This document shows, piece after piece, positions 1 to 64,000 of a stretch of DNA of 64,000 bases. The notes under the pieces were generated by a model. The model had not been told where the DNA came from. It did no database searches and saw nothing but the letters and a program-made list of their open reading frames with translations. Within the stretch, counting starts at the first letter, position 1. The number at the start of each line of letters is the position of its first letter. The translations under genes and the position numbers were made by a program. Location of the stretch: contig QCTN01000001.1 in the NCBI GenBank assembly GCA_003211135.1, positions 62,001 through 126,000 of the forward strand, given 5' to 3'. This stretch comes from Prochlorococcus sp. AG-673-L20 (GTDB lineage Bacteria > Cyanobacteriota > Cyanobacteriia > PCC-6307 > Cyanobiaceae).

Positions 1-458
1 TATAATGGGCTAAATGTTCTTATATCGGCATCAAATAAGGCAACTACGTCAGATTTTCTTGTCGCAACCCCTATTCCTTGCCAAACTGCCCATCCTTTTC
101 CTGGAGTTCCAAGTAGTTCTAGTCCATTTTTTTCTTGACTTTTTAATAGTTCGATTACAGAGGGTGAATTTGTCCATTGAATATGAACTGGGAATGGCAT
201 TGAATCAAAAAATGACTTTGCAGATTTTACTTGATCTACAGTTTTTGCAGATAGAGCAATAACTAATTCATTTAATCCAGTAAGATTTTTTAAAACTTCT
301 TTAATATCTCTTAGCGCAGGTCGTTCGAACTCTTCATAGAGACAAGGAATTAATATTGCTGTAGGTTTTTTTTTAAGACTTCTATTTAATTCTCTAAGTA
401 AATCCTTAGTGACGCCATATTCATGTATTGTTGTGATTAAACCTTGTTGAAAGTCCAT
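1..458 (-). CDS. gpgS: Glucosyl-3-phosphoglycerate synthase, partial (3' part beyond left edge)
   Basis: I translated this by hand from the reverse strand; the plus-strand ORF at 14-262 is its shadow. The N-terminus starts at ATG 458 and reads MDFQQGLITTIHEYG. It continues into a GT-A-type glycosyltransferase fold with the nucleotide-sugar and metal motif LFDADI just before the window edge. GpgS transfers glucose from an NDP-glucose to 3-phosphoglycerate, the first step of glucosylglycerate synthesis. It is divergent from the GH13 gene 50 nt away, and the phosphatase and glycerate kinase downstream of that gene fit the same pathway. The remaining part of the gene lies outside the window, so completeness cannot be judged. 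Confidence 0.85.
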   Translation of the reverse strand, partial: MDFQQGLITTIHEYGVTKDLLRELNRSLKKKPTAILIPCLYEEFERPALRDIKEVLKNLTGLNELVIALSAKTVDQVKSAKSFFDSMPFPVHIQWTNSPSVIELLKSQEKNGLELLGTPGKGWAVWQGIGVATRKSDVVALFDADIRTFSPL

Positions 459-508
459 TTTCTATTTGATGTGCAGAATAGTGTTAATACTTCGATGGTT
501 TTTTCAAA

Positions 509-2278
509 GTGACGCAAATTGATTCAGAGAAAAAATTAGATAGATTAAGACTTTGTAAATTGCTATCAACAATTTATAATGATCATACTACCGAAGAGCT
601 TAACTTTATTTGTAATCAATTATTGCAGATTTTAGATAATTTCTCAGAGAAGTCTCGTTATGAAGAAATAAGTGAAGATAAAAAATGGGACGAATCTTAT
701 GCTGTTCTAATAACCTATGCTGATGGTGTGTACAAAAAAGGAGAAGCTACACTTTTAACGCTTCAAGAATTACTAAGTAAATATTTTGGTAGTTTATCAA
801 AAGTAGTTCATATTCTTCCATTTCTGAAATCAACTAGTGACGGTGGTTTTGCTGTATCAAGTCATAAGTCTTTAGAAGAAAAATTTGGTGGTTGGGAGGA
901 TCTGAAAAGTATTTCTAATAAACATTATTTAATGGCTGATTTAGTTTTAAATCATGTTTCATCATCTCACCCATGGGTTCAGCAATTTATTAAATGCCAA
1001 GAACCCGGATTATCTAATGTCTTTTCTCCTTCACAAGATCTTGATTGGAACAGTGTTATCAGACCAAGGAGTTCATCTCTTTTTTCTCAAATAAATACAG
1101 AGGAAGGACAAAAACAAGTTTGGACAACTTTTGGTCCAGATCAAATTGATTTGAATTGGCTTAATCCCAAAATGACTTTAGAGTTTCTTAACTTGATTAT
1201 TATTTATTTATCAAATGGTATTAATTGGTTGAGACTAGATGCGGTAGGTTTTATTTGGAAGGAACCTGGTACAACATGTTTGCATTTACCAAAAGCACAT
1301 TCAATAGTAAAAATTTTAAGAATATTATTAAACGACCTTATAAAGGATGGCGTATTAATTACTGAAACTAATGTTCCACAGAAGGAAAATCTTTCTTATT
1401 TAATACCAGAAGATGAGGCGGACATGGCTTATAATTTCCCTTTGCCACCGCTTCTTTTAGAAGCAATAATTACTTCAAGAGCAGATATTCTAAATTCTTG
1501 GATTTGTGATTGGCCAGAGTTACCTAAAACTACAACTCTATTTAATTTCACTGCTTCTCATGATGGTGTCGGGTTAAGGGCTTTAGAGGGCCTTATGAAT
1601 GAACAAAGAATTAAAGATTTGTTGATTAATTGTGAGAAAAGAGGGGGTCTAGTAAGTCATAGAAGATTATCAAATGGAGAAGATAAACCATATGAATTAA
1701 ATATTAGTTGGTGGAGCGCAATGGAGGATCCCGGTAGAGATTCAAATCGTTTTCAATATGAAAGATTTTTGTTAACGCAATTACTTGTGATGTCACTAAA
1801 GGGGGTTCCTGCTTTTTATCTGCCAGCATTGCTGGCTTCAGAAAATGATATAAAAAGCTTTTCAATGACAGGACAAAGAAGGGATCTTAATAGGGAAAAA
1901 TTTAAGTTTGAGAAACTTTCTGCTGTTTTTAAAAATCCTGAATCTAATGCTAATAAAAATCTTAAATATCTTAGAAATGCAATGGATGTTAGAGCAAAAT
2001 TACCTCAATTCCATCCTCAGTCTCAGATGGAATGCTTATCTAAAGATAGAGGCGATATTGTTGTAATTAAAAGGGGTATTGGTTCAAAAGCTATTTTTAC
2101 AATTCATAATATGACGGATAATAAAATTAACTATAGATTCAGTGAATATAAATTTGCTAGATTGATTAATAATGATCAGAATATGCGGGATTACCTAACA
2201 TCAAATAAATATAATTCTAATAATATTGAACTTGATCCTTTTCAAGTAATTTGGCTTGGTTTTTTAAAAGATGATTGA
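509..2278 (+). CDS. GH13 sucrose/glucosylglycerate phosphorylase-like enzyme
   Basis: A 589 aa glycoside hydrolase family 13 protein of the sucrose-phosphorylase type. The clan-H catalytic set is visible: DLVLNH with D144, nucleophile D244 in RLDAVG, acid/base E286 in ITETN, and D352 in ASHDG. Family members phosphorolyse sucrose, glucosylglycerate or related glucosides to glucose-1-phosphate. The neighbouring glucosylglycerate-type genes favour glucosylglycerate as substrate, but that is inference. It starts at GTG 509 and overlaps the downstream phosphatase by 8 nt, so the two are probably co-translated. Sucrose phosphorylase is the main alternative. Confidence 0.85.
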   Translation: MTQIDSEKKLDRLRLCKLLSTIYNDHTTEELNFICNQLLQILDNFSEKSRYEEISEDKKWDESYAVLITYADGVYKKGEATLLTLQELLSKYFGSLSKVVHILPFLKSTSDGGFAVSSHKSLEEKFGGWEDLKSISNKHYLMADLVLNHVSSSHPWVQQFIKCQEPGLSNVFSPSQDLDWNSVIRPRSSSLFSQINTEEGQKQVWTTFGPDQIDLNWLNPKMTLEFLNLIIIYLSNGINWLRLDAVGFIWKEPGTTCLHLPKAHSIVKILRILLNDLIKDGVLITETNVPQKENLSYLIPEDEADMAYNFPLPPLLLEAIITSRADILNSWICDWPELPKTTTLFNFTASHDGVGLRALEGLMNEQRIKDLLINCEKRGGLVSHRRLSNGEDKPYELNISWWSAMEDPGRDSNRFQYERFLLTQLLVMSLKGVPAFYLPALLASENDIKSFSMTGQRRDLNREKFKFEKLSAVFKNPESNANKNLKYLRNAMDVRAKLPQFHPQSQMECLSKDRGDIVVIKRGIGSKAIFTIHNMTDNKINYRFSEYKFARLINNDQNMRDYLTSNKYNSNNIELDPFQVIWLGFLKDD

Positions 2279-3074
2279 AAATTCTTCCTTGTGGGTAGTT
2301 AGTGATGTTGATGGAACATTAATGGATCATTCTTATGATTTAACTCCAGCAAAAGAAACTATACAATTTCTTCAAGAATTATCTATACCAGTAATACTAT
2401 GTACCAGCAAAACCGCCGCAGAAGTAAAGGTTATTAGAAATGAACTTAATTTAACTGATCCTTATATTGTTGAAAATGGTGCTGCTATCTATGGTGAGTC
2501 TTTAAAGAAGGTTAATGGTGAAATTATTCTTGGAGAAAAATACATAAAACTTGAAAAAATTTTAAGTAGTATTTCTAAGGAAATTAATTATGATTTAGTA
2601 CCACTTAATAACATCTCAGATAAAGAAGCAACAGATCTAACTGGATTAAAAGGAAATTCTCTAAAATTAATGAGGGACAGACACTGGAGTATGCCATTCT
2701 TAAATCCTCCTGAAAGCAAGGAAGAAGAGATTAATATTTGCTGTAGAAGATTTAATGTAGAAATTTTTAGAGGGAATAGGATGAGTCATATGTTGTCAAT
2801 TAATTCAAACAAGGGAAAAGCAATAATTGCCCTAAAGAAATATTCAAATATGTCAAATATTAAAATTATTGGTTTAGGAGACTCTCCTAATGATTTGCCT
2901 TTATTATTAAATTCAGATTACAAAATTGTAATTCCTAGTCCTGTCGGACCAAACTTGAAATTATTAGACAAATTAAATGGGTATAAATTTACTTTAGCTG
3001 GAGAACCAAATGGTTATGGTTGGAAAAGCGAAATTAATAAGTTAATAAAAAAATTAATATTAAACAAACAATGA
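2271..3074 (+). CDS. gpgP: HAD-family glucosyl/mannosyl-3-phosphoglycerate phosphatase
   Basis: A 267 aa HAD phosphatase of the MPGP/Cof subfamily. Motif I is DVDGT with D12 and D14, and motif IV is GLGDSPNDLPLL near residue 204. In this family the enzyme removes phosphate from glucosyl- or mannosyl-3-phosphoglycerate, the second step after GpgS. The start codon lies inside the GH13 gene (8 nt overlap), and the stop overlaps the glycerate kinase start by 4 nt (ATGA). This supports one three-gene transcript. Exact sugar specificity cannot be read from the sequence. Confidence 0.85.
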   Translation: MIENSSLWVVSDVDGTLMDHSYDLTPAKETIQFLQELSIPVILCTSKTAAEVKVIRNELNLTDPYIVENGAAIYGESLKKVNGEIILGEKYIKLEKILSSISKEINYDLVPLNNISDKEATDLTGLKGNSLKLMRDRHWSMPFLNPPESKEEEINICCRRFNVEIFRGNRMSHMLSINSNKGKAIIALKKYSNMSNIKIIGLGDSPNDLPLLLNSDYKIVIPSPVGPNLKLLDKLNGYKFTLAGEPNGYGWKSEINKLIKKLILNKQ

Positions 3075-4012
3075 GAGATTTAAATATCCAATTTCCTTTG
3101 GATGATTTTGAAAAATTAATTTCTCAAATTGGATGGGAAAAATTGGATGAATGGTTTATGTTTTGGAATCTTAAGAAAGATATACTCTCCATTGATAAAT
3201 ATTGGGATGATAATGTAAATGATGATTGGATTTGGGGACTAGCTTTACCGCTTTTATCACAAGCATATAAATTTAATAAAAATTCTCCTGATCGGAAAAT
3301 AATTGGAATTTCAGCTCTTCCAGGGACTGGTAAAACAACTTTAGGTAAATGGTTGGAGAGTATATCTTTAAAATTAAAATTTAAAATATCTGTTATTTCC
3401 ATTGATGACTTTTATTTACCTTCTAAAGAAATGGAATTAGCTATTAAGAATAATCCATGGAATGTTTCAAGAGGTTTTCCAGGCAGCCATTCGATTGATT
3501 TAATGAAAGATAAATTACTAAAATGGAAAGCTGATGGGCAATTAAACGTCCCTGTTTTTGATAAATCTTTAAGAAATGGTTTAGGGGATAGATCTCATTG
3601 GAAATATGAAGCTCCCGATCTACTTATAATAGAGGGATGGTTTTTAGGTGTGAAACCTTTATCTATAGATTCGGATAATTCTCAGATTATTTCACCACCA
3701 TTAAGTTCTTCAGAGTCCTGTTATAGAGATAATATCCAAAATAATTTAGATCATTACTTAGATATTTGGAGCATGATTGATCAAATTTGGCACTTAAAAC
3801 CTTTGAAATTTGAATATATGAATGAATGGAAGACTAATCAAGAAAACAAAATGTTTGTTAAAAGAGGAAGTTCACTTAAAGATAATAAATTAAGTGATTT
3901 TCTTCGCATGTTAAATGTTTCTATCCCTATTGAAAGTTTTGATCTTATAAGTTCGGATGTTTTGTTATTAATAAATCAAGAGAGAAAATTAATTAGTGTC
4001 GGATTAAATTAA
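3071..4012 (+). CDS. Glycerate kinase (D-glycerate 3-kinase type)
   Basis: A 313 aa P-loop kinase with Walker A LPGTGKTT at about residues 83-90, followed by the SIDDFYLP motif of the phosphoribulokinase/uridine-kinase-like fold. It resembles the plant and cyanobacterial glycerate 3-kinases that close photorespiration by phosphorylating glycerate to 3-phosphoglycerate. Its position after the glucosylglycerate enzymes suggests it also recycles glycerate released by phosphorolysis; this is inference. It overlaps the phosphatase gene by 4 nt. Confidence 0.85.
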   Translation: MRDLNIQFPLDDFEKLISQIGWEKLDEWFMFWNLKKDILSIDKYWDDNVNDDWIWGLALPLLSQAYKFNKNSPDRKIIGISALPGTGKTTLGKWLESISLKLKFKISVISIDDFYLPSKEMELAIKNNPWNVSRGFPGSHSIDLMKDKLLKWKADGQLNVPVFDKSLRNGLGDRSHWKYEAPDLLIIEGWFLGVKPLSIDSDNSQIISPPLSSSESCYRDNIQNNLDHYLDIWSMIDQIWHLKPLKFEYMNEWKTNQENKMFVKRGSSLKDNKLSDFLRMLNVSIPIESFDLISSDVLLLINQERKLISVGLN

Positions 4013-4013
4013 A

Positions 4014-4030
4014 TTTTTTTTCGAAAAAAA
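4014..4030. terminator. AT palindrome after glycerate kinase, possible weak terminator
   Basis: Directly after the stop codon, T8-CG-A7 forms a perfect 16-nt inverted repeat flanked by AAA and TTT. It could fold as a hairpin at the end of the four-gene cluster, but it has only one G-C pair and no separate T-tract. Such AT palindromes can arise by chance in this genome. Confidence 0.25.
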
Positions 4031-4086
4031 TTTATTTAGTAATTTTTTATACATTTTAAATTTAATTCTTTAGTGTTTAATTAATT

Positions 4087-4335
4087 ATGTTTATTAATGT
4101 TCTTTCGATGATTGAGTTTTCTTATAAAAATGAAGGCTCCAGGATGGTTGTTTTGAGGTGTATTGGTCCTTCAAATTTCTTTCTTGAAAGAGTTTTATTT
4201 CCTACTGATATTCTTACTTTTATGGCTCCTAATGATTCTAGAGTTGAAATTTGGGGTAATGAAATGTATGGACCTAAACTAGAGGAGAGGATACGAATTT
4301 CATCTGAGAGTGAGGATGCAACTCTAGTAGCATAA
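4087..4335 (+). CDS. DUF1830 family protein
   Basis: An 82 aa protein resembling the cyanobacterial DUF1830 family: a short all-beta-looking domain with FFLERVLFP followed by LTFMAPNDSRVEIW. Function is unknown. The domain begins soon after the N-terminus, so ATG 4087 or ATG 4108 could be the true start. It follows the glycerate kinase by 74 nt on the same strand. Confidence 0.75.
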   Translation: MFINVLSMIEFSYKNEGSRMVVLRCIGPSNFFLERVLFPTDILTFMAPNDSRVEIWGNEMYGPKLEERIRISSESEDATLVA

Positions 4336-4398
4336 TATTAATTTTTAATTGTCTTCGAGTCAGAATTTTTAAAGACTCGTATTATTTTCATTGATATT

Positions 4399-4551
4399 AT
4401 GGGTCTATATTCTATTGTAATTATAATGAATCAATTTGCATCGTTCGCCATTGGAGGTTTTGTCCCTTCAGCCGCTATTGCAGGAGTTTTAGTTTTAATC
4501 GGTCTTGGAGCGTTTTTTTATCTTGGATTAAAAGGACCAACAGATTATTAA
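4399..4551 (+). CDS. Small single-span membrane protein (41-50 aa)
   Basis: Too short for the ORF track. From ATG 4426 it encodes 41 aa beginning MNQFASFAIGG, with one hydrophobic helix (AAIAGVLVLIGLGAFFYLGL) and a charged tail ending in GPTDY. ATG 4399 is an alternative start giving 50 aa. The size and topology resemble small thylakoid subunits of photosystems, cytochrome b6f or NDH-1, but I could not match it to a named subunit. Same strand and close spacing to the small ORF at 4587. Confidence 0.6.
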   Translation: MGLYSIVIIMNQFASFAIGGFVPSAAIAGVLVLIGLGAFFYLGLKGPTDY

Positions 4552-4586
4552 TTACATTTTAAAATTATTAAATATACTCACTCATA

Positions 4587-4721
4587 ATGGATCTTACTGT
4601 AGTACTTTTTATTGTTAGTTTCCCTTTTGTATTACTGACAGTCTTTTTTGGGACAAAAAATGATTTCTACGAAAGTGAAAATTATAAAGGTGACGGTTGT
4701 GCTCACGATGTGAAAAGATAA
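4587..4721 (+). CDS. Small membrane-anchored protein (44 aa)
   Basis: Too short for the ORF track. It begins MDLTVVLFIVSFPFVLL, a strong N-terminal transmembrane helix, followed by a polar tail NDFYESENYKGDGCAHDVKR with one Cys and one His. It lies 35 nt after another mini membrane ORF on the same strand. It ends just before the convergent gene at 4724. Function unknown. Confidence 0.5.
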   Translation: MDLTVVLFIVSFPFVLLTVFFGTKNDFYESENYKGDGCAHDVKR

Positions 4722-4723
4722 TA

Positions 4724-5002
4724 CTATTTAGAAGCACCACCATATATACAAGTCCATTTATTATCAAATTGCCATACAGGAATATAAATTTCTTTAGAAA
4801 TTTTATTGCCCGCTTTTTCACAAGTTTCCATATCTTTCATTGGAATAGTATGCAAAGATGGGCTTGTTATTCCACTTACCTCAGGTCTGCCTCCTGGTCC
4901 TTGTCTGTAAGTTCCAATCACTAGCCAGTAATTTGCTTTAACAGCATCAGTAAAAATAAAAAGACTTACGAAGACTAATATTTTAAAAACAAATTTTTTC
5001 AT
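4724..5002 (-). CDS. Secreted small protein, unknown function
   Basis: A 92 aa protein with a clear N-terminal signal peptide (MKKFVFKILVFVSLFIF, cleavage probably after VKA). The short mature domain is rich in aromatic residues, with Cys in METCEKAG and WTCIYGG that could form one disulfide. I do not recognise the family; it looks like the small exported proteins common in marine picocyanobacteria. It is convergent with the mini-ORF at 4587-4721, with 2 nt between stops. Confidence 0.65.
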   Translation of the reverse strand: MKKFVFKILVFVSLFIFTDAVKANYWLVIGTYRQGPGGRPEVSGITSPSLHTIPMKDMETCEKAGNKISKEIYIPVWQFDNKWTCIYGGASK

Positions 5003-5091
5003 AATATTAATACCTTAGCTTTTCTTCTAATAATGTAAATTGTATTATTTTTAATTGATATTATTATTGGAAATATTTTGAATATAAACTA

Positions 5092-5892
5092 TTGGAATTT
5101 TTAAAGTATATTTTTTATGGAATAATTCAAGGTTTAACAGAATTTATTCCTGTAAGTAGCACTGCTCATTTAAAAATCATATCTCTATTTTTTGGAATTG
5201 ATGATCCTGGTTCCTCTGTTTCTGCAATCATACAAATTGGAAGTGTTTTTGCAATATTTTGGTATTTTAGGAAAAGTATTTTTAATTTCAAAAATAGAAA
5301 CTCTAGAAAATCTAGTTATTCATTTCTGTTTAATAAATTAAATAAATCTATCTTTATAGGTACAATTCCAATTGTTTTTATTGGTGGAATTATAAAGCTA
5401 TTTGTTCCAGGATTTTCGGATTCATTTTTACGTTCAAATCTTTCAATAGCTTTAATATCTATCTTGATGTCTTTAATAATGCTTTTTGCAGATGCTTCGA
5501 TTAATAAATCCATTAATTTAAACAATCATAAATATCAAAATAGTTTATATATAGGTATTGCTCAAGCTTTTGCAATTATTCCAGGAGTATCTCGTTCAGG
5601 AGCAACTATTTCTATGGCTCTTTTATCTGGATGGAATAGAAAAGATGCAGGTAAATTTTCATTCCTTCTTGGTATTCCTGCAATCTCATTAGCAGCTTTT
5701 GTTGAGTTTTGTAGTGCAGTAAATCAATTTTCAAAATTTCCATTTCTTCCTCTTTCTTTTGGATTAATTACAACTTTCTTCTCTTCTTTATTAGCTATTG
5801 ATTTTTTAATAAAGTATCTTTCCACCAATGGACTCAAAATATTTATTTATTACAGATTGGTATTTGGAATTTTGATTATTTTAAATTTATAA
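5092..5892 (+). CDS. uppP: Undecaprenyl-diphosphatase UppP/BacA
   Basis: A 266 aa polytopic membrane enzyme that recycles undecaprenyl pyrophosphate to the monophosphate carrier used for peptidoglycan and polysaccharide export. Both family signatures are present: GLTEFIPVSSTAHL with catalytic E17, and PGVSRSGAT with the essential Arg near residue 168. The start is TTG 5092; no ATG lies close enough to keep the first motif intact. It stands alone on the plus strand. Confidence 0.93.
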   Translation: MEFLKYIFYGIIQGLTEFIPVSSTAHLKIISLFFGIDDPGSSVSAIIQIGSVFAIFWYFRKSIFNFKNRNSRKSSYSFLFNKLNKSIFIGTIPIVFIGGIIKLFVPGFSDSFLRSNLSIALISILMSLIMLFADASINKSINLNNHKYQNSLYIGIAQAFAIIPGVSRSGATISMALLSGWNRKDAGKFSFLLGIPAISLAAFVEFCSAVNQFSKFPFLPLSFGLITTFFSSLLAIDFLIKYLSTNGLKIFIYYRLVFGILIILNL

Positions 5893-5922
5893 AAATTTAA
5901 ATTAAAAAAATTCAACACTTCT

Positions 5923-6111
5923 ATGTTAGTGTTTTTTAATATAGTTTTTCGAATGATTCATTTTATATCATATCAATTAGGAGAGGTTGAAGTTTCAAAT
6001 CTTACAATCATTATATGTGCAATTTTTTCTTCATTTACTTTTATCGCTGTTGGAATAAGTTCTTATAAGTTGTACAAATCACTAATAAACAAAGACGATA
6101 CTGAATCTTAA
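5923..6111 (+). CDS. Small membrane protein, unknown function
   Basis: A 62 aa ORF with one confident transmembrane helix in the middle (LTIIICAIFSSFTFIAVGI) and a charged C-terminus ending NKDDTES. It follows uppP by 30 nt on the same strand and ends just before tRNA-Pro on the other strand. ATG 5953 (MIHFIS) is an equally good start. I do not recognise the family. Confidence 0.5.
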   Translation: MLVFFNIVFRMIHFISYQLGEVEVSNLTIIICAIFSSFTFIAVGISSYKLYKSLINKDDTES

Positions 6112-6185
6112 TCGGAACGGCGGGATTTGAACCCACGACCCCCACTACCCCAAAGTGGTGCGCTACCAAGCTGCGCTACGCCCCG
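6112..6185 (-). tRNA. tRNA-Pro (anticodon GGG)
   Basis: The reverse strand folds as a complete cloverleaf. The acceptor stem is CGGGGCG/CGTTCCG with two G-U pairs and discriminator A. The D arm is GCGC, the anticodon stem is CCACT/AGTGG with loop TTGGGGT, and the T arm is GTGGG-TTCAAAT-CCCGC. The anticodon is GGG, reading CCC and CCU. CCA is not encoded. Confidence 0.97.
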
Positions 6186-6212
6186 TATTTTTACTATAAA
6201 TATAAAAGGCTT

Positions 6213-6944
6213 TTAATTGTTAATATCTATAGGTTTATTGTTAGATCTCAATACACATTTATCGATATCCCAATTAAAGTTATCCCATATTTTTGTTGGA
6301 AGTTTGTAATTACAGTTATTGAAACTTCCTAACTTTACTTTTGTAGGAGATGCCGAACAATATTGCCTACTACCTTCTACCGCTAAATACTGCTGATGAT
6401 ATTCTTCAGCGTAATAATAAGCGTCAATTTTTTTAATCTCTGTTTCTATGATTCCTAAATTATTTTTATAAAGTTCTTTTTGGTAAGCTTCTTTGCTGGA
6501 GTAAATTTTTTCTTTATTACTATCATTTTTATAGTAAATTGTTGATCTATATTGTGTTCCCATATCATTACCTTGCCTATTTTTTTGAGTTGGATTATGA
6601 CATTCCCAGAACATTTTTAATAAATCACTAATATCTATTTCGTTAACATTCCAAACAACCTTAACGACTTCTGCATGACCTGTAATACCAGAGCAGACTT
6701 CATAGTAAGTAGGGTTATTCTTGTCTCCTCCGGCATAACCAACGGAAGTTGTAATAACTCCTGGAAGTTTCCAAAAACATTTTTCTGCACCCCAAAAACA
6801 TCCACATCCAAATACTATTTCATCCTCTTGGGATTTTGGTTCCTCTTTTATATCAGTATTTAATATTCTGTGGAGAAAATTTGTTTCCTTTGCTGAAAGT
6901 GATTCATAGTTTGTCATAAGTTTTTTAAGAAATTCAAACATCAT
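6213..6944 (-). CDS. msrA: Peptide methionine sulfoxide reductase MsrA
   Basis: A 243 aa protein that reduces methionine-S-sulfoxide in proteins. The MsrA signature GCFWGAEK is present with catalytic C49, followed by VGYAGG, a HAEVV segment and MGTQYRS. An N-terminal stretch of about 40 residues precedes the domain, and Cys residues near the C-terminus may act as resolving cysteines. No MsrB is fused. It lies between tRNA-Pro and the ABC exporter on the same strand. Confidence 0.93.
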   Translation of the reverse strand: MMFEFLKKLMTNYESLSAKETNFLHRILNTDIKEEPKSQEDEIVFGCGCFWGAEKCFWKLPGVITTSVGYAGGDKNNPTYYEVCSGITGHAEVVKVVWNVNEIDISDLLKMFWECHNPTQKNRQGNDMGTQYRSTIYYKNDSNKEKIYSSKEAYQKELYKNNLGIIETEIKKIDAYYYAEEYHQQYLAVEGSRQYCSASPTKVKLGSFNNCNYKLPTKIWDNFNWDIDKCVLRSNNKPIDINN

Positions 6945-6972
6945 TAGGTATGCAATTAATTAATACTCTTTT

Positions 6973-8718
6973 TCAACTAACTATTTTATTAGTAGCTATT
7001 TCTCTCTCCCAAAGTTTCTTATATAGTCCATTTGTTGTAATCAAATCTTTATGGATCCCCTCTTGTACAATTTTACCTTGGTCCATTACTAGTACCCTAT
7101 CACATGTTGCCGCCACAGATAATTGATGACTAATCATCAATATAGTTTTACTTTTATTTCCTCTCATCTCCTCGATAATTTTCGCGGCAGTTTTATTATC
7201 TACACTCGCCAACGCATCATCAAGTACTACTACAGAAGCATCAACTAAAAGTGCTCTTCCTAATGCTGTTCTTTGGCGTTGACCACCGCTCAGTGTAATA
7301 CCTCTTTCACCTACAATTGTTTTAAAACCTTCTGGAAAACTATTAATATCATCTATCAATCCTGCGTTTACTGCACTTTTTTTTACTGCATTTCTTGAAG
7401 CTTTTGGATCTCCAAATTTTAAATTTTCAGAAATTGTAGATGTAAATAAAAATGCTTCTTGAGGCACTATAGCAATGTGCTTTCTTAAATCTCTTAATTT
7501 AATATTCTTAATATCAATATCATCTAAAAATAATTGTCCATCAGGTATTTCAATAGTTCTACCTAATGATTTAGCTAAAGTTGTTTTTCCACAGCCTACT
7601 GGACCAACTATCGCAATAAGTTCTCCAGGATTAATTTTGAAATTTAATCTATTTAAGGAGTTGAATTTTGCACCATCGTATTTTATTTTTAAATTCTTTG
7701 CCTCAATTGTACCCTTAACTTTTTTCTTTATGAATTTAGCTTCTGGTTTATCAGTAATTTTTGGATTGTTCTGAAATATCTCTTCAACTCTATCTAGACT
7801 TACTTGTCCTAATTGAAAAGTATTTAATGTAAATCCTAATAGAGCTGTTGGAAATACAAGTCTTTCAACAAATAATATCAATGCAACTAGTCCACCAATT
7901 GTGATAAATCCGTTTTCTAGTTGAGAGGTCCCTAGACCTAAAAGTATCAATAATGAAATTGAAGAAATACCTTGCAATAGAGGGAATAATGTACTTGCTG
8001 TTCTTGCGAGCTTTATAGCTGAATTGCGATAAACTTTATTGTAATTATTAAATTCTTTCTTTTCAGCCTCCTCTTGTGCATAAATTTTTATAGCGCTTAT
8101 CCCTGATAAATCTTCTTGTATTAAATCACTTAGTTTGGAAAGTGATTCTTGTTGAATTTTTCTTTGACTTACCATTCTTCCTCCAAATAAACTAACTATT
8201 ACTAATATCATTGGAAATATCATTAATGCAGCTACTGTCAATGTTTTATTAATCGATAACATTGAAGGAATTGTTAGAGAATAAGCCAGAACGATATTAC
8301 ATAAACTTAAGACTGTAAAACCTAAGAGTCTTCTAATGTTTTCTACATCACTAGTAGCTCTACTAATAATATCTCCACTACCTTTTTTTTGTATCCAATC
8401 AGGATCTTGAATTAGTAAATGGTCAAATAATTTTTGACGAAGATTTACTTCAACTTTTCTTCCTATCCCAAATACAATTTGCCTTGAAAATAATCTTATA
8501 AGACCCATGCATGTTGCTAGAAACATGAGCAATAATGATTTTGATATAACGTAACTTGAGGAAAATCCATCTTTCAGTTGATCAATAATGTTTTTAACTT
8601 CTAAAGGTATTAGAATACTCAAAACATTCACAACTAGGAGAGCGATCCCACCATATAAAAATTCTTTTTTGTAAGGTTTTAAATACTTAAATATGACTTT
8701 TAATTTAAGATTCTTCAT
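6973..8718 (-). CDS. ABC exporter half-transporter (transmembrane plus ATPase domains)
   Basis: A 581 aa MdlB/MsbA-type half-transporter. An N-terminal six-helix type-I exporter domain (about residues 1-320) is followed by an ATPase domain. The ATPase has Walker A GPVGCGKTT near residue 371, signature LSGGQRQR near 475, Walker B VVVLDDA near 498 and switch His in MISHQ. It would act as a homodimer or heterodimer exporting a lipid, peptide or drug-like substrate; specificity is not readable. A 28-nt gap separates it from msrA downstream on the same strand. Confidence 0.9.
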   Translation of the reverse strand: MKNLKLKVIFKYLKPYKKEFLYGGIALLVVNVLSILIPLEVKNIIDQLKDGFSSSYVISKSLLLMFLATCMGLIRLFSRQIVFGIGRKVEVNLRQKLFDHLLIQDPDWIQKKGSGDIISRATSDVENIRRLLGFTVLSLCNIVLAYSLTIPSMLSINKTLTVAALMIFPMILVIVSLFGGRMVSQRKIQQESLSKLSDLIQEDLSGISAIKIYAQEEAEKKEFNNYNKVYRNSAIKLARTASTLFPLLQGISSISLLILLGLGTSQLENGFITIGGLVALILFVERLVFPTALLGFTLNTFQLGQVSLDRVEEIFQNNPKITDKPEAKFIKKKVKGTIEAKNLKIKYDGAKFNSLNRLNFKINPGELIAIVGPVGCGKTTLAKSLGRTIEIPDGQLFLDDIDIKNIKLRDLRKHIAIVPQEAFLFTSTISENLKFGDPKASRNAVKKSAVNAGLIDDINSFPEGFKTIVGERGITLSGGQRQRTALGRALLVDASVVVLDDALASVDNKTAAKIIEEMRGNKSKTILMISHQLSVAATCDRVLVMDQGKIVQEGIHKDLITTNGLYKKLWEREIATNKIVS

Positions 8719-8798
8719 TTAAAAATTCCCATATGATTAAGATAATGTTTCATTTTCGAATATGTGAGCTAGTTTGATAAATGATTTCGTTTTTTATT

Positions 8799-9095
8799 AT
8801 GAGCAATGAACAAACTCATCCTTTGCATGCAACTGATAAAAAGATTATAGATTCTCTTATATCTAAGGAGGTACCAGAAGATTTTGACTTGATTAATTTA
8901 GCTAGATTAATTAACAGATACGATAATTTTCCTGGTGAAATCGAGATCAAAGACGATATTGAAAAAACACTTAAATTTTGGAACATAACAAAGGATAATC
9001 TTTTTTTAAAGACTATAAAATTATGGTCAAATAATTTTAGACCTTCAAATACGAATAAGGATTTAGTCGGTTCCGGTTTTGATACTTCTAATTGA
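8799..9095 (+). CDS. DUF3288 family protein
   Basis: A small soluble cyanobacterial protein of the DUF3288 type, with N-terminal motif EQTHPLHATDKKIIDSL and the RLINRYDNFPG segment. ATG 8799 (MSNEQTHPLH) fits the family N-terminus better than ATG 8781 given in the ORF track. Function unknown. It lies 29 nt upstream of trpD on the same strand and may be co-transcribed with it. Confidence 0.8.
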   Translation: MSNEQTHPLHATDKKIIDSLISKEVPEDFDLINLARLINRYDNFPGEIEIKDDIEKTLKFWNITKDNLFLKTIKLWSNNFRPSNTNKDLVGSGFDTSN

Positions 9096-9124
9096 GCTAA
9101 AAACAATAAATTTACTTAAGATAA

Positions 9125-10156
9125 ATGTCTATTACTAAATCAAATTCTGAAATTCTAAACCAATTATTATATGGGCAAGACCTTGATGCTGAAACATCAA
9201 ATACTTTAATGAAAAGATGGCTGAATGATGAAATATTGGAGGTTCAAACAGGTGCTTTTTTGAGTGCATTGAGAGTTAAAGGAGCTACAGGAATTGAATT
9301 ATCTTCTATGGCAGATGTACTTTTGAATTCTTGTAAATTACCTGTCGAACGCCCCAATTTGTTCATGGTTGATACTTGTGGTACTGGAGGTGATGGAGCT
9401 AATACTTTTAATATTTCTACTGCTGTTGCTTTTGTTGCCTCATCATGTGGTGTAAATATTGCAAAACACGGAAATAAAAGTGCTAGTGGAAAAGTTGGCT
9501 CGGCAGATGTTTTATTAAATCTTGGGATTAATTTAAATTCAACTTTAGAAAAGGTTATTTCTTCAATAGATCAAATTGGGATAACTTTCTTATTTGCTCC
9601 TGTTTGGCATAAATCATTAATTAAATTAGCTCCTTTGAGAAAGGCTCTTGGCATAAGAACTGTTTTTAACCAACTAGGTCCATTAGTAAATCCTTTAAGA
9701 CCTAATGCTCAAGTTTTAGGAGTTGCTTCTGATGAATTACTTAACCCTATGGCTTCTGCCCTGAGCAGAATGAAAATGGATAGAGCTATCGTTGTTCATG
9801 GATATGGTGGTTTAGATGAGGCTTCATTAGAAGGAGACAATAAAATAATATTTGTAGATAAAGGTAAGCTTAAACATTCAAAAATAAATGTCTCTGACTT
9901 TAATTATCAAAACACTTCAAATAAAGATTTAATTGTGTCAAACGATGCGTCTTATGAAAACATATTAAAATCTGTTTTGAATGGTTCAGGTCAAAAGGCT
10001 CATCTGGATGTAGTCGCTTTAAATACAGCATTAGTACTATGGGTCGCAGGAATTGAAGATGATATAGAAAAGGGATTTAAAAAAGCTTTATTCTCTATGA
10101 GTAAAGCAGAGCCTTGGGATAAATTTTTGCTTTTGAAAAACTACCTTGAATCATAA
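9125..10156 (+). CDS. trpD: Anthranilate phosphoribosyltransferase TrpD
   Basis: A 343 aa enzyme of tryptophan synthesis that joins anthranilate to phosphoribosyl pyrophosphate. The PRPP-binding [14 protein letters not shown] and the [17 protein letters not shown] segment are intact, and length is normal. It is followed 14 nt later by carA on the same strand. No other trp gene is in the window, consistent with dispersed trp genes in cyanobacteria. Confidence 0.96.
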
Positions 10157-10170
10157 AAAATATTTATTTA

Positions 10171-11310
10171 ATGAATCATCCTTTTAAGAAAAATGCAAAA
10201 CTTGTTTTGAGTAACGGGATTACTTTTACTGGTTATTCATTTGGTGCTAAAGGTTCAACTGTTGGTGAAATTGTTTTTAACACGGGAATGACTGGTTATC
10301 AAGAAGTAATTACTGACCCAAGTTATTTTGGACAGATCCTTACATTTACTTACCCAGAGATTGGAAATACTGGAATTAATTTCGAAGATTCAGAATCAAA
10401 TAATTCTGTCAAAGGTTTAATTGTGCGTAATTATTCAAATAATAATAGTAATTGGAGATCTGAATTAAATTTTAATCAGTGGCTTATAGAAAACAATATT
10501 ATTGGACTTTATGGAGTTGATACAAGAGCCATTGTAAAAATTTTAAGATCTAATGGTTCCATGAATGGTCTTATCACATCAGAAAAGCATAATCTTGATA
10601 GTTGTCTTGAAATAATTTCTAATTCTCCCAATATGAAAGGTTTAAATTTAGCCAAAGAAGTTTCAACAAAGAATAGTTATATATCTAAGGAGATAACCAT
10701 GACTAATTTTGATGCGAGAGAAAGACCATCTAATAATATAAAAAAATTAAAAATTGTCGCAATTGATTTTGGCATTAAAAAATCTATTCTTAATAGATTA
10801 GTTTCACATGGATGTGAAGTATTGGTTTTGCCTTCACATTCTTCTTTTAAAGATGTTTTAAATCATAATCCTGATGGAATATTTTTCTCTAATGGTCCAG
10901 GTGATCCTGCTTCTGTTTTTGATGGAATTAATTTAGCTAAATCATTAATAAATTATGGGAAAATTCCTATGTTTGGTATTTGTCTTGGTCATCAAATATT
11001 TGGTTTAGCCTTAGGTGGTAAAACTTATAAATTACCTTTTGGACATCGTGGATTAAATCATCCTTGTGGCATGAATAATAATATTGAAATAACAAGTCAG
11101 AATCATGGTTTTGCGATAGATCAAAATTCTTTATCCAATGAGTTAGTCGAAATAACCCATTTTAATCTTAATGATAAAACTGTTGCCGGATTGAAACTTA
11201 TAAATAAACCTATTTTTAGTGTTCAATATCACCCAGAAGCAAGTCCTGGTCCTCATGATTCAGATTATTTATTTGAAAAATTTGTTTCTCTAATGTTAGA
11301 AAGATGTTGA
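10171..11310 (+). CDS. carA: Carbamoyl-phosphate synthase small subunit CarA
   Basis: A 379 aa glutamine amidotransferase subunit feeding ammonia to CarB for arginine and pyrimidine synthesis. The N-terminal CPSase domain is followed by a class I amidotransferase domain with the triad C271 (GICLGHQ), H354 and E356 (QYHPEAS). Length is normal. carB is not in the window. Confidence 0.96.
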   Translation: MNHPFKKNAKLVLSNGITFTGYSFGAKGSTVGEIVFNTGMTGYQEVITDPSYFGQILTFTYPEIGNTGINFEDSESNNSVKGLIVRNYSNNNSNWRSELNFNQWLIENNIIGLYGVDTRAIVKILRSNGSMNGLITSEKHNLDSCLEIISNSPNMKGLNLAKEVSTKNSYISKEITMTNFDARERPSNNIKKLKIVAIDFGIKKSILNRLVSHGCEVLVLPSHSSFKDVLNHNPDGIFFSNGPGDPASVFDGINLAKSLINYGKIPMFGICLGHQIFGLALGGKTYKLPFGHRGLNHPCGMNNNIEITSQNHGFAIDQNSLSNELVEITHFNLNDKTVAGLKLINKPIFSVQYHPEASPGPHDSDYLFEKFVSLMLERC

Positions 11311-11362
11311 CATATTGATTCTTTTTGATTTGATAATTACATTTAATAAATTTATTTTTTTT

Positions 11363-11368
11363 GGAGGG
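11363..11368 (+). promoter_or_regulatory. Strong Shine-Dalgarno site before non-ATG start
   Basis: GGAGGG is a strong anti-SD match, and many starts in this window have no comparable site. It sits 5 nt before ATC and 8 nt before ATA, at the head of the STAS gene that has no standard start codon. This position decides where translation begins. Confidence 0.7.
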
Positions 11369-11376
11369 ATAAAATC

Positions 11377-11742
11377 ATAGAAGATTTCCAAAAGCTAACT
11401 GTTTCTTTAAGGGGCAGCATCGAAATAAAGGCAAAAGTTATTGTTTTTACTTTAAAAGGCCAATTAGATGCATTTTCTGAAAAACAATTTAAAACTTTTA
11501 TTACCAATACCCTTAAAAAGGATCCTCTGTCATTTGTAATTGATTTAAGTAAAGTAGATTTCCTTGATTCATCCGGTTTAGGTGCCCTTGTTCAAACTTC
11601 TAAGGAATCCAAAAAACTTAAACTAGGTTTTTCTGTAGTTGGAAATTCTAGAGTTGCACAAACTATTAAACTTGTAAGATTAGCAGACTTTCTTAATTTG
11701 AAAGCTACTCTTCAAGAAGCATTGCTTTATTTAAAGAATTGA
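11377..11742 (+). CDS. STAS-domain anti-sigma factor antagonist with near-cognate start codon
   Basis: Absent from the ORF track because the open frame between the in-frame TAA at 11347 and the stop at 11742 has no ATG or GTG, and no TTG except near the 3' end. The translation is about 121 aa starting EDFQKLTVSLRGS and is a clear STAS domain, with VIDLSKVDFLDSSGLGALV carrying the phosphorylatable Ser (D64-S65-S66-G67). A strong GGAGGG ribosome site at 11363-11368 precedes ATC 11374 and ATA 11377 at 5 and 8 nt, so one of these is probably the start. Such proteins control sigma factors by partner switching. The stop overlaps the next gene's TTG by 4 nt (TTGA), showing translational coupling. 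Confidence 0.85.
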   Translation: MEDFQKLTVSLRGSIEIKAKVIVFTLKGQLDAFSEKQFKTFITNTLKKDPLSFVIDLSKVDFLDSSGLGALVQTSKESKKLKLGFSVVGNSRVAQTIKLVRLADFLNLKATLQEALLYLKN

Positions 11743-12131
11743 ATTATTGGATACAAAACCTAGTCCCTCATGGTTCTCCTGAAGAGATAGGTGTTATTCA
11801 ACTTGCTTGGCTAGGGGATTCTGTATGGGAGTTACATCAAAGATTACGTCACATTCATATCCCATTAAAATCAAGAGATCTTCATCTTTCTGTTGTAAAT
11901 GAAGTAAAAGCTCAAGCTCAATCAAAATCATTAGATGAAATAGAACATTTGTTAAATTCATTTGAAATTAATTTAATAAGACGAGCTAGAAATAAAACAA
12001 AGAGATTTCCAAAATCTTCTGATCCTGCTATATATTCAAGAGCAACAGGGTTTGAAACTTTAATTGGTTGGTTATTTCTAAAAGATCCCAAAAGATTGTC
12101 TAAAATTTTTGAATACCTAGAGTGTAAATAA
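11739..12131 (+). CDS. mrnC: Mini-ribonuclease III (MrnC)
   Basis: A 130 aa stand-alone RNase III catalytic domain without a double-stranded-RNA-binding domain. The family motif QLAWLGDSVWELHQR holds catalytic D27, and YSRATGFETLIGWLFL is the second signature. Mini-III matures 23S rRNA ends. The start is TTG 11739, overlapping the STAS gene stop by 4 nt. The RNA methyltransferase gene follows 12 nt later, making a small rRNA-processing pair. Confidence 0.92.
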   Translation: MNYWIQNLVPHGSPEEIGVIQLAWLGDSVWELHQRLRHIHIPLKSRDLHLSVVNEVKAQAQSKSLDEIEHLLNSFEINLIRRARNKTKRFPKSSDPAIYSRATGFETLIGWLFLKDPKRLSKIFEYLECK

Positions 12132-12143
12132 TCTAAAAAATTT

Positions 12144-13301
12144 ATGAAAAACTTTTCTAATAATAATTATTCAAAAAAAAGTAACTATAAAGATAATAGA
12201 AGATCCAAATCAAAAAATAATTATAAATCTAATATTTTTCAAGAAGATAGATCTAACTCCCGTAAGAATAATACCAATGAAAGAAATAATTTTAAAAGGA
12301 GAGACGAATTTAATAGAAAAGACGATTTTAATAGAAAGGATAATTTTAAAAGGAGAGACGAATTTAAGAGAAAAGAAGATTTTAATAGAAAGGATAATTT
12401 TAAAATGAGAGACGATTTTAAAAAGAACGAATACAGTTACTTAAAATCAAAAGAAAAACCTATAAATAGTTTTAATAAACCGCAAACAAGATTTTCCTCT
12501 ACAGCAACTAATACAGATAATAGTTATGAGAACAGTTCAAAAAAATTTCAACTGAGTTCAAATTATAGAAATTTTGAAGACTGGATCTGGGGTAAGCATT
12601 CTGTATTTGCCGCTTTAAACAGTGATAGACCAATTAATAGAATTTGGTGTACTTCCGAAATTTTTTCTTCAGAAAAATTTTATCTTTTATTAAAAAACTA
12701 TAAATCTAAAGGCGTTTTAATAGAAGAAGTCTCTTGGTCTAGACTCTCTCAATTAACATCTGGAGCCGTTCATCAAGGAGTTGCTTTACAGCATGCTTCT
12801 ACTCAGTCAATATCCTTGGAAAAATTAATTGATATATCTAAAAGTAAATCCCCTAATCCTGTTATTGTTGCATTAGATGGTGTGACAGATCCTCACAATT
12901 TTGGTGCAATTATTAGATCAGCAGAAGCTTTTGATTGTAAAGGTATTATTGTTCCTCAAAGAAGATCGGCAGGTTTAACTGGAACTGTTGCAAAAGTTGC
13001 CGCTGGTGCATTAGAGCATATACCTGTAAGCAGAGTCGTAAATCTAAATAGAGCTATTGATGAATTAAAGAAAAAGGGGTTTCTCATTATTGGATTATCT
13101 GGAGATGGACAAGTTCCTATTTCAGAATTCAAGGAAAAAGCCCCATTTCTTGTAATAGTTGGAGCAGAAAATAAAGGAATCTCTTTGTTAGTTCAAAAAA
13201 AATGTGATTATTTACTTAAAATTCCTCTTAAAGGGAAAACCTCGAGCTTAAATGCTTCTGTAGCAGCTGCTATTTCTCTATGTTACATATCAAACATTTG
13301 A
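12144..13301 (+). CDS. rlmB: TrmH/SpoU-family rRNA 2'-O-methyltransferase (RlmB-like) with repetitive N-terminal tail
   Basis: A 385 aa protein. The C-terminal ~240 residues are a standard RlmB-type SPOUT methyltransferase: substrate-binding WGKHSVFAAL, then DGVTDPHNFGAIIRSAEAF, IVGAENKGIS and LNASVAAAISL (knot and cofactor site). The likely target is G2251 of 23S rRNA. The first ~140 residues are low complexity, Asn/Lys/Arg/Asp rich and probably disordered, including a six-residue repeat at residues 51-92. It follows mini-RNase III on the same strand. Confidence 0.9.
   Translation: MKNFSNNNYSKKSNYKDNRRSKSKNNYKSNIFQEDRSNSRKNNTNERNNFKRRDEFNRKDDFNRKDNFKRRDEFKRKEDFNRKDNFKMRDDFKKNEYSYLKSKEKPINSFNKPQTRFSSTATNTDNSYENSSKKFQLSSNYRNFEDWIWGKHSVFAALNSDRPINRIWCTSEIFSSEKFYLLLKNYKSKGVLIEEVSWSRLSQLTSGAVHQGVALQHASTQSISLEKLIDISKSKSPNPVIVALDGVTDPHNFGAIIRSAEAFDCKGIIVPQRRSAGLTGTVAKVAAGALEHIPVSRVVNLNRAIDELKKKGFLIIGLSGDGQVPISEFKEKAPFLVIVGAENKGISLLVQKKCDYLLKIPLKGKTSSLNASVAAAISLCYISNI
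12294..12419 (+). repeat. 18-nt periodic in-frame repeat in the methyltransferase tail
   Basis: Seven tandem six-codon units with consensus [RK]-x-[RK]-[DE]-[DEN]-F are read in the rlmB frame. They group into a 54-nt higher-order period: the AGGAGAGACG-like block recurs at 12297 and 12351, and as ATGAGAGACG at 12405. Period and frame are preserved with only substitutions between copies. Confidence 0.9.
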
Positions 13302-13425
13302 CTTAATTAGCTTGTAGAACTCGTTATTTTGATTATTTATTTATCGTAATTTCAATACATTAAATTATTTAATAAACATTACTTGAATAATTAGTAAAAA
13401 ATTGTATAGAATTTAACAAGAAACG

Positions 13426-13668
13426 ATGGTCTTTAAAAGAAGGCCAAAAAAATTGATTAGAAATTTAGGTAACAAACTTGGTTTGGCTTGGTGGGCAAAA
13501 GTTGAAACTGGAACACCTTTCGCCACTTATTGGTATGGTCCATTTCTTACAAAACGTGGTCTTAATAAGAATCTAGAAAACTTTATTTCTGATCTTTCAG
13601 AAGAGGGTTCAACAGATATTAAACACAATATTGTTAGATGTAACAAAGAAGAACCATTAACTATTTGA
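13426..13668 (+). CDS. DUF1816 family protein
   Basis: An 80 aa cyanobacterial protein of the DUF1816 type. The core is LAWWAKVETGTPFATYWYGPF followed by a helix with LENFISDLSEEG. The family is small and soluble and its function is not established. The basic N-terminus (FKRRPKKLIR) is notable. It stands between rlmB and gatA on the same strand. Confidence 0.8.
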   Translation: MVFKRRPKKLIRNLGNKLGLAWWAKVETGTPFATYWYGPFLTKRGLNKNLENFISDLSEEGSTDIKHNIVRCNKEEPLTI

Positions 13669-13700
13669 TAACTAAATTAATCTAAATTCTTGATTTTGAT

Positions 13701-15155
13701 ATGAACTTTAATTCTTTTAGAAAGGAAATTTATAGTGGAAATGCTTCAGTTAAGGAATTAGTTAATGAATTCTTTCTAAAAATAGATTCAATAAATCCAA
13801 AAATAAATGCTTATACATGCTTAACAAAAAATATTGCTAATTCACAATCTGAAAACATTGATAATTTAATTACTAATAATCAACAACTCCCCCCGCTTGC
13901 AGGAATACCTATTGCGATAAAAGATAATATTTGTACTAAGGGAGTTGTTGCATCTTGCTCAAGTAAAATGCTTAAAGACTTTGTTTCTCCATACGAGTCT
14001 TTTATTTCAGGTAAATTATGGACATCAGGTGGAATTTGTCTAGGGAAAACTAACCTTGACGAATTTGCGATGGGAAGTTCAACAGAGACTTCCGTATTTG
14101 GTACGACATCAAACCCATGGGATTTAGATAGAGTACCTGGGGGAAGTTCTGGTGGTAGTGCCGCATCAGTAGCTGCTGGGTTATGCTTGGCTGCTATTGG
14201 ATCAGATACAGGAGGCTCTATAAGACAGCCAGCATCTTTTTGTGGGGTTGTAGGGCTTAAACCAACGTATGGAAGAGTAAGTAGATGGGGACTAATTGCA
14301 TTTGCAAGTTCTCTAGATCAAATAGGTCCAATTACAAATACTGTTTCAGATGCTGCTGAGATCCTTTATTCAATTTCTGGTAAGGATAAGCTTGATTCAA
14401 CATGTCTCGATAAACCAGTACCTAATTACATATCAGATATAGATAAACCTATTAAAGGTATTAAAATAGGCATTATTGAAGAGTGTTTTGATCATCCAGG
14501 TCTTAATCCTGAGGTTAAGGAATCAGTTCTATCTGGTGTTGAGAGATTCAGATCTTTGGGAGCTGAAATTCATAATATAAAGTGTCCTAGATTTAATGAT
14601 GGTATAGCAACTTATTATGTAATAGCACCATGTGAGGCTTCAGCTAATTTAGCGAGATATGATGGTGTTAAATATGGATATAGATCAGATAGTGAATCTA
14701 ATTTATTAGAGATGATATCTAAGAGTAGAGCTGAAGGGTTTGGAGATGAAGTACAAAGAAGAATTTTGATTGGTACATATGCTTTATCTGCAGGATATAG
14801 TGATGCTTATTACAAGAAAGCTCAGAGGGTAAGAACCTTAATTAGAAATGATTTTGATACTGCTTTTAATGAAGTTGATGTGTTACTAACCCCTACATGC
14901 CCAACAACAGCATTCTTAAAAGGGGATTTTGTCAATGACCCTTTATCGATGTATTTATCTGATCTTTTAACTGTTCCAGTTAATCTGGCTGGACTTCCAG
15001 CTATTAGTATCCCGTGTGGATTTGATAAAAAGGGCTTACCTATTGGATTGCAACTAATAGGAAATGTTTTGGAGGAGCATCGAATATTGAATGTTGCAAA
15101 TATATTTGAGAAGGATGCTGAAGTTAATAAAAGAAAACCTTATATCAAAATTTGA
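13701..15155 (+). CDS. gatA: Glutamyl-tRNA(Gln) amidotransferase subunit A
   Basis: A 484 aa amidase-signature protein. The Ser-cisSer-Lys triad is readable as K74 (IAIKDN), S149 (PGGSSGGS) and S173 ([12 protein letters not shown]), with spacing as in characterised GatA. It supplies ammonia to GatB, which converts Glu-tRNA(Gln) to Gln-tRNA(Gln). gatB and gatC are not in the window. Length is normal. Confidence 0.96.
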
Positions 15156-15233
15156 ATTAATAATTAATTTGTATTAGTAAAATATAGAATTTTTAAAAAT
15201 ATTCTCTATCTTATAAATATAAATTTGTTAAAC

Positions 15234-18200
15234 ATGGGATTTGTTCCACTACATAATCATAGCGATTACAGTCTTCTAGATGGAGCCAGTCAAGTTTCTA
15301 AAATTGTTGACAGAGCTGCTGAACTTGGAATTGATTCAATTGCTTTAACCGATCATGGCGTAATGTATGGTGTTCTTGATTTAGTAAAAAAATGTAAAAC
15401 CAAAGGTATAAAACCAATTATTGGCAATGAAATGTATATTATCAATGGTTCCATTGACGATCCTCAGCCAAAAAAGGAAAAAAGATATCATTTGGTAGTA
15501 CTAGCGAAAAATCATACTGGTTATAAAAATCTTGTAAAGTTAACGACAATTAGCCACCTTAATGGAATGAGGGGTCGAGGTATTTTTTCTAGACCTTGTA
15601 TTGATAAATCTCTTTTAGAAAAATATAAAGATGGTCTTATTATTTCAACAGCATGTTTAGGTGGAGAAATTCCTCAAGCGATCTTAAAAGGTAGGATTGA
15701 TATCGCCGAGAATACTGCTGTTTGGTTTAAGAAATTATTTGGTGATGATTTTTATCTGGAAATACAAGATCATGGTTCTATTGAAGACAGGATTGTAAAT
15801 GTTGAAATAATAAGAATCGGTAAAAAGCACAGAATTAAAGTTATAGCTACTAATGATGCTCATTACATCTCAAACATGGACGTTGAAGCACATGATGCTT
15901 TGCTTTGTGTTCTTACTGGTAAATTAATAAGTGACGAAAAGAGATTGAGATATACAGGAACAGAATATATTAAAAGTGAGGATGAAATGTTTAGACTTTT
16001 TAATGATCATATTGATAAAGAATCTATTAAAGAAGCAATAAATAATACGGTTGAGGTTTCACAAAAGATTGAGGAATTTGAGTTGTTCGGTACCTATAGA
16101 ATGCCAAAATATCCTTTAAAAGAAGAGAATGACTCCTTATCATTTTTGACGAAAATAACTAAGCAGGGTCTTTTATGTAGACTTAACAAAACTAATTTCG
16201 ATGATGTTGATGAAATTTATAAGAAAAGGTTAACTTCAGAATTAAAAATAATAAATGACATGGGGTTCCCAGACTATTTCTTAGTTGTGTGGGATTATAT
16301 AAAATTTGCTAGAGATAGTTCTATACCTGTTGGCCCAGGCCGAGGCTCTGCTGCAGGTTCGCTTGTGGCATATGCTCTTCAAATTACAAACATTGATCCA
16401 GTTAAACATGGATTATTATTTGAGAGATTTTTAAATCCAGCAAGAAAATCTATGCCTGATATTGATACAGATTTTTGTATTGATCGGAGAAACGAAGTTA
16501 TTGATTATGTAACCAGTAGATATGGCGAAGATAAAGTTGCCCAAATAATTACCTTTAATAAAATGACATCGAAGGCTGTATTAAAGGACGTTGCCAGAGT
16601 TCTAGATATTCCTTATGGTGAATCGGATAAGTTAGCTAAGTTAATACCAGTTGTAAGAGGAAAACCATATAAACTTAATGAAATGATTGATAAAAAAACT
16701 CCTAGTCCCGAATTTAGAGATAAATATTTAAAGGATAGTAAGGTAAAAAGATGGGTTGATTTAGCATTGAGAATTGAAGGAACTAATAAAACATATGGCG
16801 TTCACGCAGCAGGAGTTGTTATAGCATCAGAGCCTTTAGATATGCTCGTACCACTTCAGAGGAATAATGAAGGACAAATAATTACTCAATATTCAATGGA
16901 TGATATTGAATCTTTAGGCTTATTGAAAATGGACTTCTTAGGTCTTAAAAATCTTACAATGATAGATAAGACAATTACTTTAATTGAATCTTCCACTGGT
17001 CAAAAAATTAATATCGATGAATTACCTCAAAATGACATTAAAACTTTTGATCTTATTGGCAGAGGAGATTTAGAAGGCATATTTCAATTAGAATCATCTG
17101 GGATGAAACAAGTTGTTAAAGACTTTAAACCAAATTCTCTTGAAGATATCTCCTCTATTTTGGCTTTATATAGGCCTGGTCCTCTTGATGCTGGTCTTAT
17201 ACCAAAGTTTATTAATAGAAAAAACGGGAGTGAAAAAATAGATTTCCCTCATCCTTTCATTGAATCCATTCTCACTGAAACCTACGGAATAATGGTTTAT
17301 CAAGAGCAGATTATGAAAATTGCTCAAGATTTGGCTGGCTATTCTCTTGGGGACGCTGATCTACTACGCAGAGCAATGGGAAAAAAGAAAGTATCTGAGA
17401 TGGTTAAACATCGTAATATTTTTATTGAGGGATCCTGTAAAAAAGGTGTAGATAAAAATATCGCTAATGATCTTTTTGATCAAATGGTTTTATTCGCTGA
17501 GTATTGTTTTAATAAAAGTCATTCCACTGCATATGGAGCAGTAACTTACCAAACTGCTTTTTTAAAAGCACATTATCCAGTAGCTTATATGGCTTCTCTT
17601 CTTAGTGTTAATGCTGGTTCAAACGACAAAATGCAAAGATATATTTCTAATTGTTATTCTATGGGAATAGAAGTAATTTCCCCAAGTATAAATTTATCGG
17701 GAATTGATTTTACTATTAAAAAGGATCAGATTTTATTTGGATTATCTGCGATTAAAAATCTAGGAGATTCAGCAATAAGAAATATTATAGAGAATCGTAA
17801 AAAATTAGGAAGCTTTACATCTTTTTCTGATTTATGTGATCGTTTACCTTCAAATATTTTAAATAAACGGAATATTGAATCTTTAATTCATTGTGGAGCC
17901 CTTGATGAGTTTTCTGATAACAAGAATAGAGCTCAATTATTTTCCGATCTTGAATATGTAATGGAATGGGCATCGTCACGCAATCGTGATCGGATCTCTG
18001 GACAAGGTAATTTATTTGATTCAATTAGTAAAAGTGAAAACAAAGAATTCTCTTTATCCCAAGGATCTAAGGTTGAAGATTACTCATTGATTGAAAAACT
18101 TAGATTAGAAAAGCAACTTTTAGGTTTTTATTTATCAGATCATCCTTTAAAACATCTTGCAAAGCCAGCTAAACTTGTTTCTCCTATAAGTATCTCTCAA

Positions 18201-18731
18201 TTAGAAAATTCCCGTGACAGGACGAAGGTCTCTTTGGTTGGAATGATTCCTGAATTAAAGCAAATTACTACAAGAAAAGGTGACAGGATGGCGATTGTTC
18301 AACTTGAAGATCTTTCTGGAAGTTGCGAGGCAATAGTTTTCCCTAAAACATATTGTAGATTATCTGAATTTTTACTTACTGATACCAGACTGTTAGTTTG
18401 GGGTACTATTGATAAAAAAAGTGATAAGACTCAATTAATTATTGATGATTGTAGAGAAATTGATAACTTAAAGTTACTTGTTATTGACCTTGATAGTTCC
18501 CAAGCCTCAGATATAAGAATTCAAAATACAATAAGAGATTGCTTAGTTAAATTTAAACCGGAAAGAGATAAATGTGGAATTAAAATTCCAGTATTAGCTG
18601 CTGTTAAGAATAATAAATCTATAACCTATGTTAAGTTCGGTGATCAATTTTGTGTTGGAGATATTCTCGGAGTTTCAAAATTACTCTCAGATAAATCTAT
18701 TCAAGTAAATTTGAAATCTTTGATTGCCTAA
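15234..18731 (+). CDS. dnaE: DNA polymerase III alpha subunit, single-piece
   Basis: A replicative polymerase of about 1165 aa. It begins with the PHP domain (PLHNHSDYSLLDG) and has the catalytic GPGRGSAAGSLVAYAL and PDIDTDFCIDRR in the palm. A C-terminal OB-fold segment (SLVGMIPELKQITTRKGDRM) follows. The frame is continuous, with none of the split intein known in dnaE of many other cyanobacteria. ATG 15234 (MGFVPLHNH) is preferred to TTG 15225 in the track because it fits the family N-terminus. Confidence 0.96.
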   Translation: MGFVPLHNHSDYSLLDGASQVSKIVDRAAELGIDSIALTDHGVMYGVLDLVKKCKTKGIKPIIGNEMYIINGSIDDPQPKKEKRYHLVVLAKNHTGYKNLVKLTTISHLNGMRGRGIFSRPCIDKSLLEKYKDGLIISTACLGGEIPQAILKGRIDIAENTAVWFKKLFGDDFYLEIQDHGSIEDRIVNVEIIRIGKKHRIKVIATNDAHYISNMDVEAHDALLCVLTGKLISDEKRLRYTGTEYIKSEDEMFRLFNDHIDKESIKEAINNTVEVSQKIEEFELFGTYRMPKYPLKEENDSLSFLTKITKQGLLCRLNKTNFDDVDEIYKKRLTSELKIINDMGFPDYFLVVWDYIKFARDSSIPVGPGRGSAAGSLVAYALQITNIDPVKHGLLFERFLNPARKSMPDIDTDFCIDRRNEVIDYVTSRYGEDKVAQIITFNKMTSKAVLKDVARVLDIPYGESDKLAKLIPVVRGKPYKLNEMIDKKTPSPEFRDKYLKDSKVKRWVDLALRIEGTNKTYGVHAAGVVIASEPLDMLVPLQRNNEGQIITQYSMDDIESLGLLKMDFLGLKNLTMIDKTITLIESSTGQKINIDELPQNDIKTFDLIGRGDLEGIFQLESSGMKQVVKDFKPNSLEDISSILALYRPGPLDAGLIPKFINRKNGSEKIDFPHPFIESILTETYGIMVYQEQIMKIAQDLAGYSLGDADLLRRAMGKKKVSEMVKHRNIFIEGSCKKGVDKNIANDLFDQMVLFAEYCFNKSHSTAYGAVTYQTAFLKAHYPVAYMASLLSVNAGSNDKMQRYISNCYSMGIEVISPSINLSGIDFTIKKDQILFGLSAIKNLGDSAIRNIIENRKKLGSFTSFSDLCDRLPSNILNKRNIESLIHCGALDEFSDNKNRAQLFSDLEYVMEWASSRNRDRISGQGNLFDSISKSENKEFSLSQGSKVEDYSLIEKLRLEKQLLGFYLSDHPLKHLAKPAKLVSPISISQLENSRDRTKVSLVGMIPELKQITTRKGDRMAIVQLEDLSGSCEAIVFPKTYCRLSEFLLTDTRLLVWGTIDKKSDKTQLIIDDCREIDNLKLLVIDLDSSQASDIRIQNTIRDCLVKFKPERDKCGIKIPVLAAVKNNKSITYVKFGDQFCVGDILGVSKLLSDKSIQVNLKSLIA

Positions 18732-18732
18732 A

Positions 18733-19179
18733 TTACTTTTTTTCATCAAAGTTTTGAGATGCGGGTTTAAAAGCAGCCTTTGCCCTTTCAATATTCAAGG
18801 GTATATTTTCAATACCAAAAAAACTTCCTGGTTCTTTGTCCCAACTAGCAGATAATATCCCAAAACTTAACCCCCCAAGTCCCAATAAGAAGAACAATGC
18901 TGATATTGCTATTGTTGAAGAAGGAGGAATTTCAGCAATATTTCTTGTGACAATTATATAACTTATAACAAATACTGACATACCCATAATTGTTGGTATA
19001 CCAGCAGTAAAAAAGATCCTCCTAGCCATCCTGTCAGCAACATATTTTGGTATACCGCTTGATTGTTTAATTTTAGGGGTTAATGTTGGAAGTTTTTTTT
19101 CTATATTATTAAAGGCATTAACCTGAGATAACTTTTTCTTTTTTGTAAGATTTTTCTTTTTAGTTTGTTTTTTTTTCAT
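18733..19179 (-). CDS. PAM68-like (DUF3464) photosystem II assembly protein
   Basis: A 148 aa protein with a Lys-rich N-terminus, then IPKYVADRMARRI, two transmembrane helices (IFFTAGIPTIMGMSVFVISYII and ISALFFLLGLGGLSFGILSA) and a tail SWDKEPGSFFGIENI. This matches the cyanobacterial and plant PAM68 family, which helps assemble photosystem II in the thylakoid. It is convergent with dnaE with 1 nt between stops, and lies 9 nt after rpsO on the same strand. Confidence 0.88.
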   Translation of the reverse strand: MKKKQTKKKNLTKKKKLSQVNAFNNIEKKLPTLTPKIKQSSGIPKYVADRMARRIFFTAGIPTIMGMSVFVISYIIVTRNIAEIPPSSTIAISALFFLLGLGGLSFGILSASWDKEPGSFFGIENIPLNIERAKAAFKPASQNFDEKK

Positions 19180-19188
19180 TAATGGAAA

Positions 19189-19458
19189 TCATCCTCTGAT
19201 TCCAACTTTTTGAATTAGATCTTGATAATTTTGAGGATTTTTGCTTTTTATATATGATAGTAATCTTTTTCTTTTTCCTATCATTTTTAATAAGCCTTGT
19301 CTTGATGCATAATCATGAATATTTCCTTGTAAATGGTCACTTAATTTTGAAATTCTTTCAGAAAGCATAGCAACCTGAACCTCAACAGAACCTGTATCTG
19401 TAGCATGTACTTTATGCGATTCAATTAGTTTTTGTTTTTCAGCTGTATTTAGAGTCAT
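19189..19458 (-). CDS. rpsO: 30S ribosomal protein S15
   Basis: An 89 aa protein with the S15 core [19 protein letters not shown] and [24 protein letters not shown]15 binds 16S rRNA early in small-subunit assembly. Length is normal, and the PAM68-like gene follows on the same strand. In other bacteria S15 represses its own mRNA; no such structure was tested here. Confidence 0.97.
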
Positions 19459-19509
19459 GAAATTTATCTACCTTAATCTATTTTACTACGTTAATGACCT
19501 AAATTACTA

Positions 19510-20178
19510 CTATTGTTTGTCTAAATAGTTCATTGCATCTTTTAATAAGTTTTCAAAAGAAATAGAATCTTTTTCTAAAGATGAATTTTTATTATTTTTA
19601 ATATTATTGATAAGTTTTGGAAATAAGTTTTTTATTTCTTTCTTAGGATAATTTAAAGATTGAAGTGTTATGTCAATATCTTTAAAAATTAAATCTAAGT
19701 CTCTATTCTCATTAAGGAAATTATTTTGATTAAAATTTTCTTTTTCAATTTGTTTTGTAATTACCTTACTTTTTAATTCAAGAATTATTCTTTCTGTCAT
19801 TTTTTGTCCAATTCCTTGAACTGAACTAATCGATTTTTTGTCATTATTAGTTATTGCATTAATTAATTGATTTAAAGAAAATTTATTTAATAAAGACATT
19901 CCTATTTGTGAGCCTATACCTTTAATATTTAGAATTTGAATAAAGAAATCTCTTTGATCTTTGGAGTTAAAACCAAATAGCATATCAGAATCCTCTTTTT
20001 TTATATGTTTCAGCCAGAGTATTATTTCTTTTTTAGAAATCTTATTTACATTGATATCTGAAATAATAGACTCCAAAGTCTGAATCTCGTAACCTAACCC
20101 CTGACAGTTTATTAAAATATAAAATTTATTATTAGCTTGCCATGAACTTACTAATTCTCCCTTTATCCAACTAATCAA
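19510..20178 (-). CDS. ruvA: Holliday junction DNA helicase subunit RuvA
   Basis: A 222 aa protein with the N-terminal OB fold (MISWIKGELVSSW, VNCQGLGYEI-like) and tandem HhH motifs (NIKGIGSQIGMSLL and VQGIGQKMTERIILELK). A C-terminal RuvB-contact domain follows. It targets RuvB to Holliday junctions. It starts at TTG 20178, immediately after the stop of the upstream secreted-protein gene (TAATTG), so the two are probably translationally coupled. Confidence 0.93.
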   Translation of the reverse strand: MISWIKGELVSSWQANNKFYILINCQGLGYEIQTLESIISDINVNKISKKEIILWLKHIKKEDSDMLFGFNSKDQRDFFIQILNIKGIGSQIGMSLLNKFSLNQLINAITNNDKKSISSVQGIGQKMTERIILELKSKVITKQIEKENFNQNNFLNENRDLDLIFKDIDITLQSLNYPKKEIKNLFPKLINNIKNNKNSSLEKDSISFENLLKDAMNYLDKQ

Positions 20179-20529
20179 TTAACCACCATCCACCTGACAT
20201 CCAAGAAGAGCACCTGCTGTTCCAGCTGCTGGAACAGCCCAAAATCTATCTTTTCCTCTAGTTGAAGAAAGAGCTATACCAGCTCCAAGTAGTCCACCTA
20301 TTACTGAACCTTCACTACAGTCATTTTCATCAATATTTTTAGCCTTCTCTCCTCCGCATGGAATTTCCACATCAATTTCGTAATTTCTTACATAACCAGG
20401 ACTTGATCTTGTTCCGGGTATATATTCTTCCCTATATTCAGTCCTAGTACATGTTATGGATTTAGGCGTTGATGCTTTTACTTGGAGAAATGGATAGAGA
20501 CTGAAAAATGCTAATAAGAAAAATTTCAT
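20179..20529 (-). CDS. Exported glycine-zipper-like small protein
   Basis: About 116 aa from ATG 20529 (MKFFLLAFF; the track uses ATG 20538). A signal peptide ends near VKA. The mature part has two Cys-containing segments, then a Gly/Ala-rich hairpin (GSVIGGLLGAGIAL...AAGTAGALLGC) resembling glycine-zipper outer-membrane or periplasmic proteins. Function unknown. It is immediately upstream of ruvA without a gap, though a functional link to recombination is not implied. Confidence 0.7.
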   Translation of the reverse strand: MKFFLLAFFSLYPFLQVKASTPKSITCTRTEYREEYIPGTRSSPGYVRNYEIDVEIPCGGEKAKNIDENDCSEGSVIGGLLGAGIALSSTRGKDRFWAVPAAGTAGALLGCQVDGG

Positions 20530-20552
20530 TACAAACATACTTTTTTATTATT

Positions 20553-21440
20553 TTAAATCTTTTTTAGTTTTTTGCTAGTAGAAATAATAGTTCCTAACAA
20601 AACAAGTACTGCACCAAAAATAAAGTTAATATTTATTAATTCATTGAAGAACAAAATTCCCCATAAAGAGCCAAAAAGTACTTGTAAATAATTTATCCTA
20701 GCCGCTTCTGAGGTTGGTAATTTCTTTAATCCAATTGTTAAAAATGTTTGTCCAGCTTGGGTAAACATCCCTACACCGATTATCCAAATTAAATCATTAA
20801 TATTGGGTGTTACCCAATTGAAAAATACAATTGGTGATAATGTTATTACTGATATTAAAGGAAAGTATTTAATTATTATAAAAATATCTTCTGTAGATGA
20901 TAGTTTTTTAACAGTTATGTAAGCTAGGGCTGTTGATATAGAACCAAGAAATGCTATTAATACAGTAAATTTATCTAGCTCAATGTTTAAACTCGATAAT
21001 TGATAGGGATTTAAGATTATTAATATTCCTAACCATCCTGTAATAGATGCAATAATCAGATTTTTAGTAATCTTTTCATTTATTAGAACTCCTGCAAAAA
21101 TAGATATAAATATAGGGTATGTATATTGAATAACAGTAGAAATATTTAAAGGCATATTTTTAATAGCATAAAATATACAAACCAAAGCTATGGTTCCTAA
21201 AATGCCCCTTAAAATTAGTAATGGTTTGTTCTTTCCCCAGGGATTTAAATTTTTTTTATTTATTATCAGAGAGGTAATTAACAAGCTTAATAATGATCTA
21301 AAAAATACTAATTCATATATAGGTATTCTATTATCGATTTTTTTTACGCAAACAGTCATAAGGCTGAAGAAAAACGATGCCAATATTAAATTTACTTTTT
21401 TAAATGAATTATTTTTTTGATTAAAAAATTCTATAAGCAT
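20553..21440 (-). CDS. EamA/DMT-family permease
   Basis: A 295 aa membrane protein with ten predicted transmembrane helices in two EamA repeats. The first half includes ELVFFRSLLSLLI and NISTVIQYTYPIF; the second includes EAARINYLQVLFGSLWGILFF. Drug/metabolite transporters export amino acids, nucleosides or other small molecules; the substrate cannot be inferred. It is upstream of the secreted-protein and ruvA genes on the same strand. Confidence 0.88.
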   Translation of the reverse strand: MLIEFFNQKNNSFKKVNLILASFFFSLMTVCVKKIDNRIPIYELVFFRSLLSLLITSLIINKKNLNPWGKNKPLLILRGILGTIALVCIFYAIKNMPLNISTVIQYTYPIFISIFAGVLINEKITKNLIIASITGWLGILIILNPYQLSSLNIELDKFTVLIAFLGSISTALAYITVKKLSSTEDIFIIIKYFPLISVITLSPIVFFNWVTPNINDLIWIIGVGMFTQAGQTFLTIGLKKLPTSEAARINYLQVLFGSLWGILFFNELININFIFGAVLVLLGTIISTSKKLKKI

Positions 21441-21538
21441 TACTAAAAATATTTTTATTGTGAAATTAAGTAGATTCTTTTAAAATTTTGACCTATAACA
21501 AAATGATTATTAGGAATTCTTTTTAGAAAAATAAATAA

Positions 21539-23575
21539 ATGGGACCTTCTATACATCCAAGAACTATTCAGGAGGTTAAAGATAAAGCAGATATTGTAGA
21601 TGTTATTTCTGAACATATCGTACTAAAGAAAAAGGGAAAAGAATTTGTTGGTATATGCCCTTTTCATGATGATAGTAAGCCATCTATGACAGTTTCTCCT
21701 GCAAAACAATTTTATTATTGTTTCTCTTGTGGAGCTGGCGGTAACTCTATTAAATTTTTGATGGAGTTTACACGTAATAACTTTACAGATGTTGTTCTTT
21801 CACTTGCAAAAAAGAATGATATTAATGTAATAAATGTTGATGGACCTCAGCAAGAAATATATAAAAAACAATTATCTAGGAGAGAGGAACTATATAAGAT
21901 TCTTCGCGTAACAAAGGAATGGTTTAAGTCTCAATTAAATAATTCCTTGGGTGAGGAAGCACATCATTATTTGACTTCACAACGAAATTTAAATATTAAA
22001 AATATTAATGATTTTGAATTAGGTTATGCTCCTAATTCATGGAATGATTTATTCAATTACCTTTCAAAAGTTGAGAAATTTCCTTTAAAGTTAATTTTAA
22101 GTGCAGGTCTTGTTATCTCAAAGGATAATACTGACAAGGTTTACGATCGATTTAGAAATAGATTGATAGTTCCTATTTTTGATATGCAAGGGCGAGTAGT
22201 TGCTTTTGGAGGCAGATCTCTAGATGGTCAGGAACCTAAATATTTAAATTCTCCAGAAACTGAAGTTTTTGAGAAAGGTAAAATGTTGTTTGCTTTTGAT
22301 AAAGCATCCAGCAATATTAGAAAACGAGACAAGGCAGTGGTAGTAGAAGGTTATTTCGATGTTATTTCACTTCATTCAAAAGGAATTACTAATTCTGTCG
22401 CTTCTCTTGGAACTGCATTAAACAAATATCAGATTTCACAACTTTGTAGATGTACTGATAGTAAGAATATAATAATTAACTTTGATTCTGATAATGCAGG
22501 AAGATTAGCTACAAAAAGGGTTATAAACGAAGTTGAAAGTTTATCTCTTCACGATCAAATAAACTTAAAAATCCTGCAAATAAAATCATTTAAAGATCCT
22601 GACGAGTACCTTAAAGGAAATACACCAGAGGATTATTTTAATTTAATAGATAATGCTTCTTTCTGGATTGATTGGGAGATTGATCAGATTTTTGATAATA
22701 AAGATTTATCTAAATCTGATATTTTTCAGAACGTTATTTCTTCGTTAGTTAAGTTATTAAGTAAATTTCCTCAATCTGCTACAAGAACCCACTATTTGCA
22801 AAAAGTCTCTGAAAGATTAAGCATGGGTCAAGCCAGATTAGCTATTAAATTTGAAGAAGACCTTAGAAAACAAGTTAAAGGATTTCGTTGGCATGGCAGA
22901 TCAAAAAAATTTGAACAACCAAGTGAAGTTAGTCAGCGTGAAAAAAATGAATCTGAGATTATTTATTACTATTTGCATTGCCCTGAACATAGACTTTTTA
23001 TTCGTGAAGAATTACTTAAAAGAGAAATTAACATCTTCAATACTGAATACATTCGTCTTATTTGGGAATCTATTTCAACAATAGAAGTAAATAATTTAAG
23101 TGCAAATTATTTAGATGATTTGAAAGATCCTACTAATAAACAATTAAATAATGAATTTATTTCAATTGACTTGATTTCATTATTGCCTGATCATTTAGCT
23201 CTTAATGATTTAGAAGTCTCAAATAAAATCAATACTTTTATTAATCCAGATGAATTATTTTTAACCACTTTAAAAAACTCTAAACATAATCTTCTTGGGA
23301 CTTTGTCTCTTCTTGAAAGATATAAATCATTAAAAAGATGTAGACATCTTATTGAATCCTGGGGTTCACAAAGACTAAAAACTTTGGAAAACTGTATTTC
23401 TATTTTAATCGATAATTCTTCCTTAGAACCATCAGATTCTAATAAAGAGATTGAAGATGTATTTAAAGATTTAAACTCTGATGCTATAAAATTTCAGGAA
23501 TTATATTACCTAGAAAGAGAACATATCAATTTTCTTGATAAACAACGTTGTGGAAATTTTTCTTCTAACCAATAA
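21539..23575 (+). CDS. dnaG: DNA primase DnaG
   Basis: A 678 aa primase. The N-terminal zinc-binding motif is C40-x2-H43...C61-x2-C64 (ICPFHDDSKPSM, FSCGAGGN). The TOPRIM core has VVVEGYFDVISLHSKG and IINFDSDNAGRLA, and a C-terminal DnaB-interacting helical region follows. It makes RNA primers for replication. It is a single gene, not in the rpsU-dnaG-rpoD arrangement known from E. coli. Confidence 0.96.
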   Translation: MGPSIHPRTIQEVKDKADIVDVISEHIVLKKKGKEFVGICPFHDDSKPSMTVSPAKQFYYCFSCGAGGNSIKFLMEFTRNNFTDVVLSLAKKNDINVINVDGPQQEIYKKQLSRREELYKILRVTKEWFKSQLNNSLGEEAHHYLTSQRNLNIKNINDFELGYAPNSWNDLFNYLSKVEKFPLKLILSAGLVISKDNTDKVYDRFRNRLIVPIFDMQGRVVAFGGRSLDGQEPKYLNSPETEVFEKGKMLFAFDKASSNIRKRDKAVVVEGYFDVISLHSKGITNSVASLGTALNKYQISQLCRCTDSKNIIINFDSDNAGRLATKRVINEVESLSLHDQINLKILQIKSFKDPDEYLKGNTPEDYFNLIDNASFWIDWEIDQIFDNKDLSKSDIFQNVISSLVKLLSKFPQSATRTHYLQKVSERLSMGQARLAIKFEEDLRKQVKGFRWHGRSKKFEQPSEVSQREKNESEIIYYYLHCPEHRLFIREELLKREINIFNTEYIRLIWESISTIEVNNLSANYLDDLKDPTNKQLNNEFISIDLISLLPDHLALNDLEVSNKINTFINPDELFLTTLKNSKHNLLGTLSLLERYKSLKRCRHLIESWGSQRLKTLENCISILIDNSSLEPSDSNKEIEDVFKDLNSDAIKFQELYYLEREHINFLDKQRCGNFSSNQ

Positions 23576-23589
23576 ATTTTTTTAAGAAT

Positions 23590-24045
23590 TTATAAACAAT
23601 AACTTTTTATTATCTCTTTTACTTTTCTTGGCTTGTCCTCCATAACATAAGCCTCTAATTCTTTAGAATAATTTCCAGATAATTGTACTGAGGAATTTAA
23701 AGCTTTTAATTTTCCTGAATGAATTTTATCTTCTATATTTTTTATTATCCCTGTGGGTTTATTGTTATTGCATGACTGGACTAGATGTGTCGTCTCATGC
23801 CTTAAAGCTCTCCTTATATAAAGATTTGTTTTGTGATTATCATGACGTTCTCCTTCTTTATATCCTCCTAATTTTTTAGCATTTTCAGTGCAAATAACTA
23901 TCACTTTATCTCTTCTTTTGTAAAAACCAACAAATTTTTTATCCATAGTACAAAGAGCTGTATTTTCTTCTATTGAATTATTTGATTTATTGATCAGCTC
24001 TATTATCTCTTTATCGATTTTGCTTAAAAATAATATAAATTCCAT
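23590..24045 (-). CDS. Putative zinc metallopeptidase-like protein (HETTH) in the umuDC operon
   Basis: A 151 aa protein I cannot assign to a named family. It has a zincin-type motif R-H83-E84-T-T-H87-LVQSC on a probable helix. E131 in KELEAYVMED is a candidate third zinc ligand 44 residues after H87, a gluzincin-like arrangement. The N-terminal half is beta/alpha with KVIVICTENA; there is no signal peptide or transmembrane helix. It starts 9 nt after umuC on the same strand, so it is likely part of the same damage-inducible transcript. Protease activity is inference. Confidence 0.7.
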   Translation of the reverse strand: MEFILFLSKIDKEIIELINKSNNSIEENTALCTMDKKFVGFYKRRDKVIVICTENAKKLGGYKEGERHDNHKTNLYIRRALRHETTHLVQSCNNNKPTGIIKNIEDKIHSGKLKALNSSVQLSGNYSKELEAYVMEDKPRKVKEIIKSYCL

Positions 24046-24054
24046 ATTCTATTT

Positions 24055-25347
24055 TTATATCATTATATTTGGAATTTTTCTAATATCTGTTGTAGATCCA
24101 GAACTTAATGAATTTCTATTCATTGCCCATTCTTGTGGTTTTTTTGTAATTGCCCATGTAATTACTTCATTATTAAATTTTTTATTCAAGGAGTCAATTG
24201 TTTTCATAAGACGGATTGATTTTTTTGATTCCTCTTGAGATTCGTAATTGATAATTGATTGCTGTAAATATTTGCAATTAGTTAAATCCTGCATTAAAAC
24301 CCCAGCTTTTGATAATTTATATTCCGGAGTATAAATTTCTTTAGATAATGCAAGTACTGTTTTTAAAATAGTACTTGTATTATCTGTTGCATTTATAAGT
24401 TTTTTATAAGCACTTTTGTGATAAGGATGATTTGAATAATGACTAGTTCTTACAAATATAGTAATGGCGGATGATTTTAAGCTTTGACTTCTCATTTTCT
24501 CGGACGCTTTTATTGCATAAATTGCTAATGCTTGAGTTAAATCTTCTAATTTTGTGATTGGTTTTCCAAAGCTTCTACTTACTTGAATCTCTTTTTTTGG
24601 CTTCTTAATTATTTCTATCGGAAGATATTTATTACCTTTTAATTCCATTTGTAATCTTTTCCCTATGATCCCTAACTTCTTAATGATTTCATCTTCATCC
24701 ATATCTCTGAATTCTTTTGCATTTTTAATCCCTTTGCTTCGTAACCAATTAGATGTTTGTTTACCAATACCCCATATTTTTTCTACACTAATTTTTCTTA
24801 AGTAATCATTATCATTATAGATCCTAGCTAAATCACATATTCCTGCGGAAGAATCTATATTCTTAGCTAGATTATTAGCAATTTTTGCTCTTACTTTGTT
24901 TTCTGCTATTCCTATTGTTAAAGTTATTCCTAGATTTTGATATATTAAGCACCTTACTTTTCTTGCCCAAGGATTTAAATTCTTATCTTTAGGTCTAAGA
25001 ATTGAAATAAAGGCTTCATCAATAGAATAAATCTCTATCTCTTCAGAATAGTCCTTTAATAAATTCATTAATCTCTTGCTCATATCACCATAGAGCGAAT
25101 AATTGGAACTTAGGACTGCAACTCCTAAGTTATTCAAACTTTCTTTGACTTTAAAATAAGGAGTTCCCATTTTTATTTTCAAAGCACGAGCTTCAGGGCT
25201 TCTTGCGATAATACATCCGTCGTTATTAGATAAGATTACTACTGGTTTATTCCTTAAATTAGGGTTGATACTTTGTTCGCACGATGCGTAGAAATTATTG
25301 GCATCTATAAGAGCTATTGCTTCAGTACTTGAGCTTTTACTTTTCAT
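24055..25347 (-). CDS. umuC: Y-family DNA polymerase, UmuC type
   Basis: A 430 aa catalytic subunit of DNA polymerase V-type translesion synthesis. It has IALIDANNFYASCEQ (first catalytic Asp), the palm motif YSIDEAF with paired acidic residues, and a helix-hairpin-helix region KIWGIGKQTSNWL. A little-finger domain and the UmuC-type C-terminal extension follow. Its ATG overlaps the umuD stop by 4 nt (ATGA). Confidence 0.94.
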   Translation of the reverse strand: MKSKSSSTEAIALIDANNFYASCEQSINPNLRNKPVVILSNNDGCIIARSPEARALKIKMGTPYFKVKESLNNLGVAVLSSNYSLYGDMSKRLMNLLKDYSEEIEIYSIDEAFISILRPKDKNLNPWARKVRCLIYQNLGITLTIGIAENKVRAKIANNLAKNIDSSAGICDLARIYNDNDYLRKISVEKIWGIGKQTSNWLRSKGIKNAKEFRDMDEDEIIKKLGIIGKRLQMELKGNKYLPIEIIKKPKKEIQVSRSFGKPITKLEDLTQALAIYAIKASEKMRSQSLKSSAITIFVRTSHYSNHPYHKSAYKKLINATDNTSTILKTVLALSKEIYTPEYKLSKAGVLMQDLTNCKYLQQSIINYESQEESKKSIRLMKTIDSLNKKFNNEVITWAITKKPQEWAMNRNSLSSGSTTDIRKIPNIMI

Positions 25348-25730
25348 AAGTAACTATGTATTGAATAGATTACAACTCCCCAAATTTGTATATCAATATG
25401 ATTTCTAAAACTGAAGTCTGGATATTTATGATTTTCTGCTTTTAAATATAATTCATTATTTTTTATAGATAATCTTTTTATAGTAAATTCTCCATCTATC
25501 ATCGCAATAATAATATTTCCTGGTTTAGCAGTTAGACTCTTATCTACTATTATTAAATCTTTATCTTTAATTCCTGAATTGATCATTGAGTCACCTTTGA
25601 CTCTAAGAAAAAAAGTACTAAAAGGATTAGATATTAAATGCTCGTTCAAATCAATATTTTCTTCAGCATAGTCATCTGCAGGAGAGGGAAAACCTGCTGA
25701 GACCGAATCACTTAATAATGGAATCTTCAC
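25344..25730 (-). CDS. umuD: UmuD-type self-cleaving SOS mutagenesis subunit
   Basis: A 128 aa S24-family protein. The cleavage site A12-G13 (VSAGFPSPADDY), nucleophile S48 (KGDSMI) and general base K85 (TIKRL) align with E. coli UmuD C24-G25, S60 and K97 at a constant 12-residue offset. RecA-stimulated self-cleavage would produce active UmuD'. It is the first gene of the operon and has a LexA-like box 43-56 nt upstream. Confidence 0.95.
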   Translation of the reverse strand: MKIPLLSDSVSAGFPSPADDYAEENIDLNEHLISNPFSTFFLRVKGDSMINSGIKDKDLIIVDKSLTAKPGNIIIAMIDGEFTIKRLSIKNNELYLKAENHKYPDFSFRNHIDIQIWGVVIYSIHSYL

Positions 25731-25772
25731 CTTTTTAAAAGTTAAATCAGAAGAATACGAAATTCTTGTAAT

Positions 25773-25786
25773 AGTACATATATACT
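25773..25786. promoter_or_regulatory. umuD: Putative LexA (SOS) box upstream of umuDC
   Basis: AGTACATATATACT matches the cyanobacterial and Gram-positive-style LexA palindrome AGTAC-N4-GTACT at all fixed positions except one (A for G in the right half). It lies 43-56 nt before the umuD ATG, in the promoter region of the only SOS-type operon visible here. The lexA gene itself is not in the window. Confidence 0.65.
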
Positions 25787-25851
25787 ATATATTAAAAATT
25801 TAAAATTGTGTTTGTTTTAAGAGGTTTATGTATTAATCTTAAATCTTCTGT

Positions 25852-26265
25852 TTAGGAGCGATGATAAGGCGAATTATTAGAAATAGAAATAGCTCTATAA
25901 ATTTGTTCGATAAGAATTAATCTTGCAAGTTCATGAGGAAAAGTAAGAGGAGAGAGGCTTAATAGAAGATTTGATTTATCTTTAATATATGAAGGGATTC
26001 CATCTGCGTCTCCAATAAGAAAATTAATTTTTTTATTTTTAAAATTTAAAAGTAAGGAAGTTAGTTCAATTGAATTAAAGGATTGTCCTTCTTCAGTTAG
26101 GCAAATAATAATATTATTAACTCGAGTATTATCAATATTAAAACTCTTAGTTTCATTAATAATAAGATCAGGCATTCTCTTTTTGTATTGATTAATTCCT
26201 TCTCTTATCCAATTTTTTTTTATTTTACCAATAGCATTTATTGATAATCTATTAGTTTGAAGCAT
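25852..26265 (-). CDS. rlmH: 23S rRNA pseudouridine-1915 N3-methyltransferase RlmH
   Basis: A 137 aa SPOUT methyltransferase. The cofactor-site segment [11 protein letters not shown] and the C-terminal [30 protein letters not shown] are characteristic, including the terminal YHR. It methylates the pseudouridine at 1915 on assembled ribosomes. The start is ATG 26265. It lies between umuD and a hypothetical gene, all on the minus strand. Confidence 0.94.
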
Positions 26266-26285
26266 AGAAAAAAAGAAAAATTTCT

Positions 26286-26639
26286 TTATTCATCAAGAAG
26301 ATAATTAAATTCGTCATATAGTTCTTCCTCTGTAGATAAATTCTCTGATGTATTAGTTTTTCTAGAATTTATATTATGAAAAACATCCTCACTTTTTTTT
26401 AATAATTGATTTGAATCTGATGTCTCATTTATATTATCGGAGTTATCAATTATAGAATAAAAAATTTTGGCAGGGTCTTCAACTTTGGAAGCATTGTGGG
26501 ATTCTTGAGGTTTTTTAATTGGGTTATTTTTGCTAACTAAATTATTATTTTTAATAAAAGTATTGAGTTTACCTAAATTTTTTTTTGATAGGCCCATACT
26601 ATTTAATAAAGATATAAGATGTACATTTAATTTAAACAT
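26286..26639 (-). CDS. Hypothetical polar protein next to rlmH and ksgA
   Basis: A 117 aa soluble ORF of unknown family. A short N-terminal hydrophobic/amphipathic stretch ([16 protein letters not shown]) is followed by a Ser/Asn/Asp/Glu-rich, probably disordered region ending in an acidic segment [14 protein letters not shown]. It is 20 nt upstream of rlmH on the same strand and divergent from ksgA with only 16 nt between start codons. Amino-acid use is plausible for a real gene, but no function is offered. Confidence 0.6.
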
Positions 26640-26655
26640 ATTATTTCTATTTTGG

Positions 26656-27489
26656 ATGAATTTTAAGAACCATCATCAAAAAAAAAGATTTGGACAACAT
26701 TGGTTGGTTAATAATCTGATATTAGAGAAAATCAAAGAGGTAGCTGAACTGGAAGAAAAAGATTTTATTCTAGAAATTGGTCCCGGAAGAGGAGCTTTAA
26801 CATCGAAATTATTAGATTCGAAAATTAGTAGATTGCATGCTATCGAGTTAGATAAAGATTTAATTGACCTTTTAAATAATAAATTTAAAAATGATAAGAA
26901 TTTTTCTCTTCAACAAGGAGATATTCTTTCAACAAATCTTGACTCAATAAATAAAAAAATCACAAAAGTTATCGCAAATATCCCATACAATATTACAGGT
27001 CCAATATTGGATATTTTTGTAGGAAGATTAGGAATAATTAGCAAGAATAATTACAATAAAATAATTTTCTTAATGCAAAAGGATGTTGTAGATAGGATCT
27101 TAGCTAAGGATGGAAGTACGAATGCAGGAGCTCTGAGTGTGCGAATGCAACTCATCTCTAACATAAAAAGAATATGTGATGTACCTCCATCTTCTTTTGA
27201 CCCACCTCCAAAAGTGTTTTCTACTCTGGTTGTTTTTGAACCATTGAGACCAGAGATGCGTTTAAATATTAAACTAGAGAAATATTTAGATAAACTTCTT
27301 AGGATTTCATTTAATTCAAGAAGAAAAATGATAAGAAATACACTTAATTCAATACTTTCATCAGATGAGATAGAGCAATTATCAGAATCATCTCAAATAT
27401 CCTTTAATTTAAGACCTCAGGATATTTCAATTAATAAATGGATTAAGCTTGCAGAGGCTTGTATTAAAATAACAAATAAGAATCACTAA
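26656..27489 (+). CDS. rsmA: 16S rRNA dimethyladenosine transferase KsgA/RsmA
   Basis: A 277 aa methyltransferase that dimethylates A1518 and A1519 of 16S rRNA. Signatures are [10 protein letters not shown], the cofactor site [16 protein letters not shown] and the target-base motif [16 protein letters not shown] 26656 ([17 protein letters not shown]) is chosen; the track start at 26530 would add 42 unlikely residues overlapping the divergent gene. ispE follows after 1 nt. Confidence 0.95.
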
Positions 27490-27490
27490 A

Positions 27491-28429
27491 ATGTCAAAAT
27501 CATCTACAACTAAGATTTGCGTTAAATCACCTGCAAAGATAAACCTTCATCTTGAAATAATCGGAAAAAGAGAGGACGGATATCATGAATTAGCGATGAT
27601 AATGCAGAATATTGATCTGTCTGATTATATAGAATTTGAGAATAATCAAATTGGCGAAATTAAGTTAAAGTCTGATAGCAAAGATCTAAGTTTAGATGAA
27701 GATAACTTAATAATAAAAGCGGCGAATTATATAAAGGACCTATCAAAAAATAAAGAATTAGGGGCTAATATATTTCTAAAAAAGAATATTCCTATCGGTG
27801 CTGGTTTAGCTGGTGGTTCTAGTAATGCAGCTGCAACATTAATTGGACTTAATAAATTATGGGATTTGGATCTTGATTACAAAACTATTTTTTTACTTTC
27901 GAAAAAACTAGGATCAGATGTACCCTTTTTTATAGAGGGAGGATGCCAATTTTGTTTCGGAAGGGGAGAAATTCTTGAGAAATACAATTCTAATTTTGAC
28001 TTTGGCGTAATTCTTTTAAAAAACCCAAATATTTCAATTTCAACTTTAGATACTTATAAAAAATATAGTAAAGAATTTTGTACAAAACATTTTACTGAAA
28101 CTGAGAAAACAAACAAAATCAGAAATGATTTAAGAGTAAACGGATTTAACGATTTCAAATTGACAGAACAAAGGGTAAATGTAAAAAATGATTTGCAGGT
28201 AATTGTTGAGAGAGAAAATAATTCTGTAAAGAAAGCATTAAATCTACTTTCAAATTTGCAAAATTGTTTATCATTCTCAATGAGTGGATCTGGTCCAACA
28301 TGTTTTGCTCTTTTTAAAGATATAAATATAGCTAGTGAAGTTTTTGAACAAAATCATAAAATGTTTAATAATTATGGATTTGAAGCGTGGGTCTGTAAAT
28401 TAATTAATAGCGGTATTACCTTTTTATAA
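27491..28429 (+). CDS. ispE: 4-diphosphocytidyl-2-C-methyl-D-erythritol kinase IspE
   Basis: A 312 aa GHMP kinase of the MEP isoprenoid pathway that supplies carotenoid, quinone and chlorophyll side chains. Motifs are SPAKINLHLEIIGKREDGYHEL, the ATP loop PIGAGLAGGSSNAAA, and the C-terminal MSGSGPTCFAL. It starts 1 nt after the ksgA stop. Another MEP gene, dxs, is in this window at 51.1 kb but is not linked. Confidence 0.95.
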   Translation: MSKSSTTKICVKSPAKINLHLEIIGKREDGYHELAMIMQNIDLSDYIEFENNQIGEIKLKSDSKDLSLDEDNLIIKAANYIKDLSKNKELGANIFLKKNIPIGAGLAGGSSNAAATLIGLNKLWDLDLDYKTIFLLSKKLGSDVPFFIEGGCQFCFGRGEILEKYNSNFDFGVILLKNPNISISTLDTYKKYSKEFCTKHFTETEKTNKIRNDLRVNGFNDFKLTEQRVNVKNDLQVIVERENNSVKKALNLLSNLQNCLSFSMSGSGPTCFALFKDINIASEVFEQNHKMFNNYGFEAWVCKLINSGITFL

Positions 28430-28447
28430 AAAATTTTTCTACTAATA

Positions 28448-28765
28448 ATGAATAATGAACAAACATCAATTAATAAAGTAAATATTGAAACTCAAAATAC
28501 CCCTGAAAAAGGTCCCCTAAGTTTTTTTACTGGGTCATTAACAAGTTTCCTACTTTGTATATTTTCTTATTTTATAAGTAATAAAATTGCAATTTATTTT
28601 TCACTCCATAAACCATCTAACTCATCTGAAATTGTTCAAAGTATATCTTCTAGTATCAATACATTAATTATTGGATTGTCCTTCTTATTAACTTTTTCTT
28701 TTGCGTTTATAGGATTAGGTCTTTTTATTGTATTTATTCGAAGTTTTTTGATTAAAAAAAATTGA
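28448..28765 (+). CDS. DUF3082 family membrane protein
   Basis: A 105 aa cyanobacterial protein with a polar N-terminus, then two transmembrane regions (SLTSFLLCIFSYFISNKIA and INTLIIGLSFLLTFSFAFIGLGLFIVFI). It matches the DUF3082 pattern of a small two-helix membrane protein of unknown function. It follows ispE by 18 nt on the same strand and is probably co-transcribed. Confidence 0.72.
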   Translation: MNNEQTSINKVNIETQNTPEKGPLSFFTGSLTSFLLCIFSYFISNKIAIYFSLHKPSNSSEIVQSISSSINTLIIGLSFLLTFSFAFIGLGLFIVFIRSFLIKKN

Positions 28766-28801
28766 AATCCTAATATTATTAATTAATACTATTATTTTTT
28801 A

Positions 28802-28897
28802 ATGTCTTTACATGACTTAGGACTTTTAATACTTTTGCTTTCTCCAGGCATGATTTTGTCAATATTACTACTCATAACTTTTGCCGAAGGAGGATAA
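28802..28897 (+). CDS. Possible 31-residue hydrophobic micro-protein
   Basis: Too short for the ORF track. It encodes MSLHDLGLLILLLSPGMILSI and then LLLITFAEGG, which is one continuous transmembrane helix, in the 183-nt gap before pdhB. It is on the same strand as its neighbours and resembles the size of tiny photosynthetic subunits, but I cannot match it to one. No clear ribosome site is visible. The minus-strand ORF 28792-29025 in the track is less plausible because it runs into pdhB. Confidence 0.4.
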   Translation: MSLHDLGLLILLLSPGMILSILLLITFAEGG

Positions 28898-28948
28898 TTC
28901 AACCTTGATGGTATAAATTTATATATATGGTTAATTAGGAAATTACTC

Positions 28949-29932
28949 GTGGCTAGTACTTTATTATTTAATGCTTTGAAAGAAGCAATTGATGAAGAGA
29001 TGGCAAATGATGTAAACGTTTGCATTATGGGAGAAGACGTAGGTCAATATGGTGGTTCTTATAAGGTCACTAAGGATCTATTTGAAAAATATGGAGAATT
29101 AAGAGTTTTAGATACTCCAATTGCCGAAAATAGTTTTACTGGTATGGCTGTTGGTGCGGCTATGACAGGATTAAGACCGATAGTTGAAGGTATGAATATG
29201 GGATTTTTATTATTAGCCTTTAATCAAATTTCTAATAACATGGGTATGCTTAGGTATACAAGTGGTGGTAACTATAAAATACCCGCAGTTGTTCGCGGTC
29301 CTGGCGGTGTAGGTAGACAACTAGGTGCTGAACATAGTCAAAGATTAGAGGCTTACTTTCACGCTGTTCCTGGGATTAAGATTGTTGCTTGCAGCACTCC
29401 TACTAATGCAAAGGGATTAATGAAAGCTGCTATAAGGGACAATAACCCAGTTCTATTTTTTGAACATGTCCTTTTATATAATTTATCTGAGGAATTGCCT
29501 GATGGAGATTTTATATGTTCTTTAGATCAAGCTGATTTAGTCAAGGAGGGAAAAGATATTACTATATTAACTTATTCAAGAATGAGACATCATTGTTTAA
29601 AGGCTATTGAGGAATTAGATAAGAAAAATATTGACGTGGAATTAATTGATCTGATTAGTTTAAAACCTTTTGATATGAAAACAATTTCAAAATCAATCAA
29701 AAAAACTAATAATGTGATTATTGTTGAGGAATGTATGAAGACTGGAGGTATTGGAGCAGAATTAATTGCTTTGATTACCGAAGAGTGTTTTGATGATCTT
29801 GATACTAGACCTATAAGATTATCTAGTCAGGATATTCCTACTCCTTATAATGGAAATTTAGAAAATTTAACAATAATTCAACCACATCAAATAGTCGAAA
29901 AAGTCGAAGAAGTAATCAATGGGAGTATTTAA
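28949..29932 (+). CDS. pdhB: Pyruvate dehydrogenase E1 component subunit beta
   Basis: A 327 aa transketolase-fold subunit: [49 protein letters not shown] and the C-terminal [14 protein letters not shown]. It forms the thiamine-dependent E1 with PdhA, which is elsewhere. It starts at GTG 28949. It is followed by secD after 3 nt, an arrangement implying co-transcription without functional relation. Confidence 0.93.
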
Positions 29933-29935
29933 GAA

Positions 29936-31396
29936 ATGAAAAGAAGGCAAGGTTGGCTTTTCTTTATTATTTTTCTACTGACTTTTTCTATTTATTTATT
30001 AATTAATTTCCCACTACAATTAGGCCTTGATTTAAAAGGAGGTTCTCAACTCACTCTTCAATTGGTTAAAGAAGATGGGAAAGTTACAAAAGAAGAATTA
30101 GAGGCTGTCAATGCAGTTTTAGATAAACGTGTGAATAATTTAGGAGTTGCAGAGTCTAATTTACAAACATTAGGACGAGATCAATTAATTTTGGAGTTAC
30201 CAGGTGAACAAAACCCTTTGTCAGCTTCAAGGATATTAGGTAAAACAGCTTTATTAGAATTTAGAATTCAAAAAGAAAATACAAGTTCTCAATTAGAAAA
30301 TCTGCAATTGCAGAGATTAAAAATTAATAATTTAATTGAACAATTCAAAATTGGTGATAAACGAAACGAAGAGACGTCTTTACTTCTTAAAGACAATCTT
30401 ATTGAAATTGAAAATGATATAAATTATTCCTCTAATAATCAGGAATTATTTGAGAGATTGGTCGAAACAAAAAATTATATAATTAATGAAATTGCTAATC
30501 TATTTAATAAAACTGATTTATCAGGCAAGGATTTAATAAATGCTGGTAGAAGGCAAGAACAAACTAATAATAATTGGGAGGTCTCATTATCCTTTAGTAA
30601 TGATGGTGGTGAAAAATTTGCTGAAATTACTAAATCTATTGCAGGTACGGATAAACTTTTGTCTATTGTTCTTGATGGAGAATCTATTAGCGAAGCTAGT
30701 GTTGGAAGCCAATTCATAAATACTGGTATTACCGGAGGAGCAGCAACAATAAGTGGTGATTTTTCAGCTGAAAACGCCAGAGAATTAGAAGTTCAACTTA
30801 AGGGTGGTTCTTTACCTTTACCTATCGAGATTGTTGAAACTAATACTATTGGTCCTTTACTTGGTTCAAAAAATATTGTTAAGAGTCTTTATGCTGCTAT
30901 TTGTGGATTGATATTTGTTGGAATATTTATGATTTTTAACTATAGAATTCTAGGTTTTGTTTCTGTTATTTCCTTAATTTTTTATGGTTTTTTTAACTTA
31001 GCTCTTTATTCTTTAATACCAGTAACATTAACTTTACCTGGAATTTCTGGATTAATTTTAAGTATTGGTATGGCTGTGGATGCAAATGTTTTGATTTTTG
31101 AGAGAATTAGAGAGGAACTTTTAAATGGAAATACTCTCATAAGATCAATTGATAGTGGGTTTCAAAGAGCTAATTCGTCCATTGTCGATGGCCATATTAC
31201 AACCTTTGTAAGTTGTTTTGTGTTGTTTTTATTAGGAACTAATTTTGTAAAGGGTTTTGCTGCAACACTAGGTATAGGAGTTGTTATAAGTTTATTTACC
31301 TCTTTAAATTGTTCCAAAACTATTTTAAGATTTTTAACTACTTATCAATCTTTAAGACAAAAAAATCTTTATTTAAGTAAATCTAATCCTCTCTAA
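29936..31396 (+). CDS. secD: Protein translocase subunit SecD
   Basis: A 486 aa inner-membrane subunit. An N-terminal helix is followed by the D1 motif LGLDLKGGSQL, a large periplasmic domain and a C-terminal five-helix RND-like bundle with GMAVDANVLIFERIREEL. With SecF it uses proton-motive force to complete protein export. secF follows 24 nt later. Confidence 0.95.
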   Translation: MKRRQGWLFFIIFLLTFSIYLLINFPLQLGLDLKGGSQLTLQLVKEDGKVTKEELEAVNAVLDKRVNNLGVAESNLQTLGRDQLILELPGEQNPLSASRILGKTALLEFRIQKENTSSQLENLQLQRLKINNLIEQFKIGDKRNEETSLLLKDNLIEIENDINYSSNNQELFERLVETKNYIINEIANLFNKTDLSGKDLINAGRRQEQTNNNWEVSLSFSNDGGEKFAEITKSIAGTDKLLSIVLDGESISEASVGSQFINTGITGGAATISGDFSAENARELEVQLKGGSLPLPIEIVETNTIGPLLGSKNIVKSLYAAICGLIFVGIFMIFNYRILGFVSVISLIFYGFFNLALYSLIPVTLTLPGISGLILSIGMAVDANVLIFERIREELLNGNTLIRSIDSGFQRANSSIVDGHITTFVSCFVLFLLGTNFVKGFAATLGIGVVISLFTSLNCSKTILRFLTTYQSLRQKNLYLSKSNPL

Positions 31397-31420
31397 TTTA
31401 ACTTATTAATTATCTAGTTC

Positions 31421-32350
31421 ATGACATCATTTAGTTTTAATTTAATTAAAAATAAAAATAAAGTATTTGGATTTTCATCTTTTCTTATATTGATAAGTTT
31501 AATAGGAATTTTATATTCAACTTTTTATACTTCATTCAAAAAACCTATTAATCTTGGAATGGACTTTATTGGCGGTAATGAATTAAGAATTGAGAGGAGT
31601 TGTAAAGAAGAATGTGAAAATATCTCTCCCGATTTAGTTATTGAAAAACTGAGAACTTTTTCAAATAACAAAAATCTTCTAAACAATATTAAATTACAAA
31701 TTCAAAATAATAATAGTTTAATTTCTATTAGGACCCCTTATTTAACTATTGAAGAATCAAATGATTTGATCTCTAATGTTGATATAGTTTTAGGTCCTTT
31801 AAATTATGAAAGTAAAAACTCTAGAATAATAGGCCCAAAGCTTGGTAAAAAACTTCTTACAAATTGTGTGACCTCCTTATTAGTTTCTTTATTTGCAATA
31901 TCTTTATATATCTCTATTCGATTTGATAAGAAATATGCATTGTTTGCCTTATTAGCTTTATTCCATGATTTATTTATTGTTTTTGGTATTTTTGCTTGGT
32001 TAGGTGTCCTATTTTCTATTGAGGTAAATAGTTTGTTTGCCGTTTCCTTATTAACAATAGCTGGCTATTCAGTAAATGATACAGTTGTCATTTTTGACAG
32101 GATTAGAGAAAATTTAAAGATAAAATCAGATAACTATAACAAAACAATCCAAATTTCTGTTAATGAATCTTTTCGAAGAACATTTTTTACTAGTATTACA
32201 ACCTTAATACCTCTAATAACACTTATAATTTTTGGTTCATATTCATTATTTTGGTTTTCTGTATCTTTGTCACTTGGAATTTTAATTGGAAGTTATTCAA
32301 GTATATTATTAGCACCTTCATTTCTAATTAAGAATAAACAAAAGGGGTGA
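31421..32350 (+). CDS. secF: Protein translocase subunit SecF
   Basis: A 309 aa partner of SecD. It has the family motif LGMDFIGGNELRI after the first helix, then five helices containing TIAGYSVNDTVVIFDRIRENL. Length is normal. It ends 4 nt before a small membrane-protein ORF on the same strand. Confidence 0.95.
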   Translation: MTSFSFNLIKNKNKVFGFSSFLILISLIGILYSTFYTSFKKPINLGMDFIGGNELRIERSCKEECENISPDLVIEKLRTFSNNKNLLNNIKLQIQNNNSLISIRTPYLTIEESNDLISNVDIVLGPLNYESKNSRIIGPKLGKKLLTNCVTSLLVSLFAISLYISIRFDKKYALFALLALFHDLFIVFGIFAWLGVLFSIEVNSLFAVSLLTIAGYSVNDTVVIFDRIRENLKIKSDNYNKTIQISVNESFRRTFFTSITTLIPLITLIIFGSYSLFWFSVSLSLGILIGSYSSILLAPSFLIKNKQKG

Positions 32351-32354
32351 TTTA

Positions 32355-32537
32355 ATGAAAATAAATTACTATTTAATTTTACTTTTTTCTTTAGTTTTTA
32401 TTGATTTATCTACAGAAGTAAGAATATTATTTGATCATTTTACATTTTATTCATTGTATTTTGCGTTTTCTAAACATCCTCTTTCTTTTTTTATACTTTT
32501 TTCTTATCCATATTTGTATAGGAAATTAACTACATAA
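32355..32537 (+). CDS. Small membrane protein downstream of secF
   Basis: A 60 aa ORF with two short hydrophobic segments (YYLILLFSLVFIDLS and LSFFILFSYPYLY). It starts 4 nt after secF and ends 5 nt before the convergent permease gene, so it exactly fills the gap. It is likely a real gene in the pdhB-secDF transcript. I do not recognise the family. Confidence 0.5.
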   Translation: MKINYYLILLFSLVFIDLSTEVRILFDHFTFYSLYFAFSKHPLSFFILFSYPYLYRKLTT

Positions 32538-32542
32538 AGTTT

Positions 32543-33586
32543 TTAATTATCATTAATGAGCTCTTTTATTAATACTTGTGTTACAACTGCAATTGGTAAT
32601 GACAAAACTAATCCTAATGGACCAAAGATGAAAGTAAATCCAAATTGAGATATTAATGTTAATCCAGGAAGTAAATTTGTTTTCTTCTTCAAAATAGAGG
32701 GCATTATTATATAACTCTCTATATTTTGAATTACTATATACGCCACGAAAACAGCTACTGGTTTCCAGAAGTTATCTAAAAGCGCTACTGAGATTGGAAA
32801 TATTCCACTTATAACTGGTCCGATATTAGGAATTATGTTTAAGACCATTGCTATAATCGCATTTGATAGTACATATTTAACATCTAAAATTGATAAAACT
32901 ATTAAGGATAACAACCCTACTGATAATGAACTTATAACTATAGAAAAAGTCCAATTTGTTAACGCAATATTAGACTTATCTAATATGATCCTGAATTTAT
33001 TTCTATAAACTTTAGGTACAACTAGGAGCACCCCTTCTTTATAAGCTTTTGGTTCGATAGATATCATAAAACTTACAACTAATACAAAGATTATTCTTAT
33101 AAATCCAGATCCAAGGTTTCCAGCTAAATTAATTATATTTATAAAACTTTCTTGAATTGCTTTGGCAATTGTAGCTCCATCTGGAATTGGAACTACATCA
33201 TTAACAAGATTGAATATATCTACTACTCTCTCAGATTCTTCACCGTAAAATAAATCGTTAAATTTATTTAGGTTAGAATTGATCAATTCATTAACTCTTG
33301 ATAAACCATTTGGAATATCTATTAATATTTCGTTAAATTCTCTTATAAAAGGAGGTAAGGCAAGAATAGAAATAGTAAATATGATGAATGATATTCCTAT
33401 TAGAACAATCAATAAAGAGAGAAATCTTGGTAATTTAAAAATGGTTTGTATTTGATGACATAAATTACTAACTACATTCGATATTACCAATGAACAAATT
33501 ATTAAGAGAACGAAATCTCTTAAGGTCCATACTATTAAAAAGCTTATTATTACTACAGAAAATTTAAAATAGAATGAACGATTCAA
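32543..33586 (-). CDS. AI-2E family (PerM-type) membrane protein
   Basis: A 347 aa protein with eight predicted helices arranged as in the AI-2E exporter superfamily. It has early helices with FSVVIISFLIVWTLRDFVLL, a soluble middle domain, and the signature LNIIPNIGPVISGIFPISVAL with late helices. Members export small molecules or act as Na+/H+ antiporters; the substrate is unknown here. It lies 14 nt after psb28 on the same strand. Confidence 0.88.
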   Translation of the reverse strand: MNRSFYFKFSVVIISFLIVWTLRDFVLLIICSLVISNVVSNLCHQIQTIFKLPRFLSLLIVLIGISFIIFTISILALPPFIREFNEILIDIPNGLSRVNELINSNLNKFNDLFYGEESERVVDIFNLVNDVVPIPDGATIAKAIQESFINIINLAGNLGSGFIRIIFVLVVSFMISIEPKAYKEGVLLVVPKVYRNKFRIILDKSNIALTNWTFSIVISSLSVGLLSLIVLSILDVKYVLSNAIIAMVLNIIPNIGPVISGIFPISVALLDNFWKPVAVFVAYIVIQNIESYIIMPSILKKKTNLLPGLTLISQFGFTFIFGPLGLVLSLPIAVVTQVLIKELINDN

Positions 33587-33600
33587 TTTTTCTAGTTAAT

Positions 33601-33954
33601 TTACTTCTTCTCAGAATATCCCAATCCATTTGATTTAGCATAACTATTAGCAAATCTCATGAATCTATCAAAATCAGACTTAGTTTTCCAAATATAGGTT
33701 CCCTCTAGAAAAAGTGGTTCACCATCAACAAATTTAACTTTAACTTCTCTGGTTAAAATTTCTCCTTCAGAATCAATCATTCTCATCCCTGTAATTTCAC
33801 CATCAGCAATTGAAGATAATGCTTGAGGTTTTTCAAATATAAATATTGCTTGTCCAGTCGTGCCATCATTACCTCTTGTTAATCTAATTTCTGGAACAAC
33901 TGGTTCATCAGTCCCTTCATAAAATTGAATTTTTGCTAATTTATTTATCGCCAT
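33601..33954 (-). CDS. psb28: Photosystem II assembly protein Psb28
   Basis: A 117 aa soluble protein. It has the Psb28 core [32 protein letters not shown], and [22 protein letters not shown]. Psb28 binds assembly intermediates of photosystem II containing CP47 and helps during high light and repair. Length is normal. The AI-2E gene follows. Confidence 0.95.
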
Positions 33955-34010
33955 AATAATTCAAAAGTTAATTTTATATTGTAGATGTTAAATGGGAAAT
34001 TCGTTAAAAT

Positions 34011-35063
34011 TTATGATTTCATATATTCTTTTATTAATCTCAATATTGTTTCATCGTCTGAAATTCCTGTCATATCTATAGTTTTAATATTATTTAACCC
34101 TGTTTTTTCATACTCATAGCACTTATCATAATACTCTAAAACAGACTTACAAACGGATTCCCAATCTTTATTTTTAATTGACTCTAGTGCTATAGATGTT
34201 TTTTGTGGACCTAACCTTTTCTTAATTCTTGAAACAGCTGCTATAAGATCTTTTTCTTCAAAAATACTATATGTTTTTATTAATTCCTCTAAACGATTTG
34301 ATTCACTTTTTTTTATTTCAATTCTATTTGCTGTTTTCATTTTACTAAAAAACTCAAAAGGTATTTTACATTTTCCAATATTTGCACTTTCAGCTTCAAC
34401 GAATATTTTTTGGTTTTTATTAAAAGCTTTTAATTCTTCTGCGATCATATTTTCAAATTGTTCATTTGAAGGTTGTGCTGTCATGCCTAGTCCGCCAAAA
34501 GTACTTCCTCTATGGCAAGCTAATCCTTCTAAATCAATTATTTGATAATTATTTTTCCTAAGTAACTTTAATATTTTAGTTTTACCAGTCCCGGTTTTAC
34601 CTCCTATAACAACTATTTCCCATACCTTATTAAAGCTATCTAAAGTCCATTTTCTATAGCTTTTATAGCCTTTATTTAAGGTAACACTTCTATGATTGTA
34701 TTTTTCTAAAAGCCAGGATATACTTTGAGATCTCATTCCACCCCTTGCACAGTAGACTTTTAAAGTAGGATCATTAAATTTTGAGTTATGAATTGTTGAT
34801 TTATAATTATTAATAGCTTCAAATAACTTATTAACAATATTTTCAATTTTTATGGATAAAAATTCCAACCCTTGTATTACTGCTTTTTCTCTTCCATAAT
34901 TTTTATATACGGTTCCTACTATTGATCTTTCTTCATTATCAAATAAAGGAATATTTATAGAATTTGGCATATGTCCTTTATAATATTCACTTGGACTCCT
35001 AACATCGATAACTGGACCATTGAATTTCCTGAATTCCTCTAGTTCTTCTTTTCTTGAGTTCAT
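34011..35063 (-). CDS. mnmH: tRNA 2-selenouridine / geranyl-2-thiouridine synthase (MnmH/SelU)
   Basis: A 350 aa protein with an N-terminal rhodanese domain (PVIDVRSPSEYYKGHMPNSINIP, active-site Cys in YCARGGMRSQS near residue 109) and a C-terminal P-loop domain (GGKTGTGKTKIL). It replaces sulfur with selenium at tRNA wobble uridine through a geranylated intermediate. selD is not in the window, so selenium use cannot be judged. Its start codon is only 18 nt from that of divergent gun4. Confidence 0.92.
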   Translation of the reverse strand: MNSRKEELEEFRKFNGPVIDVRSPSEYYKGHMPNSINIPLFDNEERSIVGTVYKNYGREKAVIQGLEFLSIKIENIVNKLFEAINNYKSTIHNSKFNDPTLKVYCARGGMRSQSISWLLEKYNHRSVTLNKGYKSYRKWTLDSFNKVWEIVVIGGKTGTGKTKILKLLRKNNYQIIDLEGLACHRGSTFGGLGMTAQPSNEQFENMIAEELKAFNKNQKIFVEAESANIGKCKIPFEFFSKMKTANRIEIKKSESNRLEELIKTYSIFEEKDLIAAVSRIKKRLGPQKTSIALESIKNKDWESVCKSVLEYYDKCYEYEKTGLNNIKTIDMTGISDDETILRLIKEYMKS

Positions 35064-35081
35064 GGATAGTTTAAAATTTAG

Positions 35082-35816
35082 ATGGATTTATTAGAAATGA
35101 CAAGCAAAGATCTAGATGACCATTATAAGAGTACTTTAAATTTAGTTAATTTATTTGTTAAATCAAATCAAAGAAAAAGAATAAATTTATTATCTGATAT
35201 TGAATCTGATGTCGAAAACATTTTTGTGATGGCAAATAAAATATTTGATGATTTTGATCAGAATGGAGATGATTGGGCTGTAGGTTGGTTACTACAAGTG
35301 TTAAAAAAGCATAAACCACTTTTTTTTAATGATAAAAAATATAATAATTGGTTTATTACTTCCTCAGATGAAAATATTAACTATGAAGAACTACAGTTGC
35401 AGTTATTAGAACAAAATTTTGAAGATGCGGATAGATTAACTAGTTCATATTTAAGAAAACTTGCTGGCAAGCTTGCTGAAAATCGTGGCTATGTTTTTTA
35501 TAGTGAGGTCAATAATATGTCAGGAACAGATCTTCAAACTATAGATAAATTATGGAGTGTTTATTCAAATGGCAGGTTTGGGTTTTCTATGCAAGCTAAA
35601 ATTTTAAGGTCAGTTGAAAAAAAATATGAATTATTATGGCCTAAGATAGGTTGGAAGAAAGATGGATATTGGACTAGATACCCTGGTTCATTTTGTTGGT
35701 CATTAGATGCACCCGATGGACACATGCCATTAATAAACCAACTTAGGGGGGTTAGACTTATGGATTCTATTCTCAGACATCCAGCAATTTCATTGAGGCA
35801 TAATAATATTCTTTGA
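35082..35816 (+). CDS. gun4: GUN4-domain tetrapyrrole-binding protein
   Basis: A 244 aa protein with an N-terminal helical domain and the C-terminal GUN4 fold: YSNGRFGFSMQAKIL, WTRYPGSFCWSLDAPDGHMPL and RGVRLMDSILRHPAI. Gun4 binds protoporphyrins and stimulates Mg-chelatase, the entry point of chlorophyll synthesis. ATG 35097 is an alternative start. The next gene on the same strand is the anti-sigma-type ATPase. Confidence 0.94.
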   Translation: MDLLEMTSKDLDDHYKSTLNLVNLFVKSNQRKRINLLSDIESDVENIFVMANKIFDDFDQNGDDWAVGWLLQVLKKHKPLFFNDKKYNNWFITSSDENINYEELQLQLLEQNFEDADRLTSSYLRKLAGKLAENRGYVFYSEVNNMSGTDLQTIDKLWSVYSNGRFGFSMQAKILRSVEKKYELLWPKIGWKKDGYWTRYPGSFCWSLDAPDGHMPLINQLRGVRLMDSILRHPAISLRHNNIL

Positions 35817-35865
35817 TCCAGAGCTCTTTTATAAGTTAAAATATTCATAATACATATATAAATTT

Positions 35866-36309
35866 ATGTCCTTCTTTCAGGGCAAAATTCTTTTAAATTT
35901 TATTATAGATTTACTTAATAGACCAGCAATTAACTGGTCTAATTTTGAATTAAATTCGTCACTTCAATTAAATGATTTTGTAGATTTGTTGTTAGAACCG
36001 TTAAATTCTACTCAATATAGCTATCGCATAAAACTAGGCTTACATGAAGCTCTTATAAATGCTGTTACTCATGGAAATAAATTAGATCCTAATAAATCAA
36101 TTAGAGTCCGAAGAATTATTACTCCTAATTGGTGTGTTTGGCAGATTCAAGATCAAGGTAATGGTTTAGAAATAAAAAAAAGATTTTATAAATTACCTGA
36201 AAAACTTAGTTCATTAAATGGGCGGGGTCTTTATATAATCAACGAATGTTTTGATGATATTAGATGGAGTAATAAGGGCAATCGGCTCCAATTGGCCTTA
36301 AAAAGATGA
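35866..36309 (+). CDS. Anti-sigma regulatory factor (RsbW/SpoIIAB-type HATPase)
   Basis: A 147 aa GHKL ATPase domain without a histidine-kinase dimerisation region. It has the N-box LHEALINAVTHGNK (E61, N65), G1 box QDQGNGL and G2 box NGRGLYII. Such proteins bind a sigma factor and phosphorylate a STAS antagonist in partner switching. A STAS protein is encoded at 11.4 kb in this window, a possible partner. Start ATG 35866, 49 nt after gun4. Confidence 0.88.
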   Translation: MSFFQGKILLNFIIDLLNRPAINWSNFELNSSLQLNDFVDLLLEPLNSTQYSYRIKLGLHEALINAVTHGNKLDPNKSIRVRRIITPNWCVWQIQDQGNGLEIKKRFYKLPEKLSSLNGRGLYIINECFDDIRWSNKGNRLQLALKR

Positions 36310-36312
36310 AAT

Positions 36313-36552
36313 TTAACTTGGACATGGCTTGTCTACATTAATTCCTTTTAACCATTTTATACTTTCTTCCAAATAATTTATGGTATCCTCCTCATTTTCT
36401 GAAATTAGTAATTGGCATAATGCCGCTGATATGAGTTCTGCTGATCTATTTATTCTTTTTCCCTTTAGTTTGTGCCAATTTAGGTGATCAATTTTTAACT
36501 TATTATTCAGTTCTTGGACAAGTTGAATAATATCTTCATCCCTTTTATTCAT
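36313..36552 (-). CDS. Small conserved cyanobacterial protein (DUF6439-like)
   Basis: A 79 aa soluble, helical protein: an N-terminal helix DEDIIQLVQELNNKL followed by WHKLKGKRINRSAELISAALCQLL and IKWLKGINVDKPCPS. It resembles small conserved cyanobacterial proteins (DUF6439 by memory; this label is tentative). It is convergent with the anti-sigma ATPase, with 3 nt between stops, and 20 nt downstream of the methyltransferase start. Confidence 0.65.
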   Translation of the reverse strand: MNKRDEDIIQLVQELNNKLKIDHLNWHKLKGKRINRSAELISAALCQLLISENEEDTINYLEESIKWLKGINVDKPCPS

Positions 36553-36572
36553 AGTAATTATTTATAGTTTCC

Positions 36573-37628
36573 TTATTTTATAGCAGACCACACTTTAGTC
36601 ATGAAAAAAGAATTTGATTTAATGTCCCTAAAACCTATATCTTTTATTTTAGAAGTTATATCTTCTTTGATGTAATCACAATAAAAGGGTTCATGGAATG
36701 ATTTATAAAAATTTTCCATTATCTGGATAAAATCAGGAGAATCATTCTCTTGTATTGAATCAGCTAGAATTAATGTTCCACTTGGTTCAAGTACTCTAAA
36801 GAATTCTTTTAAGACATTTTCTCTTATTGTTCTAGGTAACTCATGAAATAAATAAACACATGTTATCCCTTGAATACTATTATCTTCAAATGGTAAATTT
36901 TCAGCATTTCCTTTAATTAATTCTATTAAATCACCATCTAAATTTGAAATAAATCTACTAGCTTCTTTTAAGTATGATCCAGACAAATCAAGTCCTAAAA
37001 TCTTTTCTTTTGGAAATGCACCTCTTAGCTGTTTGAGTGTTCTACCTGAACCTGTCGCTACATCAAGAATTTTTATTGAACTTTTGTTTCTAGTATTAAA
37101 ATTATTTAATCCTTGTTTAAGTGGTTTAATTATTCTTCTTCTCATGGCATCGGCACTTCCATTAAAGAGAATTTCTACTTGTAAATCATAAATACTTGCC
37201 GAAAAATCAGAAAGATAACCATCTGTCTGATGGTGAAAATTTCTTAAGTAATACTTTGGGTAGTTTTCATTCTCTATGTTTTTTGGAAGATCTTTATAAT
37301 TTTGTTTTCTTCTTCGGTCCCATGTGTTTGGCATATCCAGCCAGATTTTTGGATATTGGGTTAAATATCTCAGCCAAGGTTCATCAAATAATAATTTCTG
37401 AGGATATATATTTCTTTCCGCATCATTCCAATCCTCCTCTCTTAAATGATCCATTGAATTTTGGATATCTACCAAGAGTTTTTTATCTATATTGAAATTA
37501 CCAAGCTTATTATCCGGAAGTACGAAATTCATAATTCTTGTACTTAATTCTTTATGAGCTAATCCAGCGATACTTTTCCCTTGTTGAAGTGTTTTATATG
37601 CAATTTTTGAAAATTGATCTTTTGCCAT
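36573..37628 (-). CDS. SAM-dependent class I methyltransferase
   Basis: A 351 aa protein. The first half is a family-specific helical region; the second half is a Rossmann methyltransferase. That half has motif I ILDVATGSGRTLKQL, LGLDLSGSYLKEASR, GNAENLPFEDNS and VYLFHELPRTIRE. It resembles the UbiE/Methyltransf_11 group, and the substrate could be a quinone, lipid or pigment intermediate. It lies downstream of glnA but after a terminator-like hairpin, so it is probably transcribed separately. Confidence 0.85.
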   Translation of the reverse strand: MAKDQFSKIAYKTLQQGKSIAGLAHKELSTRIMNFVLPDNKLGNFNIDKKLLVDIQNSMDHLREEDWNDAERNIYPQKLLFDEPWLRYLTQYPKIWLDMPNTWDRRRKQNYKDLPKNIENENYPKYYLRNFHHQTDGYLSDFSASIYDLQVEILFNGSADAMRRRIIKPLKQGLNNFNTRNKSSIKILDVATGSGRTLKQLRGAFPKEKILGLDLSGSYLKEASRFISNLDGDLIELIKGNAENLPFEDNSIQGITCVYLFHELPRTIRENVLKEFFRVLEPSGTLILADSIQENDSPDFIQIMENFYKSFHEPFYCDYIKEDITSKIKDIGFRDIKSNSFFMTKVWSAIK

Positions 37629-37657
37629 TTTTTATAATTACTTAATTACATTCCAAC

Positions 37658-37700
37658 AAAAAAAAAATCAATTTGAGAATTATTTGTGATAATTCTCAAA
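37658..37700 (-). terminator. glnA: Rho-independent terminator of glnA
   Basis: A perfect 12-bp stem (TTTGAGAATTAT / ATAATTCTCAAA) with a 5-nt loop begins 36 nt after the glnA stop. On the minus strand it is followed a few bases later by a run of ten T. This is the clearest intrinsic terminator seen in the window. Confidence 0.85.
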
Positions 37701-37736
37701 AAGATCTTTCAAAATTTGTAAATTACTTACTTTGAC

Positions 37737-39158
37737 TTAAGCGTCATAGTACATAAAAAATTCATGAGGATGAGGCCTCTGCCTTAATTGTTGAACCTCT
37801 TCGTACTTTATATCAATAAAATTATCTATGAAATCTTCTGTGAATACTCCTCCCTCTAACAAATAACCCTTATCTGCTTTAAGTGCATTAAGAGAATCAT
37901 TTAGAGATGATGGAACTGTATCTATTTTTGAAAGCTCTTCTGCTGGCAATTCAAATAGGTCAACGTCAACTCCATCACCAGGATCAATTTGATTCTTAAT
38001 CCCATCAATACCGGCTAACATCATTACAGAAAATGCTAAATAAGGGTTAGCAAGTGCGTCGCCTGATCTAAATTCTAATCTTTTAGCTTTTGGGCTAGGT
38101 CCAGTTAGTGGAATTCTTACAGCTGCTGATCTATTACCCTCTGAATAAACAAGGTTGACCGGAGCCTCAAAACCTGGGACTAGCCTTTTATAGCTATTTG
38201 TTGTTGGATTAGTAAATGCAAGGAATGATGGAGCGTGTTTTAATATACCTCCTATATACCACCTTGCTGTCTGAGAAAGATTTGCATATGATCCTTCGCC
38301 ATAAAATAGAGGTTGACCACTTTTCCATAAACTTTGATGAACATGCATACCTGTTCCATTATCATTAAATACAGGTTTAGGCATAAAAGTAGCTGTTTTC
38401 CCGTATTTTTTGGCTACGTTTCTTACAACATATTTGTATGTCATAACGCTATCAGCAGATTTAATTAAGGAATCAAATTTCATTCCAAGTTCATGTTGTC
38501 CTGCTCCAGCCACTTCATGGTGATGCTTCTCAGTTGGAATTCCTAATTCACCCATTAGCAATAACATTTCAGACCTTATGTCTTGAGCTGTGTCATTAGG
38601 AGCTACTGGGAAATAGCCCTCTTTGTATTGAATTTTATAACCTAAGTTTCCACCTTCTTCTATTCGTCCAGTATTCCAGGGAGCTTCATTAGTATCTACA
38701 CTATAAAAACATCCACCTTCTTTAGAATCATATCTTACATCATCGAATAAAAAGAATTCTGGTTCTGGTCCAAAAAAAGCAGTATCTGCTATACCTGTAG
38801 AATCTAAATATTTTAATGCCTTTTGAGCTAATGATCTTGGGCACCTATCGTAAGGTTCCCCGCTTCGTGGCTCTTGAATAGAGCAAATCATGCTTAAAGT
38901 TTTATGCTTATAAAAAGGATCGATCCATGCGGTACTTGAATCTGGCACCATAGACATATCAGATGCGTTAATCGCTTTCCAACCTCTTATGGAAGATCCA
39001 TCAAAGGCAAGACCCTCAGTGAATGATTCTTCCTCTATCATGTCAGATGTCAATGTTAGATGTTGCCATTTACCATGAATGTCAGTGAATTTTAGATCGA
39101 TGAGTTCAATTCCTTCATCCTTAATCTGACTTAAAACGTCTTGGGGAGACTTGGCCAT
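37737..39158 (-). CDS. glnA: Glutamine synthetase type I
   Basis: A 473 aa GSI that assimilates ammonium into glutamine. Signatures include [19 protein letters not shown], the metal/ATP region [15 protein letters not shown] and NRSAAVRIP. At the position of the adenylylated Tyr of enteric GSI, the sequence is [10 protein letters not shown] with Phe402, so adenylylation is impossible there. Cyanobacterial GS is instead controlled through NtcA and, in some genera, inactivating factors. The upstream region carries an NtcA-like promoter, and a terminator follows the gene. Confidence 0.97.
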
Positions 39159-39180
39159 TAATTTATATATACCTCCAATA

Positions 39181-39222
39181 AAATTAATAACTTGACGTAT
39201 CTAATTATGTATCAATAGTAAC
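39181..39222 (-). promoter_or_regulatory. glnA: Putative NtcA-activated promoter of glnA
   Basis: Read on the minus strand, GTTACTATTGATAC (39209-39222) differs from the NtcA consensus GTA-N8-TAC at one base. It is followed after exactly 22 nt by TAATTT, a TAN3T -10 element (39181-39186). That is the classical class II NtcA layout, and it lies just ahead of a glutamine synthetase gene known to be NtcA regulated in cyanobacteria. Confidence 0.6.
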
Positions 39223-39372
39223 TTTTTTCAACACTTGCTAAGTTCTTTGAGTATTTCAAGTTATATGTTTACCAATTGTTAGCTAAATTATTTAAATTGG
39301 ATGAATTTCTTTAAACATTCTTCGCTTTAGTAGAGAAATTAGTTTAATTTAAAAGTAATGCTTTAAAAGGTT

Positions 39373-40557
39373 TTGACCGAAACAAAACTCATTTCAACTT
39401 TAAATGAAGAGAATCTTCCTCATCTCACTAAAACTTATGTTCCTTCAAGACTTTTATTAGGACCTGGTCCTTCAAATGCTCATCCCGAAGTACTTAAGGC
39501 TTTAGCACTTAATCCAATAGGGCATTTAGATGACGCATATATAGAGTTAATGTCCGACGTACAAAAATTACTCAGATATACCTGGCAGTGTAATAATCGA
39601 ATAACTCTACCTATGAGTGGCACAGGTAGCGCAGCTATGGAAGCCTCTATTGCTAATTTTATAGAGCCTGGAGAAAAAATTCTAATCGCAAAAAAAGGAT
39701 ACTTCGGTGATCGTTTGGTTGATATGGCATCTAGGTATAAAGCTGACGTATTAGTTATTGAGAAGGAATGGGGAGAAGCGTTTACTTTTGAAGAAATAAA
39801 ATATGAAATTGAAACTAAAAAACCAGCAATATTTGCTATCGTTCACGCTGAGACATCTACTGGGGTACTACAACCACTTGAAGGGATAGGTGATTTATGC
39901 AGAAAAAATAATTGTTTGTTTTTAGTTGATGCTGTCACATCATTAGGTGCTTTAGAACTTTTTATTGATGATTGGAAAATTGATCTGGCTTATAGTTGTA
40001 GCCAAAAAGGTCTGAGTTGCCCCCCTGGACTTAGTCCTTTTACAATGAATAAACGTGCAGAGGATAAGCTTAGTGCAAGAACTTCTAAAGTTCCAAATTG
40101 GTACTTAGATTTATCGTTATTGAATAGATATTGGGGATCTGATCGAGTTTATCATCATACGGCTCCAGTAAATATGAATTTTGCAATAAGAGAGGGTTTG
40201 CGCTTAATAGCTAATGAAGGTTTAGAAAATATTTGGATAAGACACAATTCTAATGCAATTAAATTATGGAAGGGATTAGAAAGTTTAGGTATGGAGTTAC
40301 ATGTTTCTAGTGAATTTAGATTGCCTACTCTGACAACAGTGAAAATTCCTCCTGCAGTAGATGGAGATGCATTTAGAAATCATCTTTTGAGAAATTTTGG
40401 TATTGAGATAGGAAATGGACTAGGTGCATTGTCTGGGAAGGTTTGGCGTATTGGATTAATGGGGTTTAACTCTAGTGAAGAGAATGTTGATCGATTATTA
40501 AATTTATTCGATACAGAATTAAAGAAATTTTCTATTTTTGATTCCTCATCTTTTTAA
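39373..40557 (+). CDS. Alanine/serine-glyoxylate aminotransferase, class V
   Basis: A 394 aa PLP enzyme of the AGXT/serine-pyruvate type. It has LLLGPGPSNAHPEV at the N-terminus, MSGTGSAAMEA, VDAVTSLG and the PLP lysine K212 in SCSQKGLSCPPGL. It transfers amino groups to glyoxylate, a photorespiratory step producing glycine. It starts at TTG 39373 and is divergent from glnA across a 214-nt control region. Its 3' end overlaps convergent tadA by 26 nt. Confidence 0.93.
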   Translation: MTETKLISTLNEENLPHLTKTYVPSRLLLGPGPSNAHPEVLKALALNPIGHLDDAYIELMSDVQKLLRYTWQCNNRITLPMSGTGSAAMEASIANFIEPGEKILIAKKGYFGDRLVDMASRYKADVLVIEKEWGEAFTFEEIKYEIETKKPAIFAIVHAETSTGVLQPLEGIGDLCRKNNCLFLVDAVTSLGALELFIDDWKIDLAYSCSQKGLSCPPGLSPFTMNKRAEDKLSARTSKVPNWYLDLSLLNRYWGSDRVYHHTAPVNMNFAIREGLRLIANEGLENIWIRHNSNAIKLWKGLESLGMELHVSSEFRLPTLTTVKIPPAVDGDAFRNHLLRNFGIEIGNGLGALSGKVWRIGLMGFNSSEENVDRLLNLFDTELKKFSIFDSSSF

Positions 40558-41029
40558 ACCACAACTTAATTTTATTTTTACAATCCTGATTTAAAATCCC
40601 TCCTACCACTTTCATTTTATGATGTGCGCTTTTATGCTTCGAAAAATCAATAGTTCCTCCAAATCCACCTCTTTTATCATCTTCAGCACCATATATCACT
40701 TGGCCCATTCTTGCTTGAACTAATGCAGCAGCACACATTGTACAAGGCTCTAAATTTATAATTATGCTGCATTCATTAAATCGCCAATCATTTTTAATCC
40801 ATGCAGCTTGTCTAAGTGCTATTAATTCAGCATGTCCTAATGGATCATTGTTAATTTCTCTTTTATTACTTCCTCTCCCAATACATCTTCCTTTCTCATC
40901 TATTATTACTGCTGTAATTGGTAATTCCGCCTTACCTACTTCTTCTGATCTTCGTAAAATGAATTTCATCCATTTAATATAATCAAAGTGCACAATTTTT
41001 TTATGTTTACTTATCAGGTTTTGGTTCAT
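40532..41029 (-). CDS. tadA: tRNA-specific adenosine deaminase TadA
   Basis: A 165 aa zinc deaminase that converts A34 to inosine in tRNA-Arg(ACG). Zinc and proton-shuttle residues are H66-A-E68 (GHAELIAL) and C96/C99 (LEPCTMCAAAL). The C-terminus (RGGFGG...SKHKSAHHKMKV) is typical of TadA. It overlaps the aminotransferase gene tail to tail by 26 nt. Confidence 0.94.
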   Translation of the reverse strand: MNQNLISKHKKIVHFDYIKWMKFILRRSEEVGKAELPITAVIIDEKGRCIGRGSNKREINNDPLGHAELIALRQAAWIKNDWRFNECSIIINLEPCTMCAAALVQARMGQVIYGAEDDKRGGFGGTIDFSKHKSAHHKMKVVGGILNQDCKNKIKLWFKKMRNQK

Positions 41030-41093
41030 TTCATCAATAACCTTTCTTTTTTTTAAACATTATAAATAACCTAATTAATAATTATTTTAAAGA

Positions 41094-42476
41094 ATGACTT
41101 TTGATCCAATTGATAAACAAAAAAATCTATTTCCAACATCTTCAGGAAATAACGAAAGTTTGCTTATACTTCTTAACAGAACTTCTGAAATCATATGCAA
41201 ATGGTTCTCAGATGCTGAAAAATTAGGTCCTATACCCATTGATATTAACTTTGAATGTTCAGTTCCAGGAGAATATGGGAAGTCTGCAGATGATTTATTC
41301 TCTGAAATTGAAAGTCTTATTTATAGTTCTTTTAATCCGGTTCATCCAGGATCTCTTGCTCATTTAGATCCTCCCCCATTAATCATTTCTATATTGGGAG
41401 ATTTAATTGCTGCTGGCTTAAATAATAATCTTCTTGCACATGAATTGTCACCAAGTATTTCTCTTCTTGAGGAATCTATTTGCAAATGGTTTTCAAAAAA
41501 ACTAGGTTTTTCCAATTTAGCTGGTGGCGTCGCAGCAAGTGGTGGAACTTTAAGTAATTTAAATGCATTAGTCGCAGCACGTAATCATGCCGGACTTGAA
41601 ACTGATCCAAAGGCAGTATATCTAATTAGCGAAGATGCTCATTCATCATTTGTTAAATGTACTCGAATTATGGGTCTCGATAGAAACAATCTAATCAAAG
41701 TAAAAACTGATAATAACGGATGTATGGATATGATTGAGCTTAAGAAGACTATTGATAAATGTTTTAAGGAAGCTAAAAGAATATTTGCTATTGTTGCCAC
41801 TGTTGGCACAACAATTCGTGGTGCAATAGACCCAATTGAGAATATTAGCAGAATTTGTAATGAAAAAAATATTTGGCTACATATTGATGGCTCCATAGGA
41901 GGCATTTTTTCAATTACTAATATACCGATTAATGGAATTAATAATTTAAATCTTGCTAATTCGATAACTATTAATCCACAGAAAATACTTGGAATTACAA
42001 AAACTTCATCTATTTTGATTGTTTCAAATATTGAATTTCTTATAAATACATTTTCTACGGGATTACCTTATGTTTCGACTGAAAACGACGTAATAAATCG
42101 AGGTGAATTAGGGATACAAGGTTCTAGACCTGCCGAAATTATTAAATTATGGTTAGGATTGCGATTTCTAGGTATGCGAGGAATAGAGAATGTCTTAAAT
42201 TCATCTATTGAAAGAAGAAAATTCTTCGAAAATAATTTAAATCTAGAAAAATATGATTTATTATCTGGTCCTTTGCATATTATCTCCTTTTTACCAAAGG
42301 GTATGAATATAAACGAAACAGATTCTTGGACTTTAAATAAAAGAATAAGTCTTATGAAAAAGAACTTTATGATTTCTAGGCCTCTATTTAAAAATAGATA
42401 TTATTTAAGAGCTGTACTTGGGAATTACAATACAAGTGAATCTAATATTAATGATCTTTTGAAATTACTTAATTAA
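41094..42476 (+). CDS. PLP-dependent group II decarboxylase, substrate unknown
   Basis: A 460 aa protein of the glutamate/aromatic/diaminobutyrate decarboxylase family. It has SPSISLLEESICKWFSKKLG, GVAASGGTLSNLNAL, WLHIDGSIGGIF and the PLP lysine K297 in INPQKILG. That last segment deviates from the common DPHKW motif, so substrate cannot be read off by analogy. Tyrosine, diaminobutyrate or cysteine-sulfinate-type activities are all possible. It is divergent from tadA and not beside a polyamine or siderophore pathway. Confidence 0.87.
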   Translation: MTFDPIDKQKNLFPTSSGNNESLLILLNRTSEIICKWFSDAEKLGPIPIDINFECSVPGEYGKSADDLFSEIESLIYSSFNPVHPGSLAHLDPPPLIISILGDLIAAGLNNNLLAHELSPSISLLEESICKWFSKKLGFSNLAGGVAASGGTLSNLNALVAARNHAGLETDPKAVYLISEDAHSSFVKCTRIMGLDRNNLIKVKTDNNGCMDMIELKKTIDKCFKEAKRIFAIVATVGTTIRGAIDPIENISRICNEKNIWLHIDGSIGGIFSITNIPINGINNLNLANSITINPQKILGITKTSSILIVSNIEFLINTFSTGLPYVSTENDVINRGELGIQGSRPAEIIKLWLGLRFLGMRGIENVLNSSIERRKFFENNLNLEKYDLLSGPLHIISFLPKGMNINETDSWTLNKRISLMKKNFMISRPLFKNRYYLRAVLGNYNTSESNINDLLKLLN

Positions 42477-42481
42477 TTCTC

Positions 42482-42661
42482 ATGAATATAAGTAGATCAA
42501 AATTAATTGCTATAACAACAGGTTTTATTTCAATATTAATATGTATTTTATATTTACTTTTAATAACTGTTTTTGACTTTAGATCTTTCTTAAATGAACA
42601 AATAACTAGTCACTCTGTAAATATGGCGGCAATTTTCGTTGAGATTTTGCATCCTCGTTAA
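42482..42661 (+). CDS. Small single-span membrane protein (59 aa)
   Basis: Just below the ORF-track size cut-off. It begins MNISRSKLIAITTGF and has one long transmembrane helix (ISILICILYLLLITVF) then a polar tail ending EILHPR. It starts 5 nt after the decarboxylase stop, so it may be co-transcribed. Its last 56 nt overlap the 3' end of the convergent GTPase gene. Function unknown. Confidence 0.55.
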   Translation: MNISRSKLIAITTGFISILICILYLLLITVFDFRSFLNEQITSHSVNMAAIFVEILHPR

Positions 42662-44108
42662 TTCTTATATTATTTATTGCTTCTTTAATGAATTTATTTA
42701 AGATATCTTCCCTTTTATTTAATTTGTAAATATTCTCAATTACTTCTTGTATTCCACCATCTCCCCAATTTTCTCCGTTAAAAAAATATTTTTTTATAGA
42801 TAAACCGACTATTTTTATTAACCAACATGAGGTTATAGACTGTAATGATTTTGAAATAAATATTGTTGTAAAATTAGAACTTAATGCGGTTGAAATAATA
42901 CTAAGACCACCTTTAATAACCCCAAGTTTAGCTAAAGTTGTTAGTAGTAATTTTGATAGTTCCATTGCTTCTTTTTTTGTTAACTTTACATCGTATATTT
43001 TTGAAATTTCAAGTATCATTTGAACGTTTACAGATGTTGTTGTTATAAAATCTACAACTGGTACTGGATTTAGCAGTATTACTCCCCCAGTAATTAAAGT
43101 ATATTTGTTTATAACTTTATTAGCACTTAAATCTCTTTGCTCCGATATCACTTTTTTACTTATTATTCCTAATTTATTACATCGAAAAAGAATATTATCA
43201 GCTAATAATTCTTCTCCATTAGTGTCAAGTGTTTCTATTATTTCTCTAAATAAATAACTTACATCAGGATTTATTTTTAATGATTCAATTAAATTGTTTT
43301 GAATGGGCTTAGGTGAAGCAATAGTTTTAATTACTGAGAGTTTAATTTGTATTCGAGATGTAATTGAGATAATGTTATCTCTAATAATATTATTTTGTTT
43401 TTCTGATCTTAAGTCGCATTTATTTAAAACAATAATTATTTTCTTCTTTAATTTTGATAATTCTTTAACTAAATAGAGTTCATATTTATTGATGTCCTGA
43501 TCTATTACAAAAAGAATAAGATCTGATTTAGATGCCTCTATTATTGTAAGATCTTCTCTTTCTTGACCTTCCCTTAATGCTTCAAATAAGCCAGGAGTAT
43601 CAATTATATTTATATTTCTTTTTAGGATTGGAATTCTAATTTTGTAACTTGTTATATCTTTTGTAGTACCAATTGTCGGAGATGTCTTTCCAATTAAGTT
43701 TTTTAATAATGCTCTGGCTATCGATGTTTTCCCAGAAGATCCCGCACCAAATAATGTAACGTTGTAATCTCCGTATTTGAATTGTTTTTCTAGTTTAATT
43801 TTTTCATATTTCAATAAATCTCCACATATTTTATTAGATATATTCTTGTTAATTTTATCCATCGCTTCAAGACTTTTTTTAGCAGCTCCATATTTTTTTT
43901 TCAAAGAAAAGCTATTTTGATTTTTAAAAATTATTTTATAAGCAATCTTTTTGAATAATCTTTTATTTTTTGTATAAAAAAATATTAATATGATAAGAAT
44001 GAATAAAAGTGAATTAATATTAAAAATATTTCCGAATAACGTAAAAAACAAATATGTAAATAATACAACTAATAAATATTTATAGTACTTAAAAAGAAAG
44101 GGATACAT
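42606..44108 (-). CDS. Membrane-associated GTPase with DUF697-like domain
   Basis: A 500 aa protein. The N-terminus has a hydrophobic hairpin (about residues 8-48). An Era/TrmE-like GTPase domain follows: G1 GAGSSGKTS near residue 122, G3 DTPGLFEA and G4 NKCD. A C-terminal helical region with ILLNPVPVVDFITTTSVNVQMI is typical of DUF697. Such proteins sit at the inner membrane and their role is poorly known. Its ATG overlaps the lspA stop by one base (TAATG). Confidence 0.85.
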   Translation of the reverse strand: MYPFLFKYYKYLLVVLFTYLFFTLFGNIFNINSLLFILIILIFFYTKNKRLFKKIAYKIIFKNQNSFSLKKKYGAAKKSLEAMDKINKNISNKICGDLLKYEKIKLEKQFKYGDYNVTLFGAGSSGKTSIARALLKNLIGKTSPTIGTTKDITSYKIRIPILKRNINIIDTPGLFEALREGQEREDLTIIEASKSDLILFVIDQDINKYELYLVKELSKLKKKIIIVLNKCDLRSEKQNNIIRDNIISITSRIQIKLSVIKTIASPKPIQNNLIESLKINPDVSYLFREIIETLDTNGEELLADNILFRCNKLGIISKKVISEQRDLSANKVINKYTLITGGVILLNPVPVVDFITTTSVNVQMILEISKIYDVKLTKKEAMELSKLLLTTLAKLGVIKGGLSIISTALSSNFTTIFISKSLQSITSCWLIKIVGLSIKKYFFNGENWGDGGIQEVIENIYKLNKREDILNKFIKEAINNIRINEDAKSQRKLPPYLQSD

Positions 44109-44572
44109 TATTGTCGTTTATATTTAAGAAATCTATATATAATACATAAAAGACCAATATTTATTGATATATCAGCAATATTAAATACTGGAAAATTTAT
44201 AAAGCTTAAATTAATAAAATCTATAACATAACCTTTTATTATTCTATCAATTCCGTTACCTATTGTCCCTCCTAATATAAAGCTGTAACTCAATAAATCT
44301 AGATTGTCGATATTCTTTTTATTTAAGATAATGTATATTAAAGCTATTGTTATTATTGTACTAATCGTGGATAAGAAAATTCTACTACCACTTAAAATAT
44401 TAAATGCTGCTCCATAATTTTTTACGTAATCAATTCTAAAAAATAAAAGATCTTTATTTATTATTGATTTATAATTTATATTAATTATATTTTTTGTGAT
44501 TTGATCAGATAATATTATTACCAAAGATAATAATATAAAATAAAATCTATTATTTTTTATATTTAACATCAT
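44108..44572 (-). CDS. lspA: Lipoprotein signal peptidase LspA
   Basis: A 154 aa four-helix aspartic peptidase. Catalytic D118 (YVIDFINL) and D134 (FNIADISIN) are present together with the conserved NYGAAFN. It cleaves the signal peptide from diacylated prolipoproteins. It overlaps bioY upstream by 4 nt and the GTPase downstream by 1 nt. Confidence 0.93.
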   Translation of the reverse strand: MMLNIKNNRFYFILLSLVIILSDQITKNIININYKSIINKDLLFFRIDYVKNYGAAFNILSGSRIFLSTISTIITIALIYIILNKKNIDNLDLLSYSFILGGTIGNGIDRIIKGYVIDFINLSFINFPVFNIADISINIGLLCIIYRFLKYKRQ

Positions 44573-45141
44573 CTTTTATATTTATATTTGTTTATAAATT
44601 TAATCAATATAATAATTGGTGTGAGCATTAATAATTGATATCCAAATTTTCCTAAGGAATATTTTGAAATATTATATATTAACATTTCTGATTGGTTAGA
44701 AATTAATGCTAGAATGCAATTATAAATTATTCCTATAAGGTGCATACTTAATAATCCTAATATTCCGTACTTTAAAAGATCATAGTAATTAACTCTCTTA
44801 TTTCTTTTTTTTAAATTATCTATTATTTTGATTAATGAATATATTCCCAACAAGTAACCAAAATTTGGAGTTAATAAATATCCTAATGAACCGCCCTGGT
44901 TAAATACGGGAATAAAAAACAAGCCAATTATTAAATAGATACTATATGCTTTAATTACTATCTTACCGTTAAATATTAAGGTAATTATTATGATAGATGG
45001 TAATTGCCACGTGATAGGCATCTCAATTGAGCCAATAATTTTATTGTTGAAAGGTATTGAGAAAATAACAGGAATAAATGCAGAAATTATTATTATTTGA
45101 AGACTTATAAATACCTCAATAATTTTATTAAAATTGAGCAT
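44569..45141 (-). CDS. bioY: BioY-family biotin transporter component
   Basis: A 190 aa membrane protein with about six helices. It has the BioY features PVIFSIPFN near the N-terminus and GGSLGYLLTPNFGYLLG in the middle. BioY is the substrate-binding subunit of ECF biotin transporters and can act alone. No EcfA or EcfT gene is adjacent. It starts 14 nt after the macB-type gene stop, on the same strand. Confidence 0.85.
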   Translation of the reverse strand: MLNFNKIIEVFISLQIIIISAFIPVIFSIPFNNKIIGSIEMPITWQLPSIIIITLIFNGKIVIKAYSIYLIIGLFFIPVFNQGGSLGYLLTPNFGYLLGIYSLIKIIDNLKKRNKRVNYYDLLKYGILGLLSMHLIGIIYNCILALISNQSEMLIYNISKYSLGKFGYQLLMLTPIIILIKFINKYKYKR

Positions 45142-45155
45142 GAACCAAGAAAGAT

Positions 45156-46385
45156 TTACAAACTTCTTAGAGCAACAATAGGATCTAATTGTGAGGCTCT
45201 TTTTGCTGGTAATACTCCAAAGATTAAACCTATAGAACCTGAAATAATCATTGTTGATAAAGTTGTTGTTAATCCCACCGAAGCTGGTAAAGGAGTTATT
45301 ACTCCTAGAAGAAATACTCCTGTCAAACCGGTTGTTGTTCCAACCAAACCTCCAATAGTAGATAATATTAAAGCCTCAAATAAAAATTGTATAAGAATAT
45401 CTGATTGCTTTGCTCCTATTGCTTTTCTTAGTCCAATCTCCTCTGTCCTCTCACTAACAGAAACAAGCATAATGTTCATTATTCCTATCCCTCCAACAAT
45501 AAGAGATACAGCACCTATACCTGCTAATAAAAAAGTAAGACCACTTGTGATATTCGTTACGATGTTTAAAGCATCTTCTTGAGATCTTACTGCAAAATCA
45601 TCGTCTCTTATTATGTTATGTCTTTGACGCAATAAATTTGTAATTTGGAACTTTGCAGCTCTAGTTTTATTTTTATTAATAGCTTCTACACTTATAAAAC
45701 TTAGACTAACTCCATAGGTGGGATCTTTCCCACTTATTCTGTTAACCATTGTAGTAAGAGGTATATATGCATTTTTATCTTGATTGCTACCAAAAACAGC
45801 TCCCTTGGGTTTTAACATTCCTATTATTTCATAGGTATGATCTTTAATTCTAATGTTTTCTCCAATTACTGAGTCCCCTTTAAAAAAGTCTTCTTTTAGA
45901 TCAGGTCCAATTACAACAAAACTTCTAGCTGAATTCACGTCACTTTGAGAGATGAATCTTCCTTCATCTACCTCAAAACTCCTTACGTCAAGAAATTCAG
46001 GTGTAACCCCAGCTATTGAAATATTTAAACTTTTTGAATTTGATTGAACAATTTCATTCACAGAGATTTGTGGTGCAACTTTTTTAACACTCGGTACTTG
46101 ATTACTAATTGCTATCGAATCTTCTAAAACAAGATTTTTTGGAAACGATATACCTCTTCTTCTCGTATCATTATTTCCTGGAACAATAAATAATACATTT
46201 GCACCTAAATTACTTAATTGATTTTTCGCCAAAGTTTGAGCACCTCTCCCTAGCCCAACAAGTGTTATTACTGATGCATTTCCTATAATGATTCCAAGCA
46301 TTGTAAGAGAACTTCTTAATTTGTTTGAAACTAAAGTCTTACAAGCCATATTAAAGGCTTCTTTGAGAGATATATTCCTAGACAT
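45156..46385 (-). CDS. MacB/FtsX-type ABC transporter permease
   Basis: A 409 aa permease with one N-terminal helix (SSLTMLGIIIGNASVITLVGL), a large periplasmic MacB core domain and three C-terminal helices including GGIGIMNIMLVSVSERTEEIGLRKAIGA. It lacks an ATPase domain, so it must pair with a separate ATP-binding subunit that is not adjacent. Exported substrate unknown. Its start overlaps the pyk 3' end by 8 nt. Confidence 0.9.
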   Translation of the reverse strand: MSRNISLKEAFNMACKTLVSNKLRSSLTMLGIIIGNASVITLVGLGRGAQTLAKNQLSNLGANVLFIVPGNNDTRRRGISFPKNLVLEDSIAISNQVPSVKKVAPQISVNEIVQSNSKSLNISIAGVTPEFLDVRSFEVDEGRFISQSDVNSARSFVVIGPDLKEDFFKGDSVIGENIRIKDHTYEIIGMLKPKGAVFGSNQDKNAYIPLTTMVNRISGKDPTYGVSLSFISVEAINKNKTRAAKFQITNLLRQRHNIIRDDDFAVRSQEDALNIVTNITSGLTFLLAGIGAVSLIVGGIGIMNIMLVSVSERTEEIGLRKAIGAKQSDILIQFLFEALILSTIGGLVGTTTGLTGVFLLGVITPLPASVGLTTTLSTMIISGSIGLIFGVLPAKRASQLDPIVALRSL

Positions 46386-48168
46386 ATTTATACTTATCTA
46401 GAGCTTCCTCATCGTTTTCTATCTGTCCCATATAAACAACTCCTTCATTTAGTTGTAATGTTATTAAATCACCGTTTGATATGGGGTTGTCAATAGTAGA
46501 TGAATTACAAATAGTCGATACTTTTATATTATGTTTTTTGAATATTTTATAGCATTCATCGACATTTTCATCAGTAACAATTCCAGTAATTTCTTTAGAG
46601 TATGGCAATTCCGTTAAAATACTTTTTGGTACAAATAAAATTTCTCCTGGCTCTATTAATGATAAATCAAGATTGGTTTTTATATTTCTTGCTTTGCCAG
46701 TAACACCTATTTCTCCTATTGATATTCCTCGAGTTACAACTTTTCTTACTAAGCCAACTTTTATTAGATCAGTAGAACCACTTATTCCTGTTAACGTCCC
46801 CGCAGTCTGAACTACCAAGTCACCTTGTTTAAGAATCCCCATTTCTTGTGCTTTTTGCATTGCAACACTGAATGTTTTTGCTGTTCTATCGTCATTTTTG
46901 ACTAATAAAGGAGTCACTCCCCATACTAGTTGCAATCTTCTAGCAACACTTATCTCTGTCGTTGTTGCGAGAATAGGTGTAGGCGGTCTGAATTTACTAA
47001 CATTACGTGCAGTTGAACCGGATTTGGTTAAAGGTATTATTGCTCCAGCATCAAGTTGTCTGGCTATGTTGCTGACCGCAGCGCTTATTGCATTTGGAAT
47101 AGTACTAGGAAGGTGACTTTCAATTGCTTTTAATGGATAATCACGTTCAATTCTTCTAGCAATTGTTGCCATAGTTTCAACAGCTTCTACAGGATAGTCT
47201 CCAACAGCTGTTTCATTTGAAAGCATCACGGCATCTGTACCATCTAGTATTGCATTAGCTACATCACTTACTTCAGCGCGAGTTGGTCTTGGATTTGATG
47301 CCATAGAGTCAAGCATTTGTGTAGCTGTAATAATAGGGATCCCTAGTGTATTAGCTTTCCTAATTAACTCTTTTTGTAAAAGAGGAACTTCTTCTGCTGG
47401 CATTTCAACTCCTAAGTCTCCTCGAGCAACCATAACTCCATCACACAAAGGTAATATTGTATCTATTTGATCTATTGCTTCAAATTTTTCAATTTTGGCT
47501 ACTACAGGAATTGAATGTCCATTCTTATTTATTAAACTTTTTATTTCGTTAATATCTGATGGATTTCTTACAAAACTTAGAGCTATCCAATCAATACCAG
47601 CGGTTAATCCAAATTCAAGATCTTCTATATCTTTATCAGTTAATGCTTTAACAGATAATTGTACATCTGGAAAATTTACTCCTTTGTTGTTAGAAAGAAC
47701 TCCACCGACAGTTACTTTACACTCTAATAAATTATTCTCTATGTCAACTTTCTCAACAATCATTTCAATTTTTCCATCATCTAACAATATTCTTTTTCCT
47801 GAAGTAACTTCTTGAGCAAGTTTGCTGTAAGTAACATTAGCAATACTTTTTGTACATTCAACTTCATTGGAAGTTAATGAGAATTTATCACCTTTTTTTA
47901 CTTTTATTGGACCATCTTTAAATCTTCCTAATCTTATTTTAGGACCTTGAAGATCTTGAAGTATTCCAATATTTATATCTAGTTTTTTTGAAACTTTTCT
48001 TATGGTTTTAATTCTTTCTTCATGATCTTTATGATCGCCATGAGAAAAATTTAATCGAAATGTTGTGACTCCAGCCTTTATAAGATCAGTAATTATTTCT
48101 TCAGATTGAGTTGCTGGTCCAATCGTTGCAACAATCTTTGTTCTTCTTTTTAAATCAATATTCGACAT
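46378..48168 (-). CDS. pyk: Pyruvate kinase with C-terminal PEP-utiliser-like domain
   Basis: A 596 aa glycolytic enzyme. The catalytic core has TIGPATQSEEIITDLI, SFVRNPSDI, MVARGDLGVEMPAEEVP and ATQMLDSM, and an allosteric domain ends near residue 475. An extra ~110 residue C-terminal domain (GEIGVTGKARNI, GIVTDENVDECYKIFKKHNI) resembles the swivelling PEP-utiliser domain found in bacillus-type pyruvate kinases. It is the first gene of a tight five-gene minus-strand run. Confidence 0.95.
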   Translation of the reverse strand: MSNIDLKRRTKIVATIGPATQSEEIITDLIKAGVTTFRLNFSHGDHKDHEERIKTIRKVSKKLDINIGILQDLQGPKIRLGRFKDGPIKVKKGDKFSLTSNEVECTKSIANVTYSKLAQEVTSGKRILLDDGKIEMIVEKVDIENNLLECKVTVGGVLSNNKGVNFPDVQLSVKALTDKDIEDLEFGLTAGIDWIALSFVRNPSDINEIKSLINKNGHSIPVVAKIEKFEAIDQIDTILPLCDGVMVARGDLGVEMPAEEVPLLQKELIRKANTLGIPIITATQMLDSMASNPRPTRAEVSDVANAILDGTDAVMLSNETAVGDYPVEAVETMATIARRIERDYPLKAIESHLPSTIPNAISAAVSNIARQLDAGAIIPLTKSGSTARNVSKFRPPTPILATTTEISVARRLQLVWGVTPLLVKNDDRTAKTFSVAMQKAQEMGILKQGDLVVQTAGTLTGISGSTDLIKVGLVRKVVTRGISIGEIGVTGKARNIKTNLDLSLIEPGEILFVPKSILTELPYSKEITGIVTDENVDECYKIFKKHNIKVSTICNSSTIDNPISNGDLITLQLNEGVVYMGQIENDEEALDKYKYV

Positions 48169-48229
48169 ATATAAATAATATTGCTAGATATAAGTAAATT
48201 TAACATACATAAAGTTAGTTATTTAATCT

Positions 48230-48559
48230 ATGGATTTCAAAACTTATCAGAAGCAAGCTCGCTTAACAGCCCAATATCCAAATTTAGGCTCAAACAATAT
48301 ATATCCAACACTAGGATTAGTCGGCGAAGCTGGTGAAGTTGCTGAAAAAGTTAAAAAAGTAATTAGAGATAAAAAAGGTATATTTGATGAAGAATCTAAA
48401 AAAGGATTAAAAAAAGAGTTAGGTGATGTTTTATGGTATTTATCTAATCTTTGCAACGAATTCGATTTTAAATTGGAAGAAGTTGCATTACAAAATTTGG
48501 AAAAATTGAAATTAAGAGCTGCTGAAGGTAAAATTTCTGGTTCGGGAGATGATCGTTAA
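48230..48559 (+). CDS. MazG-like nucleotide pyrophosphohydrolase
   Basis: A 109 aa all-alpha NTP pyrophosphatase. The metal-binding motif GLVGEAGEVAEKVKK...KKELGDVLWYLSNL shows EAGE and ExxD. Single-domain MazG proteins hydrolyse noncanonical or excess nucleotides; the exact substrate is unknown. Length is typical of the short form. It is divergent from pyk and convergent with the YggT gene, 2 nt between stops. Confidence 0.88.
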   Translation: MDFKTYQKQARLTAQYPNLGSNNIYPTLGLVGEAGEVAEKVKKVIRDKKGIFDEESKKGLKKELGDVLWYLSNLCNEFDFKLEEVALQNLEKLKLRAAEGKISGSGDDR

Positions 48560-48561
48560 AA

Positions 48562-48846
48562 TTAATAGCCATAGCCATAAAAATTATTAGCAATTCCTCC
48601 TAAAGCACCTACTAAAAAATTTAATAATAAAAAAGCTAAAATAGAAGATATATCAAATCCTCCTATGGGAGGAATAACACCTCTAAATATATTTAGGTAG
48701 GGATCGGTTAAGGATGTTAAAGCACTTAAAACTCCATTACTCCAATCAATACTAGGAAACCATGTTAGTAAAACTCTTATTAATAATAAGTAAGAAAAGA
48801 GTTGAACCGTACTTCCTAAGACTGAAAAAATCTTATATGCAACCAT
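48562..48846 (-). CDS. YggT-family membrane protein
   Basis: A 94 aa protein with two transmembrane segments. The family core is LLLIRVLLTWFPSIDW and LTDPYLNIFRGVIPPIGGFDISSILAFLLL. YggT/Ycf19 proteins in cyanobacteria and plastids affect thylakoid complexes and nucleoid or division organisation; the precise role is uncertain. It is downstream of scpB by 33 nt on the same strand. Confidence 0.9.
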   Translation of the reverse strand: MVAYKIFSVLGSTVQLFSYLLLIRVLLTWFPSIDWSNGVLSALTSLTDPYLNIFRGVIPPIGGFDISSILAFLLLNFLVGALGGIANNFYGYGY

Positions 48847-48879
48847 TTTTGAAAATTAGTATTTTTTAAATTCTAACAT

Positions 48880-49407
48880 TTACTTTTTATTGCCGCCTAT
48901 TTGCGATAAATATTCATTGCTTACAGCAAAAGTTTGAAAAAATTTTTCGGACAGTGATAGCCAATAAGATCTCCCATCTTTTTGCTTACGTTTAATAATA
49001 AAATTTTTATTTGTTAATTCTTTTATATGTTCGTAGGCTCCTGAACCTCTTAAAACTATAAGATCTGACTGCAGTATTTTTTTCTTAATTGCAATTGTCG
49101 CAAGTGTCCTTAATTCTGATGTTCTTAATTCAGATGGTAATAAATCTTCTACAAATTCATTTAGAATTGTTTTTAACTCTAGACAATAACAACTATTAAT
49201 TTCATTTAATTCTATTGCAGATTTTGTGTCTGAGTATTTTTCCTTTAATTCTCTTAATGCCTTGTCAATAGACTTAATATCCGCATTAGTAATTTCTGAA
49301 AGATTCTTTTTTGATATTGGTCTACCTTTAAGATACAGAACAGCCTCAATTCTTGTAACCAGACTGATATCGGTTAATTTTTTAGTAATTAGATCAGCTT
49401 GATTAAT
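48880..49407 (-). CDS. scpB: Segregation and condensation protein ScpB, with near-cognate start codon
   Basis: Absent from the ORF track because the whole open frame (from the in-frame TAA at 49435-49437 to the stop at 48880) has no ATG, GTG or TTG. The translation is clearly ScpB: VTRIEAVLYLKGRPISKKNL, then SELRTSELRTLATIAIKKKI and LRGSGAYEHIKELTNKNFI, two winged-helix domains. ATT 49407 (giving 175 aa) is my choice; CTT 49434 and other ATT or CTG codons are possible. ScpB joins ScpA and SMC in chromosome condensation. It follows ilvA by 38 nt on the same strand. Confidence 0.85.
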   Translation of the reverse strand: MNQADLITKKLTDISLVTRIEAVLYLKGRPISKKNLSEITNADIKSIDKALRELKEKYSDTKSAIELNEINSCYCLELKTILNEFVEDLLPSELRTSELRTLATIAIKKKILQSDLIVLRGSGAYEHIKELTNKNFIIKRKQKDGRSYWLSLSEKFFQTFAVSNEYLSQIGGNKK

Positions 49408-49445
49408 TTTTTTTCTACCTAACTCTTTCCCAAGTTACCTTATTT

Positions 49446-50987
49446 TTAATCGGATGCACCCAGGAATAATTTATATGTTTGATTATTAGTTTCATCCCAG
49501 TATTTATATCCTAAGAATTCAACAAATTTATACCAGTAATTAATTTCAGCACTATCTATTAATACTCCTATTACAATTTTTCCTACATCAGATCCATGAT
49601 TTCTATAGTGAAATATGCTTATTGTCCAATTTGATTTCATATTTTTTAGAAAATTTATTAATGCTCCTGGTCTTTCTGGAAACTCAAATCTATATAGCAA
49701 TTCAATATATTTTGATTTTTCTAATTCACTAAATTTTTGAGGCAAACGACCACCTACCATATGTCTTAGATGATTTTTAGATAATTCATCATTACTTATA
49801 TCTATGAAAGGATAATTTGATTTCCTAAATTCTTGTAAAAGTTCTTCTTTATCAATTATTCCATTAACCTCGATTCCTACAAATATTTGAGCATTAACTG
49901 AATTGGACATCCTATAGCTAAATTCCGTTAAATTTCTATTATTTAACAAACTACAGAAATTAATTAAGCTGCCTGCCTTTTCTGGTATTTCAACAGCAAA
50001 CATTGCTTCTTTGTACTCTCCAAGTGCAGATCTTTCTGCTACAAATCGTAGTCTTTCGAAATTCATATTTGCCCCACATGCTATAGCAATCATATTTTTA
50101 TTTGCGTATTTTGATTGGAATATATCCTTTTTCATCCCTGCAATAGATAGAGCTCCAGCTGGTTCTAGGATTGATCTGGTATCTTCAAAAACATCCTTAA
50201 TAGCGGCACATATTTCATCAGTGTTTACAGTTATCATTTTATCGATATATTTTCTTCCAATTTCAAAGGTTTTTTCTCCAACTTTTTTTACTGCTACGCC
50301 ATCAGCAAACTGACCAACTGATGCTAATTCTATTAATTTTGAATTTTTTAAGGATTTAGTCATCGCATCAGCATCTTCAGGCTCTACACCAATTATTTTT
50401 ACTTGAGGCCAAATTTTTTTTATGTATATGGAAATACCAGCTATTAAACCTCCACCTCCTACAGCAACATATATTGCTTCTGGTGGTTTTTTTACTTGTT
50501 TTTCTAATTCAATGGCGATTGTGCCTTGGCCAGCTATAACTTCAGGATCATCGAATGGATGAATAAAGCATAAATTATTTTCTTTACTAAGGCGTAATGC
50601 TTCTTTATAGGTTTCATCATAATTATCACCGAATAATATAACTTTTGCTTTTAGATTTCTAACAGCATTTACTTTTACTAAAGGTGTAGTTATGGGCATC
50701 AATATAGTTGCGCTGCAATTTAATTTCAATGCACTTAGTGCTACTCCTTGTGCATGATTACCAGCACTTGATGTTATGACTCCATTCGCAAGTTGTGATT
50801 GTGGTAATTGTCTCATTTTATTAAAGGCACCTCTTATTTTAAAAGAGAATACTTCTTGTAGATCTTCTCTTTTTAAATAAATATTATTTTTAAGTGCTTT
50901 ACTTAAATTATTTGCTTTTTCTAAAGGTGTTTTTTTAGCTACTTCATAGACTTGAGCCTGAAGTATTTTTTTAAAATAATCTTCCAT
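49446..50987 (-). CDS. ilvA: Biosynthetic threonine ammonia-lyase IlvA
   Basis: A 513 aa PLP enzyme making 2-oxobutanoate for isoleucine. The catalytic half has KREDLQEVFSFKIRGAFNKM with PLP lysine K50, SSAGNHAQGVAL and VGGGGLIAGI. The C-terminal half holds two ACT-like regulatory modules, FAVEIPEKAGSLINFCSLL and YRFEFPERPGALINFLK, the sites of isoleucine feedback inhibition and valine activation in the family. It is divergent from dxs. Confidence 0.95.
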   Translation of the reverse strand: MEDYFKKILQAQVYEVAKKTPLEKANNLSKALKNNIYLKREDLQEVFSFKIRGAFNKMRQLPQSQLANGVITSSAGNHAQGVALSALKLNCSATILMPITTPLVKVNAVRNLKAKVILFGDNYDETYKEALRLSKENNLCFIHPFDDPEVIAGQGTIAIELEKQVKKPPEAIYVAVGGGGLIAGISIYIKKIWPQVKIIGVEPEDADAMTKSLKNSKLIELASVGQFADGVAVKKVGEKTFEIGRKYIDKMITVNTDEICAAIKDVFEDTRSILEPAGALSIAGMKKDIFQSKYANKNMIAIACGANMNFERLRFVAERSALGEYKEAMFAVEIPEKAGSLINFCSLLNNRNLTEFSYRMSNSVNAQIFVGIEVNGIIDKEELLQEFRKSNYPFIDISNDELSKNHLRHMVGGRLPQKFSELEKSKYIELLYRFEFPERPGALINFLKNMKSNWTISIFHYRNHGSDVGKIVIGVLIDSAEINYWYKFVEFLGYKYWDETNNQTYKLFLGASD

Positions 50988-51103
50988 ATTTATATTTTTA
51001 GCATTAAATATTAATCTAATAAAACATTACATAATCTATTTCAAAAAAATTACTCAATTTGCGCCTTAACGTTTTAGATTATATAAGTAAATATTTTTAA
51101 ATA

Positions 51104-53017
51104 ATGCTTTTAAGTGAGTTAAGCCATCCAAATCAATTACATGGTTTAACGGTATCACAATTAGAGGAAATTGCCTGTCAGATTAGAGAGAGACATTTGG
51201 AGGTAGTTTCAACAAGTGGAGGTCATCTAGGTCCTGGACTAGGCGTAGTTGAATTAACACTTGCTTTATATCAAACATTAGATCTTGATTTTGATAAAGT
51301 TGTATGGGACGTTGGTCATCAAGCCTATCCTCATAAGTTAATTACTGGACGTTTCAATGAGTTTGACTCTTTACGTCAACAAAAAGGTATAGCTGGTTAT
51401 CTAAAACGTACTGAAAGTATATTTGATCATTTTGGAGCAGGTCATGCAAGTACATCAATATCAGCTGCTTTAGGAATGGCAATTGCCAGAGATAGAAAAG
51501 GGGAAGATCATAAATGCGTTGCAGTTATAGGTGATGGAGCATTAACAGGTGGAATGGCTTTAGAAGCGATAAATCATGCGGGACATTTACCAAATACTCC
51601 CTTAGTTGTTGTTCTGAATGATAATGATATGTCAATTTCTCCTCCTGTTGGAGCTCTTTCAACATATTTGAATAGAGTTAGACTAAGTCCACCATTACAA
51701 TTTTTATCAGATAGTGTTCAGGAAAGTGTTAAAAATATTCCTCTTATAGGTAAAGATATACCTGAAGAATTAAAAAATATAAAAGGAAGTGTTAGACGTT
51801 TAGCTGTACCTAAGGTTGGAGCAGTTTTTGAAGAACTTGGGTTTACGTATATGGGCCCAATTGATGGACATGATATTTCTAATCTTATAAATACTTTTAA
51901 TGCTGCTCATAGACTTAAAAAACCAGTAATGGTTCATGTTGTTACAACTAAAGGGAAAGGATATCCATATGCAGAAGCAGATCAAGTAGGGTACCATGCT
52001 CAATCATCATTCGATCTTTCGACTGGTAAATCAATTCCATCAAGCAAGCCTAAACCAGTCAGTTATAGTAAAATATTTGGTCAAACCCTTTTAAAAATTT
52101 GTGAGCAAGACAGTAAGGTTATAGGAATTACAGCAGCAATGGCTACTGGAACTGGACTAGATTTATTACAAAAAAATATTCCAGAACAATATATAGATGT
52201 AGGAATAGCTGAACAACATGCAGTTACATTAGCAGCTGGAATGTCTTGCGATGGTCTTAAACCTGTAGTTGCTATTTACAGTACATTCTTGCAACGCGCT
52301 TTTGATCAGCTTATTCATGATGTAGGTATTCAGAATCTCCCTGTATCTTTTGTTTTAGATAGAGCAGGAATAGTTGGTGCAGATGGTCCAACTCATCAGG
52401 GTCAATATGATATTAGCTATATGAGAGCGATTCCTAATTTTGTTTTAATGGCTCCAAAAGATGAAGCTGAACTTCAAAGAATGTTAATTACATCTATTAA
52501 TCACAAGGGACCAACAGCACTTCGCATTCCAAGAGGTTCAGGTTTAGGTGTAGCAGTAATGGATGAGGGATGGGAGCCTTTGAAGATTGGCGAAGGAGAA
52601 ATATTAGAAGAAGGTGATGATGTTTTAATTATTGCTTATGGTTCAATGGTTCAATCCGCTACTGAAACTGCAAACTTACTAAAAAATAAAGGTATTAGTG
52701 CTTGTATTGTTAATGCTAGATTTGTTAGACCTCTTGATCAAGATTTAATAATTCCGCTAGTAAGAAAACTTAAAAAGGTAGTAACAATGGAAGAAGGTAC
52801 ATTAGTTGGAGGATTTGGCTCGGCTATTGTTGAAATGTTAAACGATAATGAAATAAATATACCAGTTTTAAGAATTGGTATTCCTGATGTACTTGTAGAT
52901 CATGCATCACCTGATCAGAGTAAAGAAAAATTAGGATTTAAACCTGATCAGATGGCAGAAAAAATTATTAACAAATTTAATTTAGCAAAATTAAATTCTA
53001 AAATTACTGTTGAATAA
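51104..53017 (+). CDS. dxs: 1-deoxy-D-xylulose-5-phosphate synthase
   Basis: A 637 aa thiamine-dependent enzyme that starts the MEP isoprenoid pathway from pyruvate and glyceraldehyde-3-phosphate. Signatures are [20 protein letters not shown], the ThDP motif [13 protein letters not shown] with NDNDMSI, and [18 protein letters not shown]. Length is normal. It is convergent with psaK, with 2 nt between stops. Confidence 0.96.
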
Positions 53018-53019
53018 TT

Positions 53020-53283
53020 TTACAATACACCTCTAGAAGCTAATCCTAGTATTGCACCTATTCCGAAGATATGTCCTAGGCAATTAGCTCCTACGACAGA
53101 CGCATGACTTAAACCACCAAAGAATTGTGAATTAGGAATTTCAAAACCTTCATTAGGTTTTCTTATCGTGGCTCTTGCAATTGCATAAGCAAAAACATTA
53201 CATGCAATCATTACGATGGCACATTTTGGTGACCATTCAAATGTTGCGGGAGCAGATGCAGCTGCAAATAATGTAGTAAGCAT
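53020..53283 (-). CDS. psaK: Photosystem I reaction centre subunit PsaK
   Basis: An 87 aa thylakoid protein with two helices. It has WSPKCAIVMIACNVFAYAIARATIRKP and GGLSHASVVGANCLGHIFGIGAILGLASRG. PsaK is a peripheral photosystem I subunit at the antenna edge. An N-terminal short presequence (MLTTLFAAASAPATFE) is usual. It is downstream of two chloroplast-conserved membrane genes. Confidence 0.95.
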   Translation of the reverse strand: MLTTLFAAASAPATFEWSPKCAIVMIACNVFAYAIARATIRKPNEGFEIPNSQFFGGLSHASVVGANCLGHIFGIGAILGLASRGVL

Positions 53284-53348
53284 AAAAAAACGTTATTTTC
53301 TATATTCTCCTTTATTTCGAGCAATAAATCACATAATTGTAAAAGGTC

Positions 53349-53684
53349 TTAAGAGTTATTTACTTCTAGACGATTTAACATCTTTATAAAGCCAAGTAAA
53401 ATAACAAAATCGCTTAAGGTTAAGAAAAATTCTGCTGAACCATGAAGTAAGTCAACTTCAACAAGAGTTCTGTGATAGTAAGTAAGAGAAAATATCGAAA
53501 TTACTATAGTTATAAATACAAATAATACAGTTAAAGAAAAACCAATTTTGATTAATTTATTTAATGACTTTATCTTGTACAAATAATATAAGAAAATCGA
53601 ATATGGAATTATAGATGCTGCAAATAAGGCTGTATTATCAAATCTTGATAAGAAATTTAGAAATCTTAAAAAAAAATCATTCAT
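53349..53684 (-). CDS. DUF3593 membrane protein
   Basis: About 111 aa from ATG 53684 (MNDFFLRFLNFLSRFDNTALFAASI); the track start at 53711 is inside the upstream gene. It has three hydrophobic segments and LLHGSAEFFLTLSDFVILLGFI. The family is conserved in cyanobacteria and plastid-bearing eukaryotes with unknown function. Its start overlaps the DUF2499 gene stop by 8 nt (ATGAATGA). Confidence 0.8.
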   Translation of the reverse strand: MNDFFLRFLNFLSRFDNTALFAASIIPYSIFLYYLYKIKSLNKLIKIGFSLTVLFVFITIVISIFSLTYYHRTLVEVDLLHGSAEFFLTLSDFVILLGFIKMLNRLEVNNS

Positions 53685-53979
53685 AGGATTCTGTTCTTTT
53701 ATAAATTGCAATAGTAGCTATAGCTAATGTTGAGTTACCTATAAAAGTGAAAATCCCTTGAAGGGTAACTAAGCCATATAATTCATGTTGATTATCAAAA
53801 ATATGCCAAGTAATTGCACACATAGCTCCAATTAAATTAGGTATCATTGCGAGACTTAACCAGTAATAAAGCTCTAGTTTTTTATAGCTACTTATTTTAT
53901 TTATTATAAAAATTGCATAAATCCATTCTATTACTGAGCTGATATGAATTAACCAAGTACCAAATGAAAGTTCGTGCAA
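53677..53979 (-). CDS. DUF2499 (Ycf49-like) membrane protein
   Basis: A 100 aa membrane protein with SFGTWLIHISSVIEWIYAIF and YYWLSLAMIPNLIGAMCAITWHIFDN. This is the Ycf49-like family found in cyanobacteria and algal plastids. It is paired by overlapping stop and start with DUF3593, a conserved partner arrangement suggesting a joint thylakoid role. That role is unknown. Confidence 0.85.
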   Translation of the reverse strand: MHELSFGTWLIHISSVIEWIYAIFIINKISSYKKLELYYWLSLAMIPNLIGAMCAITWHIFDNQHELYGLVTLQGIFTFIGNSTLAIATIAIYKRTESYE

Positions 53980-53984
53980 AATAT

Positions 53985-54521
53985 TTATATATTTTTCTTT
54001 AATATATTAAGTACTTCTTTTGCATGATTGATTGGTAAAACACTTATCCATCTGTATATTATTTTTCCCTCTGGTGAAATCAAAAAAGTATTCCTATCGG
54101 AATAAGGAGGAATCCAGGAACCATATTTTGCACTAATAGTTCCATTGGGGTCGGATAATAATGTGTAATTTATTGATTTTTCACTGCAAAAACTTTCGTG
54201 AGTATCTTGATTGTCAGCACTTATTCCTATTATTTCAGCATTATATTTAGAAAAGTCGTTTTTTAATTGAGAAAATCCTTTAGCTTCTAGAGTACAACCA
54301 GCGGTAAAATCCTTAGGATAAAAATATAAAACTATCCATTTACCTATTAATTCATTCGAATCCCATATTTTTTTTGATTTAATACTTTTGTTTATTCCCT
54401 CTAAATGGAAACTAGGAGCTAAATCTCCTATCTCAGGAGCATAATCAAAAGCAATTGCAGATTTAAGATTAAAAAATAACGATATTAATATTACAAAAAA
54501 GCCAGATAAACTCTTCATCAA
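53985..54521 (-). CDS. Exported peroxiredoxin (PrxQ/BCP-like)
   Basis: A 178 aa thioredoxin-fold peroxidase. The N-terminus is a signal peptide (SLSGFFVILISLFFNLKSAIAFD), so it acts in the periplasm or thylakoid lumen. The peroxidatic Cys is C76 in DFTAGCTLEAKGF. The usual PrxQ resolving Cys five residues later is Lys81; C112 is the only other candidate in view. It lies 5 nt before the DUF2499 gene and 2 nt after rpmB on the same strand. Confidence 0.9.
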   Translation of the reverse strand: MMKSLSGFFVILISLFFNLKSAIAFDYAPEIGDLAPSFHLEGINKSIKSKKIWDSNELIGKWIVLYFYPKDFTAGCTLEAKGFSQLKNDFSKYNAEIIGISADNQDTHESFCSEKSINYTLLSDPNGTISAKYGSWIPPYSDRNTFLISPEGKIIYRWISVLPINHAKEVLNILKKNI

Positions 54522-54523
54522 AA

Positions 54524-54760
54524 TCAGAACTTATTAAGATCCACTCCATTTGTTTTGGCAACCTTATCTAAACCAACTTTTTGTATAGATTTTAATGCTT
54601 TAGTACTAATTTTTATGTTTACCCACTTTTTACCTTCTTGCCACCAAAGTCTCCTTTTTTGAAGATTTACCTGCTGTAATTTCTTAGTACGTATATGCGA
54701 ATGACTAACAGCCATTCCATTATTAGCTTTTGCACCTGTCAGCTCACAAACCCTAGACAT
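54524..54760 (-). CDS. rpmB: 50S ribosomal protein L28
   Basis: A 78 aa protein with [25 protein letters not shown] and [21 protein letters not shown], the L28 core. It binds 23S rRNA near the exit site. Length is normal. It is followed by the exported peroxiredoxin 2 nt later and preceded by htpG on the same strand. Confidence 0.97.
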
Positions 54761-54799
54761 ATTATTTGGAAAATATATTTATTAAGCTTAACACACTAC

Positions 54800-56704
54800 T
54801 TATTTTGATGTTTTAAGCAAATCTGAAATTAAATCGGCATTATTATTTTGCAAATTTATAATTTGTTCTTGATCTAATCCTCCTACACTTAATTTCGCCA
54901 TGTCATAAACATGATTAGCAATTTTTGATGCTAATGGATTTTCAACTGGGTCTTTTTTATCAAGAATAATTTTATTACCAGTTATTTTATTTAATCCTGC
55001 AATGAGTGGATGTTCTTTATTAATTAAAAGGACGTGATATTCTGGTAATCCTGGCATTTTTTGTTCCATATATGCCCCCATATCGTTTATTCTTCTCATT
55101 TGTTCAGGTAACAATATCATTGCTGGAGGGGCATCTTTACTTTTAAGAGATTGTACTTTTACTGTTACTTTATCGTTATTTAATGCTTTAGAAATAATAT
55201 CCTTTAGATTATCTGTGTTTGATTTGCCATCTTTATCAACTATTTCTTTTGATTCTTTATCTTCAATCTCATTTATTTCGGAATCAACTCTTTGAAATTG
55301 ATAATTTTCATTTTTATTTTCTATCCATGGAAGAAATTGTGCATCTATTAAAGGATCAGATTTGATTACTTCTTTGTTGTCAGATAAACAAATATTTAAA
55401 GCACTAGATTGCCCAATTACATCAGAACAATATATTATTTTTTTGGAATCGACTATGTTATTCCTGTCCTTATAATTTGATAATGTTGTGTAAAATTTTT
55501 CGTTGGACTTTATAAGAGATTTATCATCGAGATATTTTTTTACGTCCTTATCAGAATTTATAATTGTCTCAAAAATAATACTATTTTCTACAAGATCAGC
55601 AAACTTTTCGTCCTCAATGGCACCAATCTTAATGAAGGCAGAAATTGAATCCCAAATTTCTGCATAAAACTCAGGAGAATTTTTTATTAAATCTTTTAAC
55701 TTATTAGCAATCTTTTTTGAAATGAATGATGAAATAGACCTGACTTTTCTATCAGTTTGCAAGGCACTTCTGCTTACGTTTAATGGTATATCGGTAGAGT
55801 CAATTACACCTCTCAGCGGTAATAGATATTTAGGAACAATTTCCTTTATTGAGTCACTTACAAATACTTGATTGCAAAATAGTTTAATTTCACCTTTTTC
55901 CCAATCGGCTCTCCCAGATAATTTAGGGAAATATAAAATACCTTGTATATCGTATGGATAATCTGTGTTTAAATGAATCCATAAAAGAGGATCTCCTTGA
56001 AACGGATATAAATATTTGTATAGTTCAATATAATCTTCATCCTTTAGTTCACTAGGTTGTTTTCTCCATGGAGGATTTTTCTTATTAATTGTTTCACCCT
56101 CTAATAGAACATCTATAGGCATAAAGTCACAATATTTTTTAATAAGCGATTTAATTCTCTCTGGTTCTATGAATTCTTTTTCTTCATCCATTAAATGAAG
56201 GATTACATCTGTTCCGACTGAATCTCTTTCAGATTCTTCTAATGTGAAGTTAGGTGAGCCATCACATGACCAAATATAAGTTTTACTATCACCTATGGCT
56301 GATTTAGTTAAAATATTAACTTTATCTGCAACCATAAAACTAGAGTAAAAACCTAATCCAAAATGTCCTATAAATTCGTCATTATCTTTTTTATATTTTG
56401 TTAGGAACTCTTCAGCACTAGAAAAGGCAACTTGATTTATATATTTTTTTATTTCTTCATCATTCATTCCAATACCATTATCTGAAATTTTTAAGATATT
56501 TTTTTCCCTATCAATAGTAATTTTTACTTGAGGTTCTTCGCAATTTTCACAATCTCCAGCCATTGAGGCCATTCTTCTTTTGCTAATTGCATCTACAGCA
56601 TTACTAACAAGTTCTCTTAAAAAAATTTCGTGATCAGAATATACAGCTTTTTTTATTATTGGAAAAATATTTTCGGTATTTATTCTAATTTCGCCTTTTT
56701 CCAT
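54800..56704 (-). CDS. htpG: Hsp90 chaperone HtpG
   Basis: A 634 aa GHKL-type chaperone. The ATP site is built from ELVSNAVDAI, ISDNGIGMND and GHFGLGFYSSFMVAD, and the middle domain has RGVIDSTDIPLNVSR. The C-terminal dimerisation domain is intact. It assists protein folding under heat, light and oxidative stress. No CIRCE repeat was seen in the 146-nt upstream gap. Confidence 0.96.
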   Translation of the reverse strand: MEKGEIRINTENIFPIIKKAVYSDHEIFLRELVSNAVDAISKRRMASMAGDCENCEEPQVKITIDREKNILKISDNGIGMNDEEIKKYINQVAFSSAEEFLTKYKKDNDEFIGHFGLGFYSSFMVADKVNILTKSAIGDSKTYIWSCDGSPNFTLEESERDSVGTDVILHLMDEEKEFIEPERIKSLIKKYCDFMPIDVLLEGETINKKNPPWRKQPSELKDEDYIELYKYLYPFQGDPLLWIHLNTDYPYDIQGILYFPKLSGRADWEKGEIKLFCNQVFVSDSIKEIVPKYLLPLRGVIDSTDIPLNVSRSALQTDRKVRSISSFISKKIANKLKDLIKNSPEFYAEIWDSISAFIKIGAIEDEKFADLVENSIIFETIINSDKDVKKYLDDKSLIKSNEKFYTTLSNYKDRNNIVDSKKIIYCSDVIGQSSALNICLSDNKEVIKSDPLIDAQFLPWIENKNENYQFQRVDSEINEIEDKESKEIVDKDGKSNTDNLKDIISKALNNDKVTVKVQSLKSKDAPPAMILLPEQMRRINDMGAYMEQKMPGLPEYHVLLINKEHPLIAGLNKITGNKIILDKKDPVENPLASKIANHVYDMAKLSVGGLDQEQIINLQNNNADLISDLLKTSK

Positions 56705-56850
56705 TTTTAATTTCTTTTTTTTGAACTATTAGATTTTATTTCCTATTTTAAGGTTAATCAAGTTTAATTAGGAGTATTGTCCGTACTTAAAATTTATATT
56801 TTCGTAGCTAGTTCAAATTACATTTTTTTTTCAAAACCCAAAGGGAAACA

Positions 56851-58002
56851 TTATTTAATCCATTGAATTTCAGTGCAATTATGTTCTTTCATAAGATTAT
56901 TGGCTTTTAAATTGTCATTACATGGATTCAAATATAGTATTGTAATTATCCCTTTTTGTTGCAATGCTTTTTGCTCTTGAATACCTTTGTCTAATAAATA
57001 TGAATCTTTAAATAACAACAATACCTTCTTTTTAGGTTGTGATTTTTCAACAATCAAATCTCTTAAATTATCTATAGAGATTGTGAAACCAATACCATTA
57101 ATTATTTTCTCATTAGGATTAAAGTATCTTACTAATTCGTCATACCTACCACCTTTTGCAATTATGGTTTTAATATTATTATTGTCGGAAATAAGTTGAA
57201 AAACTATACCTGCATATAAATTAAGATGCGGTTGATAAGTTGGATCAAGTTGTATTTTTATATTATATTTTTTTGAAATTTTTGATAAAGTATTAAATAA
57301 GCATTCAAGTTCCTCAATTACATTATTATTACCATAAATATTTTTAAGCTTTTTTAGTATGAATGAAGGTTCCCCTCTTGTAAATAATAATTCCTTCAAA
57401 ATTTCTTTATCATTGTTGTCAATATTTAATCTATTTAATGATTCTTGATCTAAATCAACCATGCACTTTTTAATCTCCTCATAATTATTATCCCTATAGT
57501 TGAATAATATTAAATCCATTATTTTTGTTGTGCTAACAAGAAGAGTTAGATTACAACTATCTATTAAATTAATATTATCAATTGCATCAAATAATATATT
57601 AATCACCTCAATCTCTGGGAATTGAGTGTCGTAACTAATTAGTTCTATCCCGCTCTGAAAATTTTCTTGAAATTTAAATGTATTTTTATAACTTTTCTTT
57701 TTGTTAAATACAATACCACTATTAAAAAGTCTTATTGGTCTCTTCTTATTTAATAATCTTGTGGATGTTAATTTAACAATTGAAGTTGTCATTTCTGGTC
57801 GTAAACATAATGAATTATTACTTACTATTCCAATAAGTTCGTCCCCATCAATTACTTCTCTACCTTTGATTGTCTCAAGATTATTAATGAATGAAGGTGA
57901 AATTTCTTCATAACCCCACAACTTATATACATTGTTTAGATCATTAACAATTGAAGAATTATTCCTTACATCTATTAAATTAAATTCTTTTATATCACTC
58001 AT
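56851..58002 (-). CDS. hisZ: ATP phosphoribosyltransferase regulatory subunit HisZ
   Basis: A 383 aa HisRS-like protein without tRNA-binding domain. It has LWGYEEISPSFINNLE, LRPEMTTSIVKLTSTRL (class II motif 2 variant), LDPTYQPHLNLYAGIVFQLI and AKGGRYDELVRYFNP. HisZ is needed with short HisG in histidine synthesis. Being 383 aa long it lacks the anticodon domain of true HisRS. It is upstream of htpG on the same strand, with IMPase before it. Confidence 0.88.
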   Translation of the reverse strand: MSDIKEFNLIDVRNNSSIVNDLNNVYKLWGYEEISPSFINNLETIKGREVIDGDELIGIVSNNSLCLRPEMTTSIVKLTSTRLLNKKRPIRLFNSGIVFNKKKSYKNTFKFQENFQSGIELISYDTQFPEIEVINILFDAIDNINLIDSCNLTLLVSTTKIMDLILFNYRDNNYEEIKKCMVDLDQESLNRLNIDNNDKEILKELLFTRGEPSFILKKLKNIYGNNNVIEELECLFNTLSKISKKYNIKIQLDPTYQPHLNLYAGIVFQLISDNNNIKTIIAKGGRYDELVRYFNPNEKIINGIGFTISIDNLRDLIVEKSQPKKKVLLLFKDSYLLDKGIQEQKALQQKGIITILYLNPCNDNLKANNLMKEHNCTEIQWIK

Positions 58003-58023
58003 TTTAAAACGATAATTTAATTT

Positions 58024-58872
58024 CTAAGTATAAAGTTGTTTTTTAAGAGGAGTGACTTTACTCAATTCCAATTTAAGCTCTTTTTCTAGTTTCGGACTGC
58101 AAGCCAATATTCTTCCAGAGCTAAGATTAAATTCACCGTTAGGGTAATCAGAAACTATACCACCAGCTTCTTTAACAATAATAGCACCAGCAGCTAAATC
58201 CCATATCTCTAAGCCTCTCTCCCAATATCCATCTACTTTCCCTGAGGCAACAAATGCCAAGTCTACAGCAGCTGCACCTCCTCTCCTTACTCCTCTTGTT
58301 TTATGCGTTAGGTAACAAAATTCTGCATAATTATTGTCCTCAGTATCAAACCTATCATATGAAAAACCTGTTACGAGAAGACTATTGATAAGAGTATTAG
58401 CATCTGACACCATTAGTTTTTTATTATTGCAATAAGAACCCTTACCAATACATGAAGAATAAAGTTCGTTTAAATACGGCACTGATATAGCACCTATGAT
58501 AGGTTTGTTTTTATATAAAAGACCTATTGAAGTGCCAAAGAATGGATAACCGTGAGAATAGTTAGTAGTTCCATCTAATGGATCAATGCACCAAGTTAAT
58601 TCTGAGGTCTTTATTAATTTTCCGGATTCTTCTGCATGAATAGAAATATCGCGTGTTTTTATCGTTAGGTACTCCTTGATTTTCTCTTCTATTTCTAAAT
58701 CTACGTTAGTAACTAAATCACCTTTTCTTCCCTTAGAAGAAATTGTTTGAATTTTATTATAGTTTTTAATAAGAATTTCATTACCTATTAGAGCACTCTC
58801 TTTAGCTATATTAGTAAGGAAAATTAAATCAATTTCTGAATTAATTTCTTTTAATTCTTGAATGTTAAACAT
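58024..58872 (-). CDS. Inositol monophosphatase family protein
   Basis: A 282 aa Mg-dependent sugar phosphatase. Metal ligands are HAEESG (about E81) and DPLDGTTNYSHG (D97, D100) with the distal WERGLEIWDLAAGAIIVKEAGG. In cyanobacteria this family may act on inositol, histidinol or fructose-bisphosphate substrates. The hisZ neighbour 21 nt downstream makes histidinol-phosphate phosphatase worth considering, but that is inference. Confidence 0.88.
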   Translation of the reverse strand: MFNIQELKEINSEIDLIFLTNIAKESALIGNEILIKNYNKIQTISSKGRKGDLVTNVDLEIEEKIKEYLTIKTRDISIHAEESGKLIKTSELTWCIDPLDGTTNYSHGYPFFGTSIGLLYKNKPIIGAISVPYLNELYSSCIGKGSYCNNKKLMVSDANTLINSLLVTGFSYDRFDTEDNNYAEFCYLTHKTRGVRRGGAAAVDLAFVASGKVDGYWERGLEIWDLAAGAIIVKEAGGIVSDYPNGEFNLSSGRILACSPKLEKELKLELSKVTPLKKQLYT

Positions 58873-58877
58873 AATAA

Positions 58878-59252
58878 TTAATCTTCCTCAAATTCCCATG
58901 GAGGTGCTTTTCTTGTTTTTCCTTTACCAAAATATTGCCCAAATTGTAAATCATAAACTTCATCATAATACGTAGTTTCGACTTCAATATCTTCAATTAC
59001 TTTGGCAACGCAAAGTAACGCGTAACCCTTATCCTTTAAATCTTGAGACACTCCCATTGCTTCAGGTTGCTCAAGCTTACCTGAAACGATTTTTACAGCA
59101 CAACTTGTACAGCATCCATTTCTACAAGAGAATGGAAGTCTTAACCCTTTTTTTTCAAATTCTTTTAAAATATACTCTTGATCACTAATATTTTCCTGAT
59201 ATATTTTACCAGTTTCTTTATTCCTAATAGTGACTTTAAAAGTCTTTTTCAA
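58878..59252 (-). CDS. Plant-type 2Fe-2S ferredoxin
   Basis: A 124 aa ferredoxin with the C-x4-C-x2-C-x29-C cluster (C43, C48, C51, C81; SCRNGCCTSCAVKI). It has a C-terminal extension VYDLQFGQYFGKGKTRKAPPW beyond the usual ~97 residues. It is therefore probably an auxiliary ferredoxin, not the main photosynthetic PetF. It starts the minus-strand run ferredoxin-IMPase-hisZ-htpG and lies next to tRNA-Ser. Confidence 0.92.
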   Translation of the reverse strand: MKKTFKVTIRNKETGKIYQENISDQEYILKEFEKKGLRLPFSCRNGCCTSCAVKIVSGKLEQPEAMGVSQDLKDKGYALLCVAKVIEDIEVETTYYDEVYDLQFGQYFGKGKTRKAPPWEFEED

Positions 59253-59301
59253 TTAACTTTCCTCAACAAGGGATATTAAAAGGGTAAGATATGAATCTCA
59301 G

Positions 59302-59388
59302 GGAGAGGTGGCCGAGTGGTTGAAGGCGCAGCACTGGAAATGCTGTATAGGGGCAACTTTATCGAGGGTTCGAATCCCTCTCTCTCCG
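59302..59388 (+). tRNA. tRNA-Ser (anticodon GGA)
   Basis: A class II tRNA of 87 nt. The acceptor stem is GGAGAGG/TCTCTCC with discriminator G. The D arm is GCCGAGTGGTTGAAGGC, the anticodon stem is CAGCA/TGCTG with loop CTGGAAA (GGA), the variable arm is long and the T loop is TTCGAAT. It reads UCC and UCU. CCA is not encoded. Confidence 0.97.
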
Positions 59389-59396
59389 TTTTATAT

Positions 59397-59425
59397 TAAT
59401 TGATAAGAATATAAAATATCAATTA
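59397..59425 (+). terminator. Hairpin after tRNA-Ser
   Basis: TAATTGATA and TATCAATTA form a 9-bp inverted repeat with an 11-nt loop, 9 nt after the tRNA end. There is no T-tract, so termination is uncertain. The remaining gap to dnaK (about 190 nt) is very AT-rich and I see no gene or CIRCE element in it. Confidence 0.35.
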
Positions 59426-59614
59426 GGATTTAACTAATCAATACTATATAAATTACATGAATTTTATAAATTAAGCTTTTTCTAAAAAAAAATGAATTTA
59501 TTTTTTTTAATAAAGTTGAAATTATTAGAATTTTATTATTATATGTAGATAACAGAGAATTTAAATTGATTAAATTATTAGTTAAGGATAACTTTTAATT
59601 AATCAAATAATACT

Positions 59615-61612
59615 ATGGGGCAAATAGTTGGGATTGATTTAGGTACTACTAACTCCGTTGTAGGAGTTGTAGAGGCTGGTCGCCCAGTTGTAATTGCAAA
59701 TTCAGAGGGCACAAGAACAACCCCTTCGGTAGTTGGATTCACTAAAAACTCCGAAATTGTTATTGGTGATCAGGCTCGCAGACAACTTGTTTTAAATCCT
59801 AAAAATACTTTTTATAACTTAAAAAGATTCATAGGACGTGATTGGGATGAACTTGATGAAACAAGTATCTCTGTTCCATATAATGTCAAATCCAATGATA
59901 CAGGTAGTGTGAGAATTTTAAGTCCATTTACAGAGCGTGAGTACGCTCCAGAAGAGTTAATAAGTTCGATAATAAGAAAATTAATTAATGATGCAGAAAC
60001 TTATTTAGGAGATACAATCGATTCTGCTGTAATTACTGTTCCTGCATATTTTAATGAGTCTCAGAGGCAAGCTACTAAGGATTCTGCCTTATTAGCTGGG
60101 ATAAAAGTTGATAGAATTTTAAATGAACCTACAGCAGCAGCATTAGCATATGGTTTTGAAAAAAGCTCTTCTAATAACGTACTAGTTTTTGATTTAGGTG
60201 GAGGTACTTTTGATGTCTCTTTATTAAGGATATCTAATGGTGTTTTTGATGTAAAAGCTACTTGTGGAGATACTCAGCTCGGAGGTAATAATTTTGACTC
60301 CAAGATAGTTGATTGGATAGCTGAACGATTTCTTGAGAAACATAAGATTGATTTAAGACGTGATAGGCAAGCTCTTCAAAGACTTACTGAAGCTGCTGAG
60401 AAAGCTAAATGTGAATTGTCAGGATTACAAAAAACCAAAATTTCTTTGCCTTTTATTACTACAAGTGATGATGGGCCATTACATATTGAAGAAGAGTTTG
60501 ATAGGAAATTATTTGAATCGTTATCTGAAGATCTTCTTGATAGGTTGCTTGAACCTGTTCAAATTGCTTTAGAAGATTCTGGTTGGGATGCTGAAGAAAT
60601 TGATGAAGTCGTTCTTGTTGGTGGAAGTACTCGTATTCCAATGGTTCAACAATTAGTTAAGACCCTTGTTCCTAATGAACCATGCCAGTCTGTAAATCCT
60701 GACGAAGTTGTTGCAATTGGTGCTGCGATACAATCTGGAATAATTAGTGGAGATTTACGTGATTTACTTTTAAATGATGTAACTCCTTTATCCTTGGGAT
60801 TAGAAACTATTGGAGGACTTATGAAGGTTCTTATTCCACGAAATACTCCAATACCTGTAAGACAATCAGATGTTTTTAGTACTTCAGAATCGAATCAATC
60901 ATCAGTTGTTGTGCAAGTAAGACAAGGTGAAAGACCACTGGCTTCTGAAAACAAATCATTAGGCAAATTTAGATTGTCAGGAATACCTCCAGCACCAAGA
61001 GGGATTCCGCAAGTTCAAGTCGCTTTCGATATTGATGCAAATGGATTACTAGAGGTTAGTGCAACTGATAGAACTACAGGTAGAAAACAAACAGTAAGTA
61101 TTTCTGGAGGTTCTAATTTAAATGAACAAGAAATTAATATGATGATTGCTGAGGCTAAGTCAAAAGCAACAGAAGATAGAATGAAAAGATCAGTAATTGA
61201 TAGGAAAAATAATGCCCTTACACTAATTGCTCAAGCAGAGAGAAAATTAAGAGACGCTTCATTAGAATTTGGACCATATGGAGCAGAACGACAACAGAGG
61301 GCGGTAGAGCTTGCAATTCAGGATGTTGAAGAATTTATAGATGATGATGATCCTCAAGAATTAGAGATTTCTGTAAGTTCTTTACAAGAAGCCCTTTTTG
61401 GCTTAAATAGAAGATTTGCCGCTGAGAAGAAAGTTGATAGCAATCCCTTACAAGGAATTAAAAATACCTTTGGCTCTTTAAAAGATGAATTATTTTCTGA
61501 TGATTACTGGGATGATGATCCTTGGGATAATCAAATGAATAGTAATTCTAGAAATTCGAGGTATGGTAACTCTAGGGGCGACGATCCATGGGACAATGAC
61601 TACTTCCTCTAA
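59615..61612 (+). CDS. dnaK: Hsp70 chaperone DnaK (cyanobacterial DnaK2-type)
   Basis: A 665 aa Hsp70. The ATPase domain has GIDLGTTNSVVGV, DLGGGTFDVSLL and VLVGGSTRIPMVQ; the substrate domain has NDVTPLSLGLETIGG. The C-terminus is unusual: an acidic, aromatic tail with repeated WDDDPWDN-like motifs, lacking the EEVD-like end. The last 17 nt overlap the start of the dnaJ-like gene, implying coupled translation. Confidence 0.95.
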   Translation: MGQIVGIDLGTTNSVVGVVEAGRPVVIANSEGTRTTPSVVGFTKNSEIVIGDQARRQLVLNPKNTFYNLKRFIGRDWDELDETSISVPYNVKSNDTGSVRILSPFTEREYAPEELISSIIRKLINDAETYLGDTIDSAVITVPAYFNESQRQATKDSALLAGIKVDRILNEPTAAALAYGFEKSSSNNVLVFDLGGGTFDVSLLRISNGVFDVKATCGDTQLGGNNFDSKIVDWIAERFLEKHKIDLRRDRQALQRLTEAAEKAKCELSGLQKTKISLPFITTSDDGPLHIEEEFDRKLFESLSEDLLDRLLEPVQIALEDSGWDAEEIDEVVLVGGSTRIPMVQQLVKTLVPNEPCQSVNPDEVVAIGAAIQSGIISGDLRDLLLNDVTPLSLGLETIGGLMKVLIPRNTPIPVRQSDVFSTSESNQSSVVVQVRQGERPLASENKSLGKFRLSGIPPAPRGIPQVQVAFDIDANGLLEVSATDRTTGRKQTVSISGGSNLNEQEINMMIAEAKSKATEDRMKRSVIDRKNNALTLIAQAERKLRDASLEFGPYGAERQQRAVELAIQDVEEFIDDDDPQELEISVSSLQEALFGLNRRFAAEKKVDSNPLQGIKNTFGSLKDELFSDDYWDDDPWDNQMNSNSRNSRYGNSRGDDPWDNDYFL

Positions 61613-62540
61613 AAAAGACTATCTGTCGATTTTAGGTTTATCCTATGAATTCGACGATATTGAACTTAAAAAAGCTTTTCGAAGAGAAGCAAGAAAATGG
61701 CATCCTGATTTAAATAAAAATGATATAAATGCTGAGGATAGATTTAAACTAATTAATGAAGCCTACGAATTCTTACGTGATCCTGCAAGACGAGTTAAAC
61801 CTATAGATTCTAATTATTCTAATGAAGAAAATATTAATAACTACAGAACAGGTTTTCCTGAATATAAAGATTATCTCAATTCTCTATTTGGATTTGAATA
61901 CGAATCTGAATTAGATAACAAAAGCTATGATGATAGTCCTTCTGATTTTTATGAAGATGAAAATGATGATGAAATTTTTAAAGAAGAAGAGTTTACTAGT
62001 TACGACTACCCAGCGAGATCTCCAGAAGAACCACCACCCGTTAAACTTCATCAAGATATCGAAACTATTATCGAATTAACCCCGGATGAGGCATTGAGTG
62101 GAGCATCTATATTGATTGAATTAGAAGATCAAACTGTTGTAGAAGTTGATACTCCCCCATTTGCTGGAGATGGTTGGAGATTGAGATTAGAGAATATTGC
62201 AAAAGGTGGAAAAGATCATTATTTACAATTAAAAGTACAAACTGAAAATGGACTTCGAATAGATGGTCTACGTGTTCTTTATAAATTAGAGTTATTTCCA
62301 CCCGATGCCCTTCTTGGATGTGCAGTAGAAGTTCCTACTCTTGAAGGAAATGTAACTCTTCAAGTACCTCCAAAGTCTTCAACTGGTAGATTGTTAAGAC
62401 TAAAAGGTAGAGGTCTTACTTTTGGAGATAATATTGGAGATCAGTTTGTAGAAATTTTGGTCGTTATTCCTGCTGATATTAATGATGAAGAAATAGCTTT
62501 GTATACCAGACTTCAAGAATTATCGCTATCAGACGAATAG
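61596..62540 (+). CDS. DnaJ-family co-chaperone
   Basis: About 314 aa from ATG 61596 (MTTSSKKDYLSILGL); the track start at 61563 adds residues from inside dnaK. The J domain has HPD at residues 36-38. An acidic linker follows, then a DnaJ C-terminal substrate-binding domain (IIELTPDEALSGASILIEL, LRLKGRGLTFGDNIGDQFVEI). There is no zinc-finger cysteine cluster, so it is CbpA/type II-like. It stimulates the adjacent DnaK by family role. Confidence 0.92.
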   Translation: MTTSSKKDYLSILGLSYEFDDIELKKAFRREARKWHPDLNKNDINAEDRFKLINEAYEFLRDPARRVKPIDSNYSNEENINNYRTGFPEYKDYLNSLFGFEYESELDNKSYDDSPSDFYEDENDDEIFKEEEFTSYDYPARSPEEPPPVKLHQDIETIIELTPDEALSGASILIELEDQTVVEVDTPPFAGDGWRLRLENIAKGGKDHYLQLKVQTENGLRIDGLRVLYKLELFPPDALLGCAVEVPTLEGNVTLQVPPKSSTGRLLRLKGRGLTFGDNIGDQFVEILVVIPADINDEEIALYTRLQELSLSDE

Positions 62541-62573
62541 TTAAATAATATATAATAAACCTAAAAAGTTTTT

Positions 62574-62966
62574 ATGAATATTTATGTTTTGCTTTACAAC
62601 TTCGGTACAGAGAATGAAGGGATACATTCTATCGAACTAAAAAGTAGAACTATAGTTCTAATGTTTGAAGACAAGGATGATGCCGAACGTTACTGTGGAC
62701 TTTTAGAGGCTCAGGATTTCCCACTGCCTTCTGTAGAAATGATTTCAATAGATGAAATTAGAGATTTTTGCATAAAACTAGATTATGAATGTAAATTAGT
62801 TGAGAAAAATTTTGTTCCAAAGACAGCAGAAGATAGATTGCTAATATCACCTCCTCAAAAAAATTTAGAAGTTGAGACTTGGAATGAAGAAGAAAGCAAA
62901 CAAGAAAATATTGAAGAAAATATAGATTTAAATTCCATTAAGGAGAATCTTGAAAAGCTTCTTTAA
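62574..62966 (+). CDS. DUF3110 family protein
   Basis: A 130 aa protein with the cyanobacterial and plastid DUF3110 domain: NIYVLLYNFGTENEGIHSIEL and FEDKDDAERYCGLLEAQDFPLP. An acidic C-terminal tail follows. Function unknown. It follows the dnaJ-like gene on the same strand by 33 nt and may belong to the chaperone transcript. Confidence 0.83.
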   Translation: MNIYVLLYNFGTENEGIHSIELKSRTIVLMFEDKDDAERYCGLLEAQDFPLPSVEMISIDEIRDFCIKLDYECKLVEKNFVPKTAEDRLLISPPQKNLEVETWNEEESKQENIEENIDLNSIKENLEKLL

Positions 62967-63002
62967 CGTTTAAGATAAAATCAAAGATTATTTAAATTCA
63001 CA

Positions 63003-63440
63003 ATGACTAAAGCTTTATTTGAAACCGATGCAGGCTCCATTAATATTGAATTGTTTTCTAATGATGCACCTAATACAGTTAATAATTTTACAAAACTAAT
63101 TAGTGAAGGTTTCTATGATGGATTGGCTTTTCATCGCGTTATCCCAGGTTTTATGGCTCAAGGTGGTTGTCCTAATACTCGTGCAGGATCTTCAGGAATG
63201 CCTGGAACAGGAGGACCAGGATACAATATTAATTGTGAAATTAATTCAAATAAACATCTAAAAGGTTCACTATCAATGGCACATGCAGGAAAAAATACAG
63301 GTGGGAGTCAATTTTTTATAGTTTATGAGTCGCAGCCACATTTGGATGGAGTACATACTGTCTTTGGAAAAACAGAGGATATGGATATTGTTTTAAAACT
63401 CACAAACGGCTCAAAAATTATAAAAGCCAGTGTGGTTTAA
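63003..63440 (+). CDS. Peptidyl-prolyl cis-trans isomerase, cyclophilin type
   Basis: A 145 aa cytoplasmic cyclophilin without signal peptide. It has [38 protein letters not shown] and [10 protein letters not shown]. It is shorter than most bacterial PpiB but all core active-site motifs are present. It is convergent with ribBA and shares 4 nt with its end. Confidence 0.93.
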
Positions 63441-64000
63441 GATAATTTTTTATTAAAAATAATACTGAAGGTTTCTTTATCAAGATTAAATTTCCTAGTA
63501 GATGAGTATAGTTCTTCATTTTTTATAGAAAACTTGGTGTTTTTTAATTTAATACTGCTTTTTGGATGTAAAGCCTGTTGTATATTTTTTGATATAATTA
63601 GACCTACTTTTGAACTTTTATTATATTCAGATAAGAATTGAATAAAGATTTCAATCTTATTAATTTCTTTATTATTAATTGTGAAATCTGCTCTGTTTTT
63701 GTCATGCAAAATTTTCCATACTAATTTTGGTCTATTCCAAAAAGCTAATAGTCTTGGAGAGCTTTCTAACCTTATATTTATATTATTTTTTTCGCAGAAT
63801 TTAATTATATTATTTTTAATAGGAACTAATTCTATTGATTTATAGTCACCATCAAGGAAAATTGCTATATAAGGATCTATATCTATAGAATTTATTTTTT
63901 CTTCTTCTAACATATGTCCAAGTTTTTGTCTCTTCACATTTAAATATTCAGAATTATGCTCGCCAGGACATATAACTAATGGGACTCTCTCAGTAACTTC
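63437..64000 (-). CDS. ribBA: RibBA (GTP cyclohydrolase II part) with long C-terminal extension, partial (5' end beyond right edge)
   Basis: The frame extends past the track ORF (whose start is an internal GTG at 63937) to the window edge. The edge sequence reads [16 protein letters not shown] and then [14 protein letters not shown], the typical end of the RibA domain. About 155 further residues follow, with no motif I recognise (for example [14 protein letters not shown]). RibBA supplies riboflavin precursors. The 5' part and the RibB domain lie outside the window, so only the C-terminal ~188 residues are seen. Confidence 0.8.

Follow-up and report, generated by a model that had tools for sequence, protein, structure and literature searches.

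A conserved near-cognate AUU/AUC codon as the probable start of scpB in Prochlorococcus

The scpB locus and its open frame

The gene scpB lies on the minus strand of a 64,000-nucleotide stretch of DNA (the window, meaning the whole stretch that was analysed) from a Prochlorococcus draft genome of 1.42 Mb in 54 contigs, 84% complete. The open frame runs from an in-frame TAA at 49437-49435 to the TAA stop at 48882-48880, and none of its 184 codons, all of which were read, is ATG, GTG or TTG. Its product is ScpB by profile match, both to Pfam SMC_ScpB (PF04079; E 7e-34, 117.1 bits against a cut-off of 27.4) and to NCBIfam TIGR00281 (120.7 bits, cut-off 89.2), and the ScpA partner is encoded in the same genome (PF02616 match at G000:C31:5679-6386). 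The first-pass annotation had described an unmistakable ScpB with no standard start codon and with the other forward frames soon closed, and all three statements hold, as both other frames stop within 19 codons of the ATT discussed below. With codon frequencies taken from conserved genes of a close relative, the probability of 184 codons free of ATG, GTG and TTG is about 0.003, and none of the 486 conserved open reading frames of at least 150 codons in that relative's genome lacks all three.

The proposed coding sequence (48880-49407, minus strand, 175 amino acids) begins at an ATT at 49405-49407. It is preceded by an A8 run at 49407-49414, whose final A also begins the ATT, and by an AGGT at 49417-49420, a weak Shine-Dalgarno-like element whose counterpart GGTA falls within positions -18 to -4 in 93 of 104 relatives. 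Directly upstream on the same strand is ilvA (49446-50987), with its stop at 49448-49446, 38 nt before the ATT. This spacing is 36-39 nt in 103 of 106 relatives (36 nt in 69, 37 nt in 23), and the intergenic stretch, GGTA included, is conserved among them. Neither AGGAG nor GGAGG, the criterion used for an extended Shine-Dalgarno sequence, occurs within 30 nt of the scpB start, and folding of the RNA around the start gave no structured leader (z-score -0.44). The weak GGU(A) fits the view that Prochlorococcus does not depend on Shine-Dalgarno sequences (PMC5607370).

Position and evolution of the start codon

The start was located by comparison of 104 distinct scpB 5' regions from the same genus, 103 of which aligned in register, drawn from two overlapping sequence collections in which identical sequences were merged into one; the counts therefore rest on related sequences and not on independent events. 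Among named public records, the closest relatives come from single-cell genomes of Prochlorococcus and from strains of P. marinus. The codon at 49407-49405 is ATT or ATC in all 104 (57 ATC and 46 ATT among the 103 in-register sequences, with ATC also in L088, which has a small deletion downstream of the site) and is never ATA or ATG. The near-cognate ATT start proposed earlier thus finds a counterpart throughout the genus, where an ATG at the equivalent codon was looked for and none was found.

The site is bracketed on both sides. Of the 104 relatives, 12 have an in-frame stop at codon -2 and 16 have one at codon -3 (18 sequences with at least one of the two), while 3' of the site the scpB frame is open for 19 codons, and both other frames are closed, in every relative. 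Variation at Gln12, Asp14, Leu15, Thr17, Ile23 and Leu25 is mostly silent, residue 25 being leucine in 102 of 103 relatives through several different codons, and constraint of the protein type extends from codon 11. Because stops lie upstream and the downstream codons vary as a translated protein does, this comparison places initiation within codons 9-11 (AAA, AT[TC], AAT), where AT[TC] is the sole plausible initiator; it is very probably the scpB start codon. No in-frame canonical codon is present as far as 15 codons beyond the site in 91 of the 104 relatives, and in the other 13 such codons are at scattered positions. Upstream, 94 of 106 relatives lack, in all frames and within 90 nt, a canonical start from which translation would stay open as far as the site, and in 5-6 a TTG or ATG lies in frame 12-18 nt upstream and is usable as a start there.

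A tree of the scpB body shows nine changes at the third base of the start codon, each of them between T and C. By comparison, ATA is found in some relatives at each of the 12 conserved isoleucine codons of the body (with 660 ATT, 545 ATA and 217 ATC among body isoleucine codons), so the site does not behave as an ordinary isoleucine codon. By itself the lack of ATG is not statistically strong and no more than suggestive, as only a few changes to G are expected.

The weak start is not obligatory, as some sublineages of the genus have gained an ATG or share a GTG. Sequences L181 and L182 carry an ATG four codons upstream of the old start, and in L182 the former ATT is now GTT; L183, L185-L187 and L189 have in common a GTG at codon 26, at which their scpB may start. 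As a separate observation, scpB in the single-contig genome G024 (C1:558950-559430; L189, L193) gives two overlapping matches, each in a different frame, which suggests a frameshift or an assembly error in that genome.

In the family sample, most genera have an ATG, usually followed by GCC, near codon -22 relative to the conserved EA[IV]LYLKG, and ilvA lies upstream of scpB in other genera as well, including those that use ATG. Genera g4, g11, g17, g39 and g50 have ATC or ATT in place of this ATG, many of their sequences having no canonical start at all. Exceptions among them are an ATG further in (L155 of g39, L203 of g17 and L201 of g11), an ATG at the head of the open frame (L205 of g4), a TTG two codons upstream (L165 of g39) and, in several cases, a TTG inside the conserved domain. 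In genus g56 an ATG is present at -13 and the AT[TC] site is degenerate. Judged from these sequences, AT[TC] appears to have decayed in lineages with a newly acquired nearby ATG (L182 and g56).

Other near-cognate starts in the lineage

From scpB and a STAS gene in the same window, the first-pass annotation had suggested that this lineage tolerates near-cognate starts. A screen of 800 kb each of genomes G033 and G012, comprising 763 non-overlapping conserved open reading frame pairs, supports the suggestion, with clear cases of a start lacking in both genomes for scpB, the STAS gene, a 2-phosphosulfolactate phosphatase and an AEC-type permease (about 0.5%), to which scpA can probably be added. 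Most of the 51 hits of this screen proved on inspection to be alignment or shadow-ORF artefacts, and two, nadA and one unknown open reading frame, are uncertain. A UmuD-like gene of the window (25344-25784) was rejected as start-less, having GTG in one genome and TTG in the other.

The STAS gene (11350-11742, plus strand) is as first described; the start proposed here is an ATA at 11377-11379 after a GGAGG at 11363-11367. The 17 loci compared from the genus all have ATA, in one case immediately after TAA-ACC, and AT[TCA] occupies the same place in 42 further loci listed, 41 of them from other genera or families. GGGGG or GGAGG often precedes it, and 10 of these 42 listed loci have no in-frame upstream canonical codon; an AUA, AUC or AUU start behind a purine-rich site is possibly phylum-wide for this gene. 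The gene itself (L295-L324 and L394-L422 among the loci compared) is of the anti-sigma factor antagonist type.

The ComB-like phosphatase (L325-L345; G033:C1:585102-585863) has ATT-AAT or ATT-AAC in 21 of 21 sequences, near the GTG or ATG of the outgroup, and the family model NCBIfam NF002053 begins exactly at the residue of this ATT; in some relatives a TTG lies two codons before the ATT. The AEC-type permease (L355-L375; G033:C1:1123087-1124004) has no canonical start, with AT[TC] in 21 of 21 relatives.

The scpA gene of the window's genome (L393:1402-2289, on G000:C31; compared with L423-L426 and L453-L463) has no ATG, GTG or TTG before codon 58, and the conserved TTG start of the rest of the family aligns with an ATA in the nine other genomes of the genus examined, so ScpA and ScpB may both start at near-cognate codons. 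As those nine genes carry a TTG further in, the alignment makes such a start only probable for scpA. In nadA, which we take from its sequence to be quinolinate synthase (G033:C1 near 647270, minus strand, and its G012 counterpart), the first canonical codon is a TTG at codon 20, and the sequence leading up to it is nearly identical in G033 and G012.

Proposed mechanism, alternatives and significance

The reading favoured here, held with high confidence as a whole, is that scpB has an AUU/AUC start read by the ordinary initiator tRNA, with ScpB kept low by IF3-limited initiation and the codon retained by selection. Ordinary fMet-tRNA would read the AUU at 49407-49405, or AUC in about half of the relatives. 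Such codons would initiate poorly and be proofread by IF3, as precedents suggest, so that the start codon would hold ScpB synthesis well under the level given by AUG, and it would have been retained since low or IF3-tuned ScpB suits these cells. The conserved GGU(A) just upstream might assist initiation, as might ribosomes ending ilvA 36-39 nt earlier. The selected damping role, considered on its own, is only somewhat favoured. A changed initiator tRNA as the cause of tolerance was rejected, as none was seen in G033 and two other genomes of the genus, all of which keep the GGG/CCC anticodon stem. Autoregulation of the infC type was likewise rejected for this genome, where infC begins with ATG.

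The most serious alternative, though an unlikely one, is that ScpB synthesis depends mainly on translational coupling, with ribosomes reinitiating at AU[UC] 36-39 nt on after finishing ilvA and the poor codon being tolerated without a regulatory role. This would agree with the presence of ilvA next to scpB everywhere examined and with the tightly kept gap. However, the same gene order is found in genera that use ATG, so coupling does not explain the codon; the gap is also long for simple reinitiation, and the STAS, phosphatase and permease genes have the same codon class in other contexts.

Considerably less probable is a leaderless mRNA beginning at AT[TC], initiated at its 5' end by 70S ribosomes. 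Prochlorococcus probably has leaderless mRNAs, since 6-8% of primary transcription starts are within 10 nt of the translation start (PMC5607370). The conservation of the ilvA-scpB intergenic sequence, with its GGTA, argues against such a transcript here. Leaderless initiation, moreover, favours AUG.

A start at codon 25 (CTG here), with the conserved stretch before it untranslated, is very improbable. TTG is present at this codon in 18 relatives and would be picked by automatic annotation, but 71 of 103 have CTA, indicating that the constraint is for leucine and not for TTG, and codons 11-24 vary silently and never hold a stop; on these grounds it was rejected.

Still more remote is initiation at a canonical codon in another frame or in ilvA, followed by slippage into the scpB frame. 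The A8 run directly before the site had been put forward earlier as a slippage site, and a different run length in relatives as an argument against the ATT start. The run length does differ, from 1 to 8 and most often 4, with the coding frame unchanged, which is evidence against slippage but not against the ATT. With no conserved slippery run, and no open donor frame in any of the 104 relatives, a programmed frameshift was rejected. ScpB as a read-through product of ilvA, also raised in the first-pass annotation, is excluded because gaps of 36, 37, 38 and 39 nt change the frame between relatives. An assembly error or pseudogene, which a draft genome might suggest, is equally remote and is refuted by independent assemblies, including the single-contig G033, G012 and G023, in which AT[TC] recurs and ATG is absent, and by purifying selection on the protein.

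The proposed AU[UC] start of scpB is of a known kind, that of infC, and is unusually well conserved. The near-cognate start of infC is AUU in E. coli, AUC in Streptomyces and AUA in S. aureus (PMC5472188, PMC13009471); both genes have a conserved AUH-class start at which IF3-limited initiation is expected, but infC regulates itself, whereas the product of scpB is not IF3. Ordinary genes of S. aureus, cvfC1 (AUU) and ccpN (AUA), also have conserved non-canonical starts, and conserved AUU/AUA starts there give roughly 10-30% of the AUG yield (PMC13009471). Those starts have extended Shine-Dalgarno sequences and were experimentally mapped, whereas scpB has only GGU(A) and its start is deduced from sequence. 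Streptomyces sigR, with a GTC start, is likewise a conserved rare start missed by annotation, which holds one partner of a complex low through repression by IF3 (PMC5472188); it differs from scpB in its codon, its strong ribosome site and the experimental demonstration of IF3 repression. E. coli pcnB, going by the title of a 2002 paper that PMC13009471 cites, has an inefficient AUU start that limits expression, a likeness to scpB by description and not by sequence, and one that concerns a single E. coli gene. A survey of 36 genome groups found a single switch to AUU among 61,358 ancestral AUG starts (PMC5622118), which makes an AU[UC] start shared by a whole clade unusual; our literature search found no paper on near-cognate starts in Prochlorococcus.

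Gene finders restricted to ATG, GTG and TTG cannot place this start, and scpB is therefore probably truncated or missed in many Prochlorococcus annotations. A broader and doubtful extension is that high-light Prochlorococcus might have an IF3-gated set of conserved AUH starts, those of the condensin partners scpA and scpB included, that would tie ScpAB dosage to translation state, with the STAS gene extending the device across the sampled cyanobacteria. Kept across the genus and several sister genera, and decaying where an ATG arose, the AUU/AUC of scpB is a clean natural case of a maintained weak start, and it opens the question of whether ScpAB dosage in a streamlined genome depends on IF3.
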